Of a stretch of DNA of 64,000 nt, positions 1-64,000 are shown one piece after another. Positions within the stretch are counted from its first letter, which is position 1; every line of letters begins with the position of its first letter. The DNA is from Eubacterium maltosivorans (lineage in GTDB: Bacteria > Bacillota > Clostridia > Eubacteriales > Eubacteriaceae). The translations under genes were made by a program, and so were the position numbers. The notes under the pieces were generated by a model, which was given only the letters and a program-made list of their open reading frames with translations, did no database searches and was not told the origin of the DNA. The stretch spans positions 4,080,349-4,144,348 of the forward strand of contig NZ_CP029487.1 in assembly GCF_002441855.2 (NCBI RefSeq), in the 5' to 3' direction.

Positions 1-714
1 GAGTCCGGTGTCCGTGAGCTGGAACGCCAGATTGCCCGTGTGTGCCGTGTGGCAGCCAAGGAAATTGTGGAAAACGGCAAGCAGAGCGTTTCCGTTACCC
101 AGAAGAATCTGGATAAATTCCTGGGCATGGAACGTTACTCCTTTGACACTATGAACAATGTCAAAGAGGTAGGCCTGGTCAACGGACTCGCCTGGACCTC
201 TGTGGGCGGCGAAACCCTTCAGATTGAAGTGGTTGTTGTCAAGGGAACTGGCAAGATCGTCATTACCGGCCAGCTTGGCGATGTTATGCAGGAATCCGCA
301 AAGGCAGCCATCAGCTATATCCGTTCCAAGATATCTGAGCTGGGTATTGCCGAGGATTTCTATGAAAAGAACGATATCCATCTGCATGTGCCTGAGGGCG
401 CAGTGCCGAAAGACGGCCCGTCAGCGGGTATTACGATGACCACGGCACTCATATCCGCTCTTACAGGTAGGCCAGTGCCTCAGAATCTGGCTATGACAGG
501 TGAAATCACGCTAAGAGGCCGCGTGCTGCCTATCGGTGGACTGCGCGAAAAGCTGACCGCGGCTCACCGTGCAGGCATTAAGGAGATTATCCTGCCAAAG
601 GAAAACCAGAAGGATCTCGAGGAAGTACCGGATATGGTACTGGAAGCCCTCAATATCCATCCAGTCAGCAAAATGGAAGAAGTTACAAAAATTGTATTTG
701 AGGAGCTCAAATGA
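1..714 (+). CDS. lon: ATP-dependent protease Lon, C-terminal part
   Basis: The gene is cut by the window start; the frame is open from base 1, giving 237 residues. Lon is a cytoplasmic AAA+ serine protease that degrades misfolded and regulatory proteins. What remains is the end of the AAA+ helical subdomain (the [10 protein letters not shown] stretch) and the whole proteolytic domain. The catalytic serine lies in PKDGPSAG (codon at 421-423). The partner lysine is 43 residues later in GGLREKL (codon at 550-552), the spacing known for the Ser-Lys dyad of Lon. The stop overlaps the start of engB by four bases (ATGA), so the two genes are translationally coupled, the usual lon-engB arrangement of Firmicutes. 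Confidence 0.97.
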
Positions 715-1292
715 AAGTAACCCAAGCCGAGATCGTCATCAGCGCGGTCCAGCAATCCCAATATCCTGAGGATAAACTGCCGGAAATCGTCCTGCTGGGG
801 CGCTCTAATGTCGGTAAATCCTCTTTTATCAACACACTGATCCAGAGAAAGGGGCTGGCCCGTACCAGCTCCCAGCCTGGAAAAACACAGACCATGAACT
901 TTTACAAGATCAATGATGCTTTCTATTTTGTGGACATGCCAGGCTATGGCTATGCCAAAGTTTCTAAAAAGGAACGTGAAAAATGGGGCGTTATGATTGA
1001 GGAATATCTTCAGAAGCGTGAGAACATGGTGCTGGTTTTTCTGCTGGTAGACAGCCGACACGAACCCACTGAGGATGACCGGCTTATGTACGACTGGCTG
1101 ACCTATTACGGCCTCGATCCGGTGATCATTGCGACAAAGGCCGATAAGATTTCAAAGGTACGGCAGAAAAAGGCGGTCGATAACATTTTCAATACGCTGC
1201 GGCCAAGAAAGCGGAGTGACGTTATTCTGTTTTCAGCAGCCACTAAGATGGGAAAAGACGAAGCCTGGGAAGTAATTGAAGAACGGCTGTAA
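711..1292 (+). CDS. engB: Ribosome biogenesis GTPase EngB (YsxC/YihA)
   Basis: This 193-residue protein is a small TRAFAC GTPase needed for late assembly of the 50S ribosomal subunit. The G motifs are all visible: P-loop GRSNVGKS at residues 30-37, DMPGYGYAK (G3), TKADK (G4) and SAATKMG (G5). The length matches the family. The ATG overlaps the lon stop codon, and a strong intrinsic terminator follows 10 bases after the stop, so lon-engB probably ends one transcription unit. Nothing odd is seen. Confidence 0.96.
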
Positions 1293-1302
1293 ATTTTCAA
1301 AT

Positions 1303-1340
1303 AAAGCAGGCTTGCAGATAATAAGCCTGCTTTTTATTTT
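1303..1340 (+). terminator. Intrinsic terminator after engB
   Basis: An 11-bp perfect stem (AAAGCAGGCTT at 1303-1313, AAGCCTGCTTT at 1323-1333) with a 9-base loop is followed by a T-rich run. Confidence 0.92.
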
Positions 1341-1358
1341 AGCAGCCAGAGGAAAAAA

Positions 1359-2306
1359 ATGCTCAAGGAAAAAAACATCAGAGAAGCCGCCAGAGCGGCT
1401 GGAATAAAGATGATTGGCTTTGCAGAGCCACACCCTTTGACAGAGTGGCTGGAGCCACTGGAAAAACGCAGGAAGCAGGGCAGAGTCACGAGCTTTGAGC
1501 GCACGCCGCCGGCCAGGCGTATTGACTACGCTCAGGCTTTTCCAGAAGTAAAGGGGATCATCGTTATCGGTGTGCCTTACTCTGCGGAGCTGCCAGAGCC
1601 AGAGGATGACGCCGACCGAGGAAAAATCGCGTCGGTAGCCTGGGGACAGGACTATCATGAGGTGGTTACAGAAAAAATGGACAGCCTTATGGCGCTGTTG
1701 AAAGAAGCGGAGCCGTCCCTCGCATGCCGGACCTATGTGGACAACAGCCGCCTTCTGGACAGGGCCACAGCCTGGCGGGCTGGTTTGGGCTTTTTCGGCA
1801 AAAACAATACCCTCATCCATCCAGAATATGGCAGTTTCTTTTTTATCGGCCAGATACTGATAAATCGTTCCATTAATTTCGACCCTGTCAAGCCGCTTAA
1901 AAGCCGCTGTGGCGCCTGCCAACGCTGTCTTATGGCCTGCCCAAACCAGGCCCTGGGAGAGGGATATACGCTGGAGCCGGAAAAATGTGTTTCCTATCTG
2001 ACCCAGAAGAAGAAGCTGACAGCAGAGGAAGAAAGGCTCCTGGGCGACGTTTACCTATACGGCTGTGACGACTGCCAGCGGGCCTGTCCCTGGAATAAAA
2101 GGAGCTTAGAGTGCAGGGTGGACTGGCCGGGTGTAGAACCGGAAAGCGTTTATCCAGGGCTGGATGAAACCGAAGCGATCAGCGAACCGGATTTTGAAAA
2201 AAAGTTTGGAAAAACAGCTGCCGCCTGGCGCGGGAAAGACGTCCTTTCCCGAAACGCAAGAATTATTAAAAATAACCTAAAAAATCATGCTAAAGACAAG
2301 AATTAA
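1359..2306 (+). CDS. queG: Epoxyqueuosine reductase QueG
   Basis: This 315-residue protein is a cobalamin-dependent iron-sulfur enzyme that reduces epoxyqueuosine to queuosine in tRNA anticodons. Two ferredoxin-like cysteine clusters are visible in the second half (CGACQRCLMACP and, further on, CDDCQRACPWN), enough for two [4Fe-4S] clusters. YVDNSRLLDRA in the middle holds the aspartate region typical of the family. Length is normal for a form lacking the C-terminal HEAT extension. It stands alone between the engB terminator and gltX. The B12 requirement fits an acetogen, but that link is inference. Confidence 0.93.
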   Translation: MLKEKNIREAARAAGIKMIGFAEPHPLTEWLEPLEKRRKQGRVTSFERTPPARRIDYAQAFPEVKGIIVIGVPYSAELPEPEDDADRGKIASVAWGQDYHEVVTEKMDSLMALLKEAEPSLACRTYVDNSRLLDRATAWRAGLGFFGKNNTLIHPEYGSFFFIGQILINRSINFDPVKPLKSRCGACQRCLMACPNQALGEGYTLEPEKCVSYLTQKKKLTAEEERLLGDVYLYGCDDCQRACPWNKRSLECRVDWPGVEPESVYPGLDETEAISEPDFEKKFGKTAAAWRGKDVLSRNARIIKNNLKNHAKDKN

Positions 2307-2374
2307 TGCTATAATAGTTAGCGTGTAATAATTATAGAACCATGATTATCGATATCAGTTAGAAGGAGAATTGA

Positions 2375-3859
2375 ATGATTAGAGATCGTTTTGCTCCAAG
2401 CCCCACTGGCAACGTGCATGTGGGCAGCTTGCGAACCGCCTTATACAATTATTTGTTTGCCAAAAAGAATAACGGACAGTTTTTGCTGCGTCTTGAAGAT
2501 ACGGACCGCACCCGCTACGAAGAAGGCGCGGTGGAGAATCTGCTTAATGCCCTGATGGTAACCGGGGTGGTACCGGATGAAGGCCTTTTTGAGGAAGATG
2601 GTAAAATTGTCCAGAGAGGCGACTGCGGCCCTTATATCCAGTCTGAGCGTCTGGATATTTATAAAAAGTACATCGATCAGCTTCTGGAAAACGGGCAGGC
2701 CTATTACTGCTTCTGTACAAAGGAGCGTCTGGACGAGGTGCGTGAGAAGCAGAAGGCAGCTGGTGAAACACCGCGCTATGACGGACATTGCCGCAATCTG
2801 CCAAAAGAGGAAGTGGAGGCACGTGTCGCAGCGGGCGAACCCTATGTTATCCGCCTGAAGCTGCCGGAAGACCACGTCGTCGCCTTTGACGATGCAGTCC
2901 GCGGCAGGATTGAGATCAACACCAACGATCTGGATGATCAGGTGCTAATTAAAACCGACGGTTTTCCGACCTACCATTTTGCCGTTGTCATCGACGACCA
3001 CCTTATGGGTATTACCCATGTTATCCGAGGCGAGGAATGGCTGCCCTCCACACCCAAGCATGTGTATCTGTATGAATGCTTTGGCTGGGAACAGCCTCAG
3101 TACGTTCACTTATCTAATATCCTGAATGACGACCATAAAAAACTCAGCAAACGCCAGGGCGATGTGTCCGTCGGTGATTTTCTGAAAAAGGGTTATCTTC
3201 CGGAAGCTCTGATCAACTTTCTGGCTCTTTTAGGCTGGAGTCCTGAAAACGAGCAGGAAATCTTTTCAATGGACGAGCTGATTGAAGTCTTTGACCTGTC
3301 CAGAATCAATAAATCCGGCGCAGTGTTTGACCGGGCAAAGCTGGATTGGATGAATGCTCACTACATCAAGGAGCTGCCCATCGAGGAGCTGACAGCGCGT
3401 ATGATCCCATATCTGCTGAATGCGGGCTATATCACAGAGTCGGATGTGGAAAAACGCATGCCGTGGCTTGAAAAGGTTGGTGAGCTTATGCGTGAGCGTC
3501 TCAACTACTTTGCGCAGGTTCCAGAAGAAACCAAAATGCTTTTCGACCGTAATTTTGAGATTACAGATTCGGAAAGCCTCGACATTCTAAAGGAAGAAAC
3601 GGTTCCGGTGCTCTTTAATGCATTAGTCGAAAAGATTACCGAGAGCGACGTGGTGGATACCGAACGCGCCAAGGCGATTCTAAAGGAAATACAGAAGGAA
3701 CACAAAGCAGAAAAAATTAAAGGAAAAATGCTTTACATGCCTACCCGCATCATGTTGACCGGTGAGATGCACGGACCGGATCTAACACTGATTATGGATG
3801 TACTTGGCAAGGAAGAGCTGTTACTGCGTCTTGACAGAATGCGCAGCATGATCCATTAG
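2375..3859 (+). CDS. gltX: Glutamate--tRNA ligase
   Basis: This class I aminoacyl-tRNA synthetase has 494 residues and charges tRNA-Glu (and tRNA-Gln where a GatCAB route is used). The HIGH-type signature is in [11 protein letters not shown] at residues 8-18, and the KMSKS-type loop is KKLSKR at about residue 255. The start has an AGAAGGAG ribosome site at good distance. A TATAAT at 2310-2315 could be the -10 box, but I see no good -35. No T-box leader is present in the 68-base upstream gap. Confidence 0.96.
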
Positions 3860-3893
3860 AAGTGTCTAATGGTTAAGTAGAGGAGGAAAGTGT

Positions 3894-5153
3894 GTGAAAG
3901 AAAAGGTTAATACAAAAAAGACCATCACACTGGTTATTTTTATTGCGATTCTTGCGTTTTGTGGCTACACTCTGTTTCATGGCCTCAGCGTGGGAATTTA
4001 TGATATTGGAAAAATCGGGGACCATGTGCACTATGGGCTGGACCTGACCGGTGGGGTAAATGTTGTACTTCAGGCTGAAGCGACAGACGACAGCGGTATT
4101 ACGTCTGAAAAAATGGACAGTACCGTAGCTGCCATAAAAAAACGTGTGGACTCTATGGGCGTCAGCGAAGCCCAGGTTTCGAAACAGGGTGAAGACCGTA
4201 TACGTGTGTCCATCCCGTCGGTACAGGACCAGCAGCAGGCTCTGGATATGATCGGTAAAACCGCCCAGCTGGAATTTGTGGGCCCGGACGGCGAGGTCAT
4301 TCTGACCGGTAAGGACGTTGTGGATTCCAAAGCAGTCCAGCAGAAATCGAGCAGCGGCTTGGAAGAAGCTGTTGTTACCCTGAAATTTAACGACGAAGGC
4401 ACTCAGCTTTTTGCCGACGCGACACAAAAATACCTGAACCAGCAGATATCTATCAAGCTTGATGAGGAAGTTATCAGCAGTCCAAAGGTTAACGTGGCGA
4501 TTACCAATGGCGAGGCCGTTATCGAGGGGATGGCAGATATGGAAGAGGCCGGAAATCTGGCTGAGCTCATCCGCGGCGGCGCGCTGCCAGTTAAGCTGAG
4601 CCCAATCGAAGTAACAACCATCGGGCCGACCCTTGGCCAGGATTCCCTGAATCAGAGTCTGATCGCCGGCGCCATTGGTATTGCGGCTGTTCTGCTGTTT
4701 ATGCTTGTTATGTACAGAGGGCTTGGCTTTATTGCAGACCTGGCTCTGATTATCTATATTATGCTTGATTTGATTTTGATGGTTTTTGCCAATGTTACAC
4801 TGACCCTGCCGGGGATTGCCGGTATTATTCTTTCCGTGGGGATGGCTGTCGATGCCAATGTCATTATTTTTGAACGTATTAAAGACGAGTCACGCTCAGG
4901 AAAATCCATCAATGCCGCCATTGACGCTGGCTTTAAACGGGCCATGGGCACGATTATCGACTCCAACGTCACGACACTGATTGCGGGATTTGTACTGTTC
5001 TTTATGGGCAGCGGCAGCGTTCAGGGCTTTGCCGTAACGCTGATTCTCGGTATTATTGTGAGCTTACTGACAGCCGTTATTATTACCAAGCATCTGACCA
5101 AGCTGGTCATTGGTACACATCTGTTCGGTAGCGGCAAGTTCTACGGGATCTAG
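3894..5153 (+). CDS. secD: Protein translocase subunit SecD
   Basis: SecD with SecF forms an RND-family membrane complex that uses the proton or sodium gradient to pull proteins through SecYEG. The 419-residue chain has one N-terminal membrane helix (about residues 9-28), the LDLTGGVNVVLQ motif, an extracytoplasmic region, and a C-terminal block of five hydrophobic helices (about 255-410) with the SecD/SecF motif SVGMAVDANVIIFERIKDE. The start is GTG, chosen because AGGAGG (3881-3886) lies seven bases upstream. The protein is short, lacking much of the periplasmic region found in Gram-negative SecD, as is usual in clostridia. secF follows after 14 bases. Confidence 0.95.
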   Translation: MKEKVNTKKTITLVIFIAILAFCGYTLFHGLSVGIYDIGKIGDHVHYGLDLTGGVNVVLQAEATDDSGITSEKMDSTVAAIKKRVDSMGVSEAQVSKQGEDRIRVSIPSVQDQQQALDMIGKTAQLEFVGPDGEVILTGKDVVDSKAVQQKSSSGLEEAVVTLKFNDEGTQLFADATQKYLNQQISIKLDEEVISSPKVNVAITNGEAVIEGMADMEEAGNLAELIRGGALPVKLSPIEVTTIGPTLGQDSLNQSLIAGAIGIAAVLLFMLVMYRGLGFIADLALIIYIMLDLILMVFANVTLTLPGIAGIILSVGMAVDANVIIFERIKDESRSGKSINAAIDAGFKRAMGTIIDSNVTTLIAGFVLFFMGSGSVQGFAVTLILGIIVSLLTAVIITKHLTKLVIGTHLFGSGKFYGI

Positions 5154-5167
5154 GAGGGAGCAGAAGG

Positions 5168-6112
5168 ATGAAGACATTAAAACTAGTTGAAAAAAGTAAA
5201 ATCTGGTTCAGCATCGCAATCGTTCTGGTTCTTATCAGCGTAGGTTCCCTGCTTGTAAGAGGTTTGAATTTTGGGATCGATTTTGTAGGCGGTACCATTG
5301 TCACCATTGATCTGCATACACAGTTCAATACCGATGACGCACGTCAGATTACAGACCAGTATGACAAGAGTGCCGAAATAACATACGCAGGTGACGAACA
5401 GGACCGTATTGTTATCAGTACCAAGGAAAGCCTTGACACTGATCAGCGCAAGGAGCTGTTTAATCAGTTTAAAGATAAATACAGCCTTCAGGATAGTGAC
5501 CTGATCTCAGTTGATACGGTCACAGCCACAGTTGGCTCTGAGACAGCGCGCAATGCAGTCATCGCATCGGCTGTAGCGGTTCTGCTTATGCTGATCTATA
5601 TTACCTTCCGGTTCGAGTTCTATTTCGGACTCTCAGCCATCATTGCGCTGCTTTACGATATTACCATTGTTATCGGGGTTTACGCTCTGTTCCAGATTCA
5701 GGTTAACGCGCCCTTTATTGCGGCCATTCTGACCATTTTGGGGTACTCCATCAATGATACCATCGTTGTGTTTGACCGTATCCGTGAAAATGAAACGCGT
5801 ATTGGCATGCGCGACATTAACGAGCTGGTTAACGTGAGTGTCTCACAGACCCTGAAGCGAAGCATCAACACTGTTGTGACAACACTTCTGGCTATTCTGG
5901 CCCTGTATATCTTTGGTGTTGAGGCCATCAGAAGTTTTGCCCTGCCGTTGATTGTCGGGATCGTCAGCGGCTGCTACTCATCAATATTTGTAGCCAGTCC
6001 ATTGTGGGTACAGTTTCAGAAACGATTCCCCAACTCCAAAAGCAATAAAAAGAATAAGAAAAGAGCGGTTTCAAATACCAACAAGGGTAGAAATAAACAG
6101 CCGCAGGTATAA
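5168..6112 (+). CDS. secF: Protein translocase subunit SecF
   Basis: This 314-residue partner of SecD shows the family pattern: an N-terminal helix followed by GLNFGIDFVGGT, then a block of five membrane helices from about residue 130 (AVAVLLMLIYITFRFEFYFG) with GYSINDTIVVFDRIREN. The C-terminal tail is short and very basic (KSNKKNKKRA), likely on the cytoplasmic side. It is co-transcribed with secD (14-base gap, AGGAGG site) and followed by a terminator. Confidence 0.95.
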   Translation: MKTLKLVEKSKIWFSIAIVLVLISVGSLLVRGLNFGIDFVGGTIVTIDLHTQFNTDDARQITDQYDKSAEITYAGDEQDRIVISTKESLDTDQRKELFNQFKDKYSLQDSDLISVDTVTATVGSETARNAVIASAVAVLLMLIYITFRFEFYFGLSAIIALLYDITIVIGVYALFQIQVNAPFIAAILTILGYSINDTIVVFDRIRENETRIGMRDINELVNVSVSQTLKRSINTVVTTLLAILALYIFGVEAIRSFALPLIVGIVSGCYSSIFVASPLWVQFQKRFPNSKSNKKNKKRAVSNTNKGRNKQPQV

Positions 6113-6117
6113 GCGTA

Positions 6118-6160
6118 AGAAACCAGAAGCCGGCTGCACGGTTGAGCAGCCGGTTTCTTT
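6118..6160 (+). terminator. Intrinsic terminator after secF
   Basis: The core stem is CCGGCTGC (6130-6137) and GCAGCCGG (6146-6153), with an outer GAAA/TTTC extension and a short T run. Confidence 0.85.
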
Positions 6161-6175
6161 ATATAGAGGAAACAT

Positions 6176-8248
6176 ATGGTAAACACAATTTGGAAAGAAC
6201 GAAAAAGTAAAACAGAAGCCAGTCCTGAGGCAGTCGGGGAGCTGATGGAGGAATGTGGCCTAACGCCTCTGTCAGCCAGACTGCTGGTTAAGCGGGGATA
6301 TGACACTGCGGATAAGGCCATGGCCTATCTGGACCCGGACTTCTCGGATTTTTATGATCCCTTTGGACTGCCAGACATGCAGAAGGCTGTGCACCGGCTG
6401 CTTGCGGCCAGAGAGCATGGGGAAAAAGTCTGCATTTACGGTGATTATGATGCGGACGGTACCACGGCTGTCGCTATTCTGATGCGCTATTTTAAAGCCA
6501 TTGGAATCGAAGCCTTTTACCGGATACCGAACCGTCTGAAGGAGGGATATGGCATGAATATCCCTGCGCTTGAGGCAGTCATAGAGGCAGGCGCCAGCCT
6601 GATCGTAAGTGTGGACAATGGCATTGCCGCCCATGAGCAGGTGGAGTTCTGTAATGAACAGGGGATTGATGTGATTGTCACGGACCACCACGAGTGTCAG
6701 GGAGAAGTCCCCAGGGCACTGGCGGTTGTGGACGCGAAGCGGGAGGACTCAGATTATCCCTTTTCAGAGCTCTGCGGCGCAGGTATTGCGCTGAAGATGG
6801 TGATGGCTTTGGACTGCGTATTGGAACTGGACACGGACTTGCAGGAATATATCGAGTGTGCCGCTATTGCCACTGTGGCCGATATTGTTCCTTTGAAAAG
6901 TGAGAACCGTATCATCGCCTCTCTAGGCATTGATTATCTGAACACCAGTCCAGCCAATTTGGGGATTCAGGCCCTGATAGAGGTCAGTGAGCTTAAGCGG
7001 GTAAATGCCGGAAATATTGGATTTGTCATAGCGCCGAAGATCAATGCAGCAGGCCGTCTGGGTGAGGCTGGTAAGGTGGTCGAGCTCTATCTGACAGAGG
7101 AGGAAGCCCAGGCTTCAGAAATCGCGGCATACCTGAGCATGGAAAACCGAAAACGACAGGACATTGAGCAGGAAATTCTAGAGCTGGCCAAAGCGCAGGT
7201 AGAACAGCAGCGTCTTGACGAGCAGGGCATTATGGTAGTGGCTGGGGACGGCTGGCATCCCGGTGTTATCGGTATTGTAGCCAGCAAGCTTCAGGAAATC
7301 TGGTACCACCCTGTTGTTGTTATCGGTATTGATGAAAAGGGAATGGGCAAGGGCTCCTGCCGGAGTGTGGAGGGCTTTAATATTTTTGAGGCACTCCAGA
7401 GCTGCTCAGAGTTTTTTACAACTTTTGGGGGACATGAGCAGGCGGCAGGACTGAGTATTCTGGAAGAAGACATTTCCGCATTTGCTGAAAAGGTCAATGT
7501 CTATGCGGCAGAGAAAGGAATCGACCGTCTTTTGACCAAGACAATGTATTATGACAGTGTTATGGGAATAGGCGATGTGAGTGAGGCCCTGGTCGAGGAG
7601 CTGGATCAGTTTGAACCCTACGGCGTGGGAAATCCTGGACCGGTATTTTTAATGGAGGGGTTGAAGCCGCAGGATGCCAGGAAAATGGGAAGTGATAAAA
7701 CACATCTCATGTTTTCGGTACCGCCCTACCGCTGCGTGGGCTTTGGAATGGGCTCAGCTCTCGACGATGGAATGGATGGTCAATTTTCTATCCTATGTAA
7801 ACCAGAAATTAATTGCTTTCGAGACAAAAAAAGCGTACAATTATTATTAAAAGATATTAAACGGTCGCCTTTTTACCACAATCAGTCTGCTTACGATCTG
7901 GTTGAGCAGATTAAAAAAGCGCCGGCGGCAGAACTGCCGGAGCTTGGATTGACAGCCCTTGACCGTGAAGCCATGAACCTCACACGGGAGGATATGAAGC
8001 TGATCTATACCCTGATGCGCCAGGTGCAATTAAAAGGAGCAGCAGTTGATCAGATCGTTCGGAAATTTGAGACACTCAATGTCTTTAAGCTGTTGGCAGG
8101 CCTGAATATTCTTCAGGAGTCAGAGCTTATCCGCTTCCGCCTTAAAAAGGGTGTGGTTTTTTGTGAAATTCTTGCGTCAAATGGAAAAAAAGATATTCAA
8201 AAGGCGCCGTTAATGGTAAAATTAAGAACATATCTTGATCATGAATGA
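6176..8248 (+). CDS. recJ: Single-stranded-DNA-specific exonuclease RecJ
   Basis: RecJ is a 5'-3' ssDNA exonuclease of recombination and mismatch repair. The 690-residue chain carries the DHH phosphoesterase motifs: YGDYDADGT at about residue 88 and VTDHHE at about 168. The DHHA1 signatures GWHPGVIGIVASK and GGHEQAAGLSI follow, and then an OB-fold region. The C-terminal roughly 120 residues form the extra domain seen in Firmicute RecJ. It starts just after the secF terminator with an AGAGGA site. Its stop overlaps an in-frame ATG upstream of apt, so recJ and apt are probably co-transcribed. Confidence 0.95.
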   Translation: MVNTIWKERKSKTEASPEAVGELMEECGLTPLSARLLVKRGYDTADKAMAYLDPDFSDFYDPFGLPDMQKAVHRLLAAREHGEKVCIYGDYDADGTTAVAILMRYFKAIGIEAFYRIPNRLKEGYGMNIPALEAVIEAGASLIVSVDNGIAAHEQVEFCNEQGIDVIVTDHHECQGEVPRALAVVDAKREDSDYPFSELCGAGIALKMVMALDCVLELDTDLQEYIECAAIATVADIVPLKSENRIIASLGIDYLNTSPANLGIQALIEVSELKRVNAGNIGFVIAPKINAAGRLGEAGKVVELYLTEEEAQASEIAAYLSMENRKRQDIEQEILELAKAQVEQQRLDEQGIMVVAGDGWHPGVIGIVASKLQEIWYHPVVVIGIDEKGMGKGSCRSVEGFNIFEALQSCSEFFTTFGGHEQAAGLSILEEDISAFAEKVNVYAAEKGIDRLLTKTMYYDSVMGIGDVSEALVEELDQFEPYGVGNPGPVFLMEGLKPQDARKMGSDKTHLMFSVPPYRCVGFGMGSALDDGMDGQFSILCKPEINCFRDKKSVQLLLKDIKRSPFYHNQSAYDLVEQIKKAPAAELPELGLTALDREAMNLTREDMKLIYTLMRQVQLKGAAVDQIVRKFETLNVFKLLAGLNILQESELIRFRLKKGVVFCEILASNGKKDIQKAPLMVKLRTYLDHE

Positions 8249-8274
8249 TTAATAAGAAAAGAGAAGGATACGAA

Positions 8275-8793
8275 ATGGATATTAAAAGCAAAATCGATAT
8301 TTTTGAGGGTTTTCCAAAGGAAGGAATCAGTTTTAAGGATATTAACAGCCTGATCCGCGATCCGGAGGCATTTAGATTTGTTATTGACGAATTTTATAAA
8401 ATTGCCAAGGCGCTGGACGTTAATCTGGTTTGTATTCCAGAGGCAAGAGGCTACATTTTCGGCACGCCGCTGGCCTATCTCCTGAACGTGGGACTGGTTC
8501 CGGTGCGCAAGCCCGGAAAGCTGCCAGGCGAGGTGGTGGCAGAGGAATATGACCTTGAATACGGCACCAACACCGTTGAAATTCAGAAAAACGCCATCAA
8601 GCCAGGGGACCGTGTGGTTATTATTGACGACCTGCTGGCAACAGGCGGAACCATGAAGGCAGCGATCGACCTGGTAGAAAAGCTCGGCGGCGAAGTCTGC
8701 GGCGCATTGTTTTTAATAGAACTGACTGAGCTGAAGGGTCGGGAAAATCTCAAAGATTATTTTGTATCCAGCTTAGTACAGTATCCGGTATAA
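8275..8793 (+). CDS. apt: Adenine phosphoribosyltransferase
   Basis: Apt makes AMP from adenine and PRPP (purine salvage). The PRPP-binding signature VVIIDDLLATGGTMKAA lies at about residues 113-129 of a 172-residue protein, the usual size. I start at 8275 because GAGAAGGA (8261-8268) is well placed and the protein then begins MDIKSKIDIFEGFPKEG, as in other Apt proteins. An in-frame ATG at 8245, overlapping the recJ stop, would add ten residues without a family match. The recJ-apt-relA order is common in Firmicutes. Confidence 0.94.
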   Translation: MDIKSKIDIFEGFPKEGISFKDINSLIRDPEAFRFVIDEFYKIAKALDVNLVCIPEARGYIFGTPLAYLLNVGLVPVRKPGKLPGEVVAEEYDLEYGTNTVEIQKNAIKPGDRVVIIDDLLATGGTMKAAIDLVEKLGGEVCGALFLIELTELKGRENLKDYFVSSLVQYPV

Positions 8794-8800
8794 AACGCTG

Positions 8801-8837
8801 AGAATGACCGGGGCTTTTTAGCTTCGGTCATTCTTTA
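8801..8837 (+). terminator. Intrinsic terminator after apt
   Basis: A 10-bp stem (AGAATGACCG at 8801-8810 with CGGTCATTCT at 8825-8834) is followed by TTAT. The T run is short. Confidence 0.75.
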
Positions 8838-8877
8838 TCCAGTGTAGGCACTTATAGAAATAAAGGTGGGCAGAACT

Positions 8878-11055
8878 ATGGCGAACGAAGCAATAGAACA
8901 TAAAATTGATAGCTTAATCGAACTTGTGAAAAAGAACAATCCGGATGCAGAGACTGAAATGATTTTAAAGGCGTACCACTTGGCGGACGGGGCCCATAAG
9001 GACCAGAAGCGTCTGTCAGGCGAGGCCTATATCATCCATCCTGTTTCGGTTGCGTATATTTTAGCAGAGTATAAGATGGATACGGAAACCATAGTTGCTG
9101 CCATTTTGCACGATGTGATCGAGGACACCTCGTATACTTACGATGATATTAAGGAGATGTTCAACGAGCAGGTAGCTGACTTGGTTGAGGGCGTTACAAA
9201 AATCGGTAAGATTGAGTATCAGTCAAAGGAAGAAAGCCAGGCTGAGAACCTCCGCAAAATGGTTCTCGCAATGTCCAAGGACATACGCGTTATTCTGATC
9301 AAGCTTGTGGACCGTCTGCACAACATGCGGACTCTGGAGTATATGAAAGAGTCCAAGCAGATTGAAAAATCCAGAGAAACGCTGGATATATATGCACCCA
9401 TTGCCAACCGTCTGGGGATACAGACCATCAAGGCAGAGCTTGAAGACCTTGCCCTGAAATATCTGGACCCTGACGGCTACTACGACCTTGTAAAAAAGGT
9501 CAAGATGAAAAAGCAGTCGCGCGAGGAATATATCAATAAGGTCATTAAGATTTTGGAGAAAAAAATTGATGAAGTAGGCATCGAAGCAAAAATTTATGGC
9601 CGCTCTAAGCATTTTTACTCCATCTACAGGAAAATGAAGGCTCAGAACCGTAACTTTGACGAGATCTATGACCTTATCGCCGTGCGTGTAATTGTGGATA
9701 GCGTAAAGGACTGCTACGGTGTTTTGGGGATTGTCCATACTCAGTGGAAGCCTATTCCCGGACGCTTTAAGGACTATATTGCAATGCCGAAACCCAATAT
9801 GTACCAGTCGATTCATACAACGGTTATCGGGCCAAACGGCGATCCTTTCGAGATCCAGATCCGGACCAAGGAAATGCATGAAACAGCAGAGTATGGGATT
9901 GCTGCGCACTGGAAATACAAAGAAGGTATCACCGACAGCAGCAACAAGGAGCTTCGGTATGAAAATAAGATGTCTTGGCTCCGCCAGATTCTTGAGTGGC
10001 AGAAGGAGCTGGATAACGCCAACGACCTGGTGGAAACCATCAAGGTAGACCTGCTCAATGAGGAGGTCTATGTATTTACGCCGCAGGGCAAGGTGGTTGA
10101 GCTGCCAATGGGCTCCTGTCCGCTGGATTTCGCCTATCGCATCCACAGCGACGTGGGGAATTCCTGCGTCGGCGCCAAGGTTAACGGTAAAATTGTCCCC
10201 CTTAATTATACACTGAACAATGGGGACATTGTGGAGATTATGACCTCCAAAAATTCAAACGGTCCAAGCCGTGACTGGCTCAACTTTACCAAGAGTGCCC
10301 ATGCCCGCAATAAAATACGGCAGTATTTTAAAAAAGAAGAAAAAGAAGAAAATATTGCCAAGGGTAAGACCATGCTGGAGCGTGAAATCAAGCGCGAAGG
10401 CCTTCAGGACACAAAGCTTCTGAACACAAGTGAGCTGGAAGTGGTCAGCGATAAAATGGGTTATAAGACCCTCAGCGATTTTTATGCTGCCATTGGCTAC
10501 AGCGGTGTGAAAATAGGCACCGTTTTGCAGAAAATGCGGATGCTTTTCCCCAGGGAGTTCCCAGAGCCCGAGGAAGAAGTGGTTATTAAAAAGACTGCTA
10601 AGCTCAAGAAATCTAACAGCAGCGTTATCGTGGCAGGACACAACGAAATCGACGTGCGTTTTTCCAAATGCTGTAACCCTGTGCCGGGAGACAAAATTGT
10701 GGGGTATATAACAGTTGGCAGAGGGATCTCAGTGCACCGGACCGATTGCCCTAACGTGCTGGGAATGACAGATCCCAGCCGTATTGTCGATGTTGAGTGG
10801 AACAAGTTTGGCATTGGCGGCAGCTTTACGGCTGAAATTCAGATTAAGGCCCGCGAAAAACAGGGTCTGCTTATTGAAATCTCTAAGATTTTCCTTGAGA
10901 TGAATATCCCGCTGACAGCCTTAACCGCCAGAAATGAGAAGGGCGAGTTCGACTATTTCTCCGCGACCTTTGAGGTAAAGACAAGGAGAGAACTTAATCT
11001 CCTCATTAAAAATCTAAATAAAATACCGGAAATTATCAGTATTCACCGTGTATAG
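8878..11055 (+). CDS. relA: Bifunctional (p)ppGpp synthetase/hydrolase (Rel)
   Basis: This enzyme makes and degrades the stringent-response alarmone (p)ppGpp. With the ATG at 8878 (AGGTGGG seven bases upstream) it has 725 residues. Domains in order are the HD hydrolase with HDVIEDT at about residue 78, the RelA/SpoT synthetase ([19 protein letters not shown] at about 300), the TGS domain ([14 protein letters not shown] at about 397), a zinc-finger/helical region with KCCNPVPGD, and a C-terminal ACT domain. An intact HD motif means both activities are likely. An upstream in-frame GTG at 8866 lies inside the ribosome site and was rejected. dtd follows after eight bases. Confidence 0.96.
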
Positions 11056-11063
11056 GAGCGAAT

Positions 11064-11516
11064 ATGAGAGCAGTTATTCAACGTGTAAAAGCATCTGAAG
11101 TCAAGGTGGGTGACCAGGTGATCGGCTCCATTGGCCGTGGCTTTAACCTCTTGTTGGGTATAAAGGAAGACGACACAGAAAAGGATATGGACTATATTAT
11201 CCAGAAGACCGTAAACCTGCGCGTATTTGAGGATGATGAGGGAAAGATGAACCTCTCGCTTATGGACGTGGGGGGCGAGCTGCTGGTTGTCTCGCAGTTT
11301 ACCCTTTATGGCGACTGCCGCAAAGGGCGCAGGCCGAGCTTTTCCAAAAGCGGTCCTGTGGACGCGGCAAAGGCCAAGTATGAGCTCTTTCTGGAAAAGC
11401 TGAGGAAGGAACCAGTCGCCAAAATAGAGACTGGAGAGTTTCAGGCAGAAATGGAGGTATCCATTGTCAACGACGGTCCGGTAACCCTTTTGCTGGACAG
11501 CGAAAAACAGTTTTAG
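11064..11516 (+). CDS. dtd: D-aminoacyl-tRNA deacylase
   Basis: Dtd hydrolyses D-aminoacyl-tRNA, which prevents toxic mischarging. The 150-residue length and the two family signatures, [17 protein letters not shown] in the middle and VNDGPVT near the C-terminus, identify it. It is downstream of rel in the classical rel-dtd order and upstream of an MBL hydrolase, with short spacing, and probably in one operon. Confidence 0.96.
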
Positions 11517-11527
11517 GAGAATTAATT

Positions 11528-12157
11528 ATGATGAAAATAGTAAAATTAGTGGTAGGTCCAATGGCCTCCAACTGCTATATCGCCTGGGATGAGGACACAA
11601 AGGACGCGGTTATTATCGATCCGGGCTTTGAGGATGACCGCATTATGGAAACCGTGGAAAAACATGGTTTAACGGTTGATAAAATTCTGTTGACTCACGG
11701 TCATTTTGACCATATAGGCGGCCTGGAAAAAACCAAAGCTCAGACTGGAGCAAAGGTCTATATTTATGCGGATGATGCAGATGCGTTGACGTCGGCAGGT
11801 AAAAATTTGTCTACTATGGTAGGGCAGCCTATGAATCCCGGGCCGGCAGATGTATTGCTTCATGACGGGGATGAAGTGGAAATCGGCCCGAATATTAAGC
11901 TGACCACTATTCATACACCGGGGCACACTGTAGGGAGCTGTTGCTTTGTGGGCGAGGATGTGATCTTTTCAGGAGATACTCTGTTTGAAGGCTCTATTGG
12001 AAGAACCGATTTTCCAGGCGGAAGCTATGAAGATATGATGAAGTCATTAACCCGCCTCATGACCTACGATGACGATATGACCGTACTGCCAGGTCATGGA
12101 GAAAATACAGATATCGCCTACGAGAGAGCGCGGAATCCTTTTATCGCCAGAGGTTAA
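11528..12157 (+). CDS. MBL-fold metal-dependent hydrolase (glyoxalase II-like)
   Basis: This 209-residue single-domain metallo-beta-lactamase-fold protein has the metal motif THGHFDHIGG at about residues 56-65, with the later ligands in HTPGHTVGS, FSGDTLF and LPGHG. The size and motifs fit the YqgX/GloB-like group found after rel-dtd in Firmicutes. The natural substrate is not known from sequence; thioester hydrolysis is a family guess. A second ATG three bases inside (11531) could be the start. Confidence 0.88.
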   Translation: MMKIVKLVVGPMASNCYIAWDEDTKDAVIIDPGFEDDRIMETVEKHGLTVDKILLTHGHFDHIGGLEKTKAQTGAKVYIYADDADALTSAGKNLSTMVGQPMNPGPADVLLHDGDEVEIGPNIKLTTIHTPGHTVGSCCFVGEDVIFSGDTLFEGSIGRTDFPGGSYEDMMKSLTRLMTYDDDMTVLPGHGENTDIAYERARNPFIARG

Positions 12158-12160
12158 CCC

Positions 12161-13606
12161 TTGGAGAAACTAAGTTTTACACTGGCAGACCGCCTTTATG
12201 AATATCCCTGCTTTGAGCTGTACCAGCAGTTCAGGCCCGAGATTCCTGTTGTTTTTAACGAGGTGCTCGAGAACCGTATCGACGTAGATTTTAGCGGAGA
12301 GGCACTGGTGCTCACAGCGGTGGAAAAAGGCGAAGTGGTTCTGCAAAAAGAATATGACTATCAAAAGAAACCCCTGGATAAACAATCCTTCAAAGGGTTT
12401 CTTTATCTATTTCTGTGTGAATTATTCGGGCATACTCTGGACTGGGGAACAATGACTGGCATCAAGCCGGTCAAAATGGCCCATAACTTGTTAAAAGAAG
12501 GGTTGTCACCCATACAGGTAAAACAGAACCTGATGGAAAAATACCAGGCCTCAGAAGGTAAAATTGAGCTGATAACTGGCATCGCTCAGAGAGAGATGGG
12601 GATTATTTATCCTCTGAGCCGTAAGAAGGTGAGCGTATATGTAGGAATTCCTCTGTGCATTGCCAAATGTGCCTACTGCTCCTTTATCTCAACCGTTGCG
12701 GATAAAAAACGGACTATTGTGGCAGAGTACCTGGAAAATCTGCTGTATGAGGTGCGTCTGACCGGGCATTATCTTAAAGAAAAAGGCATTGTGGCCGATA
12801 CCCTGTATATCGGCGGCGGAACGCCCTCTATTTTGGATGAGACACAGCTGGAAACATTGTTGACAGCTCTTGATGAGGCGTTAGATCTGCGCTGTCTCAG
12901 AGAATACACCTTTGAAGCCGGACGGCCCGAAACCACAAACCGCCGGAAACTGGAAATACTCAAAGCACACGGTGTAGATCGAGTCTGTCTTAATCCTCAG
13001 ACCATGAATGCAGATACACTGACGGCGGTAAACCGAAATTATCCGCCTCAGGCTATTTTAGAGGCATATGACACTATCCGCCATGTGGGTTTTGAGAGTG
13101 TAAATATGGATTTGATTTTAGGCCTGAACCGCGAAAGTGAAGAGACCTTTATGAGCTCATTGGATCAGGTCATCGCTTTGCGACCTGAAAATATCACAAT
13201 ACATTGTCTGGCTGTCAAAAAAGGCTCCGCCATAAAAACAGCCACTGGCCGACAGGTAGAAAATCCTTATTCAAAGGTTTTCTGTGCCGATATTCAAAAG
13301 GAACTGGGACGCAAAGGGTATCGGCCTTATTATCTGTACCGTCAGAAATACACACAGGGAAATGGTGAAAATATTGGCTACTGTCTGGAGGGAAAAGAAG
13401 GCATTTACAATATCCTCATGATGGCCGAAAAGCAGTCCATTATCGGTATTGGAGCGGGTTCTTCCGGTAAGCTTTACGTACCGGAGACCGATCGTTTTGA
13501 CCGTATTTTTACTGTAAAAGACGTTAAGACCTACAACGAGCGCACAGAAAATATCATGGGAAAAAAGATGGCGCAGTATGAAGCTTTTTTCAATGATAGG
13601 GTATAA
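12161..13606 (+). CDS. hemZ: Coproporphyrinogen dehydrogenase HemZ (radical SAM, HemN-like)
   Basis: This is a 481-residue HemN-family radical SAM protein. The [4Fe-4S]-SAM motif CIAKCAYC is at residues 166-173, preceded by a roughly 160-residue N-terminal region typical of HemZ, and the SAM-binding GGGTPS follows. HemZ is assigned to oxygen-independent coproporphyrinogen III oxidation, but HemN-like proteins also include heme chaperones and methyltransferases. The TTG start is three bases after the preceding stop with AGAGG upstream. The position after rel, dtd and the MBL gene is conserved in many clostridia. Confidence 0.87.
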   Translation: MEKLSFTLADRLYEYPCFELYQQFRPEIPVVFNEVLENRIDVDFSGEALVLTAVEKGEVVLQKEYDYQKKPLDKQSFKGFLYLFLCELFGHTLDWGTMTGIKPVKMAHNLLKEGLSPIQVKQNLMEKYQASEGKIELITGIAQREMGIIYPLSRKKVSVYVGIPLCIAKCAYCSFISTVADKKRTIVAEYLENLLYEVRLTGHYLKEKGIVADTLYIGGGTPSILDETQLETLLTALDEALDLRCLREYTFEAGRPETTNRRKLEILKAHGVDRVCLNPQTMNADTLTAVNRNYPPQAILEAYDTIRHVGFESVNMDLILGLNRESEETFMSSLDQVIALRPENITIHCLAVKKGSAIKTATGRQVENPYSKVFCADIQKELGRKGYRPYYLYRQKYTQGNGENIGYCLEGKEGIYNILMMAEKQSIIGIGAGSSGKLYVPETDRFDRIFTVKDVKTYNERTENIMGKKMAQYEAFFNDRV

Positions 13607-13632
13607 AACAAATAAAAATGGAAGTGATAAAT

Positions 13633-14073
13633 ATGATTTTTATTGAAATGACAGAAAAACACTTGAAGGAAGCCTCAAAGCTTTTTTCCCAGGCCTTTAA
13701 TACACCACCCTGGAAGGACTGCTGGACGCCTGAGCGCGCGGAAAAACGCCTGGAGCTTATGCTTTCCAACAACAGTGCCAGTGCCATGGTAGCTCTCGAT
13801 GACCATGAGTACATCGTCGGAATGATTTTGGGTGACTATGAGTACGAGGATACTAAAATGGCCTTCCAAATTAAGGAGTTCTGTGTAGATGTCAAGCATA
13901 AGGGAAAGGGCATTGGTACCCGCCTTCTGGATGAAATGACCGAGCATGTAAAAAAGAACGGTGTGGAGGAAATTATTCTAATGACCCTGAGAGCACCAGA
14001 AACCCACGAGTTTTATAAAAGCCTTGGCTATTCTGATGTAGATGAGTGGCTGATGACGCATAAAGAGCTGTAA
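13633..14073 (+). CDS. GNAT-family N-acetyltransferase
   Basis: This 146-residue acetyl-CoA-dependent acyltransferase has the GNAT core FQIKEFCVDVKHKGKGIGTRLL, which contains the pyrophosphate-binding Q/RxxGxG/A type loop (KGKGIG), followed by the helix and the ETHEFYKSLGY end motif. The substrate is unknown. The start is placed at 13633 because GGAAGTG lies six bases upstream; an in-frame ATG at 13618 overlaps that site. It ends before a terminator. Confidence 0.87.
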   Translation: MIFIEMTEKHLKEASKLFSQAFNTPPWKDCWTPERAEKRLELMLSNNSASAMVALDDHEYIVGMILGDYEYEDTKMAFQIKEFCVDVKHKGKGIGTRLLDEMTEHVKKNGVEEIILMTLRAPETHEFYKSLGYSDVDEWLMTHKEL

Positions 14074-14082
14074 ATATTATAC

Positions 14083-14117
14083 GATCTGCCCCAGGTAAAA
14101 GCGGCAGGTCTTTTTTA
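14083..14117 (+). terminator. Intrinsic terminator after GNAT gene
   Basis: An 8-bp stem (GATCTGCC at 14083-14090, GGCAGGTC at 14103-14110, one G-T pair) is followed by six T. Confidence 0.88.
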
Positions 14118-14122
14118 TTCTC

Positions 14123-14181
14123 TTGACACAGGCGAGTATAAGTGGTACTATTTGACTAATAAAATAAAAATAGTCAAATAG
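14123..14181 (+). promoter_or_regulatory. Promoter and palindromic operator of the TetR-ABC exporter operon
   Basis: TTGACA (14123-14128) and TACTAT (14146-14151) are 17 bases apart. An 11-bp perfect inverted repeat, CTATTTGACTA at 14148-14158 and TAGTCAAATAG at 14171-14181 with a 12-base spacer, starts in the -10 box and covers the expected transcription start. A repressor bound there would block RNA polymerase. The next gene encodes a TetR protein, so self-repression is the simple reading (inference). Confidence 0.85.
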
Positions 14182-14197
14182 AAAAAGAGGGTTAAAA

Positions 14198-14797
14198 ATG
14201 CCAAGGCCTTATTCAGATCAGGAGCGGGCTTATATCCGCAAAAGGCTTCATGAGGAAGCTGTTTTATGCATTAAGCAGTATGGAATGCGCAAGACATCAG
14301 TCGATGAGCTAGTGCAACGGGTCAACATTCCCAAAGGTACCTTTTATTTGTTTTATCCTTCTAAGGAAATGCTTTTCTTTGAGGTTATAATGGACTTTCA
14401 CGATACTGTACAGGCAGAGGTTCTAAAAGCAGCTGGAGCATTGAAGGGCGATATGACTCCAGACGCATTGACAGATCTGCTTTTTCGGTTTTGTAAAATG
14501 GCGGACGACAGTGTCCTTGTGCCAATGATTGTGAGTGGCGATCTGGAACTGCTCATGCGCAGGCTGCCCGACGAAGTGGTAGCAGCGCACCAGGCCCAGG
14601 ATGATTTCAGCGTCCAACAGCTGGCAGCTATGCTGCCAGAAGCGGAGGGAAAAAATCTCGAGCTGTTTAGTGCCGCTTTAAGAGCAGTATTTTTACTGCT
14701 GCTGCATAAAAGAGAGATTGGCGCCCCAATGTTTGACGATGTGCTGAAAATGCTGCTGCGCGGTGTGTCAATTCAGCTTTTTGAGGAGAAAAAATGA
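14198..14797 (+). CDS. TetR/AcrR-family transcriptional regulator
   Basis: This 199-residue regulator has an N-terminal TetR helix-turn-helix (about residues 12-62, with KTSVDELVQRVNIPKGTFYLFYPSKEMLF) and a helical ligand-binding domain rich in hydrophobic residues. It is the first gene of an operon with an ABC ATPase (overlap ATGA) and two permeases. A perfect inverted repeat sits on the promoter upstream. By analogy with TetR-regulated exporters it probably represses its own operon until an unknown exported compound binds it. Confidence 0.92.
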   Translation: MPRPYSDQERAYIRKRLHEEAVLCIKQYGMRKTSVDELVQRVNIPKGTFYLFYPSKEMLFFEVIMDFHDTVQAEVLKAAGALKGDMTPDALTDLLFRFCKMADDSVLVPMIVSGDLELLMRRLPDEVVAAHQAQDDFSVQQLAAMLPEAEGKNLELFSAALRAVFLLLLHKREIGAPMFDDVLKMLLRGVSIQLFEEKK

Positions 14798-15639
14798 TTA
14801 AAGCAGAAAATCTAAGCTTTAGCTATACGCAGGTCCCCTTTATCAGGTCAATCAGCTTTGAGGTGGATAGAGGCGAGATTTTTGGTTTTTTAGGGCCGTC
14901 CGGCGCAGGGAAAAGCACACTGCAGAAAATCCTGACTGGTATTCTGCCCGGCTATAGCGGCAGCGCCGTGGTCAGCGGGAAAGAGGTTCGGAATCACGGC
15001 AACAGCTTTTATGAGCAGATCGGGGTGGATTTTGAGTTTCCAAGTTTTTATGAAAAAATGACCGCACGTGAGAACCTTGCCTTTTTTGGCTCTCTTTATA
15101 GAGGTCCGCTGCTGCCGATTGAGAAGCTTTTAGAAAGTGTTGGGCTGGAAAAGGACGGGGATAAAAAAGTATCGGCTTTTTCAAAAGGGATGAAGTCACG
15201 CCTGAATTTCGTCAAAGCTATCCGTCATAATCCAGATATTCTGTTTTTAGATGAACCTACAAGCGGCCTCGACCCGGTGAGCAGCAACCGTATGAAGAAT
15301 CTGATCAGAGAGCAGCGTAGTCAGGGAAAAGCGATTATACTGACGACCCACAATATGGAGGATGCCACAGAGCTTTGCGACCGAGTCGCATTTATCGTCG
15401 ATGGCGAGATGAAAGCAGTGGATACGCCGCACCGTCTGATTATGTCAAAAGGCGCTGCGAGAGTTACCTATTCTTATATGGACGGTGGGGAGAAAAGTGT
15501 ATCCTGCCCTCTCGAGGCACTGTCCGAGGATATTTTGCTTGCCTGGCTGATCAGCAACAACCGCCTGCTGTCTATACACAGCAGTGAGCCGACTCTCAAC
15601 GATATTTTTATTGAAATGACAGGGAGGGCGCTGCAATGA
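14794..15639 (+). CDS. ABC transporter ATP-binding protein
   Basis: This is a 281-residue ATPase of an ABC-2 type exporter. It has Walker A GPSGAGKST at about residues 35-43, a signature motif degenerated to FSKGM (canonical LSGGQ), Walker B ILFLDEPTSGLDP, and the switch histidine in LTTHNMEDA. Starts and stops overlap with the regulator upstream and the permease downstream, so the four genes are coupled. The export substrate is not predictable; relatives are annotated as drug or fluoroquinolone exporters. Confidence 0.93.
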   Translation: MIKAENLSFSYTQVPFIRSISFEVDRGEIFGFLGPSGAGKSTLQKILTGILPGYSGSAVVSGKEVRNHGNSFYEQIGVDFEFPSFYEKMTARENLAFFGSLYRGPLLPIEKLLESVGLEKDGDKKVSAFSKGMKSRLNFVKAIRHNPDILFLDEPTSGLDPVSSNRMKNLIREQRSQGKAIILTTHNMEDATELCDRVAFIVDGEMKAVDTPHRLIMSKGAARVTYSYMDGGEKSVSCPLEALSEDILLAWLISNNRLLSIHSSEPTLNDIFIEMTGRALQ

Positions 15640-16310
15640 GAATCGCAGGTCTTTTAAAAGGTGACATCTGCCAGCAATGGAAATACGGCTTTTATGGATT
15701 ATACCTGATTCTGACTGTGATCTATGCGGGCGTGTTGTCTATAATGCCTCCGGATTGGAAGGTGCCTGGCACTGCATTAATTATTTTTTCTGACCCTGCG
15801 GCGCTGGGGCTGTTCTTTATGGGTGCGGTCATTCTTCTGGAAAGGAGCCAGCGTGTGCTGGAATCCCTGGCTGTTTCACCGGTTCGCTCAGAGGAGTATA
15901 TTGTTTCAAAGGCATTATCGCTGTCACTGATCGGCACCTTGGCCGCGGCTGTGCTGGGTGTGGTAGGCGGCAGCCCGAGCCTGCCTCTTCTATGTATCGG
16001 CACATTTACAGGCGCGATGCTTTTCAGTATGGTGGGCCTGACGGCAGGCGCCAGAATTTCTACGCTTAATCAGTTTATACTGGTAACGGTTCCTGTTGAG
16101 CTGCTGATTTTTGGCCCTGCGATTTTATGGGTAGCTGGTTACCAGCCCTGGCTGCTCGGTCTGCACCCTGGTGTGGCGGTTTATCAGCTCATAAGCGGCA
16201 GTGTTCACTGGACGGCTCTCAGCCTGCTTTTGTGGCTGGCAATGGCATTTTTTGCGGCGCGAACCGCTTATATAAAGATGACCAGACATCTTGGAGGTGT
16301 GACGTTATGA
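15636..16310 (+). CDS. ABC-2 type transporter permease
   Basis: This 224-residue membrane protein has about six hydrophobic segments (for example GLYLILTVIYAGVLSIM near the N-terminus and LSLLLWLAMAFFAA near the C-terminus). There is a cytoplasmic loop with the ERSQRVLESLAVSPVRSEEYIVSKALS pattern typical of ABC-2 permeases just before a membrane helix. It overlaps the ATPase gene upstream by four bases and the second permease gene downstream by four bases. It presumably forms a heterodimeric channel with that neighbour. Confidence 0.88.
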   Translation: MRIAGLLKGDICQQWKYGFYGLYLILTVIYAGVLSIMPPDWKVPGTALIIFSDPAALGLFFMGAVILLERSQRVLESLAVSPVRSEEYIVSKALSLSLIGTLAAAVLGVVGGSPSLPLLCIGTFTGAMLFSMVGLTAGARISTLNQFILVTVPVELLIFGPAILWVAGYQPWLLGLHPGVAVYQLISGSVHWTALSLLLWLAMAFFAARTAYIKMTRHLGGVTL

Positions 16311-17014
16311 GAGCACTGAACCGTTCGTTTTGTTACTTTATTCGCCAGATCGCAGCGGACAAGATGCTGGTTATGGTTTGCGCAGCCCCGCTGCTCTGCG
16401 GAGCTTTTTTCCAGTTTGGGATTCCGGCGATGGAGCCATTGTTTATAAAATGGTTTGGCTTTGGTCTTGGGCCCTATTATTTATTGCTGGATCTGTTCCT
16501 TTCCGGGATCACTCCTTACATGCTTTGCTTTGTATCGGCTATGGTTATTCTGACCGAAGCTGACAGTCATATGAGTGTCTATCTCTGCGTTACACCAATC
16601 GGTAAAAAAGGATATCTGGCGTCACGGCTGTTTTTTCCCGCTGTGCTTTCCGGGCTGGTATCTTTTTGCGTTCTAACGGCTTTCAGGCTCTCGGTTGATT
16701 CAGCCCTTATAACGGCCGGTCTGTCCCTGCAGTCTGCAGTTTTGGGAATGCTGACAGCCATGCTCATTATCAGTCTCGCCTCCAACAAAGTGGAGGGTAT
16801 GGCAATCAGCAAGCTTTCGGGTCTGATACTGTTTGGTATGGTAATCCCTTTTGTGCTCAAAGGAAGCGGGAAATATGTTTTTGGCTTATTGCCATCTTTC
16901 TGGATTGCTCAGTGGGCCATAACGCCAGGCTTTGGTGCTATTCTTCTGTTTTCAGGGACATCTGTCCTCTGGTTTTTTGTGTTGTGGCGCCGTTTTTCAT
17001 TAAAGCTGACCTAG
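16307..17014 (+). CDS. ABC-2 type transporter permease (second subunit)
   Basis: This 235-residue hydrophobic protein has about six membrane helices. A loop with EADSHMSVYLCVTPIGKKGYLASRLFFPA matches the equivalent loop of the first permease. The start is the ATG at 16307, overlapping the previous stop and with a GGAGGTG site; longer in-frame extensions run through the upstream gene and were rejected. It closes the TetR-ATPase-permease-permease operon. No terminator is obvious before the next promoter. Confidence 0.88.
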   Translation: MRALNRSFCYFIRQIAADKMLVMVCAAPLLCGAFFQFGIPAMEPLFIKWFGFGLGPYYLLLDLFLSGITPYMLCFVSAMVILTEADSHMSVYLCVTPIGKKGYLASRLFFPAVLSGLVSFCVLTAFRLSVDSALITAGLSLQSAVLGMLTAMLIISLASNKVEGMAISKLSGLILFGMVIPFVLKGSGKYVFGLLPSFWIAQWAITPGFGAILLFSGTSVLWFFVLWRRFSLKLT

Positions 17015-17031
17015 AACAGGAGCCCAAAAAC

Positions 17032-17060
17032 TTGAAATTTTCCCTGTTTGGTGGTATCCT
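17032..17060 (+). promoter_or_regulatory. Likely promoter of the nitroreductase gene
   Basis: TTGAAA (17032-17037) and TATCCT (17055-17060) are separated by 17 bases, about 55 bases ahead of the start codon. Confidence 0.6.
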
Positions 17061-17114
17061 AAGAGCAATACTTGGCATCACAGATAAGATGAATACCAGG
17101 GAGAGGTGGTAAGG

Positions 17115-17933
17115 ATGAAAAAATCGGTAATTGAGGCAATGAAAGCCCGCCGTTCAATACGCAGCTATAGCAAGCGTCCCATGCACCACGCAGCAGAAGG
17201 GCAGCTTCAGGACTATCTGCGGCACATAGAGCATCCCTTTGATGCACGAATAAGAGTAGAATTAATTAAAAGCGGTGAATACCCCGGTAACCACCGACTT
17301 GGTACCTATGGGGTCATTAAAAACGCGCAGGCATTTTTTGCTGTATGCTGTGACCGGAGTGATTTTGCGGAGGAAGCCGTTGGATATGCCTTTGAAAAAG
17401 TTGTGCTTAAAAGCACGCAGCTGGGATTGGGAACCTGCTGGATCGGCGGAACCTTTAACAAAGGTGCCTTTGCCGATGCAGTTCAGCTGAAGGCAGACGA
17501 AATGCTGCCCATTGTATCGCCGGTCGGTCAGGCGTCTGCCAAACCGTCCATGGTTTCCAAAACCATGAGCAGGGTAACCAAGCAGCGCTCCAGGAAGCCG
17601 TTTGAGACTATCTTTTTTACAGACAACTGGAATATTCCGCTCACCTTAAAAAGCGCAGGTGAATTTGGCATTCCCCTTGAAATGGTGCGTCTGGCCCCAT
17701 CCTCAAGAAACTGCCAGCCGTGGCGGGTGCTCATTGCACCTGAGGGCGCGCACTTTTACCGTATGGCGCCGCGCAGCATGAACCGTATTGATCTTGGTAT
17801 TGCCCTGTGCCATTTTGATCTGGCCTGTCAGGAGCTTGGTATTGCCGGAGAGCTGAAAGTCATGCCGGACGCCGTTGTACATACACCTGAAAATGGATTC
17901 TATACCATGTCTTGGATGAGAAAGGAAGTGTAA
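17115..17933 (+). CDS. Nitroreductase-family protein
   Basis: This 272-residue FMN-dependent oxidoreductase family member begins MKKSVIEAMKARRSIRSY, the classical FMN-phosphate binding start of nitroreductases. It has the dimer and active-site region FEKVVLKSTQLGLGTCWIGG and a second half with RLAPSSRNCQPWRV. It is longer than minimal nitroreductases (about 200 residues) and matches the two-lobed clostridial group with a split nitroreductase fold. Substrate unknown. The start is at 17115, behind AGAGGTGG. A TfoX-C gene follows after two bases and should be co-translated. Confidence 0.88.
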   Translation: MKKSVIEAMKARRSIRSYSKRPMHHAAEGQLQDYLRHIEHPFDARIRVELIKSGEYPGNHRLGTYGVIKNAQAFFAVCCDRSDFAEEAVGYAFEKVVLKSTQLGLGTCWIGGTFNKGAFADAVQLKADEMLPIVSPVGQASAKPSMVSKTMSRVTKQRSRKPFETIFFTDNWNIPLTLKSAGEFGIPLEMVRLAPSSRNCQPWRVLIAPEGAHFYRMAPRSMNRIDLGIALCHFDLACQELGIAGELKVMPDAVVHTPENGFYTMSWMRKEV

Positions 17934-17935
17934 CG

Positions 17936-18187
17936 ATGTCACAATTGGAAAAGCTGCCGAATATTGGAAAAGTGGTTGCTGGAGAACTGGAGGCAGTCGG
18001 AATTGATACCCCGGAAAAGCTACGGGCAGCGGGAACGAAGGAAGCTTTTTTAAGATTAAAGCAGAATGATCCCAACTCCTGTCTGCATAAGCTTATGGGA
18101 CTGGAAGGCGCGATTCAGGGCGTTCGGAAGTATGATTTGCCCGATGAGGTAAAACAGGAGCTTAAGGATTGGTTTAACAGCCTTTAG
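17936..18187 (+). CDS. TfoX/Sxy C-terminal-domain protein
   Basis: This is an 83-residue protein made of only the helix-hairpin-helix-like TfoX C-terminal domain: LPNIGKVVAGELEAVGIDTPEKL followed by GTKEAFLRLK. In enterobacteria TfoX/Sxy is a competence regulator, but stand-alone C-terminal domains are common in Firmicutes and have no proven role. The ATG is two bases after the nitroreductase stop with AAGGAAGTG upstream. A paralogue lies at 49632-49910, also directly behind a flavin oxidoreductase gene. An IS element begins about 40 bases downstream. Confidence 0.85.
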   Translation: MSQLEKLPNIGKVVAGELEAVGIDTPEKLRAAGTKEAFLRLKQNDPNSCLHKLMGLEGAIQGVRKYDLPDEVKQELKDWFNSL

Positions 18188-18288
18188 GGTATCTGTTTAA
18201 AATATAAAAATAAGAGCCGCGGGACTTTTGATATGATCCCCCTTAAGTAGACAAGGTAAATAACCAAAATCTACTTAGGGGGGATTTT

Positions 18289-18969
18289 ATGTATAGAAAA
18301 TATACATCTGAAGAAAAATTGAATATTGTGGAGGGATATCTGAATGGGCTTTTTTCCTTGGAAGAAAAAGCCCATGAGTTAGGATATAAGTCAGCACCGG
18401 GGTGCTTTAAACGATGGGTACGGCAGTATCAAGAGCAAGGAGCAGAGGGACTCTTGTGTTCGGCAGGTAATAAATCTTATACAGCAGAATTCAAAACAAT
18501 GGTGGTTGAAGAGTATCTTTCTGGAAAAGGCTCCGCAGTTGAACTTGCCGCAAAACACAAAATTAGTACAGCAGATGTTTTGTTGCATTGGGTTTCGTTG
18601 TATAATGCCAATAGAAAGCTTAAGGATTATAATCCTAAGAGGGAGGTCTATATGGCAGAAGCACGGAGAAAAACAACTTTGGAAGAACGAGAAGCAATTG
18701 TTAAATACTGCATTGTCCATGATAGAGATTACAAAGAAACCGCTTCTTTGTTTGATGTTTCATACAGCCAGGTTTACTCCTGGGTGAAAAAATATGATGC
18801 TAATGGTGAAACTGGTTTGGTTGATCGGCGCGGGCACCATAAAGCAGATGACGAAGTGGATGAACTGGAACGGCTGCGCCGAGAAAATATACGGCTCAAA
18901 AGCCAGCTTGAAGAAAAGGATATGGCAGTGGAACTGTTAAAAAAAGCGAAAGAATTCGAAAGGATGTGA
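18289..18969 (+). CDS. IS3-family transposase OrfA (DNA-binding)
   Basis: This 226-residue protein has two helix-turn-helix modules: one in residues 1-60 (YTSEEKLNIVEGYLNG and KRWVRQYQEQG), a short second repeat around 65-105, and a third HTH_28-like unit at about 128-180 (TLEEREAIVKYCIVHDRDYKETA). A leucine-zipper-like coiled coil (ELERLRRENIRLKSQLEEKDMAVELLKK) closes the chain. OrfA gives terminal-repeat binding in IS150-type elements. A run of seven A at 18939-18945 near the end may cause -1 frameshifting into OrfB. Confidence 0.92.
   Translation: MYRKYTSEEKLNIVEGYLNGLFSLEEKAHELGYKSAPGCFKRWVRQYQEQGAEGLLCSAGNKSYTAEFKTMVVEEYLSGKGSAVELAAKHKISTADVLLHWVSLYNANRKLKDYNPKREVYMAEARRKTTLEEREAIVKYCIVHDRDYKETASLFDVSYSQVYSWVKKYDANGETGLVDRRGHHKADDEVDELERLRRENIRLKSQLEEKDMAVELLKKAKEFERM
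18939..18945 (+). other. Putative -1 ribosomal frameshift site (A7)
   Basis: The orfA codons read TTA AAA AAA GCG, giving an A AAA AAA slippery heptamer. The -1 frame stays open from here into orfB, so slippage would produce the OrfAB fusion transposase known from the IS3 family. Confidence 0.7.
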
Positions 18970-19931
18970 GATTTGGAAAACAACGCTTCGAATCGAAATA
19001 TATGGCGATTCAATATTTTATTGAAAAAAAACAATGGAGCATCAACTGGATGTGCAGACAGTTGGAAATTTCACGCGCAGCTTATTACAAATGGCTGCAC
19101 CGCTCAGTTCCTGAACGGGAGGCAGAGAATTTAAAGCTGGCAGAATTGATAAAAGAGTACGATGAACGTTTTTGCCGCATCTTAGGCTACCGGAGAATGA
19201 CAAGTTGGATAAACCATTTCAATCATACGAACTATAGCAAGAACCGGATTCATAGGATTATGAAGAAACTTGGAATACATTCTGTTATTAGAAAAAAGAA
19301 GAAAACATACCATTCTTCCAAGCCGGAAGCTACTGCTGAAAATAAGCTCAAAAGAGATTTCAATGCAGGAAAACCTAATGAAAAATGGGCTAGGGATATA
19401 ACAGAATTTAAAATTCCCGAAACCGGAAAGAAGTTGTATCTCAGCGCCATATTTGACCTTTATGACCGTTATCCAGTAGCTTATGTTATCAGCTGGAGAA
19501 ATGACAACAAGCTTGTATTTGATACATATGACAAAGCAGTGGAACAGAATCCGGAAGCCAGACCACTCTTTCACAGCGACAGAGGCTATCAGTATACGAG
19601 CAAGGTATTCCAGACAAAGCTTCAAGAACAGGGAATGGCTCAATCCATGTCACGTGTCGGACACTGTATTGATAATGGACCCACAGAAGGCTTGTGGGGA
19701 ATTATCAAGTCTGAAATGTACTGTATGTATAAGATCACCGACGAAGGCTCCCTGTATTCTGCCATCCATGGATATATGAAATTTTATGCCAATGAAAGAC
19801 CACAGGACAGATTTCATTGTAAAACACCATCTGAGGTAAGGCGGGAGGCACTGGCTTCAGAAGCAGCTATTCAGTACCCGATTTCTGAAAACAAACGGCT
19901 AGAAGCCTACAAAGCCAAATGGTGTGCATAA
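18966..19931 (+). CDS. IS3-family transposase OrfB (DDE integrase domain)
   Basis: This is a 321-residue catalytic half. The HTH_21-like N-terminal part (YFIEKKQWSINWMCRQLEISRAAYYKW) is followed by the retroviral-integrase-like core. The acidic triad is visible in WARDITEF (first D), LFHSDRGYQYTS (second D) and DNGPTEGLWGIIKSE (final E), as in the IS150 group. The GTG start overlaps the orfA stop by four bases. It may be made mostly as the OrfAB fusion by frameshifting. Confidence 0.93.
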   Translation: MRFGKQRFESKYMAIQYFIEKKQWSINWMCRQLEISRAAYYKWLHRSVPEREAENLKLAELIKEYDERFCRILGYRRMTSWINHFNHTNYSKNRIHRIMKKLGIHSVIRKKKKTYHSSKPEATAENKLKRDFNAGKPNEKWARDITEFKIPETGKKLYLSAIFDLYDRYPVAYVISWRNDNKLVFDTYDKAVEQNPEARPLFHSDRGYQYTSKVFQTKLQEQGMAQSMSRVGHCIDNGPTEGLWGIIKSEMYCMYKITDEGSLYSAIHGYMKFYANERPQDRFHCKTPSEVRREALASEAAIQYPISENKRLEAYKAKWCA

Positions 19932-19937
19932 CATAAA

Positions 19938-19971
19938 TATCCGCCATATCTGTGTTCTGATATGGCGGATA
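19938..19971. terminator. Hairpin after orfB inside the IS
   Basis: A 13-bp perfect stem (TATCCGCCATATC at 19938-19950 with GATATGGCGGATA at 19959-19971) and an 8-base loop are seen. T runs are weak on both sides, so it may insulate the transposase genes from read-through rather than act as an efficient terminator. Confidence 0.55.
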
Positions 19972-20028
19972 CCTATCGTCTTATTTTAGATATTTTACTT
20001 GTCTACTTGACAAGGGGCTGATCACTTC

Positions 20029-20062
20029 GTCTCGCGGCTCCTTCTCGTCTTAGACGAGAAGG
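20029..20062 (-). terminator. Terminator of the UROD gene, split by the IS
   Basis: On the - strand, a first hairpin (20040-20062, arms CCTTCTCGTC and GACGAGAAGG around the TTA that encodes the stop) covers the end of the UROD gene. Next comes one arm of a second hairpin at 20029-20040; its other arm lies 1.8 kb away at 18214-18225 (GAGCCGCGGGAC) and is followed on the - strand by a T-rich tail. Joining the flanks restores a 12-pair stem (one non-Watson-Crick pair) with a TTC/GAA loop. The IS now separates the arms, so the terminator should be weakened or lost. Confidence 0.75.
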
Positions 20063-21429
20063 TACATAAAAAAATTGATCAGCTCGCTGTTGAGCTGTGC
20101 CAGGTTTCCTTTAGCAATTTCAGGAACCAGTGGGTTTTCAGTTTTAAAAGCCTCCCAGGTAGTCAGATATCTAGACTCGATTGGTCTGAATTTACCTGGG
20201 TCAAAGACAAAGCCTTCTGCATTCAGCGGTGTGCCGCAGGATTCTCCGGCATTTTTGTAGACACCGTATTTCGCGACTGTTTCGGATAAGGCAGTCCAGT
20301 TATCAATGTTGACTTCGTTCAGAAGGAATGGGTTTTTATCAAAGTGGAAATAATAGCCGCCGCTTGGCATCATAATGTCGAGCAGCTCCCTGGCTTTGCT
20401 TACGACTTCCTCTTTGGTGCCGCGAAGGGCAGAAACAGGGAAAAGTCCCTGGATAATCATCTTGTCGCCCAGTTTATCCTTAATCAGCTGAGGATCGCCG
20501 AATTCAAACCACATCTGTGTTCCGGCAGGGAAATCCTGCAATACGTCCAGGTAGCGTGTCCAGTCATCCTCACAGAAAATATTGCAGCGTACGCCAAGAG
20601 CTGCGTACTGCTCGATCATGGTTTTAAAGGTTGGCAGCCACAGATCAAGAAAATCCTTTTCGCGCATGAAGGTTGGCATATGAAGTGGAATAAAGACAGA
20701 GCCTTCTGCGTTTGGAACCGGAGGACGTCCCCATTCAAACAGTACAGGCAGCAGGGCTTCGCAGGCTTCCTTAAGCTCGCTGCGGTGGCGGCGTATGTCC
20801 ATACTCACACCGCTGAAGCTTCTGAGCTGGTCGGCAATAAAATCAAAGGGGGCTTCTGTCATGCCGGAAGAGCCGGCGGGAGCGCCGGGATAGTGTCCGC
20901 CCTGTTCTGTGATTTCCATGAACCAGGGCAGTGAAGCGTTGATTGATTTATCCAGGCTGGACTGAGCCTTCATAATCGTTGTGGCGGTTTTAAATCCGTC
21001 ACAGGGATCAAGATTTTTATACTGGCGTGGGATAACAGTCTCCATTAAAAAGGTAAAGGGATCGTCAATCAAGGCACGGTACTCGTCAGACTGCATACCG
21101 ACAACCTCAGGGTGCTGGACGACTCCGTTCTTTCCCATTACAAAAGACTGAGAGCCCAGGATCTGGTAAAATTCTGCCGGACGGTTAAGCACCTGGCTGC
21201 ACGGAAGAATAGGAGTCACATCTGAGATAATTCGTTTATCCAGTGCTAGCGCAGGCTCGCGCAGACGTCCGTAATCGTACTGATAGTCAAAAAGATTCTG
21301 TCCGCCGTATTCTGCTACCAGATAGTGAGAGATCATATAGCCGGTAGGCACATGATCTGGAATCCGGTTGTTATAAAAATCATGGAAATTTTTGATCCTA
21401 TTTTCCTGTAGTTTCTTGTTATCACTCAT
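20050..21429 (-). CDS. UROD-fold protein, probable methyltransferase (fused-tail form)
   Basis: This 459-residue protein of the uroporphyrinogen-decarboxylase superfamily is similar along residues 1-391 to the protein at 59827-60984; for example, both contain IPLHM...MREKDF, EDW.RYLD and QHPEV.GM. In acetogens members of this fold act as corrinoid-dependent methyltransferases, and I infer such a role rather than heme synthesis. The canonical His-x-Cys zinc motif of MtaA/CmuA is not seen, so the chemistry is open. Residues 392-459 form an extra tail whose last 42 residues resemble the separate 48-residue ORF at 59668. The start at 21429 follows GAGGTG. A Crp/Fnr gene lies upstream on the same strand. 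Confidence 0.8.
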   Translation of the reverse strand: MSDNKKLQENRIKNFHDFYNNRIPDHVPTGYMISHYLVAEYGGQNLFDYQYDYGRLREPALALDKRIISDVTPILPCSQVLNRPAEFYQILGSQSFVMGKNGVVQHPEVVGMQSDEYRALIDDPFTFLMETVIPRQYKNLDPCDGFKTATTIMKAQSSLDKSINASLPWFMEITEQGGHYPGAPAGSSGMTEAPFDFIADQLRSFSGVSMDIRRHRSELKEACEALLPVLFEWGRPPVPNAEGSVFIPLHMPTFMREKDFLDLWLPTFKTMIEQYAALGVRCNIFCEDDWTRYLDVLQDFPAGTQMWFEFGDPQLIKDKLGDKMIIQGLFPVSALRGTKEEVVSKARELLDIMMPSGGYYFHFDKNPFLLNEVNIDNWTALSETVAKYGVYKNAGESCGTPLNAEGFVFDPGKFRPIESRYLTTWEAFKTENPLVPEIAKGNLAQLNSELINFFMYLLV

Positions 21430-21492
21430 TGAAAAACACCTCACTTATATTCGTTTGAAAAACAGGCCTGTAACGTTTTCAAATATGTACCA

Positions 21493-21542
21493 ATTATAGC
21501 ACAATAAAAAAGACTGTATATCTTTTAAAAGACATAACAGCC
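21493..21542 (-). promoter_or_regulatory. Candidate promoter and palindrome upstream of the UROD gene
   Basis: On the - strand a TATAAT (21493-21498) lacks a good -35 box. A 12-bp perfect palindrome, TCTTTTAAAAGA (21531-21542), is centred about 50 bases before the likely start point. A regulator site for the adjacent Crp/Fnr protein is possible, but the spacing is not the classic -41.5. Confidence 0.4.
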
Positions 21543-21586
21543 AAAAAAACATTAAAATAATATATTTTTAAGGAAAAATAAAAGGT

Positions 21587-22243
21587 TTAGCCGATGTATT
21601 GGCTGTAGTCCTGTAGCTTTTTGGCGTTTTTTACGATGATCCGGTTTCTGGCTGTTTCAATAATTTCCTCCTCGCGCAGCTGCTTCAGATATTTAGCCAC
21701 ATTGGCCCGGTTCATGCCCACAAAGTTGGCCAGATCGTCCTGAGATATCAGGACCACAGGATTGCCGCTGTTGGTGACAGCGCTGTACAGGAAATGCGAA
21801 ATTTTTTCAAGTCCTGTTGAAAAAAGCTGATTGATGTTATCCTCAATAAGCAGCACCACCAGCCGCATATAGGCATCGTACATGGCCTGATTAAGCGCGG
21901 GATTTTCATTAAGATAGCGCCCCAGAAGTTTTCGGTCAAAGGCCAAAGCCTTAAGATCTGTGGCGGCGGTAAAGATAAGAGAGCTTTCGATCTTATAGTC
22001 ACCGGGATAGTAGAGGGGCGCGAATGTATAAGGTCCGTAAAAAGCAAAAGCCTTGATATGACCGCTTTCATGTATAAAGGAGGTTCGGATCATGCCCTCC
22101 AGAACATAATACTCTTTGTCCAGCGGCGCGCCCACACCGCTGAGCGGCGTGTCCTTTGTACATTCAAAAACCGTGTGCTCTATGGACAAAAGATAGTCTT
22201 CAAATTGTTTGAAGTCATCGCCAAAATAATATTGCAGATGCAT
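21587..22243 (-). CDS. Crp/Fnr-family transcriptional regulator
   Basis: This 218-residue regulator has an N-terminal cyclic-nucleotide-binding-like beta barrel (about residues 10-125) and a C-terminal Crp-type winged helix (SQDDLANFVGMNRANVAKYLKQLREEEII, about 165-195). No Fnr-type N-terminal cysteine cluster is visible, so oxygen sensing by iron-sulfur is unlikely. The gene is directly upstream of the UROD gene on the same strand with a 157-base gap, which suggests it controls that gene in response to a small molecule (inference). The start has AGAGGA at good spacing. Confidence 0.9.
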   Translation of the reverse strand: MHLQYYFGDDFKQFEDYLLSIEHTVFECTKDTPLSGVGAPLDKEYYVLEGMIRTSFIHESGHIKAFAFYGPYTFAPLYYPGDYKIESSLIFTAATDLKALAFDRKLLGRYLNENPALNQAMYDAYMRLVVLLIEDNINQLFSTGLEKISHFLYSAVTNSGNPVVLISQDDLANFVGMNRANVAKYLKQLREEEIIETARNRIIVKNAKKLQDYSQYIG

Positions 22244-22369
22244 TGAAAGTTCCTCTCGAATCTTGATTTAAATTAGTATAGCATGCCTTTATTCATAATT
22301 GCTTAATATCACTCTTTTATCCCGCTGTGTAAAGATATTGGATAAAGCCCAGAAAAACTCCCCAGACAC

Positions 22370-22399
22370 TTGACATAAAGGGGACGCCTTTTATATAAT
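22370..22399 (+). promoter_or_regulatory. Promoter of aspS
   Basis: Perfect TTGACA (22370-22375) and TATAAT (22394-22399) boxes have an 18-base spacer, 52 bases before the start codon. No T-box leader fits in this distance. Confidence 0.88.
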
Positions 22400-22451
22400 A
22401 ATAAGATATGAAAAAGTTAAAATACGCATAGATAACATAACAGGAGGAAAG

Positions 22452-24227
22452 ATGAAAACCACCTATAGAAACGCCCTCTGCGGCGAACTGAATACGGAAT
22501 TTGTAGGACAGACCGTCAAATTATGCGGCTGGACAGACACCAGAAGAAATCTTGGAGGGGTTCTTTTCATTGATTTAAGAGACCGCAGCGGCAAGGTACA
22601 GCTGGTCGTCAATGAAGAAGTCAGCGCAAATGCCTTTGCAGAAGCCGAAAAGGTACGTAATGAATATGTGCTTTGTATTGAAGGGGAAGTTGTTAACCGC
22701 GACGCAGAAAACGTCAACCCCAAAATGGCAACTGGTGAAATTGAGGTTATGGTTAAAAGCCTGACCATTCTCGATACTGCCGATACTCCGCCAATTTATG
22801 TGGAGGACGATGATAAGAGCAACGAGGCGGTCCGGCTGAAATACCGCTATTTAGACCTTCGTAAGCCTAAAAACCAGAAAATGTTGAAAACCAGAGCCCA
22901 GGTGGCCAGTATTGCCCGTAACTTTTTAAACGACGAAGGTTTTCTGGAAATTGAAACACCAATTTTAGGTAAACCGACTCCAGAAGGCGCCCGTGACTTT
23001 CTGGTACCCTCCCGCGTTCAGAAGGGAAAATTTTTCGGACTGCCCCAGAGTCCGCAGCTCTTTAAGCAGATCCTGATGATTTCGGGTGTAGACCGTTACT
23101 ATCAGGTTGCAAAATGCTTCCGTGACGAGGACCTCCGTCAGGACCGTCAGCCAGAGTTCACCCAGATCGACATGGAAATGTCCTTTATCACAAAAGACGA
23201 TATTCTCCCCATCATGGAAAACATGATTGCTAAAATTTTCAGAGAAGTCCGAGGTATTGAACTGGAAACTCCGTTTATCCGAATGACTTATCAGGAAGCA
23301 ATGGACCGTTTCGGTTCAGATAAGCCGGATACGCGCTTTGGCATGGAGCTCACAAATATTTCTGATATTGTTGAAAACAGCGAATTTAAAGTATTTTCAG
23401 GCGCCGTTAAAAAGGGTGGCTCTGTCCGTGCCATTAACGCGAAGGATGCCCAGGGCAGACTTAGCAAAAAGACCATTAAAAACCTTGAAAAATTTGCAGC
23501 TATTTATAAGGCAAAGGGGCTGGCCTGGATCGACGTATCCGATGGAGAAATGAAATCGCCGATTCTCAAGTTTATTTCTGAAGAAGAAAAAAATGCGATC
23601 TTTGAACGTATGGACGCAGAGCCTGGCGATATGATCTTCATTGTGGCTGATACGGATGAGATTGTCTGTACTGCCCTTGGCCAGCTGCGTTTGGAACTGG
23701 CTAAGAAGCTTGAGTTTGACCTGAGCGGTAAGTTCAATTTCCTCTGGGTTATTGATTTTCCGCTGCTCGAGTACGATGCGGAGGCAGGGCGTTATGTAGC
23801 CAAGCACCATCCGTTTACCGCGCCGCTGGATAAAGATCTGCCGCTTCTGGAAACCGATCCGTCGCAGGTACACGCTGATGCATACGACATGGTCGTAAAC
23901 GGCGTTGAACTGGGAGGTGGTTCTATCCGTATCCATAATCAGGATGTACAGGAAAAAATGTTCAAGGCCCTTGGGTTTACCATGGAGGACGCCTGGAAGC
24001 AGTTCGGGTTCCTGCTGGAAGCACTGAAGTATGGCACACCACCGCACGGAGGACTGGCTTTTGGTCTAGACCGCCTCATCATGATGCTCATGGATATCGA
24101 TAATATCCGTGACGTTATTGCGTTCCCGAAAACACAAAACCACAGCTGCCTGATGACCGATGCGCCGGCCGAAGCGCAGCTTGACCAGCTCATCGATCTG
24201 GGCATCAGCATCGACGAAATACTGTAA
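22452..24227 (+). CDS. aspS: Aspartate--tRNA ligase
   Basis: This class II synthetase of 591 residues is the bacterial form. It has an N-terminal OB-fold anticodon domain (about 1-105), motif 2 FRDEDLRQDRQPEFTQIDMEMS, the bacterial GAD insertion (about 290-420), and motif 3 GLAFGLDRLIMML near the end. The long bacterial type often charges tRNA-Asn also when AsnRS is absent; this cannot be decided here. GGAGGA precedes the ATG, and a consensus promoter lies upstream. Confidence 0.97.
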   Translation: MKTTYRNALCGELNTEFVGQTVKLCGWTDTRRNLGGVLFIDLRDRSGKVQLVVNEEVSANAFAEAEKVRNEYVLCIEGEVVNRDAENVNPKMATGEIEVMVKSLTILDTADTPPIYVEDDDKSNEAVRLKYRYLDLRKPKNQKMLKTRAQVASIARNFLNDEGFLEIETPILGKPTPEGARDFLVPSRVQKGKFFGLPQSPQLFKQILMISGVDRYYQVAKCFRDEDLRQDRQPEFTQIDMEMSFITKDDILPIMENMIAKIFREVRGIELETPFIRMTYQEAMDRFGSDKPDTRFGMELTNISDIVENSEFKVFSGAVKKGGSVRAINAKDAQGRLSKKTIKNLEKFAAIYKAKGLAWIDVSDGEMKSPILKFISEEEKNAIFERMDAEPGDMIFIVADTDEIVCTALGQLRLELAKKLEFDLSGKFNFLWVIDFPLLEYDAEAGRYVAKHHPFTAPLDKDLPLLETDPSQVHADAYDMVVNGVELGGGSIRIHNQDVQEKMFKALGFTMEDAWKQFGFLLEALKYGTPPHGGLAFGLDRLIMMLMDIDNIRDVIAFPKTQNHSCLMTDAPAEAQLDQLIDLGISIDEIL

Positions 24228-24290
24228 GTTTTAAGAATGCCGGACAGGGTATAAAAGGGAAAAAGCAACCATATAAGGAAGTGATATACG

Positions 24291-24740
24291 ATGAAAGAAA
24301 TTGGAATCGTTGAAGAACTAAAGGGAAAGAATGCAAAGGTACTGATTAAGCGCCATGCCGCCTGCGGCGATTGCGGAGCCTGCCAGGTCGGTAAAGAAAA
24401 AATGACCATGGAAGCTACGGCCAGAAATGCAGCTGGCGCTCAGGTGGGCGACACTGTATCTGTGGAAATGGAGTTTGCCAATGTTATCAAGGCGACCTCA
24501 ATTATGTACGGTATCCCTCTTATCGCCTTTGTTGTGGGCTGTGCGGCCGGCTATTTTGCCGCTGTTGCCCTGACTCTGGATTTGGTACTCGTTCCCTTTT
24601 TTACCGGTATACTGCTGACGGTTATCTCTTATCTGGTCATCCGTGTTTTCGATAAAAAAGGAAAGTTTAACTCCAAATATGAGCCGGTGATCACAGAGAT
24701 CGAAGCCGAAGCACAGGAATTGCCGCCGGAAAGTAAATAG
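24291..24740 (+). CDS. RseC/SoxR-reducing-complex family protein
   Basis: This 149-residue membrane protein has an N-terminal cysteine cluster C-x2-C-x2-C (CGDCGACQVGKEK, about residues 24-36) and two membrane helices (about 70-90 and 97-117). RseC family members act on the sigma-E pathway or, in the Rnf context, help mature the SoxR-reducing complex. The Rnf complex is central in acetogens, but no rnf gene is nearby. The cysteine cluster suggests metal or iron-sulfur binding. It ends at a strong two-way terminator. Confidence 0.82.
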   Translation: MKEIGIVEELKGKNAKVLIKRHAACGDCGACQVGKEKMTMEATARNAAGAQVGDTVSVEMEFANVIKATSIMYGIPLIAFVVGCAAGYFAAVALTLDLVLVPFFTGILLTVISYLVIRVFDKKGKFNSKYEPVITEIEAEAQELPPESK

Positions 24741-24753
24741 ACGATAAAAATAC

Positions 24754-24788
24754 AAAAGCCTGCCGAATTTTAAGTTCGGCAGGCTTTT
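24754..24788. terminator. Bidirectional terminator between convergent genes
   Basis: A 14-bp perfect stem (AAAAGCCTGCCGAA at 24754-24767, TTCGGCAGGCTTTT at 24775-24788) serves the RseC-like gene and the convergent amidotransferase gene, whose stop codon touches it. Confidence 0.93.
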
Positions 24789-25564
24789 TAAATTACAAAG
24801 CTTCCCCGATCATTTTCTGGAAGTTTTGCAGGCTTAAACACGTGGCCGTGGCTTTGTCCGGAGTAGATAAGCTGATTTCCCTTATAGGCAAAGAGGCGGG
24901 CCATGGGTACCTTTTTCCAGCAGTAACCCTCTTGAGAAAGAGGGTGGGTGGAAAAACAGATATGACTGGATTTTTTAGCGGAGTACAGAGTGTCAATAAT
25001 ATTTGTATGTATGTAATAAACCTCACCGTCGTAGACGAGCAGGTTAAGCTTGTTGCGTTTAGCGATGGCGGTAATCTTCTCATCGAGCAGAGCTGCCCGC
25101 TGAACCGCGTCCAGAGGACAGCCCGCGTCGTTGAAGGCTTTGCTCATGGCGTCGGTCAGGTAGAGCAGCACGCGTTCACTGTCGGTTTCACCGGCCTGAG
25201 TATCCAGATAAGGAAGCAGTTCCATGCCAGAGTAAATATTGCCATTGTGAGCCAGCGTCCACTCCCGTCCGCTGCTGTCCCGGGCGGTAAAAGGGTGACT
25301 GTTGCTTTTGGCAATGGACCCGATGGTTGCAAATCGAATATGGGCAATGAGCACAGAGGTTCTGATATCATGGTTGAGCAGTCCTGGAAGCAGCAGACTG
25401 TCGTGCGCGCCAACGGCTTCTTTACACATGGAAACAGCGCCGTCTTTGTTAAAATAACGCATACCCCATCCGTGGGGATGCTTATGGCTGTGGGTGTAAA
25501 ATTCTTTAAGCATGTCGTTGGCACGTACTGGGATGTCCCCGGTAATTCCATAAAGTTCGCACAT
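24788..25564 (-). CDS. Class II glutamine amidotransferase (YafJ-like)
   Basis: This 258-residue Ntn-hydrolase begins MCELYGITG, so after Met removal Cys2 is the nucleophile that hydrolyses glutamine. Typical family motifs follow: HPHGWGMRYF, IAHIRFATIGS and WTLAHNGNIYSG. There is no synthase domain, as in the YafJ/EgtC-like stand-alone group, so the amide acceptor is unknown. The gene ends in a terminator shared with the opposite gene. The AAAGGA site supports the start. Confidence 0.9.
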   Translation of the reverse strand: MCELYGITGDIPVRANDMLKEFYTHSHKHPHGWGMRYFNKDGAVSMCKEAVGAHDSLLLPGLLNHDIRTSVLIAHIRFATIGSIAKSNSHPFTARDSSGREWTLAHNGNIYSGMELLPYLDTQAGETDSERVLLYLTDAMSKAFNDAGCPLDAVQRAALLDEKITAIAKRNKLNLLVYDGEVYYIHTNIIDTLYSAKKSSHICFSTHPLSQEGYCWKKVPMARLFAYKGNQLIYSGQSHGHVFKPAKLPENDRGSFVI

Positions 25565-25670
25565 GATGTTATCCTTTCTGAATCTATATTAAATTTACAA
25601 AACAAGTATGATTAATATGTATTTTAGTATGAATGAATGAAAATGTCAAGCTGGTTTGCCTGAAGACCAA

Positions 25671-25693
25671 TAAAAAAGAGGCCGAAGCCTCTT
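25671..25693 (-). terminator. Terminator after the lipase gene
   Basis: A 7-bp stem AAGAGGC/GCCTCTT with a four-base loop (25676-25693) is followed on the - strand by TTTTT. It includes the stop codon of the alpha/beta hydrolase gene. Confidence 0.82.
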
Positions 25694-26621
25694 AAAAATG
25701 CTTTTGTATAAAGCTCAGGATATCCTGATAAACCTCACGCCGATTAGTCTCGTTCAGGACTTCGTGCCGTTTGCCGGGATACAGCGTTATGGAAACATCT
25801 TTCATATCCGCTTTTTTAAAACGCTGGTATAGTGCACGGACCTCCTTACCCATATTGCTGACAGGGTCGCTGCCGCCAGAAATCAGATAAATAGGAAGAT
25901 CGGCGGGCATTCTGAAAATATTGCGAGGATCATTGGCGTAGTCCAGACCGGTAAAAAGGTCATAGAAAAAAGCTGAGGTGCAGGTAAAGCCGCACAGCGG
26001 ATCTTTTAAGTAAGTGTCTACATTCAGCGCATTGACGGAGAGCCAGTCGTACTCGGTACGGTTAGGGGCAAATTTTTTATTATAACTGCCAAAGGACATT
26101 TGTGTCAGCCGCTCAGAGGGATGAGTAGGGCCGTATTTGGCGATTTCTGCCTTGGCGATAGCCTTGCCCAACGACCGAACAGCCTTGCTCACCCCCATGG
26201 TGGTTCCGACAATAACACCACCCTGAAACAGGCCGCCAAAATCAATCAGGCAGGTGCGTGTAACGACAGAGCCCATACTGTGACCAAGAATGAACAAGGG
26301 CAAATCCGGGTTTTCCTCACGGACACGTTCGGTAAGCTCGTTGATATCTTCGACAATGCGCTGCCAGCCGTCTACATCGTCAAAATAGCCCAGGGTGCCG
26401 TCGAAGGTTCCAGTCATACCGTGTCCACGTTGGTCGATGGCGTAGACGATAACGCCTCGCCGGTAAAGAAAATCAGCGAATTCGGTATAGCGGATGGCAT
26501 GCTCTGCCATTCCGTGGACAATTATAAGGACGGCTTTGGTATCTAAATTGCGTGGAGTGCTGTAATAGTATATCCGGGCGCCGTCGGAGGCTTCAAAATT
26601 TTGGGGATCGAGTCTTATCAT
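25692..26621 (-). CDS. Alpha/beta hydrolase (monoacylglycerol lipase-like)
   Basis: This 309-residue serine hydrolase has the nucleophile elbow GHSMG (residues 113-117, Ser115), the oxyanion HGMAEH region (36-41) and the catalytic histidine in GKRHEVLNE near the end. It matches the lysophospholipase/monoglyceride lipase group (Hydrolase_4). The start overlaps the patatin stop by four bases, so two lipid-cleaving enzymes are made together: the patatin may release lysolipids or fatty acids and this enzyme may act on the remaining monoacyl lipid (inference). Confidence 0.9.
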   Translation of the reverse strand: MIRLDPQNFEASDGARIYYYSTPRNLDTKAVLIIVHGMAEHAIRYTEFADFLYRRGVIVYAIDQRGHGMTGTFDGTLGYFDDVDGWQRIVEDINELTERVREENPDLPLFILGHSMGSVVTRTCLIDFGGLFQGGVIVGTTMGVSKAVRSLGKAIAKAEIAKYGPTHPSERLTQMSFGSYNKKFAPNRTEYDWLSVNALNVDTYLKDPLCGFTCTSAFFYDLFTGLDYANDPRNIFRMPADLPIYLISGGSDPVSNMGKEVRALYQRFKKADMKDVSITLYPGKRHEVLNETNRREVYQDILSFIQKHF

Positions 26622-27853
26622 TGGTTTCTCCTTCTGTTTTTGATGACTTTTAGGAACATGGCTGCAATGACCACATCGGGTACTGCCAGAATAAGCGCTG
26701 GCAGCAGCGCTGTAATTGCCGGATGATTTTCGGCCAGAGCCACCGCTGCGTATTCCCTGCGGATGAACTCTGTCTGCCCTGTGAAAATGACCTCTCCCAG
26801 GGAGGCATGGTCATGCTTCTGGAAGCTGTCAGAGGCTTTTATAAAATCCGTACTGTCGAGTATTTGCTTGATGAGCTCATACAGTGTAAGGGCGTTGTAC
26901 CTTGGAATGGCTAAAAGCTCACCTGTAAGCTCGGCACAGGCTGTAAAAAGCTCATTCCAGGTCATTGTGTAATTAGATTTCCAGTACCGGGTCAGGGTGA
27001 GATGGATAAGCAGCCGTCTTAAGGTCATACTGCCATTTAAAATGGAACGGGCTGTTCTGTCCTGTACCAGTGGACGGATATCCCTTTTATTAAAAGCCCG
27101 GGCCAGGGGGACGGAACGGTAGTTTTTAGGAATAAGGTAATAATAACCACCCTCATACTGGCTCAGGGCCCGCAGCGCATCGTAGTAGCCCATGTCGTAG
27201 TTTTGCCTGATGACAACCGGGTCCACGCTCAAAAAATGGCCGAGGTCGGCAGAGTGGGTAATACGAAGCTCCACGAGATTTTCGTATTTTATACGGTCCG
27301 ATGCACTTATGGGATTGATATCAATCATGATTGTGATCATGTCATGGCAGCCTGCGTCGTAAAGCATTTTGCGCGGCAGCGGGTCGTAGACACCGCCGTC
27401 GAGGTAACGCTTATTGTCGATAACCACTCTCTTAAAAATGGGGACATTGGAGCTGGCCATAATAAAGTCAACCAGCTTGCCCTGTGGAATATCCTCAATA
27501 AAAAGGTATTCCATTTTCATATCACTTAAATTGTAGGTGGTGAGCCCGTAACGGATGGGGGAGTGTCTTACGGCGTCTTCGTCGATGGTTTCATTTAGAA
27601 GTGTGTGCAGGGGCTCTACATCCATCAGCAACCCTCTGGTTTCGGCGAAAACGGTATGGTAGTCAATATGCTCCCAGACATCGCAGGCGAGATCAAGATC
27701 GCCCTGGGCAATATAGGCCCCGTTTATGGCTCCGATGGAGGTACCCACAACGGCGCAGATCTCGATGCCGTTATCTCTCAATGCCCGGTAAGCCCCGATT
27801 TGATAGGAGCCGCGGCTTCCGCCGCCAGACAAAACCAAGCCCGGTTTATTCAT
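26618..27853 (-). CDS. Patatin-like phospholipase
   Basis: This 411-residue protein has the patatin dyad: oxyanion loop GGGSRG (residues 10-15), nucleophile GTSIG (37-41, Ser39) and aspartate in DGG (Asp152). A roughly 150-residue C-terminal region of unknown role follows and ends in a hydrophobic helix (about 381-402) and a basic tail KNRRRNQ, which suggests membrane attachment. It is the first gene of a two-gene operon with a monoacylglycerol lipase-like enzyme. AAGGAGG precedes the ATG. Confidence 0.9.
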   Translation of the reverse strand: MNKPGLVLSGGGSRGSYQIGAYRALRDNGIEICAVVGTSIGAINGAYIAQGDLDLACDVWEHIDYHTVFAETRGLLMDVEPLHTLLNETIDEDAVRHSPIRYGLTTYNLSDMKMEYLFIEDIPQGKLVDFIMASSNVPIFKRVVIDNKRYLDGGVYDPLPRKMLYDAGCHDMITIMIDINPISASDRIKYENLVELRITHSADLGHFLSVDPVVIRQNYDMGYYDALRALSQYEGGYYYLIPKNYRSVPLARAFNKRDIRPLVQDRTARSILNGSMTLRRLLIHLTLTRYWKSNYTMTWNELFTACAELTGELLAIPRYNALTLYELIKQILDSTDFIKASDSFQKHDHASLGEVIFTGQTEFIRREYAAVALAENHPAITALLPALILAVPDVVIAAMFLKVIKNRRRNQ

Positions 27854-27916
27854 GTTGAACCTCCTTTTGATGTCAATGTATTTAAAAAGATTGGATTATC
27901 GTGGGATAATCTGTAA

Positions 27917-27938
27917 ATATAGTGTATAATAACTATAT
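27917..27938 (+). promoter_or_regulatory. Inverted repeat around a -10-like box
   Basis: ATATAGT (27917-27923) and ACTATAT (27932-27938) flank TATAAT (27925-27930), between the divergent patatin and MBL genes. No good -35 box was found. It could be an operator, or chance in A/T-rich DNA. Confidence 0.4.
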
Positions 27939-27999
27939 TACTATATCATTTAACCATTAAAATGAACTTTAATCAACGAAAAAATGGAGGTTTTTAAAA

Positions 28000-28710
28000 A
28001 TGAAATTGACCGTATTAGGCAATACAGGACCCTACCCAAAAGCAGGCGGTGCCTGCTCGGGCTACTTACTTGAAAACGGAGACGCCAAGGTAGTGCTTGA
28101 CATGGGCAACGGTACACTGGCAAACCTTCGAACCATTTGTGACATCGAGGATATTACTGCGGTAATCTGTTCCCATCTTCACCCAGACCACGTTTCGGAT
28201 TTGTTTGTGCTGCGCTATGCCCTTGAGATGCGGGGAATGACGATTCCCCTTTATGCCCCAGACAGCCCTGATAAGGAATTTGACCGTCTGGCCTATAAAA
28301 ACGTTTTTGATATTATGCCGATCACTGAAGATCTGAGGCTGGAAATTGGCGGTATGACCTTCAGCTTTATGGAAATGCGCCATCCGCTTAAAGATTTTGC
28401 GATCAAGGCTTATGATGGGAGATCTACTTTTATGTATACTGGCGATACGGCTATGTGTCAGGCGCTGGAGGAATTTACAAAAGGCGTGGACGTGCTGCTG
28501 TGTGACTCTGCTTTTCTGGATGATGCGGATTCTGCGATTCACCTGTCAATGGAGAAAGCGATTCAGAACGCTAATAACGCAGGAGTCCGCCGGCTTATCC
28601 TCACACATTTTAGTCCTGAGATTTCACCACAGCGTTACTACGAGATTGGAAATGGACGCTTTAACGGACGTTTGTCCAAGGCTGAAATCATGGCGAACTT
28701 TACGATTTGA
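28000..28710 (+). CDS. MBL-fold metallo-hydrolase
   Basis: This 236-residue metallo-beta-lactamase-fold protein has the motif SHLHPDHVSD (about residues 58-67), a later ligand in MEMRHPLKDF, TGDTAM and a final histidine in LTHFSPEI. The architecture is like the ElaC/RNase Z-related or phosphodiesterase MBL group, without the RNase Z exosite arm. Substrate unknown. It is divergent from the patatin operon, with AATGGAGG before the start, and is followed by comEC after 46 bases. Confidence 0.87.
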   Translation: MKLTVLGNTGPYPKAGGACSGYLLENGDAKVVLDMGNGTLANLRTICDIEDITAVICSHLHPDHVSDLFVLRYALEMRGMTIPLYAPDSPDKEFDRLAYKNVFDIMPITEDLRLEIGGMTFSFMEMRHPLKDFAIKAYDGRSTFMYTGDTAMCQALEEFTKGVDVLLCDSAFLDDADSAIHLSMEKAIQNANNAGVRRLILTHFSPEISPQRYYEIGNGRFNGRLSKAEIMANFTI

Positions 28711-28756
28711 TCACTTGCTGAGAGCGGAAAAATAAATAAACTGATAAGGGGGCCCA

Positions 28757-31072
28757 ATGAAACGACCACTGATTTATGCATTCGCAGCACTGTGCTGCGC
28801 AATCCTGCTGGCCGGATTTGGGGCGCCCTTTTTTCTTTATGTCCTTTTGCCGGTGGCTTTGCTGCCTTTACCGCTGATCTTTAAAAAAGTAAGACCTGTA
28901 AGCGTAGTGCTGGTGTTGGCAGTTTACATACTGGGGTGTGCCGCCGCTATTCCAGTATTTGGAAACGAAAATCCTTTTGAGGATTTTTGGGACCACTTGG
29001 TAGCGCTTTCGGGCATGGTGGACAGTGTCCCCTCACATGAAGGGGAAAAGACCCGGTTTGTACTGAAGCTTCAGGAAATTAATCACATGCCTGTTTCAGG
29101 AAAGGTGATGGTTACAGTAGCGGAGAATAGTGTAAACTACACGCCGGGAGCTGCTTTAAGCTTTGACGGTGAAATCAGTGAGCCGGCCGGAAGGCGGAAT
29201 CCGGGCGGTTTTGACTATGCGCTTTATTTAAAGGCAAAGGGGATCGGCGGACAGGTTTATCTGAAAAACAGAGAGGCTGTCACAGTGAAGCCGGGCTCAT
29301 CCAGCCCCATATACGCTGTTTATAGGATGAGACAGCATTTATCAGAAGTTTGCGACCAGTTTTTCACGCCGCCCCAGAGTGGCTTAATTAAGGGAATCCT
29401 GCTGGGCGATAGTACTATGGATGACGAGGTAAAGGCATCCTTTCGGGAGGCGGGAGTTTCCCATGTGCTGGCTATATCCGGCCTGCATGTGGGCTATGTG
29501 TACGTTCTGGTGCTTTGGATTCTGGCTCTCCTCGGTGTGCGGCGCCGTTACCACTTACCTGTTTTGGCGGCCTGCCTGCTGTTTTATATTACACTGACAG
29601 GCTTCAGCCCGTCGGTCATCCGGGCTGCGCTGATGTGCCTGGCACTGGTTGGCGGCAGGGGAATGGCGGAAACCTATGATGCGCTAAACGGATTGTGTCT
29701 GGCCGGTATTGTTATACTCTTATTTCAGCCGGTTCAGCTCTTTATGGCAGGCTTTCAGCTTTCCTTTTCTGCTGTGCTGGCGATTATTTTATTTTACAAA
29801 CCATTGTTGTATGAATATGAGCGGCACATTAAAGCACCGGGAGCGATGGCATCCAATCTGCTTTTGACCTTTTGTGCCACCCTGGGTACCATGCCAGCCA
29901 GCCTTTACCATTTTCATACCCTGAATCTGGTAGCGCTGGTTTCTAATTTGCTGATCATCCCTCTTGTGGGTGTTTTGCTGGTTTTTGCTTTAATTACAGT
30001 GCCACTTACGGCTTTTATTCCGGCAGCAGGCGGGCTTTTTTGCCTGCCGACAGCCTTTATAGCGGATTGTGTTCTATTCTTAACAAATTTTTTTTCAAAA
30101 TTTAGCTGGCTGGTTCTGCATCGAGGCGCCATGACTCTGGCAGAACTTCTGATACTGGTTCTTGCTGCCCTTCTGCTCGCCGGGTATTTTAATTTGAACA
30201 AAAAATCTGCCCGGTATTTTGTTGGGATATCTTTTCCACTGCTGCTTCTGGTCATTTTTGGCACATCGCTGGTTCGTCAGCCTTTGAAGGTAACATTTTT
30301 AGATGTGGGACAGGGCGACAGTGCACTCGTTGAGACACCATCTGGAGGTGTGTACCTTATTGATGGCGGGGGATACGAAAACTATGGCAATGCCCCCCGG
30401 AAGGAGCGTGTACCTATCTCTGAAAGTGTTCTGCTGCCTGCGCTGTACGCCAAAAGCATCCAGCGGATTGACGGGGTTTTTATCTCACATAATCATGCGG
30501 ACCATGCACAGGGGATTGAGGAGCTTCTCACCGAAATTCCTGTGGGGCGGATTTATGTTTCCAGTAAATATAATAATGAAGCGCTATTAAGCCAGAATAA
30601 AATACCCGTAGAGGTTCTCGCAAAAGGCAGCACACTGGAAAGCGGCGATGGCTTATCTTTTGAGGTGTTGTGGCCGGAAAGTAAAAGAGAAGCGCTGGCA
30701 GACGAGGAGCAAAATGACGTGTCCATGCTGCTGCGTTTATGCTATGGAAGCCGATCCTTCCTCTTTACAGGTGACGCCGGTTTCCAGGCTGAGGAAGCCA
30801 TTGTTCGCGGCCTGCATGAAACGGACGTCCTGAAAGTAGGCCATCACGGCAGCCGGTTTTCCACGTCGCCGGAGTTTTTAAAAAAGCTTAATCCATCCCT
30901 TGCTGTAATCTCGGTTGGCCGTTATAATAGTTTTGGACATCCGACCAACGAGGTGCTTGAAAATATTGAGGTATCCGGCGCAGTCTGTAAAAGAACGGAT
31001 AAAAACGGCGCAGTGGAAGTATGGACAGATGGAAAAAATTTAAGCGTACGAAGCTATATCGATAAAGATTAA
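28757..31072 (+). CDS. comEC: DNA internalization competence protein ComEC/Rec2
   Basis: ComEC is the inner-membrane channel through which single-stranded DNA enters in natural transformation. The 771-residue chain is full length: N-terminal helices and the DUF4131 OB-like domain (about 1-170), the polytopic Competence domain (about 195-470, starting GILLGDSTMDDEVKASFREAGVSHVLAISGLHVG), and a C-terminal MBL domain from about 510 (LDVGQGDSALVET, SHNHADHAQG, HHGSRFSTS). The MBL part may degrade the non-transported strand. No comEA is adjacent. holA follows after 21 bases, the common comEC-holA-rpsT order. Confidence 0.95.
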   Translation: MKRPLIYAFAALCCAILLAGFGAPFFLYVLLPVALLPLPLIFKKVRPVSVVLVLAVYILGCAAAIPVFGNENPFEDFWDHLVALSGMVDSVPSHEGEKTRFVLKLQEINHMPVSGKVMVTVAENSVNYTPGAALSFDGEISEPAGRRNPGGFDYALYLKAKGIGGQVYLKNREAVTVKPGSSSPIYAVYRMRQHLSEVCDQFFTPPQSGLIKGILLGDSTMDDEVKASFREAGVSHVLAISGLHVGYVYVLVLWILALLGVRRRYHLPVLAACLLFYITLTGFSPSVIRAALMCLALVGGRGMAETYDALNGLCLAGIVILLFQPVQLFMAGFQLSFSAVLAIILFYKPLLYEYERHIKAPGAMASNLLLTFCATLGTMPASLYHFHTLNLVALVSNLLIIPLVGVLLVFALITVPLTAFIPAAGGLFCLPTAFIADCVLFLTNFFSKFSWLVLHRGAMTLAELLILVLAALLLAGYFNLNKKSARYFVGISFPLLLLVIFGTSLVRQPLKVTFLDVGQGDSALVETPSGGVYLIDGGGYENYGNAPRKERVPISESVLLPALYAKSIQRIDGVFISHNHADHAQGIEELLTEIPVGRIYVSSKYNNEALLSQNKIPVEVLAKGSTLESGDGLSFEVLWPESKREALADEEQNDVSMLLRLCYGSRSFLFTGDAGFQAEEAIVRGLHETDVLKVGHHGSRFSTSPEFLKKLNPSLAVISVGRYNSFGHPTNEVLENIEVSGAVCKRTDKNGAVEVWTDGKNLSVRSYIDKD

Positions 31073-31093
31073 AATAACGGATAAGAGGTTAAC

Positions 31094-32107
31094 ATGAAAT
31101 ATCAGGAACTAATGAAGGCCATCAAGCAGAAGGAGGTGCGACCAGTGTATCTTTTTGCGGGGCCGGAGCAGTACATCGGGAATATGGTTGAGCACACTCT
31201 TGTAGAAACGGTGATCGCGCCTGGCTTGGAGCAGTTGAATCTGGCGGTGTTTGAGGACAAAAATCCAGATATATCAGAGATATTGTCTGTGTGCGAGACG
31301 CTGCCGCTTATGAGTGAAAAAAGGGTGGTTATTGTGCGCGAAAGCGCAGGCCTGACGAAGACAAGCGATAAGAAAACCGTGGAAGCTCTGAACAAATACA
31401 TTGAAAGACCATCTGGCAGTACGGTGCTTATTCTCTGTGACAGCAGTCCGGACAAGCGTAAGAAGGTATATAAAACCCTTAAGGAACAGGGAGCCATTGT
31501 GGATTATGACAAGCTGAATAAAATTGATCTGGAAAAATGGATTGGCCGCCGGCTTAAGCTGGCAGGCAAACGGACAAGCCAGAGGGTAGTGGAGCAGTTT
31601 GTCATGGATACTCTGTATCTTGAAAATGATAATAAAAATATGGAAATGGTTGATAACGAGCTGAATAAAATCATTGACTATGTAGGGGAACGTGACGCCA
31701 TTACCCTGGAGGATATAGAGACGGTCATGCCCAAATCGGTTGAGGATAATGTGTTTAAGATGGTCGATTATGCCATGGGCGGCAATAAGGGCGCGGCGCT
31801 TAAAATGCTTAATCAGTTTTATCTTGAGGGAGAAGGCCCCTTTGGCGTTTTTGGACTCCTGCTGAGGCAAATTCGTATGATGCTGATGGTCAAGCTGCTC
31901 TCTGAGAAACGCATGTCTTCGGACACCATTGCCAAGGAGGCAAAGCTGGCGCCTTTCGTGGTTAAGAAGGTATTACAGAATGGCCGGCGCTACCGGGTGG
32001 CAGGCCTTAAGCGTACCATGATCGAGGCGGCAGAGCTGGATCTTAAAATGAAAACAGGACAGATTGACCCTGAGTTTGGTCTGGAATGGTTTGTACTCAA
32101 GCTTTAA
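31094..32107 (+). CDS. holA: DNA polymerase III subunit delta
   Basis: HolA is the clamp-loader subunit that opens the beta sliding clamp. The 337-residue length, the N-terminal YLFAGPEQYIGNMVEHTL region, the central AAA-like KRVVIVRESAGL segment and the C-terminal helical collar domain (GGNKGAALKMLNQFY, followed by PFGVFGLLLRQIRMM) fit the family. As usual for delta, no Walker A motif is seen. It ends in a region with two hairpins and converges with rpsT. Confidence 0.93.
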   Translation: MKYQELMKAIKQKEVRPVYLFAGPEQYIGNMVEHTLVETVIAPGLEQLNLAVFEDKNPDISEILSVCETLPLMSEKRVVIVRESAGLTKTSDKKTVEALNKYIERPSGSTVLILCDSSPDKRKKVYKTLKEQGAIVDYDKLNKIDLEKWIGRRLKLAGKRTSQRVVEQFVMDTLYLENDNKNMEMVDNELNKIIDYVGERDAITLEDIETVMPKSVEDNVFKMVDYAMGGNKGAALKMLNQFYLEGEGPFGVFGLLLRQIRMMLMVKLLSEKRMSSDTIAKEAKLAPFVVKKVLQNGRRYRVAGLKRTMIEAAELDLKMKTGQIDPEFGLEWFVLKL

Positions 32108-32118
32108 TGCGCTGGGGA

Positions 32119-32145
32119 GAAGATACGGCGTTCTGCCGCATCTTC
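32119..32145 (+). terminator. Hairpin after holA (member of a repeated terminator family)
   Basis: GAAGATACGGC (32119-32129) and GCCGCATCTTC (32135-32145) pair with one mismatch. The T run is weak. Close copies occur at 43040, 49911 and 55220. Confidence 0.65.
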
Positions 32146-32161
32146 CACTTTAGCTCTCAAA

Positions 32162-32192
32162 AAATAGAAAAAGCGCACTAACAACTGTGCGC
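32162..32192 (-). terminator. Terminator after rpsT
   Basis: On the - strand, stem GCGCAC/GTGCGC (32173-32192) is followed by TTTTTCTATTTTTT. Confidence 0.85.
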
Positions 32193-32240
32193 CCACCCTT
32201 GAGACACGGGTTTTAATTTGGGAATATATAAACAATGAGG

Positions 32241-32507
32241 TTATTCGGTCATTCCGTTTAAGGCTCTTGCTAAAGTACTTTTCTTTCTGGAAGCAGCATT
32301 TTTGTGGATGACATGTTTAGTAACGGCCATATCCAGTTTTTTAACTGCTAAGCGAAAAGCTTCTTCTGCTTTGGCCTGATCGCCTTCTGCAACTGCAGCA
32401 TCAAATTTTTTGATGGTTGTCTTTAAATTTGTTTTTACCGCTTTGTTGCGCAATCTTGCCTTTTCGTTTGTTTTAGCTCTCTTAATAGCTGATTTAATGT
32501 TAGCCAT
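32241..32507 (-). CDS. rpsT: 30S ribosomal protein S20
   Basis: This is an 88-residue, lysine- and alanine-rich helical protein that starts [21 protein letters not shown], the hallmark of S20, which binds 16S rRNA early in 30S assembly. The start at 32507 follows GAGGAGG. A 17-base-spaced promoter lies upstream and a terminator downstream, so it is a single-gene unit, opposite to lepA as in most Firmicutes. Confidence 0.97.
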
Positions 32508-32539
32508 GGAGTACCTCCTCATTTATTTATAACGTATTG

Positions 32540-32568
32540 ATTGTAACACATTGAAAATAAATTTACAA
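32540..32568 (-). promoter_or_regulatory. Promoter of rpsT
   Basis: On the - strand, TTGTAA (32563-32568) and TACAAT (32540-32545) are 17 bases apart. Confidence 0.75.
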
Positions 32569-32676
32569 CAAAAAACGTGACAAAAAAATTTTTTCTTGAT
32601 AGAATAATCTGTAGCATAAAAATAATGGACACATAGCGTGTTTTATCGAATAGACTTACACATTGGAGGAATTACT

Positions 32677-34482
32677 TTGTTAACAAAACAGGAAAGAACC
32701 CGAAACTTTTCGATTATTGCCCATATCGATCATGGCAAATCGACACTGGCTGACCGTTTGATTGAAGAAACGGGACTTTTGAGCAAAAGAGATATGGAAG
32801 ACCAGATTCTCGATAACATGGATATTGAGAGAGAACGCGGGATCACCATCAAGCTGCAGGCAGTACGGCTTATTTACAATGCCAAGGATGGCGAGGAGTA
32901 TATCTTAAATCTCATTGACACACCGGGTCATGTGGATTTCAACTATGAGGTATCCCGAAGCCTGGCAGCCTGTGAGGGGGCTATTCTGGTGGTGGACGCG
33001 TCCCAGGGGATTGAAGCCCAGACGATTGCGAATGTGTACCTGGCACTGGATAACGATTTAGAAGTGGTGCCTGTTATCAATAAAATTGACCTGGCAAGTG
33101 CCCGTCCTGATGAGGTGAAGGCAGAAATTGAAAATGTAATTGGACTGGACGCAGAGAATGCGCCGCTTATTTCTGCAAAGGCGGGAATCAATATTCAGGA
33201 TGTGCTGGAGGCCGTTGTCAGCGATGTTCCAGCGCCAGGCGGGGATTCGGACGCACCGCTCCAGGCATTGATTTTTGACTCTTACTATGACCAGTACCGC
33301 GGGGTTATCGCTTCAGTGCGCGTGGTTCAGGGAAAGATCAAGGCTGGCATGAAGATCCGAATGATGGCCATTGGCAAGGATTTTGAGGTGGATGAGGTCG
33401 GGATTTTTGCCAAGGGACTGCTGCCAGTGGACGAGCTGTCCGCGGGTGATGTCGGGTATGTGAACGCCGGGATTAAAAATGTGCGTGATACCCGCGTCGG
33501 GGATACTATTACTGCAGCAGACCGCCCTGCGGCTGAGCCACTTCCAGGCTATAAAAAAGTAACGTCAATGGTATTCTGCGGGATATATCCTGCGGATGGT
33601 GCCCGTTACGAGGACTTGAAGGAAGCTTTAGCCAAGCTGCAGCTCAATGACGCATCGCTGCTTTATGAGCCGGAAACCTCCATTGCCCTTGGTTTTGGAT
33701 TCCGGTGCGGCTTCCTGGGGCTTTTGCACATGGAGATTATTCAGGAGCGGCTGGAGCGTGAATTTAACCTGGATCTGGTTACCACTGCGCCAAGTGTTAT
33801 CTACAAGGTTATCAAAACAGACGGTACAGAGCTTTGGGTGGACAATCCCACCAATCTTCCGGACCCAGTTGAAATTGACACCATGGAAGAGCCAATTGTG
33901 GACGCGACAATCATGGTCCCGTCTGAGTATCTGGGCGCTGTGATGGAGCTTTGCCAGGAACGGCGGGGCACCTATATCAATATGGATTATATCGAGGAAA
34001 CACGTGTGTCCCTGCATTATGAGCTGCCGCTCAATGAAATTATCTATGATTTTTTCGACGCCCTTAAATCAAGAACCCGCGGCTATGCTTCTCTGGATTA
34101 TGAGATCAAGGAATACCGCCCGGCGAAGCTGGTGAAACTGGATATTCTGTTAAACGGCGAGCTGGTGGACGCCTTATCCTTTATCGTCCATGAAGAAAAG
34201 GCCGTGGGCCGTGGACGGGCTATTACCAAAAAACTTAAGGAATCCATCCCAAGACAAATGTTTGAAATTCCAATTCAGGCCGCCATCGGCAATAAAATTA
34301 TTGCCCGGGAAACTCTAAGCGCGCTGCGCAAGGACGTTTTAGCCAAATGTTATGGTGGGGATATCAGCCGTAAGCGCAAGCTTTTGGAAAAGCAGAAGGA
34401 AGGGAAAAAACGTATGCGTCAGGTGGGCAGCGTAGAGGTACCGCAGGAGGCCTTTATGGCAGTACTGAAACTGGATTCATAG
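32677..34482 (+). CDS. lepA: Elongation factor 4 (LepA)
   Basis: LepA is a ribosome-bound GTPase linked to back-translocation and initiation fidelity. From the TTG at 32677 (GGAGGA six bases upstream) it has 601 residues, the standard size. G1 is HIDHGKST (residues 16-23), G3 DTPGHVDF, G4 NKIDL. EF-G-like domains and the LepA-specific C-terminal domain ([23 protein letters not shown]) follow. An in-frame ATG at 32638 would add 13 unmatched residues and has no ribosome site. It is divergent from rpsT. Confidence 0.96.
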
Positions 34483-34501
34483 GCGAAAAAGCAATGATTA
34501 T

Positions 34502-34556
34502 ACCGCTATGGCAAAGCCGATTTTCACGGCTTTTCCGGCGGTTTTTATTTTTATTG
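34502..34556 (+). terminator. Terminator after lepA
   Basis: The inner stem AAAGCCG/CGGCTTT (34513-34533) sits within an outer ACCGC/GCGGT pairing and is followed by a long T-rich run (TTTTTATTTTTATTG). Confidence 0.82.
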
Positions 34557-34664
34557 TATTTTTCTGACAGATATGCTAAAATTAGTAATCATAACTATCT
34601 ATCTTTACTTTTAAATCTACATTTATAAGTTTTGCAATCAAATTTCACATTCTGGAGGAATCTA

Positions 34665-36518
34665 TTGGATACGACAAATCTTGAAAAGCTGACTGTGGCC
34701 GATCTGCGCAAAGAGGCGGAGCGTTTAGGCTTTACCGGACTGAGCAAAAAGAAAAAGCAGGAGCTTATCGATATGATTACAGCAGCCAGTCAAAAATCAG
34801 AAACGGTTAAAAGGACAGAGGAGCCATCCCCAAAAGAAGCGGCTCAAAAGAAGAATGAAACGGAAAAGGCCGAAAAACAAGCGCCTAAAAACAGCGATAA
34901 AAAGGCGGATGAACGGAAATCTGCCGATAAAAAAAATGAAGGAAAAACGGCTGTTAAGGAAAAGAATGAGACAAAAGCGAATGACCGGGCTCTGGTAGAT
35001 AAGTCTAAACAGGAGCGCAGTGCGCTGCCCCAGCCGATGGAAAAACAGCATCATAACAACCATAACAATTACAATAATCACCGCTATGCAAAAATCAAAG
35101 ACAATATTGAAGACAGTATTGAAATGGCCGGCCCTCTGGAAGTACTGCCGGAGGGGTTTGGTTTTATAAAGACTCCGGAAATGAAATCCCAGCAGGAATG
35201 GGTCTATGTTTCAGGCTCGCAGATCCAGAAGTTTAAGCTGGAAACGGGCGATATTGTCGGGGGAAAGGTGCGGAAGGCAAAACCGGGCGAGAAATACGCG
35301 GCCATGCTCTTTTTAGAGATGGTTAACGGAACACAGACCTCAGACATCATCAATAAAATCAACAGTATGCTCTATGCTGATGATAAAAAAAATCTTGACC
35401 GTTTTAAGAACTCGCAGGAAGGGATTTTAGACTTAAATTCCGATGGTTTTGGTTTTTTGAGAATGAACAACTACACCTCCGGTGACAATGATATCTATGT
35501 CGCGCCTAACCAGATCCGCCGTTTTAATCTGCGGACCGGCGATAAAATCGTGGGTAAAATCCGTATGCCCAACGAAGGGGAAAAGTTTGATGCGCTGCTG
35601 TATGTCGAAACAGTCAACGGTGATATTCCTGAAAAGATCGCAAGCCGTCCCCGGTTTGAACGCCTGACGCCAGTATTTCCCGAAGAACGAATTACCCTTG
35701 AAACAGACAGAGACATTGTATCAACGCGTATCATCGATATCTTTTCACCTATGGGAAAAGGGCAGAGGGGGATGATCGTGGCGCCGCCGAAGGCTGGTAA
35801 AACAACGCTGCTTAAAGAAATTGCCCAGGGAATCCGTTCCAACCACCCGGAAATTGAGCTGATTATTTTACTGGTGGATGAACGCCCTGAGGAAGTAACC
35901 GACATGAAGCGTTCCATCGACGCAGATATTGCCTACTCTACCTTTGACCAGCCGCCCGAAAATCATATCCGTGTGGCGGAAATTGTGCTGGAGCGGGGAA
36001 AAAGGCTTGTTGAACAGGGAAAGGACGTTGTTGTGCTGGTGGACAGTCTGACGCGCTTGACCCGCGGCAATAATCTGGTTGTCGAGCCGTCAGGGAGGAC
36101 CCTGACCGGTGGACTTGACCCGGAATCGCTGTACTTTCCTAAAAAGTTTTTTGGCTCTGCCAGAAATATTGAAGGCGGCGGCAGCCTGACCATACTGGCA
36201 ACTGCGCTGGTGGATACAGGGAGCCGGATGGACGACATTATTTTTGAAGAGTTCAAGGGCACAGGCAATATGGAACTGCACCTTGAACGTGAGCTGGCTG
36301 AACGCCGGATATTCCCGGCTATCAACCTGAACAAATCCGGTACGCGCCGTGAAGAAAAGCTGCTGACACCCGATGAGCTGAAAGTCAGTTACCAGATCCG
36401 TAAACTGTACGCAGGCAACAGCCCTGTGCAGCTGACAGACAAAATTATCAATACCCTTGAACGCACAACCGATAATGAGGATTTTCTTAAAAAGATCCTT
36501 CAAAAATCTAAATCCTGA
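34665..36518 (+). CDS. rho: Transcription termination factor Rho, with two RNA-binding domains
   Basis: Rho is a hexameric RNA-dependent ATPase that terminates transcripts. From the TTG at 34665 (GGAGGAA site) it has 617 residues. Order: Rho_N helical domain (about 1-45), a highly charged Lys/Glu/Asn-rich insertion (about 45-145), a first cold-shock-like RNA-binding domain (about 154-225, LPEGFGFIKTPE), a second similar one (about 250-325, NSDGFGFLRMNN), then the ATPase with Walker A PPKAGKTT (about 373-380) and Walker B VVVLVDSLTRL. Both domains share the pattern GFGF, Q-I-x-x-F, L-x-TGD, V-x-G-K, GEK-x-A-L, VNG. Most Rho proteins carry only one. Confidence 0.95.
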   Translation: MDTTNLEKLTVADLRKEAERLGFTGLSKKKKQELIDMITAASQKSETVKRTEEPSPKEAAQKKNETEKAEKQAPKNSDKKADERKSADKKNEGKTAVKEKNETKANDRALVDKSKQERSALPQPMEKQHHNNHNNYNNHRYAKIKDNIEDSIEMAGPLEVLPEGFGFIKTPEMKSQQEWVYVSGSQIQKFKLETGDIVGGKVRKAKPGEKYAAMLFLEMVNGTQTSDIINKINSMLYADDKKNLDRFKNSQEGILDLNSDGFGFLRMNNYTSGDNDIYVAPNQIRRFNLRTGDKIVGKIRMPNEGEKFDALLYVETVNGDIPEKIASRPRFERLTPVFPEERITLETDRDIVSTRIIDIFSPMGKGQRGMIVAPPKAGKTTLLKEIAQGIRSNHPEIELIILLVDERPEEVTDMKRSIDADIAYSTFDQPPENHIRVAEIVLERGKRLVEQGKDVVVLVDSLTRLTRGNNLVVEPSGRTLTGGLDPESLYFPKKFFGSARNIEGGGSLTILATALVDTGSRMDDIIFEEFKGTGNMELHLERELAERRIFPAINLNKSGTRREEKLLTPDELKVSYQIRKLYAGNSPVQLTDKIINTLERTTDNEDFLKKILQKSKS

Positions 36519-36528
36519 GAAAATAAAC

Positions 36529-36557
36529 TTGCATTTTTACAGAGAATCTGTTATACT
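36529..36557 (+). promoter_or_regulatory. Promoter of rpmE
   Basis: TTGCAT (36529-36534) and TATACT (36552-36557) have a 17-base spacer. Confidence 0.8.
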
Positions 36558-36622
36558 AACTTAGTTGAAAAAAATATATGTATCAATATATATAAATACG
36601 AGAACGAAATGAGGTGAATTCG

Positions 36623-36829
36623 ATGAAAAAAGGTATCCACCCAGAATACGGTAAATCCGTTGTTAAATGCGCATGTGGTAATACATTTGAAACAGGTTCT
36701 GTTAAACCGGAACTGAAGGTTGAAATCTGTTCAGCTTGCCATCCTTTCTTTACTGGTAAACAGAAATTAGTAGATACAGGTGGTCGTGTAGAACGATTCA
36801 ACAGAAAATACGGCAAAAAAGGCGAATAA
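36623..36829 (+). CDS. rpmE: 50S ribosomal protein L31, zinc-binding form
   Basis: This is a 68-residue ribosomal protein ([22 protein letters not shown]). Cysteines at 16, 18, 36 and 39 show the zinc-containing C+ type rather than the zinc-free type induced on zinc limitation. The start is at 36623 behind GAGGTG; an in-frame GTG at 36614 is part of the ribosome site. It has its own promoter, and its terminator overlaps the region before prmC. Confidence 0.96.
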
Positions 36830-36836
36830 TGAATGA

Positions 36837-36866
36837 AAGTCGGTTCCTGGTAACCGGCTTTTTTAT
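36837..36866 (+). terminator. Terminator after rpmE
   Basis: A 9-bp stem (AAGTCGGTT at 36837-36845, AACCGGCTT at 36852-36860, one G-T pair) is followed by a T run. It lies before the chosen prmC start. Confidence 0.85.
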
Positions 36867-36879
36867 TGTGAAAAACAGG

Positions 36880-37743
36880 ATGAATACTATTAAAGAACTC
36901 ATAGAAGCGGGGAGTACAAGGCTTGCGCAGTGCGGGTCTGTAAGCCCAAGGCTGGATGCCGAGGTGCTTTTGGCATCAGTGCTGAACTGTGCGCGTATCA
37001 CTTTTTACAGTGACCCTCAAAAGGCGGTAAGTTTTGAAGACGCCGAGGAGTACCGCAGCCGCATTGACCGTCGGGCGCTCCTTGAACCAGTGGCTTACAT
37101 CACCGGTGAAAAAGAATTTATGGGATTGGTTTTTCATGTTTCGCCAGATGTGCTTATTCCGAGGCCGGATACGGAATCACTGGTAGAGGCGATTCTCGAA
37201 AGGGTAATTCCACAGATCAAGCAGGATACCGGAAAGCCGCGTGTGCTTGATTTGTGTACGGGAAGCGGTGCGATCGGCCTCTCACTGAAATTTTTTGACC
37301 CAAGTGCGGTGGTTACCCTCACGGATATTTCGGGCAGAGCGCTGAAGGTGGCAGCAGAAAACGCCCGGAATTTAGGCTTTTCAAACATTACGATGGTAGA
37401 GAGCGATCTTTTTAAAGGCCTTTCGAAAACAGAGCCTTTTGACCTGATTGTATCCAATCCGCCTTATATTCCTGATGGCATTATCCCAACGCTGCAAAGA
37501 GATATTGTGGATTATGAGCCAATGCTGGCGCTTTCAGGCGGTGTGACAGGATATGATCTCTATGAGCGTATTGCGGGGGAAGCGGGCCCTTACTTAAGAA
37601 AAGGCGGCGCGATTGTTCTTGAGGTTGGCAATGCCCAGGAGGTAAGAGTCGCGGAGCTTCTTGAAGCACAGGGCTTTGGCGCCATAACGATGGTCCCTGA
37701 CCTGACAGGAGCGGTGCGCGGAGTTGTCGCTTGGAAAGAATAA
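36880..37743 (+). CDS. prmC: Release factor glutamine N5-methyltransferase
   Basis: PrmC methylates the GGQ glutamine of peptide release factors. From the ATG at 36880 it has 287 residues, the usual length. The N-terminal helical domain is followed by the SAM-binding motif VLDLCTGSGAIGL and the catalytic SNPPYIP. In-frame upstream starts (36829, 36868) would put the rpmE terminator inside the gene or lack a ribosome site. The site at 36880 is weak (AACAGG), so the start is the least certain part. prfA is not adjacent here. Confidence 0.92.
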   Translation: MNTIKELIEAGSTRLAQCGSVSPRLDAEVLLASVLNCARITFYSDPQKAVSFEDAEEYRSRIDRRALLEPVAYITGEKEFMGLVFHVSPDVLIPRPDTESLVEAILERVIPQIKQDTGKPRVLDLCTGSGAIGLSLKFFDPSAVVTLTDISGRALKVAAENARNLGFSNITMVESDLFKGLSKTEPFDLIVSNPPYIPDGIIPTLQRDIVDYEPMLALSGGVTGYDLYERIAGEAGPYLRKGGAIVLEVGNAQEVRVAELLEAQGFGAITMVPDLTGAVRGVVAWKE

Positions 37744-37765
37744 AAACAAAAAATTGAAGTTGAAT

Positions 37766-37794
37766 TTGAAGTTCAAAAACTTTTATGATAGAAT
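37766..37794 (+). promoter_or_regulatory. Promoter of efp
   Basis: TTGAAG (37766-37771) and TAGAAT (37789-37794) have a 17-base spacer. Confidence 0.72.
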
Positions 37795-37848
37795 AAAAGA
37801 AGCTATATGACTAAGAAACAGGATTTAATATTTGGAGGTATTTTATAG

Positions 37849-38406
37849 ATGATATCAGCAGGTGAATTTAAAAAAGGCGTGACCTTTGAAATGGATGGAA
37901 GTGTTTTCATGATTGTGGAATTCCAGCATGTAAAACCAGGAAAGGGTGCCGCTTTCGTTCGTACTAAAATCAGAAATGTTCTGACTGGAGCAGTTGTAGA
38001 AAAAACATTCAGCCCAACTGAAAAATTCCCGAAAGCCCATATTGACACAAAAGAAATGCAGTATCTGTACGCAGATGGCGATCTGTACTATTTTATGGAT
38101 CTTGAAACCTATGAACAGATTCCGCTGAACTACGATCAGGTTGAAGATGCGCTGAAGTTCTTAAAAGAAAACGACAACGCAACCATCCGTTTCTTCAAAG
38201 GAGAAGCTTTCTCAGTAGCGGCTCCAAACTTTGTTGAACTGCTCATTACCAAAACCGAACCGGGCTTCAAGGGCGATACCGCTACTGGCGCCAATAAACC
38301 GGCAACTTTGGAAACGGGTGCGGTTATTACCGTTCCTTTATTTGTAGAAGAAGGAGATACGATTCGTGTAGACACCAGAACGGGTGAATACATGGAACGT
38401 GTATAA
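37849..38406 (+). CDS. efp: Elongation factor P
   Basis: EF-P relieves ribosome stalling at polyproline. The 185-residue chain has the KOW-like domain I and OB domains II and III. The loop tip reads KPGKGAAF with Lys32, the position that Bacillus subtilis modifies with 5-aminopentanol. No modification gene (epmA, earP) is near, and the lysine loop with PGKG argues against arginine rhamnosylation. The next gene overlaps its stop (TAATG). Confidence 0.96.
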
Positions 38407-38867
38407 TGCATATGAAATATATCCGTGAAAAGGTAGCCTTTATTGAAGGCCTGGTAGAAGGCCTTGAGTTAGACCTTACGACAAAGGAAGGTAAGGTGCT
38501 TGACCGGATTATCGACGTATTGGGCGATATGACCGATGCGCTGGAGGGTCTGGCAGAGGCTCAGGATGAGCTGGAAGATTACGCGGAAATGATTGATGAC
38601 GACCTGACCGAGCTTGAGGAATTCATTCTGGATGAAGACTGGGATGAGGAATACGATGATTTTGATGATGTAGATTTTGACGATGACGACGATTATTATG
38701 AAGTTGTATGTCCAAAATGCGGAACAGTCTATATTACCGATTTCGAAGCCTTTGACGATGATGAAGTGTTTTGCCCTGAATGTGGCGAACAGTTTCATCT
38801 GGAAGAAAAAGTCGTTGAAGAATTAACCCATGGCGAAGGGTGTCAGTGCGGACATCATCACGAATAG
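38406..38867 (+). CDS. CD1247-like zinc-ribbon protein
   Basis: This 153-residue cytoplasmic protein has an N-terminal helical domain (MKYIREKVAFIEGLVEGLELDL) of the clostridial CD1247 type, a very acidic middle (runs of Asp and Glu at about residues 58-96), and a C-terminal zinc ribbon with CPKC and CPEC pairs, ending in a His-rich tail (GEGCQCGHHHE). The function is unknown. The acidic stretch and metal site suggest binding to a basic partner. The start overlaps the efp stop; a second ATG at 38412 is also possible. Order efp-CD1247-Asp23-nusB is common in clostridia. Confidence 0.83.
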   Translation: MHMKYIREKVAFIEGLVEGLELDLTTKEGKVLDRIIDVLGDMTDALEGLAEAQDELEDYAEMIDDDLTELEEFILDEDWDEEYDDFDDVDFDDDDDYYEVVCPKCGTVYITDFEAFDDDEVFCPECGEQFHLEEKVVEELTHGEGCQCGHHHE

Positions 38868-38879
38868 GTGGTGTATAAA

Positions 38880-39224
38880 ATGGATGAAAACCAAAAATTA
38901 AACCCTCAGGAAATCTCTAACGAAATGGTCTGTTCGATTGCGAATCTGGCTGCGCTGGGGGTGGACGGCATCGACAAAATGTTTATGCGTATGTCTGATG
39001 AAATATTGGATATGATTTATCCTTCTGCTGTTTCTAAGGGCGTAAAGGTTGTGCGCCAGGAAGATGGCTATCATATCGACGTGCATGTGATTACAGAGCT
39101 GGGAATTGACATTCCCCAGATTGCCAGAAAAACCCAGATTAAGGTCAAAGAATCTGTTGAGATTATGACCGGCAATCAGGTGGCGCAGGTTAATGTTCAC
39201 GTGGAAGGCAGCGGAAAATATTAA
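38880..39224 (+). CDS. Asp23/Gls24-family protein (YloU/YqhY-like)
   Basis: This 114-residue protein has the Asp23 fold signature: EISNEMVCSIANLAALGVDGI, then VKVVRQEDGYHIDVHVITELGIDIPQIARKTQIKVKESVEIMTG. Family members attach to the membrane through partners in staphylococci; YqhY, found next to accBC and nusB in Bacillus, is linked to fatty-acid synthesis control. The location just upstream of nusB supports the YqhY type. The ATG at 38880 follows AGGTGG. Confidence 0.88.
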   Translation: MDENQKLNPQEISNEMVCSIANLAALGVDGIDKMFMRMSDEILDMIYPSAVSKGVKVVRQEDGYHIDVHVITELGIDIPQIARKTQIKVKESVEIMTGNQVAQVNVHVEGSGKY

Positions 39225-39288
39225 AAAAGCATTCAAAAGGCTGTGAGAGTATTCTTGCGGCCTTTTATACTGTGAGATAGAGGTAACT

Positions 39289-39747
39289 ATGAGTCGAAAA
39301 ATGAATCGAAAAGAAGAGAGAGAACTGGCTCTGCGCGGGATTTTCCAGATTGATTTTCACGCGGAGGATGCAGAGCTGGATACCAGCCTCAAAAATTTTT
39401 TTGAGCTGGCGGGGCAGGGTGACCCTGAAGATGAAGTGTCAGGTATGACAGGCGGCTATGCGAAGAAGGTCATCGATGCTGCTCTTGAAAATCAAGGGGC
39501 TATTGATGCGCTGATCGCCAGCCATTTAAAGGAAACCTGGGATTTCAGCCGTGTGCCGAAAATGGAAAAGGCCATCCTGCGTCTGGGCGTTACCGAGCTT
39601 TTATACACCAAGGTGCCAAAAGAGGTAGCGATTAACGAGGCAGTAGAGCTGGCCAAAAAATACGCCTCAGAAGAAAGCAAAACCTATATCAATGGTATTC
39701 TCAATAGAGTGGCGGTCGAGCACGCAGACGAGCTTTCAAAGGATTGA
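39289..39747 (+). CDS. nusB: Transcription antitermination factor NusB
   Basis: NusB with NusE (S10) binds the boxA of rRNA leaders and prevents premature termination. The 152-residue all-helical chain starts MSRKMNRKEERELALRGIFQIDF and contains the conserved C-terminal LRLGVTELLYTKVPKEVAINEAVELAKKYASEES. The ATG follows GAGGTAAC. It is closely followed by the TsaD-like gene (6-base gap). Confidence 0.93.
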   Translation: MSRKMNRKEERELALRGIFQIDFHAEDAELDTSLKNFFELAGQGDPEDEVSGMTGGYAKKVIDAALENQGAIDALIASHLKETWDFSRVPKMEKAILRLGVTELLYTKVPKEVAINEAVELAKKYASEESKTYINGILNRVAVEHADELSKD

Positions 39748-39753
39748 TGGAAC

Positions 39754-40713
39754 ATGGATGGTCTATCTCTGGGAATTGACACCAGTAATTACACAACCTC
39801 CATTGCCGTCGCTGATGCTGATGGCGAAGTGGTTTATGAAAAAGGGCTTCTGCTTCAGGTAAAGCCCGGCGGACGCGGGCTGCGCCAGTCAGAAGCCCTG
39901 TATCAGCATGTTAAAAACCTGCCGGTGCTTTTTGAGAGCATTCCTGAAAATTTGAAAATGCGGGAGCGGTTGCAGGTGGTGTGTTACTCGGACCGGCCGC
40001 GTCCTCTGGAGGATTCGTACATGCCGGTTTTTCGCGCAGGCATTGGATGGGGAAAAACCATTGGCAGTCTGTTTGGGATTCCTGCCTTTGCGGTGAGCCA
40101 TCAGGAGAATCATATCCGCAGCGCCATTTACGGCAGCGGAATGAAACCGGAAGAACTCCATTTTCCACTTTTGGCAACGCATTTTTCTGGAGGCACCTCT
40201 GAGATACTGTTGGTAAACTCAAGGAAAAGCGGGTATGATTGTAAAATAGCGGGGGCGACCCTGGACCTGAATGCCGGACAGCTCATCGACCGGGTGGGTG
40301 TACGCCTGGGTTACGCTTTTCCTGCCGGCAAGGCGCTGGAGCAGCTGGCGCTGCAAGCAGTAGAGCGCAGCTGTGTGATACCGTCAAACGTTGATAAAAT
40401 GAACTTTCACTTTTCGGGGCAGGAAAACAAAGCGGCAGCACTTCTGGACTCGGGGACAGCGCCGGAGGAGGTAGCCTATGGGCTCCACCGCTGTATCGCC
40501 AAGACATTATCGAAGGCCATAGCGCTGGCGGCTGCCACTTATGGTGTACGGGATGTTCTGTTTTCAGGCGGTGTTATGTCAAATCAGATCATCCGGGGAC
40601 TTATCGAGAAAGAGCTGAGCCGCAGGCATCTGCGCCTGCACTTTACGAAACCCTGCTACGCGACCGACAATGCCGCCGGAAACGCGTTGCTGGGGATTGA
40701 AACCATGACATAA
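39754..40713 (+). CDS. TsaD/Kae1-like ASKHA-family protein
   Basis: This 319-residue protein is related to TsaD, which installs t6A on tRNA. It keeps the ATPase fold start LGIDTSNYTTSIAV, the metal pair as HQENH (TsaD usually HMEGH), THFSGGTSEILLV, and the late SGGVMSNQIIR and ATDNAAGNA motifs. Its position between nusB and xseA, away from tsaB and tsaE, and its divergence suggest a clostridial paralogue rather than the principal TsaD, which would be elsewhere. It is often labelled O-sialoglycoprotein endopeptidase, a function later disproved for TsaD. Confidence 0.83.
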   Translation: MDGLSLGIDTSNYTTSIAVADADGEVVYEKGLLLQVKPGGRGLRQSEALYQHVKNLPVLFESIPENLKMRERLQVVCYSDRPRPLEDSYMPVFRAGIGWGKTIGSLFGIPAFAVSHQENHIRSAIYGSGMKPEELHFPLLATHFSGGTSEILLVNSRKSGYDCKIAGATLDLNAGQLIDRVGVRLGYAFPAGKALEQLALQAVERSCVIPSNVDKMNFHFSGQENKAAALLDSGTAPEEVAYGLHRCIAKTLSKAIALAAATYGVRDVLFSGGVMSNQIIRGLIEKELSRRHLRLHFTKPCYATDNAAGNALLGIETMT

Positions 40714-40724
40714 AGGGGGTTCCT

Positions 40725-41945
40725 ATGATTACCCGGGCGCTTAGCGTTACAGAAGTCAATCATTTTATTAAAACCATGCTGGATGGAAACAGTGTGTTGA
40801 AAAACCTTATGGTAGAGGGAGAAATTTCCAATCTGAAGTTTCATTCCTCAGGCCATGTATATTTTTCTTTAAAAGACAGTCAAAGCCGTATTGCCTGCGT
40901 TATGTTCCGCAATAATGTGCAGAATCTGAAATTCCGGCCAGAGGAAGGGATGAAGATCACAATCAAGGGTGGCATTTCGGTTTTTGAACGCAACGGCCAG
41001 TACCAGATTTACGTGCGCTCTATGGAGCCCCAGGGAGTTGGCGCGCTTTACAAGGCCTTTGAGCAGCTGAAGGAAAAATATCAGGCATTGGGGTGGCTGG
41101 ACACAGAGCAGAAAAAGCCCCTGCCAGAGTATATCCGCAGAGTGGGGATTGTTACCTCGCCTACTGGGGCGGCGATCCGCGATATGATCTCAGTCATCCG
41201 GCGGAGAAACCCTCGGATTCATATTGTCATCTACGGGGCCCTTGTGCAGGGAGACGGCGCGGCAGAAGAGATTGCGAGAGGGATCGAAACCTTTAACCGT
41301 CTTGGCAACGCAGATGTGATTATTATCGGACGTGGCGGCGGGTCCATGGAAGACTTGTGGGCCTTTAATGAGGAAATTGTGAGCGAAGCGATCCATGCCT
41401 CGCAGCTCCCCGTTATTTCAGCAGTAGGGCACGAAACGGATTTTACCATTGCGGATTTTGTGGCGGACATGCGTGCGCCAACACCGTCTGTAGCTGGTGA
41501 ACTGGTAGCTGAGAACCTGTTAGAATGGGCAGGGACGTTAACCCAGCTGAAATCCCGTCTGCTCAAAGCGATGAACCGCCATATTGAAAAAAACCGTATG
41601 GCACTGACACAGGCTGCTGCCCGGCTTTTGAGAAGCGGGCCGGAAAATCAGGTGGCGGATATGCGCTTATACCTGGACGCGCTCCAGGACCGTATGCTGA
41701 GAGGCATGCGGTTTGAAATTGAGCGGCAGCGCAGCAGGGTGGAGTCAGTATCCAGGAGGCTGGATGCTCTGAATCCGCTGGGAGTGCTGAAACGTGGTTA
41801 TGTTCTGGCTGAGGATAAATCCGGCGGTCTTGTACGCTCAGCTGCTGAGGCTGAGGCCGCGGGAACCATGAAATTAAAATTCCACGATGGCGAGGTCATC
41901 GTTTCTGTGATAAAGGAGGGGGCTGAATGGCAACCAAAAAATTAA
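40725..41945 (+). CDS. xseA: Exodeoxyribonuclease VII large subunit
   Basis: XseA is the catalytic and DNA-binding subunit of the single-strand exonuclease VII. The 406-residue chain has the N-terminal OB fold (about 1-100, VEGEISNLKFHSSGHVYFSLKD), then the nuclease core GIVTSPTGAAIRDM, IIGRGGGSMEDLWAFN and AVGHETDFTIADFVADMRAPTPS, and a C-terminal coiled coil. Its end overlaps xseB by 19 bases, so the two subunits are coupled. Confidence 0.96.
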   Translation: MITRALSVTEVNHFIKTMLDGNSVLKNLMVEGEISNLKFHSSGHVYFSLKDSQSRIACVMFRNNVQNLKFRPEEGMKITIKGGISVFERNGQYQIYVRSMEPQGVGALYKAFEQLKEKYQALGWLDTEQKKPLPEYIRRVGIVTSPTGAAIRDMISVIRRRNPRIHIVIYGALVQGDGAAEEIARGIETFNRLGNADVIIIGRGGGSMEDLWAFNEEIVSEAIHASQLPVISAVGHETDFTIADFVADMRAPTPSVAGELVAENLLEWAGTLTQLKSRLLKAMNRHIEKNRMALTQAAARLLRSGPENQVADMRLYLDALQDRMLRGMRFEIERQRSRVESVSRRLDALNPLGVLKRGYVLAEDKSGGLVRSAAEAEAAGTMKLKFHDGEVIVSVIKEGAEWQPKN

Positions 41946-42148
41946 AAACAAAAATTACCCGGCTCGAGACCATTGCAGAGGCTTTAGAGCAGAATGATCT
42001 GGATCTTGAAAAGTCACTGGCCCTTTTTGAAGAGGGCATGAAGCTGGTAAAGGAGTGCGGCAGTGATTTGGACGGCGTTGAAGAAAAGGTCACGATCTTG
42101 ACAGCCGATAATCAGGAAATGCCTTATGAAGGAGAAACAGAGGAATGA
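41927..42148 (+). CDS. xseB: Exodeoxyribonuclease VII small subunit
   Basis: This 73-residue helical-hairpin protein has the family motif LEQNDLDLEKSLALFEEGMKLV. Several copies coat the XseA coiled coil. It overlaps xseA upstream and ispA downstream (ATGA), giving an xseA-xseB-ispA operon as in many bacteria. GGAGG is well placed. Confidence 0.94.
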   Translation: MATKKLKTKITRLETIAEALEQNDLDLEKSLALFEEGMKLVKECGSDLDGVEEKVTILTADNQEMPYEGETEE

Positions 42149-43038
42149 AACCATTTAAAGAAACCCTATTGGAAAAAGTAAAGGAAACAGATCATGAGCT
42201 GCTGGCGTGCTTCGACCGGAAGTTTGATACGCCGGATATTATTGTCAGTGCCATGAAGTACAGTCTTTTTGCGGGTGGGAAGCGTTTGAGACCGATTTTG
42301 ATGAAAGAAACCTGCCGCTGTCTGGGGGGCGATTCTGCAGATGTCAAACCGCTGGCCTGTGCCATTGAGATGATTCATACCTACTCGTTGATACATGATG
42401 ACCTGCCAGCCATGGATAACGATGATCTGCGCCGCGGGAAGCCGACTAACCATAAGGTATACGGTGAAAATATGGCTATTCTGGCAGGAGACGCGCTTTT
42501 GAACTATGCGATGGAAACAGCCATTGCCGGCATCCCGGTAGATCCGTCAAAGACTTTCCATTATACCCGGGCGCTCAGCTACCTGGCACATTCGTCTGGC
42601 GTAAATGGTATGATCGGAGGCCAGACAGGCGACATTCTCAGTGAGAACGAGGCAATCAATGAGGAAAAAATGTATTACATTCACGCTCATAAGACAGGTG
42701 CTCTGCTGAAAGCAGCAGTGCTGTGCGGCGGGTTCGTGGCAAAGGTGACAGGTGAGGAACGCGACGCCCTGGAGACCTACAGCGAAAAAATTGGCCTGGC
42801 TTTCCAGATTGTCGATGATATTCTGGATGTAACCGGAGATGAAAAAACGCTGGGTAAGCCGGTCGGCAGCGATGAAAAGAACCACAAATCAACCTTTGTT
42901 TCCCTTTACGGGATGGCTTCCTCACAGGAAAAAATCCGAGAGCTGGAAAACGGTGCGCTGGACGCATTGGCAACCATTGACCATGACACTTCGTTTTTAG
43001 AGGATATGGCAAAATATATTTGCCAGAGAGAAAACTAA
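42145..43038 (+). CDS. ispA: Polyprenyl synthetase (farnesyl diphosphate synthase)
   Basis: This 297-residue trans-prenyltransferase condenses DMAPP/GPP with IPP. The first aspartate-rich motif is DDLPAMDNDD (residues 85-94, bacterial DDxxxxD type), with the conserved LRRGKPTNHKVYG behind it. The second is FQIVDDILDVTGD. The long first motif and the xseAB context point to farnesyl diphosphate. dxs, usually next, is not present; a terminator follows. Confidence 0.94.
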   Translation: MKPFKETLLEKVKETDHELLACFDRKFDTPDIIVSAMKYSLFAGGKRLRPILMKETCRCLGGDSADVKPLACAIEMIHTYSLIHDDLPAMDNDDLRRGKPTNHKVYGENMAILAGDALLNYAMETAIAGIPVDPSKTFHYTRALSYLAHSSGVNGMIGGQTGDILSENEAINEEKMYYIHAHKTGALLKAAVLCGGFVAKVTGEERDALETYSEKIGLAFQIVDDILDVTGDEKTLGKPVGSDEKNHKSTFVSLYGMASSQEKIRELENGALDALATIDHDTSFLEDMAKYICQREN

Positions 43039-43080
43039 GAAAAAGAGATGATGCGGCGTTATGCCGTATCATCTCTTTTT
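43039..43080. terminator. Bidirectional terminator between ispA and the Bce permease
   Basis: A stem of about 18 pairs (AAAAAGAGATGATGCGGC / GCCGTATCATCTCTTTTT, one G-T pair) with a GTTAT loop has A and T runs on both sides. It belongs to the repeated terminator family. Confidence 0.92.
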
Positions 43081-43082
43081 GG

Positions 43083-45098
43083 TTATGCCTTGATCATATT
43101 TTTGCTGCCAAAATAGGTGGCGAGGAAGTAGCCGCCGTAAATGAGTACAAGAATCAGCGCGGTGACACCCGTGTTTCCCGCGACATTCACATGACCAAAG
43201 AAAGCAATAAAATCATTGGCGACTTTGAGCCCTACAATGGAGTGAATGACAGCGAGCGCCAGGGGCATCAGGAAATAGATGGCAATCTGAACAAAAAGAG
43301 CGTGGCGGATCATTTTGTCCTCTGCGCCGATCTTACGGAGCAAGGCGTAGCGTTCAGTGTTGTCCGACGCCTCGGAGAGCTGCTGGAGCGCCAGTATGGC
43401 AGCGCTGGCAATGAGGAAGATAATACCCACGTAAATCCCTACATAGGAGGTGGTGATTTTCATGGCGGTACCCTGCGCATACATTTCTTCCCGGGTGATG
43501 GTTAAGAAGCCGTTTTGTGGTGTCAGAAGGCCGGCATACTGGTTTAAAATTTCGCTTGAAGCCTCTGCAGGCGCTTTGTAATTGATATTGAGTTGCGCGC
43601 TGTCAAAAGGGAGATTTTGTGCCAGGGCATCGGACACAATGAGTGTACCGCTGTTGCTAAATGAAAAGTTTGTGCCAATGGTACAGTTAATGGCCGGTCC
43701 TGCGCTTTCAAGCGTGGCTCCGTTTAAGGTAACCTTTCCGTTGTTTTCGAGGAAGGTATCCACAGATGGGGTGATCTGGGGCATATCATAAAAGATACGG
43801 AATTGTCCCTCGCTTAGTGTAATGGTGTCTTTTCCGAGCGCTCTCATTTGGGCGTTAAAATCAGAAAGAGAAACAACCTGCATTGGGTTTTTTTTGAAAC
43901 GCTCGAAGGCTTCACCGGTCAGCATGTTTTTTACGCCCTCTGTAGAATACTCAAATAAAACCGCGTTTGGCACATCGCTGAGATGGTAGGTGATCTGGCT
44001 TGTTTCTCCGGCAAAACGGTTCAAGTCGACCCCCTGAGCAGCCAGTTCGGCGGCGATATCCGCATAAATCGGCTGGTCATCCAGGTAAGGGTTTTCCGGG
44101 CCGCTGGTAATGGTCGCGTCAAAGGGAGTGGTCTTCTCGGCTGAGCTTGTAAGCACATCGGCCAGGCTGATTCCGCTTGACAGGGTGCCGATGGTGAACA
44201 GCAGCATGATGCAGATAACCGTCATTGAAATAAAGGTGGTATTGATCTTGCTGTTGAGCTGGCGGAGAACGAACATATTAAGCCCTTTAAGGTACAGCTT
44301 TTTATTGGACTGGACAAGGCGGAGCAGGAAACCAGATAAGGACATGAAGAACAGCAGTGTCCCCACAGAGCCACAGGCCAGGGCGGCTGCAAACTGAGGG
44401 CCTATGTCCATAAGGCCATTGTCAATGATCAGGTAGTAGGCGACACTGATAAAAATGACAGCGGCGGTAAAAATAACGACAGAATGCCAGAGCTTTTTGA
44501 CCTTAAAGGTTTCATTTTTCTTATCTGCGCTCAGCAGGTCGATGAGCTTGTATTTTGAAATGGACAGTGTATTAAACAGCATGACCATGATAAAAATCAG
44601 ACTGAAATAAAGAATGGTCTTTCCGCAGGCAGCGGGTGAAAAGACAAATTTAAACTCCGTAAAGGCCGCTTCAAACATTTTGGCCGTTACGACGGCCAGA
44701 ACTTCGGAAAGGAAGAATCCCAGAATCAGCCCGACTGTCAGTGAGACAATGCCGATCAGAAGGGTCTCAAGCATTAAAATCCAGGACATTTTACTTTTGT
44801 CCATGCCCAAGGTCATGTAGATGCCAAGCTCTTTTTTACGCCGTTTGATCAGGAATTTATTGGCGTAAAGGATCAGAAATCCGAGAATAATCGAGATGAA
44901 CACCGAGACATAGCCCATGATCATTGTCAGGCTCTGGAGAGCCTGCTCGTCGCTTGAGCTGATGCTCATCATGGCCTGCTGGGACTCGATGGAGTTAAAG
45001 ACATAAAAGACACAGACGCCAAAGGTCAGAGTCAGAAAATAGATGGTATAATCCCGGACGCTGCGCCGTACATTGCGGAAGGCAAGCTTAGAGTACAT
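43083..45098 (-). CDS. BceB-like ABC transporter permease (FtsX family)
   Basis: This is a 672-residue membrane protein with the BceB layout of ten helices and a large extracytoplasmic domain between helices 7 and 8 (about residues 300-535). The FtsX-like repeats lie at both ends. BceB permeases free lipid II cycle intermediates from peptide antibiotics such as bacitracin and also act as the sensor for the partner kinase. The start at 45098 follows GGGAGGAGGG and overlaps the end of the ATPase gene by 11 bases. The peptide specificity cannot be read from sequence. Confidence 0.9.
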   Translation of the reverse strand: MYSKLAFRNVRRSVRDYTIYFLTLTFGVCVFYVFNSIESQQAMMSISSSDEQALQSLTMIMGYVSVFISIILGFLILYANKFLIKRRKKELGIYMTLGMDKSKMSWILMLETLLIGIVSLTVGLILGFFLSEVLAVVTAKMFEAAFTEFKFVFSPAACGKTILYFSLIFIMVMLFNTLSISKYKLIDLLSADKKNETFKVKKLWHSVVIFTAAVIFISVAYYLIIDNGLMDIGPQFAAALACGSVGTLLFFMSLSGFLLRLVQSNKKLYLKGLNMFVLRQLNSKINTTFISMTVICIMLLFTIGTLSSGISLADVLTSSAEKTTPFDATITSGPENPYLDDQPIYADIAAELAAQGVDLNRFAGETSQITYHLSDVPNAVLFEYSTEGVKNMLTGEAFERFKKNPMQVVSLSDFNAQMRALGKDTITLSEGQFRIFYDMPQITPSVDTFLENNGKVTLNGATLESAGPAINCTIGTNFSFSNSGTLIVSDALAQNLPFDSAQLNINYKAPAEASSEILNQYAGLLTPQNGFLTITREEMYAQGTAMKITTSYVGIYVGIIFLIASAAILALQQLSEASDNTERYALLRKIGAEDKMIRHALFVQIAIYFLMPLALAVIHSIVGLKVANDFIAFFGHVNVAGNTGVTALILVLIYGGYFLATYFGSKNMIKA

Positions 45099-45864
45099 CG
45101 CTGTTCCCTCCTCCCAAAAGGCTGACAACATCAATAATGCGTTTAAAGAAAACCTTGCGGCTGTCATCGCCCCGAATCAGTTCGTTAAAGATTTTGCCGT
45201 CCTTTATAAAGAGGATGCGTTTGCAGTAGCTGGCAGTGAAGGCATCATGGGTAACCATAAGGATGGTGGCGTGAAGCTGTTCGTTGAGGGTGTCAAAGGC
45301 CTCGAGCAGCATCCGGGCAGATTTGGAATCCAGCGCCCCGGTGGGCTCATCGGCCAAAATGAGCGCAGGCTTGGTGATGATGGCTCTTGCGCTGGCAACA
45401 CGCTGCTTCTGGCCGCCGGAGATCTGATAGGGGTACTTTTCTAGAATATCGGTAATCTGCAGGCGCTTGGCCACACTGCGCACCCGCTTGTCGATGGTCG
45501 CTGCCGGTACCCTGAGAATTGTCAGCGCAAGGGCAATATTTTCGTAGGCGGTCAGGGTGTCTAAAAGATTGAAATCCTGGAAAATAAAGCCAAGCTGTTC
45601 CCGCCGAAACTGTGAAAGCTGACGCGAGCGCAGCTCGGTGATGTCCCGGTCCTGGATCAGAATATGGCCTGCGGTCACGGAGTCGATGGTAGACACGCAG
45701 TTCAGCAGTGTGGTTTTACCGCTTCCTGAGGCGCCCATGATACCAATGTATTCGCCCTTGTTTACATTAAAGCTGATGTCGTCAACAGCTTTTGTGATAT
45801 TTCCGTTATTTCCATAATATTTTTCGATATGCTGTACAGACAGTATCGGTGTTGTTTTTTCCAT
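45088..45864 (-). CDS. BceA-like ABC transporter ATP-binding protein
   Basis: This 258-residue ATPase of the MacB/BceA type has Walker A GASGSGKT (residues 44-51), signature ISGGQKQR, Walker B ALILADEPTGALD and the switch histidine in MVTHD. It is paired with the BceB-like permease downstream and the kinase-regulator genes upstream, all on one strand, so the four genes form a peptide detoxification and signalling module. AAGGAGG supports the start. Confidence 0.95.
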   Translation of the reverse strand: MEKTTPILSVQHIEKYYGNNGNITKAVDDISFNVNKGEYIGIMGASGSGKTTLLNCVSTIDSVTAGHILIQDRDITELRSRQLSQFRREQLGFIFQDFNLLDTLTAYENIALALTILRVPAATIDKRVRSVAKRLQITDILEKYPYQISGGQKQRVASARAIITKPALILADEPTGALDSKSARMLLEAFDTLNEQLHATILMVTHDAFTASYCKRILFIKDGKIFNELIRGDDSRKVFFKRIIDVVSLLGGGNSDVL

Positions 45865-45911
45865 AAGTAACCTCCTTAAAGCACTTTGGTTGTATTATCT
45901 TTTATGGTCAT

Positions 45912-45965
45912 AGTATACCGCTGTGCCGCCTGACAAACCATCGAAGTTGCTTACGGAAAGCTTAC
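45912..45965 (-). promoter_or_regulatory. Candidate regulator-activated promoter of the bceAB-like genes
   Basis: On the - strand two direct copies of GTAAGC (45960-45965 and 45949-45954) lie 11 bases apart, one helical turn. A -35 region that is poor (TGGTTT) follows after eight bases and then TATACT (45912-45917). A direct repeat next to a weak -35 is the classic layout for OmpR-family activators, so this is the likely target of the adjacent response regulator (inference). Confidence 0.6.
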
Positions 45966-45972
45966 ATTTTTG

Positions 45973-46989
45973 TCACATTTGCTCCAGGACAGGGAAATGA
46001 ATGGTGGCGGTTGTTCCGCGTCCGGACACGGATTCGACACTCAGGCCAAGTCCCAGTTTCTGGCAGAGCTTTTTGCAGAGATAGAGGCCAATGCCCGTCG
46101 CCTTGGCGCTGCCCCGGCGGCCGTTGCTGCCTGTAAAGCCCTTATCAAAGATCCGGTCAATGTCCTCTGGCGGGATACCGATCCCGTTGTCAGCAATGGA
46201 GAGAAGAATCTCAGCGCCATTACAGGCGCCGGAAACAGTGATCTCGGCCGGGGTGGACGAGCTGTAGTCCAGGTATTTCAGCGAATTGTCCAAAAGCTGG
46301 CCAAGGATAAAATCCGTCCATTTGGGATCGGTAAATACTTCATGTTCCAGCCCATTGGTGGAAAGTTTGATTTTTTGACGGATGAAAGTTTTAGCGGTTT
46401 TTCGTATGACAGGGTTTACCAGGTTCTGAAGACACGTTTTTTTGATAACATAGTCCTTTTCGACGCCGCTGCTGCGCGAATAAAAAAGAGCCTGATTCAC
46501 ATAGCGCTCAATCTGGTCGATTTCTTCACCGAGTGAGAGTGTTACAGGTGTCTGATGATTTTCGATGATAAGCTCGGCTGAAGCAATGGGGGTCTTGACC
46601 TCGTGAACCCAGGTTTCAATGTACTCCCGGTATTCATTGGAGCTGCGCCGGTAGACGGCAATTTCATCGTTCATGCTCTTGCTAGCGGTTTTCAGCACCT
46701 CGTACAGAATGCGGCATTCATTGAGCGAAGGCCGGTTGATGAGCTCAGATAGAAGATATTTTTTGTCAAGCCGGCTGAGTTTTTTACAGACGTCATTATA
46801 AAAGTGGGCTTTCATAAAAAACTCAACCCAGAAGACAAGAGACAAAGCAAAGAAAAGCACGAGCAGGAGGTAAAGGCGGGAGCCTTTATCGACGTGCAGG
46901 AGCTCCAGGCTAAAGCCCATAAAAACCAGCAGAACTGTTGAAACCGACAAGAACAGAAGCTTATCTTTTACGTAATCCAGAAACCGCAT
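45973..46989 (-). CDS. BceS-like sensor histidine kinase
   Basis: This 338-residue intramembrane-sensing kinase has two helices (about 11-31 and 38-58) joined by only about seven residues, hence no extracellular sensor. The phosphorylated His129 is in WVHEVKTPI. The HATPase part shows the N box (LGQLLDNSLKY) and G boxes (ADNGIGIPPEDIDRIFDKGFTG, ATGIGLYLCKKLC). Kinases of this build depend on the BceAB transporter for signal detection, and those genes follow. Gap to the regulator gene is three bases. Confidence 0.93.
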   Translation of the reverse strand: MRFLDYVKDKLLFLSVSTVLLVFMGFSLELLHVDKGSRLYLLLVLFFALSLVFWVEFFMKAHFYNDVCKKLSRLDKKYLLSELINRPSLNECRILYEVLKTASKSMNDEIAVYRRSSNEYREYIETWVHEVKTPIASAELIIENHQTPVTLSLGEEIDQIERYVNQALFYSRSSGVEKDYVIKKTCLQNLVNPVIRKTAKTFIRQKIKLSTNGLEHEVFTDPKWTDFILGQLLDNSLKYLDYSSSTPAEITVSGACNGAEILLSIADNGIGIPPEDIDRIFDKGFTGSNGRRGSAKATGIGLYLCKKLCQKLGLGLSVESVSGRGTTATIHFPVLEQM

Positions 46990-46992
46990 GCG

Positions 46993-47655
46993 TTACACCA
47001 TATAGCCCTGGCCACGTTTGGTGACGAGGTAATCCTTCAGGCCGATTTCGCTGATTTTGCGGCGCAGGCGGTTGATATTGACGGTGAGGGTATTGTCGTC
47101 CACAAATGCATCGGACTGCCAGAGGGCATTCATGATGGCCTCGCGGGAGACGATTTCGTTTTTATGGGACAGCAGAAGGCGGAGAATACCAACTTCATTT
47201 TTGGTCAGTTCGGTCTCCCCTCTGGCGGACTGAATTACGCTTCGGGATAAGTCAAGGGTCAGTCCGTTATGAGACATGGTAGTGGAACCGGAAGAGGGAT
47301 TGGCCCGTTTGAGCACAGAAGCGATCCGCGCCAGAAGGATCTGAGTATTGTAGGGTTTCGTAATATAATCATCTGCGCCAAGGTTCATGCTCATCAGTTC
47401 GTCAAATTCACTGTCCCGGCTGGTGACAATAATAATAGGAACATCCGATTGTTTTCGGATTTCCCGGCAGATATAATACCCGTCATAAACCGGCAGGTTA
47501 ATATCCAGAAGAATGAGGTCCGGCGGATTGGCCAGAATGGATGTGGTAATGTGTTTAAAGCTGTCTGGGAAAACGGGATCATAGCCGTAGCGGTTCAGAA
47601 ATTCACTGAGCTCCTGACGGATTTTGGGATCATCTTCGATGATCATTATTCTCAT
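46993..47655 (-). CDS. BceR-like response regulator (OmpR family)
   Basis: This 220-residue regulator has a receiver domain with phospho-acceptor Asp51 (LILLDINLPVYDG), acidic pair in IIEDDP and Lys in ITKPYN, and a C-terminal winged helix (about 125-220) with ELTKNEVGILRLLLSHKNEIVSR. It is the first gene of the four-gene Bce-type module. The start at 47655 follows AAGGAGG; earlier in-frame codons precede the ribosome site. Confidence 0.93.
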   Translation of the reverse strand: MRIMIIEDDPKIRQELSEFLNRYGYDPVFPDSFKHITTSILANPPDLILLDINLPVYDGYYICREIRKQSDVPIIIVTSRDSEFDELMSMNLGADDYITKPYNTQILLARIASVLKRANPSSGSTTMSHNGLTLDLSRSVIQSARGETELTKNEVGILRLLLSHKNEIVSREAIMNALWQSDAFVDDNTLTVNINRLRRKISEIGLKDYLVTKRGQGYMV

Positions 47656-47755
47656 GGAGAGCCTCCTTATAATCATTGATACTTTTATATTAACATGAAC
47701 ACCAAAGGGTTTTCATTAACTTTTTTAAATTACTTTGGAAAAGCGACTGCTCACA

Positions 47756-47784
47756 TTGACAGATGTTTCTTTTAAACGTATAAT
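47756..47784 (+). promoter_or_regulatory. Consensus promoter of the CoA-disulfide reductase gene
   Basis: Exact TTGACA (47756-47761) and TATAAT (47779-47784) boxes are 17 bases apart. The predicted leader is about 118 bases and contains a 7-bp hairpin CCATGTC/GACATGG (47861-47882) just upstream of the ribosome site. Confidence 0.9.
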
Positions 47785-47908
47785 GGGCATATTATGAAAA
47801 AATAGCAACTTGTTTTTATTTGCAGTAAAGTTGGGTATAAAAGTGTCATAAGTTCAATAACCATGTCAAAATCTCGACATGGGAGCGCACTTCTGAGGAG
47901 GAAGTTAG

Positions 47909-49591
47909 ATGAAGAAAATACTGATCGTCGGCGGTGTAACCGGCGGTGCGTCGGCTGCGGCAAGGCTGAGGCGTTTGAACGAGGAAGATGAGATCATTTT
48001 GTTTGAACGCAGTGAGCATACCGGCTGCGCCGGCTGTGGTCTTCCGTATTATATTGGAGGCGTCATAGAGGAACGCCGGAAGCTGCTTCAAACGGTTTCT
48101 GGACTGGCAAAGCGCTATCGTCTGGATATCCGCTGCGGCAGTGAGGTGCTGTCCATCAACCGCGACGACAAAAGCATTACGGTCAGAGAAAAAGAGACGG
48201 GCGAAACCTACGAAGAAAGCTATGACAAGCTGGTTCTCTCGCCAGGGTCCAGACCTACTGTGCCGGATTTGCCGGGAATGGATGAAGCTGAAAATGCCTT
48301 TACACTAAAAGACGTTCAGGATGCTGATGTTCTTAAAAAAGCGCTTATGACCCTTACTCCCAAGCATGCTGTCGTGGTCGGTGGTGGTTTTGGCGGCCTT
48401 GCGATGGCTGAAAATCTGCAGAGGCTGGGGCTGACGGTTACCATTGTCGAAAAAAAGCGGCAGGTTGTGGGAGCCTTTGATTTTGAAATGGCCCAGATTC
48501 TTCATCGTGAGCTCAATGTGCATGGCGTAGGCCTTGTCCTGGATGACGGTGTCAGCCGTTTTGAGAATAAAGGAAAAACGCTGGTTTTAGAGTCGGGACG
48601 TACGCTGGACTGTGATCTGTCGATCCTGACAATGGGCGTGAAGCCAGAAAGTGGGCTGGCACAAAGGGCAGGACTGCGGGTAAGCGAAGCGGGGTATGTT
48701 GTTACAACCCAGACCTACGCTGCGCTGGATGCGGATCTGCTGACCCCGGTGGACGGTATATATGCCATTGGAGACGTGGTTCAGGTACAAAATTTTGTTG
48801 ACAAGCAGCCGGATGCGGCAGGGCTTGCGGGACCAGCCACAAGGCAAGGGCGTGTGCTCGCAGATCATCTGGCGGGTTTACCGACTGTTAACAACGGTCT
48901 CCAGAGAACTTCTATCCTCAAAATATTCGGTAAAACAGCTGCGACGACTGGAAATAATGTTGTCCGTCTTAAAAAAATGGGTATTTCTTATCAGGAGGTA
49001 CACGCACACCGGCTGTGCCACGCAGACAATTATCCCGGAGCTTCGCTTATTGATCTGAAGCTTATCTATGATCCCAAAACCCTTAAAATTCTTGGTGCAC
49101 AGGCAGTGGGGAAGGAAGGGGTAGACAAACGGATCGATGTAATCTCAACGGCTATGCGCCTGGGGGCTACTATAAGGAATCTTGCCTGTCTGGAGCTCTG
49201 TTACGCACCACCTTATTCTACGGTCAAGGACCCTGTTAATATTCTCGGCACCATTGCGGGGAATATTAGTGAAGGGGTTTATAAAACCATTCCCTGGGAT
49301 GAGATAGAGGGGGTTGTAACAGATGGCGGATTTCTGCTTGATGTCATGCCACCGGAAGAATTTGATAAAGGTCATATCAGCGGTGCGGTTAATATTGAGT
49401 TAGACTGTCTTCGCGAGCGGCTGGATGAGCTGCCTCAGGAGAGAGGGCTGCCGCTTTATATCTGCAGCGGTACCGGCCAGAGGGCCTATACGGCGGTCCG
49501 CCTTTTGCGGGGATGCGGATATAATAACCTTTATCTTTTATCAGGCGGATACGCCACCTATTGCGATGGCACCTATCAGCCGAACGCATAA
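47909..49591 (+). CDS. CoA-disulfide reductase with C-terminal rhodanese domain
   Basis: This 560-residue FAD enzyme is of the pyridine nucleotide-disulfide oxidoreductase class. It starts with the FAD motif GGVTGGASAAARLRR, and Cys43 (CAGCGLPYYIGG, Cys40 and Cys43) matches the single redox cysteine of CoA-disulfide reductases. A second GGGFGG motif binds NAD(P)H. Residues from about 465 form a rhodanese domain with Cys519 in YICSGTGQRAY. Such fusions reduce CoA disulfide, CoA persulfide or polysulfide, or act as NADH oxidase. A perfect consensus promoter suggests high expression. A TfoX-C gene follows. Confidence 0.9.
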   Translation: MKKILIVGGVTGGASAAARLRRLNEEDEIILFERSEHTGCAGCGLPYYIGGVIEERRKLLQTVSGLAKRYRLDIRCGSEVLSINRDDKSITVREKETGETYEESYDKLVLSPGSRPTVPDLPGMDEAENAFTLKDVQDADVLKKALMTLTPKHAVVVGGGFGGLAMAENLQRLGLTVTIVEKKRQVVGAFDFEMAQILHRELNVHGVGLVLDDGVSRFENKGKTLVLESGRTLDCDLSILTMGVKPESGLAQRAGLRVSEAGYVVTTQTYAALDADLLTPVDGIYAIGDVVQVQNFVDKQPDAAGLAGPATRQGRVLADHLAGLPTVNNGLQRTSILKIFGKTAATTGNNVVRLKKMGISYQEVHAHRLCHADNYPGASLIDLKLIYDPKTLKILGAQAVGKEGVDKRIDVISTAMRLGATIRNLACLELCYAPPYSTVKDPVNILGTIAGNISEGVYKTIPWDEIEGVVTDGGFLLDVMPPEEFDKGHISGAVNIELDCLRERLDELPQERGLPLYICSGTGQRAYTAVRLLRGCGYNNLYLLSGGYATYCDGTYQPNA

Positions 49592-49631
49592 TGAAATTTG
49601 AATAATCGATGATATAAATGGAGGAACAAAA

Positions 49632-49910
49632 ATGAACGAACTGGATCAGATTAAAGAATTGCACGACATGTTAAACATAGGTCTTGGGTTTGAAAAGGAC
49701 CTGAAAAAGGTTGGGATCAACACCCCGGACGAACTGCGCAAGGTTGGCAGCAAAGAGGCCTTTCTCCGGCTTAAACGAGGCGGTGTCCAGAATCTGAATC
49801 TTAACAAGCTGGCCGCTCTCGAGGGTGCAATACGGAACGTTAAAAAATATGCTCTGGACGAATCGACCAGAGAGGACATGGAAGAGTTTTACATGACTTA
49901 CGAGCTTTAA
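49632..49910 (+). CDS. TfoX/Sxy C-terminal-domain protein (second copy)
   Basis: This 92-residue protein is related to the one at 17936-18187; both share the GINTPDELR / GIDTPEKLR and KEAFLRLK core and LEGAI.. VKKY. It is a stand-alone TfoX_C domain with a helix-hairpin-helix-like fold and unknown function. It follows the CoA-disulfide reductase gene by 40 bases with its own GGAGG site and ends at a terminator. Confidence 0.85.
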   Translation: MNELDQIKELHDMLNIGLGFEKDLKKVGINTPDELRKVGSKEAFLRLKRGGVQNLNLNKLAALEGAIRNVKKYALDESTREDMEEFYMTYEL

Positions 49911-49946
49911 AAAAGAAGATACGGCGTCTTGCCGTATCTTCTTTTT
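49911..49946. terminator. Bidirectional terminator between TfoX-C gene and glyS
   Basis: A 15-bp perfect stem (AAAAGAAGATACGGC at 49911-49925, GCCGTATCTTCTTTT at 49931-49945) is flanked by A and T runs. It is a member of the repeated terminator family. Confidence 0.93.
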
Positions 49947-49950
49947 TATT

Positions 49951-51336
49951 CTAGAAGTCCATTTTCTTTTCAATATAGCCGACCACTTCATCAATGGGCA
50001 GGCGGACCTGTTCCATGGTATCACGGTCACGCAGGGTGACGGCATTGTCTTCCTGAGTATCGAAATCTACCGTTATACAAATTGGTGTGCCAATTTCATC
50101 CTGACGGCGGTAACGCTTGCCGATACTGCCAGCTTCATCATAATCGACCATGAAGTGCTTAGCGAGCTGGGCATATACTTCCGTTGCTTTTTCGCTGAGC
50201 TTTTTAGACAGCGGGAGAACAGCGGCTTTATAGGCAGAAAGCGCGGGGTGTATCTTCATTACATTTCGTTCTTCGCCGTTTTCAAGGGTTTCCTTTTCCA
50301 TGGCGTTACACAGGAATGCCAAAAACATACGGTCAGCCCCAAGAGATGGTTCAATGACATAGGGAAGATATTTTTCGTTGGTTACCGGATCCTGGTACTG
50401 CATATCCTTGCCCGAAACATTCTGATGCTGTGTGAGGTCAAAGTCGGTACGGTCCGCGATGCCCCAGAGCTCACCCCAGCCAAAGGGAAACAGGAACTCA
50501 ACATCGGTAGTGGCATTGGAGTAGTGGGACAGTTCCTCTTTTTCGTGATCTCTGAAACGGACATTTTCCTCTTTCATGCCAAGGGAGAACAGCCAGTTGC
50601 GGCAGAAGTCCTTCCAGTAGGTAAACCATTCGAGATCAGTACCGGGCTCGCAGAAAAATTCAAGCTCCATCTGTTCAAATTCACGTGTTCTGAAAATAAA
50701 GTTACCCGGCGTGATTTCGTTACGGAAGGATTTACCAATCTGTCCAATACCAAAAGGAATTTTTTTACGGGTCGTGCGCTGTACGTTTTTAAAATTGACG
50801 AAAATCCCCTGGGCGGTTTCAGGTCTCAGATAAATTTCGGATGAGCTGTCCTCTGTGACACCCTGGAAGGTTTTAAACATCAGGTTAAACTGGCGGATAT
50901 CGGTGAAGTCTTCAGCGCCGCATTCGGGGCACTTGATGTGGTTTTCGCGGATAAAATCCATCATTTTTTCATTGGACCAGCCGTCAACAACCGCTTCCTC
51001 ACCCTTTGCGTGAAAATAGTCTTCGATCAGCTTATCGGCGCGAAAACGTGTTTTACAGGACTTGCAGTCCATGAGCGGATCATTAAAGCCGCCGACATGG
51101 CCGGAAGCAACCCAGGTTTTCGGATTCATCAGAATCGCAGCGTCAAGGCCGACATTATAAGGTGATTCCTGGACGAATTTCTTCCACCAGGCTCTTTTTA
51201 CATTATTCTTCATTTCGACCCCGATCGGGCCGTAGTCCCAGCTGTTGGCGAGACCATCATAAATTTCAGATCCTGGAAAAACGATTCCTCTCATTTTTGC
51301 CAGGCTGACAATTTCATTCATCGTGAATGCAGACAT
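49951..51336 (-). CDS. glyS: Glycine--tRNA ligase (homodimeric class II)
   Basis: This 461-residue single-chain glycyl-tRNA synthetase is of the eukaryote/archaea-like alpha2 type, unlike the alpha2beta2 type of many bacteria. Class II motifs include [13 protein letters not shown] and [25 protein letters not shown] (motif 2), and [14 protein letters not shown] (motif 3). A C-terminal anticodon domain follows (AVLPLSKKL..). AGGAGGA precedes the ATG. No T-box leader is found in the 187 bases to the divergent Na/Pi gene. Confidence 0.96.
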
Positions 51337-51523
51337 AGTATCCTCCTACAAATTTCGTTTATCCTACTATTTTACCACAGTTTCTATCAAAAAACAGTGC
51401 CTAAAAATAATTTATAAAAAAGTAAATTTGTTGTTAAAAAACAGAGCGATTAGTGTTAAAATACCTATAAGTGTGTTTAAGAAAAAGTACAGAAAACGAG
51501 ATTATGCTTATGTGGAGGAAAGT

Positions 51524-53239
51524 ATGACATTATCGATGTTTATTGGTCTTTTTGGGGGCCTGGGGATGTTTATCTATGGGATGCATCTGATGAGTGAGGG
51601 CTTAAAGATTGTTGCCGGTAATAAGATGAAGCATCTTTTGGAGATTTTGACAAACAATCGCTTTAAAGCTGTGCTGTGTGGGATCATTGTCACCATTATG
51701 GTTCAGAGCTCCAGCACCACGACGGTTATGGTGGTTGGTTTTGTTAATGCATCACTGATGACGCTTACCCAGGCGGCTGGGATTATTCTGGGAGCCAATA
51801 TTGGGACCACCGTAATGGCACAGCTCATTGCCTTCAACGTCACAGCGGTCGCACCCTTTTTTATCGGTGTGGGTACCTTTATGGCTCTTTTTGCCAAAAA
51901 GAAAAGCGCGCGGGATCTGGGGAGTATTCTGCTGGGCTTTGGGATTTTGTTCTTCGGCGTCAATCTGATGTCTTCAACCATGGAGCCATTAAATGACAGC
52001 CCGGAGTTTATACATCTGCTAACGACCTATGGCAAAAACCCGATTTTCGGTCTGCTGCTGGGCACAATCATCACGGGCATTATGCAGAGCTCCGGCGCGA
52101 CACTCGGTCTGCTTCAGGCTCTGGCTATTTCCGGCGTTTTCGCTGGCGTCGGCGGAACAGACGCGATCCAGATCTGTATTCCGATTATGATCGGTACAAA
52201 CATCGGGACCTGTGTCACCGCGCTCTTATCCAGCATCGGAACATCCACCGCGGCCAGAAACGCGGCCTTCATCCACCTTTTTGTGAATATTTTCGGAGCG
52301 GTATGGGTAATGATAGTACTGGGTATTATTGATGCAGTTGCGGTTGTCAATCCGATTTATGAGTTGATTGTCAATATTTCAGGAACGACGATCACAGAGA
52401 CGGGTCAGGTACTGCCCAATGTCGCGCGCCAGATCGCCATGTCACATACCTTCTTTAATGTGGCCAATACCATTGTGCTGCTGCCGATTATTGACCGGTT
52501 TGTAACGCTGCTGGAAAAAATGTTTCCCACAGCCGAAGAGGAAAAGGGGCTGCAGCTGGACGAACGTCTTCTCAATAACCCGTCGGTTGCCCTTGGCCAG
52601 GTTGGCAAGGAGGTCATCCGCCTGAGCAAAATGGCAAAGAAAAACTTTAAAACTGCCTGTGACGCAGTCATGACAGGTGATGAAAAACTGATTGAAAAGA
52701 TTATTGAGCGTGAAGAACGCATTGACGAATTTGAGCATGGTATTATGGACTTTACGGTCAGGCTTTCAAATATGAATGTATCGGAACAGGAAAATGACCG
52801 TCTGGCCTTTTATCTGAAGGGAAGCCATGACCTGGAACGTATCGGGGATCATGCTGAAAATATCAGTGAGCTGGCTGAAATGAAAAATCGTGAAAAAATC
52901 GCTCTGAGTGATGTTGCGACAACCGATCTGGAAAATCTCATTGAGTTTACAAACAGAACATTGAACGATGTGAGCCAGATGATTGAGACAGAGGACAGAA
53001 GCCTCTGCGAACGTGTCTTAAACGAAGAAGACCAGATTGACGCGCTGACCGATAAGCTCAAAAATGAACATATCCGCCGCCTGAATAAAGGACAGTGTAA
53101 CGCCTACGCGGGTGTTGTATATCTTGATCTGCTGGCGAACATTGAGCGTGTCGGCGACCATGCGTCCAATATTGCCAATGACATATTGGAGCTTAAGGAG
53201 CAGCGCGGCGTCAACAAAATTGAGGAGGTAATTTACTAA
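51524..53239 (+). CDS. Na/Pi-cotransporter family protein with PhoU-like domain
   Basis: This 571-residue protein has an N-terminal membrane half with two inverted Na_Pi_cotrans repeats (QSSSTTTVMVVGFVNA and MQSSGATLGLLQALA are the paired QSS motifs) and a C-terminal cytoplasmic PhoU-like helical half (about 350-560). It likely imports phosphate with sodium, or regulates phosphate flux. The start at 51524 follows GGAGGAA; the in-frame extension upstream has no ribosome site. trxB begins at the stop (TAATG overlap). Confidence 0.92.
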   Translation: MTLSMFIGLFGGLGMFIYGMHLMSEGLKIVAGNKMKHLLEILTNNRFKAVLCGIIVTIMVQSSSTTTVMVVGFVNASLMTLTQAAGIILGANIGTTVMAQLIAFNVTAVAPFFIGVGTFMALFAKKKSARDLGSILLGFGILFFGVNLMSSTMEPLNDSPEFIHLLTTYGKNPIFGLLLGTIITGIMQSSGATLGLLQALAISGVFAGVGGTDAIQICIPIMIGTNIGTCVTALLSSIGTSTAARNAAFIHLFVNIFGAVWVMIVLGIIDAVAVVNPIYELIVNISGTTITETGQVLPNVARQIAMSHTFFNVANTIVLLPIIDRFVTLLEKMFPTAEEEKGLQLDERLLNNPSVALGQVGKEVIRLSKMAKKNFKTACDAVMTGDEKLIEKIIEREERIDEFEHGIMDFTVRLSNMNVSEQENDRLAFYLKGSHDLERIGDHAENISELAEMKNREKIALSDVATTDLENLIEFTNRTLNDVSQMIETEDRSLCERVLNEEDQIDALTDKLKNEHIRRLNKGQCNAYAGVVYLDLLANIERVGDHASNIANDILELKEQRGVNKIEEVIY

Positions 53240-54171
53240 TGCATTATGATATTATCATTATCGGGAGTGGCCCTGCCGGGCTGGCGGCGGGTTTATATGC
53301 CGCCAGAGGGCAGATGCGCACACTCATTCTTGAAAAGGGCGGCTTTGGCGGTCAGATCGCTACCAGCTGGGAGGTCGAAAATTATCCCGGAGCGCCGGCA
53401 GATACCACTGGCCCTTCTCTTACTGAGAGAATGAGGGAACAGTGTGTGGATTTTGGCGTTGAATTTCAAACGGAAGAGTTTAAATATTTTGAAAAAACCG
53501 GACAGACCTTTGAGGTAACCACAAGCAGTACGGTATATCAGACAAAGGCGATTATCGTAGCAACGGGCGCCCAGCCAAAACTGCTTGGCTGCCCGGGAGA
53601 GCTTGAGTTTCGTGGACTGGGCGTCTCCTACTGCGCTACCTGCGACGCCAATTTTTTCAGGAACCTTGAAATTGCGGTTGTCGGTGGCGGCGACACGGCC
53701 ATTGAGGAAGCCATTTATCTGACCAAATTTGCGTCTAAAGTAACGGTTATCCACCGCAGAGACAAGCTGCGTGCCGCTAAGGTTCTTCAGGAGCGCGCCA
53801 TGGAAAATGAAAAAATCCGCTTTGTATGGGACAGCGTGGTTGAGGAGATTAAAGGCGATGGGCTGGTTCAGAGCATTGTGGTTAAAAATGTTAAGGACGG
53901 CGCTCTGACAGAGATCCCGGTACAGGGGGTATTTGTCTATGTCGGCCAGATCCCGCACACTCAGTACTTTGTTGGCACTTTAGAAAAGGATGCACGGGAC
54001 TACCTGATCACCGATGAAGATATGTGCACCAACATTCCAGGCGTCTTTGCTGCTGGCGATGTGCGCCGTAAATCTCTGCGGCAGGTGGTGACAGCGGCGG
54101 GAGACGGAGCGATTGCGGCTGTCAGCGCCATCAAATATATTGAGGATTACTCGGAAGTGGCAGAATCATGA
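53239..54171 (+). CDS. trxB: Thioredoxin reductase
   Basis: This 310-residue flavoenzyme passes electrons from NADPH to thioredoxin. It has FAD motif GSGPAGLAAG, redox pair Cys132-Ala-Thr-Cys135, NADP motif GGGDTAIEEA and the NADPH-phosphate arginines HRRDKLRA. The last motif supports NADPH rather than ferredoxin as donor. No thioredoxin gene is adjacent. Overlaps at both ends couple it to the transporter upstream and the BMP lipoprotein downstream, an unusual mixture of functions. Confidence 0.94.
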   Translation: MHYDIIIIGSGPAGLAAGLYAARGQMRTLILEKGGFGGQIATSWEVENYPGAPADTTGPSLTERMREQCVDFGVEFQTEEFKYFEKTGQTFEVTTSSTVYQTKAIIVATGAQPKLLGCPGELEFRGLGVSYCATCDANFFRNLEIAVVGGGDTAIEEAIYLTKFASKVTVIHRRDKLRAAKVLQERAMENEKIRFVWDSVVEEIKGDGLVQSIVVKNVKDGALTEIPVQGVFVYVGQIPHTQYFVGTLEKDARDYLITDEDMCTNIPGVFAAGDVRRKSLRQVVTAAGDGAIAAVSAIKYIEDYSEVAES

Positions 54172-55214
54172 AACGGCTGGCAGCGGTTATCCTCATACTG
54201 CTGACTGCCCTCAGTTTTGGTGGATGTCAGACAAAGGACAGTGAAAAGGCTTATGAGGAACCCGTTATCATGTTCGCGGCCGGTGTCGGAGGCGTTGAGG
54301 ATGGTTCTTTTAACAGCAGTATCATCAACGGCCTGCGAAAGGGCGCCCGTGAGCTGAAGTACGACCTGAAAATTCTTCAGAGTGAGACGGATGATCAATA
54401 CAATGAGAATCTTAAGGCTGCGATTCAGGCAAAACCGGCGATGATCATCAGTGTGACAGGCCACAGTGATCAGCTGCTGGCAGCGGCGGCCCAAAATCCA
54501 GATATCCATTTTGCGTTGATTGACGGAACCACCCCAAAAAACGCGGGAGCTGACTTGCCGGCAAATTTTGTTTCGATGAATTTTGACAATGCCCAAGGTG
54601 CTTTTCTGATGGGCGTTCTGGCGGCATCGGCCAATGACACTTCAGGGGTTCAGGGGTTCATCGGTGGTATGGATATTCCTGTAGTAAAGAGCGCGGAGAT
54701 TGGCTACCGCGCCGGCATTAAAGCCGTTTCTCCGGAAAATGTTGTGGTGAGCAGCAATATCGGCAGCTTTAATGATGCCGAAAAGGCGGGGCAGGTGGCC
54801 GGAGAACAGCACAATCAGGGAGCCGGCGTTATTTTCGGCTTTGCGGGCGGCTCGAATATCGGCGTCATAGAGAACGCCGCGTCTGGCGGTTACTGGTTTA
54901 TCGGCGTTGATCAGGACCAGGCGGTTGTCTATCCGCAGTTTGCGCCGACGATCCTGTGCTCAATGGTCAAAAATGTTGACAACGCAGCTTACGACGCTGT
55001 AAAAATGCAGATGGACGGCAGTTTTAAGGGCGGCATTTACGAGTATGGTGTGGGAAACGGGGGCATTACCCTTGGCAGCGCCGGCGGCAATATTACACCG
55101 GAGCTTCAGTCCATATATGATACATGGCAGAAGGCGATTTCTGACGGAAGCGTCAGGGTACCTGAAACCCAGGCTGAGCTGGACGCCTTCAATGGCCATA
55201 CCGAAGAAGAATAA
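54168..55214 (+). CDS. BMP-family substrate-binding lipoprotein (nucleoside type)
   Basis: This 348-residue secreted protein has a signal peptide ending in a lipobox-like SFGGC with Cys20 as the lipidation site. The Bmp/Med fold is shown by DGSFNSSIINGLRKGARE and the later VDQDQAVVYPQFAPTILCSMVKNVDNAAYDAV. BMP proteins such as PnrA bind purine nucleosides for ABC import. No ATPase or permease gene is adjacent, so it is an orphan receptor here. It overlaps trxB by four bases. A secreted 5'-nucleotidase gene follows, which could supply nucleosides (inference). Confidence 0.9.
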   Translation: MKRLAAVILILLTALSFGGCQTKDSEKAYEEPVIMFAAGVGGVEDGSFNSSIINGLRKGARELKYDLKILQSETDDQYNENLKAAIQAKPAMIISVTGHSDQLLAAAAQNPDIHFALIDGTTPKNAGADLPANFVSMNFDNAQGAFLMGVLAASANDTSGVQGFIGGMDIPVVKSAEIGYRAGIKAVSPENVVVSSNIGSFNDAEKAGQVAGEQHNQGAGVIFGFAGGSNIGVIENAASGGYWFIGVDQDQAVVYPQFAPTILCSMVKNVDNAAYDAVKMQMDGSFKGGIYEYGVGNGGITLGSAGGNITPELQSIYDTWQKAISDGSVRVPETQAELDAFNGHTEEE

Positions 55215-55219
55215 TACGG

Positions 55220-55256
55220 AAAGATGATGCGGCAGAACGCCGTATCATCTTTTTTA
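55220..55256 (+). terminator. Terminator after the BMP lipoprotein gene
   Basis: The stem AAAGATGATGCGGC / GCCGTATCATCTTT (one G-T pair) with an AGAAC loop is followed by six T. It is a member of the repeated terminator family. Confidence 0.93.
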
Positions 55257-55333
55257 AATTTATTTTAATGGGAAAACATGATATAATACCTTGATAGATT
55301 AGAATAAAGCACCCGAATGATGAGGAGATTATA

Positions 55334-57241
55334 ATGTATAAAAAAATATTAGCCATTACTATGGCGGCCCTACTGTTTCTGGCTGGCGTGAACCCCGCCT
55401 TTGCCCAGGATGGTAACGATAATCCGCCAGATGGAACCATCGCGCTGACCATTGTGCACACCAACGATACGCATGGACAATATAAAAACAGCGCCAGTAC
55501 GGTTGGCTTTGAAAAGGTCAAGGCCATTGCCGATAAGGAGAATGCAGATTTGATACTGGATGCGGGGGATGCATTCCACGGCCTGCCTTTTGCGACGATT
55601 GAACAGGGGAAAAGCACTGCGGAGCTGCTCCGTGCAGTTGGATATGATGCGGTATGTCCTGGGAATCATGATTTTAATTACGGCGCGGCAGCGTTGAAGG
55701 CGCTGGGAACGGAAGAACCAGCTGTTAAAACGGAGGATTCAGAGGGCAGGGCCGATAAGGCGCAAAAGAATTTTAAGCTGCTTAACGCCAATGTCGTTAA
55801 TGCCTCCGATGGTCAGAATTATTTTCAGCCTTACATGACAAAAACCGTAACGCGTGGTGAGGAGGTCTCGGTAAAGGTTGGTGTTTTCGGACTGATCAGC
55901 CCGGATATTTACAGCTCAACCGCGCCGGAAAATGTAAAGGATGTCCGATTTGACGATGCTGTGGAAGCGGCGAAAAAGACCGTTAGTAAATTGAAAAACG
56001 ATGAAAAATGTGATGTTATTATCGCGCTTACCCATATTGGAATGACTGAAAAGGAAGGGATGCTGAGCAGCCGGGACATTGCGAAGGCAGTGCCGGAAAT
56101 CAATGTCATCATTGACGGCCATACGCATGCGCAGTATGACGAAGTGGTGGGAAACACACTGATTGCCCAGACCGGCGCCTATTTCAGCAACGCCGGTATT
56201 GTGAAAATTTTTTACGAGCCTGATAGCAGGAAAATCGTCAACACAGTCGGCCGCGTTATTTCGCCAGCGGATGCTGAGGCGTATGAATCAAACTGGGAAG
56301 TTTCAAAAACCATTGAAGACATTGAAGCGCGGCAGAAGCCTGTTTTAAACCAGGTTGTTGGGAAAACTGACGTACCGCTGGAGGGCAGCGCGATTAAAAC
56401 CTATACTGGAGAAACAAACCTGGGGAGGGTGATCACCTCAGCTTATCTGGAGACGACGGGAGCCGATATTGCCTTTGAGAACTGCGGAGGGATTCGAGCG
56501 TCCATTGCAGCAGGAGATATCACCAAGGGCAGCGTTATTGGCGTTTCTCCCTTTGGCAATTATCTGGTGACCAAAAAAATTACCGGGGCTGATCTGAAAA
56601 GCATTCTGGAAAAGTCTCTTGAAATGGGGGCGAATAACCTAAAGGCTTATCAGGAAGGAAAACACGAATGGCCTGCAAACGGCGGCGGTTCCTATCTGCA
56701 GATTGGCGGTATGAAGGTGGCCTATGACCCAGCCAGGTCTTTGGACAACCGGCTGGTATCCGTAGATATCGGCGGCGCTCCCCTTGATCTTGACAGTACC
56801 TATACCGTGGTGACCAACCAGTTTGTGGCTTCAAACGCCTCCAAATACCCTGAGCTGGCGGTCAAGCCAGAGCTTAACCAATACGGTGCTTCTGAGGAGG
56901 CGGTGATGCGCTATATCACAAACCATTCGGGCAAGGAGGAGTGGGTAGCCTTGATGAGTGAAAAAAATCTGAAAGCCGTGGGGGGCAGCGGGGATACCGG
57001 AACACAGCCCGGAAATGAAGCGGTTGAGAATCAGAATCCCATGACGGATCCCTCTGAGGAGGACCCAAAACAAACGTCAGGTACCCAGAATATAACCGGA
57101 ACAGGTGAGAATGCCCCAACCGGAGTCTTTGACAACAAGGCTGGAGCGGCTATTTTTGCCGCGGCAGCCCTGGCTGTGCTGATACTGGGAGCGGCGGTGT
57201 TTAAACATGAGAGTGACTACCGTCAGCAGAAGGAAAAATAG
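55334..57241 (+). CDS. Secreted, membrane-anchored 5'-nucleotidase / metallophosphatase
   Basis: This 635-residue protein has a signal peptide (cleavage likely after AFA, about residue 25). The metallophosphatase domain has THTNDTHG-like HTNDTHGQY, GDAFHG, GNHDFNYG and DGHTHAQYD metal motifs. The 5'-nucleotidase C-terminal domain (about 340-540) is followed by a polar linker and a C-terminal membrane helix with a basic end. No clear LPXTG sortase motif is present, so anchoring is by the helix. It hydrolyses extracellular nucleotides to nucleosides and phosphate, a fit with the nucleoside-binding lipoprotein upstream. Confidence 0.93.
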   Translation: MYKKILAITMAALLFLAGVNPAFAQDGNDNPPDGTIALTIVHTNDTHGQYKNSASTVGFEKVKAIADKENADLILDAGDAFHGLPFATIEQGKSTAELLRAVGYDAVCPGNHDFNYGAAALKALGTEEPAVKTEDSEGRADKAQKNFKLLNANVVNASDGQNYFQPYMTKTVTRGEEVSVKVGVFGLISPDIYSSTAPENVKDVRFDDAVEAAKKTVSKLKNDEKCDVIIALTHIGMTEKEGMLSSRDIAKAVPEINVIIDGHTHAQYDEVVGNTLIAQTGAYFSNAGIVKIFYEPDSRKIVNTVGRVISPADAEAYESNWEVSKTIEDIEARQKPVLNQVVGKTDVPLEGSAIKTYTGETNLGRVITSAYLETTGADIAFENCGGIRASIAAGDITKGSVIGVSPFGNYLVTKKITGADLKSILEKSLEMGANNLKAYQEGKHEWPANGGGSYLQIGGMKVAYDPARSLDNRLVSVDIGGAPLDLDSTYTVVTNQFVASNASKYPELAVKPELNQYGASEEAVMRYITNHSGKEEWVALMSEKNLKAVGGSGDTGTQPGNEAVENQNPMTDPSEEDPKQTSGTQNITGTGENAPTGVFDNKAGAAIFAAAALAVLILGAAVFKHESDYRQQKEK

Positions 57242-57252
57242 AACAATGACCT

Positions 57253-57287
57253 TTTTTACAGGTTGTACTTTTATTTACCTGTAAAAA
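57253..57287. repeat. Perfect 11-bp inverted repeat upstream of gldA
   Basis: TTTTTACAGGT (57253-57263) and ACCTGTAAAAA (57277-57287) with a 13-base spacer. No T run follows on the + strand, so it is either a weak terminator or an operator. Confidence 0.6.
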
Positions 57288-57429
57288 TTAGAGGATAAAT
57301 AGTAAAAAAAGGTTATTGAGAGAAACAGCATGGAAGTATTAAGAAAAATCTTTTATAATATTAAGTAAAGAATGGCTGGTGCTAATAAGACAGCTCGTTC
57401 TCTAATTTTACAAACATGAGGAGGTAATT

Positions 57430-58524
57430 ATGGCTCAGATTTTAATTTCACCAAGCAAATATGTTCAGGGGTCCGGTGAATTGTACCGTTTAGGAGAGTA
57501 TGTTTCTGCATTGGGGAAAAAGGCACTCTGCCTGATTACAGACAGCGGCCTGAAACGAAATCAGGCTGTGCTCGACAAAAGCTTTGAGGGAAGCGGCGTA
57601 TCCGTTGATTATGAAGCTTTTAACCGGGAATGCTGTAAGAAAGAAATCGACCGGATCGGCGCGGTCTGTAAGGAAAAAGGGATTGATGTTGTGATTGGTG
57701 TAGGGGGCGGAAAGACCTTTGATACCATCAAGGCCGTAGGCTATTATCACGACCTGCCGGTTGTGATTGTCCCGACCATTGCCTCCACCGATGCGCCGTG
57801 CAGCGCCCTGTCGGTTATTTACACCGAAGACGGCGTGTTTGAAAGCTATTTGTTCTTAAAACAAAACCCAAATCTTGTTCTGGTTGATACCGACATTATC
57901 GCGAAATCACCGTCGCGTCTGGTTGTTGCCGGAATGGGCGACGCACTGGCGACCTATTTTGAAGCGCGCGCCTGCGAAGCCAGCAACGCCTCTACCTGCG
58001 CGGCTGGCACCACGACAATGGCGGCACAGAATCTGGCAGAGCTTTGCTATGACACGCTGATTGAAGAGGGCTTTATGGCCAAGCTGGCAGCTGATAATAA
58101 CTGCTGTACCAAGTCGCTTGAAAAAATTATCGAAGCCAACACACTGCTCAGCGGTATCGGGTTTGAAAGCGGCGGCCTGGCAGGCGCCCACGCGATCCAC
58201 AACGGCTTTACCGTATTGCCGGAATGCCACCATATGTATCATGGCGAAAAAGTAGCCTTTGGCACACTGGTTCAGCTTGTTCTGGAAGACGCGCCAGTAG
58301 AAGAAATCGAGGAAGTATTGGAATTCTGCCTGTCAGTAGGACTGCCGGTAACGCTCAAGGAACTTGGCGTTGAAGAAGTCACAGAAGAAAAGATCCGTGC
58401 AGTGGCTGAAGCTTCTACTGTCCCGGACGAATCCATTCACAATATGCCATTTGAGGTAACCGCTGATTCTGTTTACGCGGCGATTATGGTCGCGGACAGC
58501 CTCGGTAAGGAATACTTGGGATAA
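57430..58524 (+). CDS. gldA: Glycerol dehydrogenase
   Basis: This 364-residue family III metal-dependent alcohol dehydrogenase oxidises glycerol to dihydroxyacetone with NAD. The dinucleotide motif is GVGGGKTFDT (residues 90-99), with PTIASTDAPCSALSVIY behind it. The zinc ligands are expected in GMGDALATYF, GLAGAHAIHNG and PECHHMYHGEK. Length and motifs match GldA well. A -10-like TATAAT at 57354-57359 has only a weak -35. A class I aldolase gene lies downstream after its terminator. Confidence 0.95.
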   Translation: MAQILISPSKYVQGSGELYRLGEYVSALGKKALCLITDSGLKRNQAVLDKSFEGSGVSVDYEAFNRECCKKEIDRIGAVCKEKGIDVVIGVGGGKTFDTIKAVGYYHDLPVVIVPTIASTDAPCSALSVIYTEDGVFESYLFLKQNPNLVLVDTDIIAKSPSRLVVAGMGDALATYFEARACEASNASTCAAGTTTMAAQNLAELCYDTLIEEGFMAKLAADNNCCTKSLEKIIEANTLLSGIGFESGGLAGAHAIHNGFTVLPECHHMYHGEKVAFGTLVQLVLEDAPVEEIEEVLEFCLSVGLPVTLKELGVEEVTEEKIRAVAEASTVPDESIHNMPFEVTADSVYAAIMVADSLGKEYLG

Positions 58525-58537
58525 AAACAGGAATGAC

Positions 58538-58569
58538 AAAAAGCTCCAGTGTAATGCTGGAGCTTTTTT
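58538..58569 (+). terminator. Terminator after gldA
   Basis: A 12-bp perfect stem (AAAAAGCTCCAG / CTGGAGCTTTTT) is followed by one further T. Confidence 0.92.
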
Positions 58570-58594
58570 GACCCATAGGGATTAAAAACAACAC

Positions 58595-58649
58595 TTGATA
58601 TTTAATGAGAAAAGGTATACACTAAAGAGAGTGGGAGCGCATCGCTCCC
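58595..58649 (+). promoter_or_regulatory. Promoter and 5'-end hairpin of the aldolase gene
   Basis: TTGATA (58595-58600) and TACACT (58618-58623) are 17 bases apart. A 7-bp hairpin with a three-base loop (GGGAGCG CAT CGCTCCC, 58633-58649) would lie at the very 5' end of the mRNA. Confidence 0.68.
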
Positions 58650-58701
58650 GATCTTAAACTTAAACAGGACCGGCAAAACGATCCGATCAGGAGGTTATAC
58701 A

Positions 58702-59589
58702 ATGAAGAAAGAGCAACTGGAAAGAATGGCGAATGGCAAAGGCTTTATTGCAGCCCTGGACCAGAGCGGCGGCAGCACGCCAAAGGCACTGAGATTGTAC
58801 GGCATCGCTGAGGACAGCTATCAGGGCGATGATGAGATGTTTGATTTGGTTCACGCCATGCGGGCGCGGATCATCAAAAGCCCAGCCTTTACATCGGAAT
58901 ATATTCTGGGGGCGATTCTTTTTGAAAAGACCATGGACCGTACCATTGACGATGTTTACACAGCCGATTACCTCTGGGAGAAAAAGGGAATACTGCCGAT
59001 TTTAAAGGTCGATAAGGGTTTGGCCGAGGAAAAGGACGGCGTTCAGCTCATGAAGCCGATCCCGGATCTGGACGGCTTGCTCAAGCGGGCGGCAGACCGC
59101 CATATCTTTGGTACAAAAATGCGCTCAGTCGTTCAATCTGCCAATGCGGCTGGCATTAAACAGATTGTTGACCAGCAGTTTGAAGTGGGCCTGCAAATTG
59201 CGGCAGCCGGCTTTGTGCCAATACTGGAACCGGAAGTCAATATCAAAAGCGCTGATAAAGCAGAATGCGAAAAAATACTGAAAACGGAAATTTTAGACCG
59301 CCTGAATACCCTGGACGACAATGTCCGCCTGATGTTTAAGCTCAGCCTTCCATCTGAAAACGGATTCTTCAGCGACATTATCGCCGATAAGCATGTGGTG
59401 CGCGTGGTCGCGCTGTCCGGCGGCTATACCCGTGAGGAATCAAACGCCCTCCTGGCACAGAATCCGGGCCTTATCGCCAGCTTTTCCAGAGCGCTGTCCG
59501 AAGGGCTGAACGCGAGCCAGAGCGACGCGGAATTTAACGCCATGCTGGCAGAGTCGATCAAGAGCATCTATGATGCCTCAATTAAATAG
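58702..59589 (+). CDS. fda: Class I fructose-bisphosphate aldolase
   Basis: This 295-residue Schiff-base aldolase is of the staphylococcal type ([30 protein letters not shown]). Candidate active-site lysines are Lys105 region ([11 protein letters not shown]) and Lys213 (LMFKLSLPS), the latter in the position of the Schiff-base lysine. It needs no metal and works in glycolysis or gluconeogenesis. A single-gene unit with own promoter and terminator. The gldA neighbour gives dihydroxyacetone, one kinase step from an aldolase substrate. Confidence 0.94.
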
Positions 59590-59599
59590 CATTCAACGC

Positions 59600-59639
59600 A
59601 AAAGACCGTATCTGTACGATTCAGATACGGTCTTTTTTT
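59600..59639. terminator. Terminator after the aldolase gene
   Basis: A 15-bp perfect stem (AAAAGACCGTATCTG / CAGATACGGTCTTTT) with a 7-base loop and T run. It may also stop the convergent small ORF transcript. Confidence 0.93.
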
Positions 59640-59667
59640 ATTTCAGATATTGTTTACTGCTCATCAC

Positions 59668-59814
59668 TCAGGAGATCAGGTAGATCATAAACCCAAAGAG
59701 AAGTTCCTCGACCGATTGCAGGCTTTCGGCCGCAAAAGGAGCGGCTTCCTCGGGAATATCATATTTATTCATGGTTTCTTCAAAATCAGTGTAATATTCG
59801 GATTTTACAGTCAT
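59668..59814 (-). CDS. Small 48-residue protein, split homologue of a UROD C-terminal tail
   Basis: This short ORF begins ATG at 59814 with GGAGG five bases upstream, 12 bases after the stop of the UROD gene. It starts MTVKSEYYTDFEETMNKYDI and ends in a hydrophobic FMIYLIS. It is acidic and predicted helical. It resembles the last 42 residues of the UROD-fold protein at 20050-21429: S.Y.T..E near the start, a PE..A block, then L.S.E and an FM.YL end. I therefore regard it as a real gene. The function is unknown; a partner subunit of the methyltransferase is the natural guess. Confidence 0.75.
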   Translation of the reverse strand: MTVKSEYYTDFEETMNKYDIPEEAAPFAAESLQSVEELLFGFMIYLIS

Positions 59815-59826
59815 TGGTGCCTCCTG

Positions 59827-60984
59827 TTAATAGATTCCGTATTCATGTACGAAATTGAATACTGCTTTTAAGTTCGCTGGATTAATGTCATTGAGGCGGA
59901 GAATGGCTTTGTCAAAGCCAAAAATGTATCCGCCGTCCGGGGCGAAGATGTCGATTAATTCTTTTGCCTTGTCGATACATGCCTGCTCAGTGCCCGATTT
60001 TAAGAGACCGATGGGGTAAAGGCCGCTGACGATATGCCGGCTGCCTACCTTTGCTTTTATTTCCTTAGGGTCGCCATATTCAAAAACCATTAAAGTATTT
60101 TCAGGCAGCTCATTTAAATAGTCCAGGTAGCGGGACCAGTCTTCTTCCACAAAAAGATTGGCGCCGGCTCCCGCGGCGTTCAGCCCTTCGACATAAGCTT
60201 TAAAGGTTGGCCAGTAGAATTTCAGGAAGTCCTTTTCGCGCATGTACGGCGCCATGTGGAGCGGGATAAAGGTTCGGTTATAGCGGCTTGAAGCAGGATT
60301 TACACCAGCCTTCAGGCAGACCGGCAGTAATGCCTCACAGGCGGCGATGACTTTGTCCGGACAGCGGCGGATATCCTTGCTGATGCCTGAGAAAGAGCGC
60401 AGCTGGTCGGAAAGCGTATCCAGCGGCTCGGCTGAAGCGGCTGAGGCCATGGTATAGGTGCTCCGTCCATATTTTTCGGCAATTTTCTGATAGCCCTCAC
60501 CCAGTGCGGCCATACTGCTCGCAAAGGTAAAGAAGGCCTTGGCCAGAACCTTCTGCCCCTCAAATCCGGGGCGGTTGAGTTCTTCATAAATTCTTGGAAG
60601 AATGGTTTGCCAGAGTGTTTTTACCGGATCGGCAATAAAGGCGTCGTAATCCTCAACCTCCATACCGCGGACCTCCGGATGCTGTAAAAATCCATCGGCG
60701 CCCATTTTAAAGTTTTTTGCGCCTAGAATTTTATAAAGCTGTGGAAGACGGATGGTAATGCCGAGAACCGTGTCCCCGTCAAAATCGCGGGTGGTGACGT
60801 CAATGGCTTCCAGGGTTTTTTCGATACTGTACTGTTCTTTTTTGAGGCTATAGCCGGCATACTCAAGACAGAAAGCATTGTCAATATTTGTGAGAATTGG
60901 AACGCGTGAGGGCATTTTTCCATCAAAAACAGCCTCAAAAACTTTATTTACCGCATGGGTTTTTTCATTTAAAGATGTATTCAT
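59827..60984 (-). CDS. UROD-fold protein, probable methyltransferase (split form)
   Basis: This 385-residue UROD-superfamily protein is a paralogue of the gene at 20050. Shared blocks include Y.ILG....MG..G..QHPEV.GM, L RSFSGIS.DIRR, FIPLHM..(Y/F)MREKDF and (E)EDW.RYLD. It ends at EYGIY, the point where the paralogue (KYGVY) goes on into its extra tail. The start at 60984 follows GGGAGG; a long in-frame extension to 61158 would cross the operator region. Controlled by a promoter flanked by three TetR-type operators. Substrate unknown; corrinoid methyl transfer is inferred from the family in acetogens. No corrinoid protein is adjacent. Confidence 0.82.
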   Translation of the reverse strand: MNTSLNEKTHAVNKVFEAVFDGKMPSRVPILTNIDNAFCLEYAGYSLKKEQYSIEKTLEAIDVTTRDFDGDTVLGITIRLPQLYKILGAKNFKMGADGFLQHPEVRGMEVEDYDAFIADPVKTLWQTILPRIYEELNRPGFEGQKVLAKAFFTFASSMAALGEGYQKIAEKYGRSTYTMASAASAEPLDTLSDQLRSFSGISKDIRRCPDKVIAACEALLPVCLKAGVNPASSRYNRTFIPLHMAPYMREKDFLKFYWPTFKAYVEGLNAAGAGANLFVEEDWSRYLDYLNELPENTLMVFEYGDPKEIKAKVGSRHIVSGLYPIGLLKSGTEQACIDKAKELIDIFAPDGGYIFGFDKAILRLNDINPANLKAVFNFVHEYGIY

Positions 60985-61002
60985 ACTACCTCCCAGTAAT
61001 AA

Positions 61003-61105
61003 CTGATCGCGAACAGGTTTTAACGTTGACTTAAGAATAACAGGTTTCAAATTCAAAGTCAAGTAAAAACTATTCGCGAACAGGAAAAAAACTGTTCGCG
61101 AATAG
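61003..61105. promoter_or_regulatory. Divergent promoter region with three TetR-type operators
   Basis: Three near-palindromes share the core TCGCGAA: CTGATCGCGAACAG (61003-61016), CTATTCGCGAACAG (61070-61083) and CTGTTCGCGAATAG (61092-61105). The last two are the arms of a 19-bp perfect inverted repeat (61065-61083 and 61092-61110), with centres 22 bases apart, two helical turns. On the - strand TTGACT (61057-61062) and TATTCT (61034-61039) with a 17-base spacer lie between sites 1 and 2. On the + strand TTGAAA (61123-61128) and TTAAAT (61146-61151), spacer 17, can serve the TetR gene. Confidence 0.85.
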
Positions 61106-61181
61106 TTTTTCTTAAGGATTGCTTGAAATATCTTTTTTTTTGTGGTTAAATAGTACAAAAGACAGCGATGGGAGAAAAAAC

Positions 61182-61883
61182 GTGAAAGAGAAATTGGATA
61201 AAAAAAAGGCGAAGCAGATTATTTATGAAACAGCAAAGCGTTTATTCTTTGAAAAAGGGTATGAGGTCGGAAGCCGCCAGATCGCAAAGGAGGCAGGTGT
61301 CAGCCAGGCGCTCATTACCTATCATTTTGGCAGCAAGCGAAACATAGGTATTCAGGTCCTTAAGGAGGATTATCGGGTGCAGGCCTCATACCTGAAGTAT
61401 TTTGTCGATCCGAAGGAGGAACCCCTGTTTTTTATTATCAATTTCCAAAATATGACCATGCGCATCCGTGAGCACGACCCGCGAATGGCTTCTTTTATTA
61501 CAGGTGTGATGAAGGAGGACTTACTGGAGGAATCCATTTACGAAGGCAATCAGGCTGAAATTTTTGAAGCTCTTGTCCGTGAGATGCCGGCCAATGGTTA
61601 TAGCTTTGAAAAAAATTATAAGCTTGCACTGGGGACAATTTTCGGCATACAGCGTTCGCTGCAATGGAAAATTAATCAGGGCTTTGATCTGACCTACGCA
61701 GAATGCTTTGATTATGTTGTGCGCAGCTTTAATTTTGCTCTCAACCTGAATTTTACCGAGGCGGAGATTCAGGACATGATTGAGCGGTCAAATCGGATGG
61801 TCGATCAGCTTTTCGAGCGTTATCCGCAGCTGTTAGATACCGACCAGTACCTTGTAGTACAAAATATGGGATCAGATTCCTGA
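61182..61883 (+). CDS. TetR/AcrR-family transcriptional regulator
   Basis: This 233-residue regulator has an N-terminal TetR HTH (about residues 10-56: QIIYETAKRLFFEKGYEVGSRQIAKEAGVSQALITYHFGSK) and a large helical C-terminal domain. It is transcribed away from the UROD gene, and the region between holds three matching palindromes, so it likely represses both genes. The GTG start at 61182 follows GGGAGA; an in-frame start at 61119 lies next to the operators and has no ribosome site. The terminator overlaps its stop codon. Confidence 0.9.
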   Translation: MKEKLDKKKAKQIIYETAKRLFFEKGYEVGSRQIAKEAGVSQALITYHFGSKRNIGIQVLKEDYRVQASYLKYFVDPKEEPLFFIINFQNMTMRIREHDPRMASFITGVMKEDLLEESIYEGNQAEIFEALVREMPANGYSFEKNYKLALGTIFGIQRSLQWKINQGFDLTYAECFDYVVRSFNFALNLNFTEAEIQDMIERSNRMVDQLFERYPQLLDTDQYLVVQNMGSDS

Positions 61884-61898
61884 ATCTGGTCTTTTTTT
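61870..61898 (+). terminator. Terminator overlapping the TetR stop codon
   Basis: The stem GATCAGATTC / GAATCTGGTC (61870-61891, one G-T pair) has only two bases (CT) between its arms and is followed by seven T. The TGA at 61881-61883 is inside it. Confidence 0.88.
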
Positions 61899-61991
61899 AT
61901 TTTAAGAAAGGTTACAGGTTTTTAAATCCGCTTAAAAAGCCTGTTTTGAACAAAAAGATCATGAAAATCGTTTGCGGATTTTACTTTTCTC

Positions 61992-62053
61992 TTGAAGTCT
62001 TTCAAAAAAGGTCTATAATAATATTTAAGTTACTTAACTATTATGTTGGGTAA
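61992..62053 (+). promoter_or_regulatory. Promoter and operator of the MarR-ABC exporter operon
   Basis: TTGAAG (61992-61997) and TATAAT (62014-62019) have a 16-base spacer. An imperfect inverted repeat, TTACTTAAC (62030-62038) and GTTGGGTAA (62045-62053), 7 of 9 paired, lies just after the expected start point and is a likely MarR site. Confidence 0.65.
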
Positions 62054-62079
62054 TAATTAAGATAGCAAAAGAAAAATGG

Positions 62080-62130
62080 AGACCGCGATTCCGTTGGCTT
62101 CGGAAGGTCTGGTTCCCAAAAGGGAAGGAG
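62080..62130 (+). other. Structured mRNA leader before the MarR gene
   Basis: Hairpin 1: AGACC/GGTCT and TTCCG/CGGAA (62080-62110) with a GCGA bulge. Hairpin 2: TTCCC AAAA GGGAA (62113-62126) pairs next to and partly with the ribosome site GGGAAGGAG (62122-62130). It could tune translation of the operon. No known riboswitch class was recognised. Confidence 0.5.
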
Positions 62131-62136
62131 TTTATC

Positions 62137-62634
62137 ATGGATCATGAGAAAAGCCTTGGGGAAACGTTTCTGGCCAGTTTAAACAAGGTAAAAAAGAATC
62201 TGTTTCACACCATGAGCAAGCAGCGCATTGACGGCCTGCGCCAAAGTGAATTTTTTATGCTGATGCGTATTGCCAATCACTGTAAGGAGCAGGAAAATGA
62301 GCATTTGAAAAATGGAACAGCACCACTACCCGGGGTGCGTATCTCAACGCTGAGCAAGGCGACAAACAGCTCGATGCCCGGTGTTTCTCAGATGATTAAC
62401 GTCCTCGAGAACGCTGGATACGTGGAGCGTATCACCACCAAGAAAGACCGCCGTGTTGTTTATGTCAATTTGACCGAGGCCGGAAGGGTCATGCTGAAAA
62501 CAGCACCAAGACCCATGCTCAACCTGCTGACTCGCACAACTGAGGAAATGGGAGAAGAAAAAACCAGGCAGTTTATCGCTTTGATGGATGAGTTTTCCGA
62601 GACCATCGAGCGGCTGAACCGCGAAAGCAACTAA
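62137..62634 (+). CDS. MarR-family transcriptional regulator
   Basis: This 165-residue winged-helix regulator has the MarR core at about residues 60-125: VRISTLSKATNSSMPGVSQMINVLENAGYVERITTKKDRRVVYVNLTEAG, including the wing DRR. It is followed after 33 bases by an ABC exporter gene, and so probably represses a drug-export operon through the palindrome at 62030-62053. The ATG follows AAGGGAAGGAG. Confidence 0.92.
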   Translation: MDHEKSLGETFLASLNKVKKNLFHTMSKQRIDGLRQSEFFMLMRIANHCKEQENEHLKNGTAPLPGVRISTLSKATNSSMPGVSQMINVLENAGYVERITTKKDRRVVYVNLTEAGRVMLKTAPRPMLNLLTRTTEEMGEEKTRQFIALMDEFSETIERLNRESN

Positions 62635-62667
62635 AACGGAGTAAGACATTAAAGAAAGGAAGCAAAT

Positions 62668-64000
62668 ATGACAAAATTAGCAAAGTATCTCAAACCCTAT
62701 ATCGGTTCGATTTTGCTGGCTTTTATTCTGCTGTTTGTCCAGGCAATGTCGGATTTGAATCTGCCAAATTTCATGTCCGATATTGTCAATGTGGGGATTC
62801 AGCAGAATGGGATCGAGCATGCCGCGCCAGACGCCATCAGCGAGCAGGGATATGATTTTATCACCAGCTTTATGACCGATGAGCAGAAAAAAAACGTATC
62901 AGAGGCCTATGAGGAAGTAACGCCCTCGGCAGCGACCGATAAACAGATTAAAAAATATCCTGAAATGAAGAATGAGCGTGCTTATGTGCTCAGGAACACA
63001 GATGAGGATACCTACACGAAGCTGGATGCCATCTTTGGTGAGGCCGACTGGACTTTTATTAATTTCGTAGAGGATATGGCCGAACAGAAGGGAAGCACAG
63101 CCAGCCAGGAGGACATGACAGCCAACGTTGACGACATGGATTTATCCAAGCTGTACGAAATGACACCTATGCTGAAAATGATGCCGAAGGAACAGTTCGA
63201 CAGCGCCAGAGAAAAGGCCGTGCAGACGCCAGAGTCCACCCAGCAGCAGACAGGCGCCATTTTTGTCAGGGAATTCTATAAAGAATTAGGCGCCGACACC
63301 AGCTATATACAGACCATGTATATCCTTAAGATTGGCGGCATCATGCTGGGATTATCGCTGATTGGTGTTATCGCAGCCATTTGTGTTGGCCTGCTGGCCG
63401 CCAAGGTAGCCGCTGGTTTTTCACAGGTGGTGCGCAGAGATATTTTTAAGAAGGTTGAGTCCTTCTCAAACACCGAATTTAACCGGTTTTCAACCGCCTC
63501 GCTCATCACGAGGAGCACCAACGATATCACCCAGATGCAGACGCTGCTGATCATGGGGATACGAATGATCTGCTACGCGCCCATCTTAGGGGTTGGCGGG
63601 GTGATTATGGCATTGCGGGAAAGCACGTCCATGAGCTGGATTATCGCTGTGTCGGTCATTGTGCTGGTCGGAGTGATTGTAGTGACCTTCTCACTGGTGC
63701 TGCCGCGTTTTAAAATTGTGCAGAAGCTGGTGGACCGCCTGAACCTGGTCATGCGTGAAAACCTTAATGGGATGTCGGTGATCCGCGCCTTTGGGAACCA
63801 GGATTTTGAACGTGAACGTTTTAAAAGAGAAAACATACGAGTGACAAACAATAACCTTTTTATCAACCGTACAATGGTCTTTCTGATGCCGTTGATGATG
63901 CTTATTATGAATGGCACCACTTTGCTGGTTATCTGGCTTGGCGCACATCAGATCGCGGACTCAACCATGCAGGTTGGTAATATGATGGCCTTTATGCAGT
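62668..64000 (+). CDS. ABC exporter, permease part, cut by the window end
   Basis: The frame is open from the ATG at 62668 (AAAGGA upstream) to the last base, 444 codons, so the ATPase domain lies beyond the window. The start MTKLAKYLKPYIGSILLAFILLFVQAMSDLNLPNFMSDIVN is a typical type IV ABC exporter first helix. An unusual roughly 165-residue polar insertion (about 50-213, rich in Glu, Asp and Lys) separates helix 1 from helix 2 (about 217-235). After that the standard core continues (FSQVVRRDIFKKVESFSNTEFNRFSTASLITRSTNDITQMQ). It probably forms a heterodimer with a second exporter gene further on. Confidence 0.9.
   Translation, partial: MTKLAKYLKPYIGSILLAFILLFVQAMSDLNLPNFMSDIVNVGIQQNGIEHAAPDAISEQGYDFITSFMTDEQKKNVSEAYEEVTPSAATDKQIKKYPEMKNERAYVLRNTDEDTYTKLDAIFGEADWTFINFVEDMAEQKGSTASQEDMTANVDDMDLSKLYEMTPMLKMMPKEQFDSAREKAVQTPESTQQQTGAIFVREFYKELGADTSYIQTMYILKIGGIMLGLSLIGVIAAICVGLLAAKVAAGFSQVVRRDIFKKVESFSNTEFNRFSTASLITRSTNDITQMQTLLIMGIRMICYAPILGVGGVIMALRESTSMSWIIAVSVIVLVGVIVVTFSLVLPRFKIVQKLVDRLNLVMRENLNGMSVIRAFGNQDFERERFKRENIRVTNNNLFINRTMVFLMPLMMLIMNGTTLLVIWLGAHQIADSTMQVGNMMAFMQ

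Follow-up and report, generated by a model that had tools for sequence, protein, structure and literature searches.

A conserved small open reading frame behind UROD-type methyltransferase genes of Eubacterium maltosivorans and other Bacillota: a candidate enzyme subunit

Organization of the locus

The window, that is, the whole stretch of 64,000 nucleotides of Eubacterium maltosivorans DNA that was analysed, holds two genes for UROD-fold proteins, which score 32.4 and 27.0 bits against PF01208 (the UROD superfamily; gathering cut-off 23.9). One of them is followed by a small open reading frame (ORF) as a separate gene; the other carries the corresponding module fused to its 3′ end (Table 1). 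At the first locus the UROD gene ends with a TAA at 59829-59827 and the ATG of the small ORF lies at 59814 on the minus strand, a spacing of 12 nt. The coordinates, strand, start codon, Shine–Dalgarno sequence and spacing of the small ORF had been given in a first-pass annotation, and all proved correct when checked against the sequence. The inverted repeat directly behind the small ORF contains T-runs, so the ORF probably stands last in a unit of two genes and closes its transcript. A TetR-type regulator gene diverges from the pair, and reading of the sequence gives a comparable layout at two paralogous loci (L002, L004).

The fused paralogue at 20050-21429 extends 68 residues beyond the KYGVY of its UROD part, as had been described. 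Its linker starts with KNAGE. The motif YxN[AP]GE recurs right after the UROD part in many fused proteins (such as L112, L117, L120 and L125), whereas the separate forms are without it. Near the fused gene, two adjoining ORFs at 18289-19931 resemble, by eye, an IS3-type transposase pair (orfA, orfB).

Table 1. Features of the two UROD loci in the window
Feature	Position	Strand	Basis
Probable (bidirectional) terminator, inverted repeat with T-runs, directly behind small ORF	59600..59639	.	Sequence reading
Small ORF, 48 aa + stop, separate form of the module	59668..59814	-	ORF, paralogues, purifying selection
Shine–Dalgarno sequence AGGAGG, 5 nt upstream of small-ORF ATG	59820..59825	-	Sequence reading
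UROD-fold protein, 385 aa, predicted methyltransferase I, partner of small ORF	59827..60984	-	PF01208, 32.4 bits
TetR-type regulator gene, divergent from the pair	61182..61883	+	Sequence reading
Fused module, 42 aa + stop, homologous to small ORF; protein helices 425-431 and 437-458	20050..20178	-	
Linker of fused paralogue	20179..20256	-	
UROD-fold part of fused paralogue, residues 1-391	20257..21429	-	

The small ORF as a conserved gene

The first-pass annotation had aligned the 48-residue product with the end of the fused tail. A BLASTP comparison of this original pair returned zero alignments at E ≤ 100, and the by-eye alignment is therefore no evidence in itself. The homology holds at the level of the family: a profile built from separate small ORFs only matches 54 of 73 fused proteins at E < 0.001, in the tail every time, and recovers the window's own fused tail with E = 8.7e-4, while the best decoy or tail-less UROD protein reaches E = 0.46. 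Homologues are not confined to the original pair, as clear paralogues of the 48-residue protein exist elsewhere in its genome (E 5e-15 to 4.6e-8).

Codon substitution in the small ORF is not random. Six closest-homologue pairs drawn from different genomes are informative, and their dN/dS is 0.02-0.12 or zero, with about 75 synonymous against about 40 non-synonymous differences in sum. One such pair, of 48 codons, differs by 22 synonymous and 16 non-synonymous changes, with a dN of 0.16 and a dS of 1.9, which is near saturation. The sole difference in one further pair is a single synonymous site. The small ORF is a real, conserved gene under purifying selection, and this selection, together with the fusions, points to its translation. 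Such a short gene could easily be overlooked by annotation. The window ORF, the fused tail and ten divergent members have no match above cut-off in Pfam and NCBIfam, and no description of the small protein was found in the open-access full text searched.

Distribution of the module

The genome to which the window belongs encodes 22 copies of the UROD-type protein, the window copy included, and all 22 have the module: 19 are followed by a downstream ORF of 36-59 codons and three have fused tails. The same genome also has four UROD-superfamily genes that are more distant (classical, MtaA-like) and have no module. The expansion of UROD-type methyltransferase I genes is larger in some relatives, with 30-32 copies (G002, G003, G057, against 22 in G000, the window genome).

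For a wider view, 77 loci from named Bacillota genomes were picked by UROD similarity alone, and the module is found at all of these except one (L134). Together with 149 further loci they yield 185 proteins under 90% identity. The first pass over this set gave 60 fused forms, 122 separate forms and three rows that were left uncalled; in two of the three, a small ORF lies 160-165 nt downstream of the UROD gene. The module thus occurs in 184 of the 185 non-redundant relatives (60 fused, 124 separate), although single cases are less certain among the most divergent members, where the small ORF was chosen by mechanical rules (length, Shine–Dalgarno sequence, hydrophobic end). The many fused or adjoining copies that had been anticipated are therefore present. 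The one remaining locus (L134, JAAZIQ010000063.1, 7156-7800) is the sole member of the short clade without a small ORF within several hundred bases; its module may be borrowed in trans, or lost. L226 and similar loci, which have no module, turned out to be CdmB-like.

The association is specific to this clade. Under strict rules, an ORF of this kind lies behind 50 of 58 separate UROD genes and behind one of 498 other genes at the same loci; four of five apparent matches among the controls were UROD genes left unfiltered and were rejected. Of 398 genomes sampled evenly across the phylum, 24 have a match to the small-ORF profile and 23 of these also hold the UROD clade; the match in the 24th falls within an unrelated 807-aa frame (G448). 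Outside the window genome, the profile matches in this sample are located where a listed UROD match ends or close to that point, with two exceptions: the one in G448 and one with an internal stop (G310:C42). No UROD relative was found in the plasmid collection. One relative (G185:C327:6005-7123) contains a single in-frame TAG, which may reflect a pseudogene, a sequencing error or possibly pyrrolysine.

The window's small ORF shows the features by which the family is recognised, namely adjacency or fusion to a short-clade UROD gene (about 385 aa), a hydrophobic C-terminal helix and a profile match. Two parts of the original proposal were too narrow or too broad. The module is not restricted to acetogens, as Peptococcaceae, Desulfotruncus, Geosporobacter, Thermosediminibacter and other groups have it too, and it is not general to UROD-type enzymes, being absent from the classical UROD/MtaA-like members and from the CdmB-like clade.

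Short ORFs are common by chance and the original pairwise likeness was not significant, so it has to be considered that the ORF arose by chance or that the conservation behind UROD genes is non-coding. This explanation is refuted by the dN/dS of about 0.1 or less, the background rate of one in 498 genes and the in-frame fusion to the enzyme in 60 of 185 proteins, and its likelihood is negligible.

Repeated fusion

On the UROD tree, the state of the module shifts between fused and separate at least four times, at least three of which are forced by well supported branches, the deep long branches of this FastTree phylogeny being unsure. The fused groups comprise a clade of 52, the pair L170 and L289, a distant clade (L217, L220 and L223-L225) and L222. 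The tree suggests at least three to four events of fusion or fission. The trees of 22 UROD/small-ORF pairs correlate (r = 0.74), which is expected from linkage alone.

Gene neighbourhood and the role of the UROD protein

Methyltransferase I is the enzyme that moves a methyl group from the substrate to a corrinoid protein. In anaerobes of gut and sediment, UROD-type enzymes of this kind remove methyl groups from plant compounds, drugs and halogenated compounds. The UROD/small-ORF pair of Peptococcaceae and other groups adjoins genes for a pterin-binding methyltransferase II, a B12-binding corrinoid protein and an MFS transporter. Of 108 neighbours, 37 are B12-binding proteins, 16 Pterin_bind proteins and 20 MFS genes. 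Because these operon partners match the make-up of corrinoid methyltransferase systems, the UROD protein of the clade is probably a corrinoid-dependent methyltransferase I. The window locus has neither a corrinoid-protein gene nor a methyltransferase II gene adjoining it. The UROD copies inspected in the window genome are mostly two-gene units with no corrinoid protein directly adjoining, unlike the operons of Peptococcaceae.

Predicted contact between the two proteins

The AlphaFold2 model of the fused protein has a mean pLDDT of 95.2 and a pTM of 0.93, and its tail, with a pLDDT of about 89-97, forms a short helix (425-431) and a long helix (437-458), although modelling on a fused chain may bias toward docking. 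The separate pair of the window was modelled as a read-through product, in which the UROD stop codon was read as Gln; this is a modelling device only, and by chance the two reading frames are in phase. The same two helices are obtained, at lower confidence (pLDDT of 70-86 in the small part). Foldseek and VIA searches with the fused model returned the UROD fold alone (residues ~4-395), so that the tail was barely tested, and CdmB was absent among the matches.

Covariation provides a second line of evidence. Over all pairs, the maximum among about 800 registers places the tail helix antiparallel on helix 145-176, which lies within the insertion between barrel strands 2 and 3. This register scores 4.7 against 2.5-3.6 in nine shuffled pairings, a modest signal from mean-field couplings over 236 concatenated pairs (effectively 145 sequences). 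It is also the maximum in separate pairs alone, and ranks sixth in fused proteins alone. The model and the covariation supply the interface that the first-pass annotation had expected, and contact between the small protein and its UROD partner is accordingly a prediction from both.

Hydrophobic residues make up most of the last 11 positions of the small protein. With MFS genes as frequent neighbours (20/108), this could be taken to indicate a small peptide that anchors the enzyme in the membrane or couples it to the adjoining transporter. None of 182 members has a transmembrane-grade stretch, however, the maximum Kyte–Doolittle mean over 19 residues being 1.13 against a threshold of 1.6, and the fused model positions the tail with high confidence. 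On both grounds the anchor was rejected, and it is very improbable. A hydrophobic end that falls short of membrane grade is as expected for a helix buried in a hydrophobic insertion core.

It has also been considered that the small protein binds the UROD enzyme as an adaptor that recognises the partner corrinoid protein, which would be important where some 20 enzymes may share few such partners. Corrinoid proteins adjoin the pair in many genomes, families of paralogues need partner choice, and the N-terminal part of the small protein (YYxxWE) is conserved to a degree that packing explains only in part. The mostly hydrophobic C-terminus nevertheless fits a buried helix better than an exposed recognition surface, and covariation in the UROD/small-protein pairs analysed points to the enzyme's own insertion. 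The adaptor is unlikely.

A proposed role for the small protein

The product of the small ORF is likely a non-membrane subunit of two helices that belongs to one clade of corrinoid-dependent, UROD-fold methyltransferases I, where it would complete the enzyme's hydrophobic insertion domain. The small protein would bind its own UROD partner, with the C-terminal hydrophobic helix packed antiparallel on the long helix 145-176 of the strand 2-3 insertion. In the related enzyme CdmB, the insertions form dimer contacts and a hydrophobic substrate tunnel (PMC13222342). Packing of the small subunit would complete the domain that has these functions in CdmB, and without the subunit the substrate pocket may not close or take its correct shape. 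In the most speculative step, it may also tune substrate specificity.

Since the same CdmB insertions also mediate the dimer (PMC13222342) and the tail is predicted to pack on the corresponding insertion, the small protein could instead be a factor for stability or dimerisation, needed for folding or for the dimer interface and with no role at the pocket. Permanent fusion in at least three lineages speaks against a transient chaperone, and a lasting role in the dimer would still make the small protein a subunit. This alternative has a rather small probability, above that of the adaptor.

The best reading is that the small protein family is an undescribed small subunit, which would make the clade a two-part form of a known enzyme superfamily. 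One Eubacterium genome encodes more than twenty such enzymes. If each of them includes the small protein, work so far, from annotation and the design of knock-outs to expression in other hosts and structure prediction, has rested on an incomplete enzyme. The finding offers a simple way to test if the enzymes of the clade require a second, overlooked part.

Comparison with known systems

The nearest solved sequence relative is CdmB, the chloromethane methyltransferase of Acetobacterium dehalogenans (PDB 9rui), with E values of 6e-24 for the single sequence and 6e-47 for the profile. It shares the UROD fold and the insertions set between the first three strands (PMC13222342), and its C-terminal Y is the one at which the UROD part here also ends. 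It differs in being 429 aa long and having no tail; its strand 2-3 insertion is about 33 residues longer, and its structure and activity were described without a small subunit (PMC13222342). CdmB-like genes (405-416 aa, longer insertion) have no small ORF behind them in 15 of 15 cases. The window proteins fall outside the CdmB-like clade (405-430 aa, extended strand 2-3 insertion), being about 30 residues shorter at this insertion.

The longer insertion of CdmB and the absence of the module from all 15 CdmB-like genes make it a reasonable hypothesis that the small subunit replaces the built-in segment, although the clades differ in other respects too. The small subunit would then do in trans what the longer insertion does within the CdmB-like enzymes. 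The fuller version, in which the clade is two-part and an exchangeable small subunit both completes the substrate tunnel in trans and helps to set specificity, as the counterpart of the insertion built into CdmB-like enzymes, is a tentative proposal that may well prove wrong. On that reading, the large gene expressed heterologously by itself would yield an incomplete enzyme.

The O-demethylases MtoB and MtvB are likewise described as UROD-superfamily substrate:corrinoid methyltransferases I that work with a corrinoid protein and a second methyltransferase (PMC8630106). MtoB, a protein of 47-48 kDa, was active after purification, and the portion of that source consulted mentions no small subunit (PMC8630106); it is likened here by description, not by sequence. 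MtaA/MtbA, HemE and other classical UROD proteins share PF01208 and the fold (VIA Z of about 20-22 over about 310 residues), and differ in that the module is absent, as seen in the four such genes of the window genome. MtrI and MtrR of the archaeal Mtr complex (PMC12774963, PMC13370731) belong to another, membrane-bound complex and are cited as precedent only: they too are recently found small proteins on a corrinoid-linked methyltransferase.
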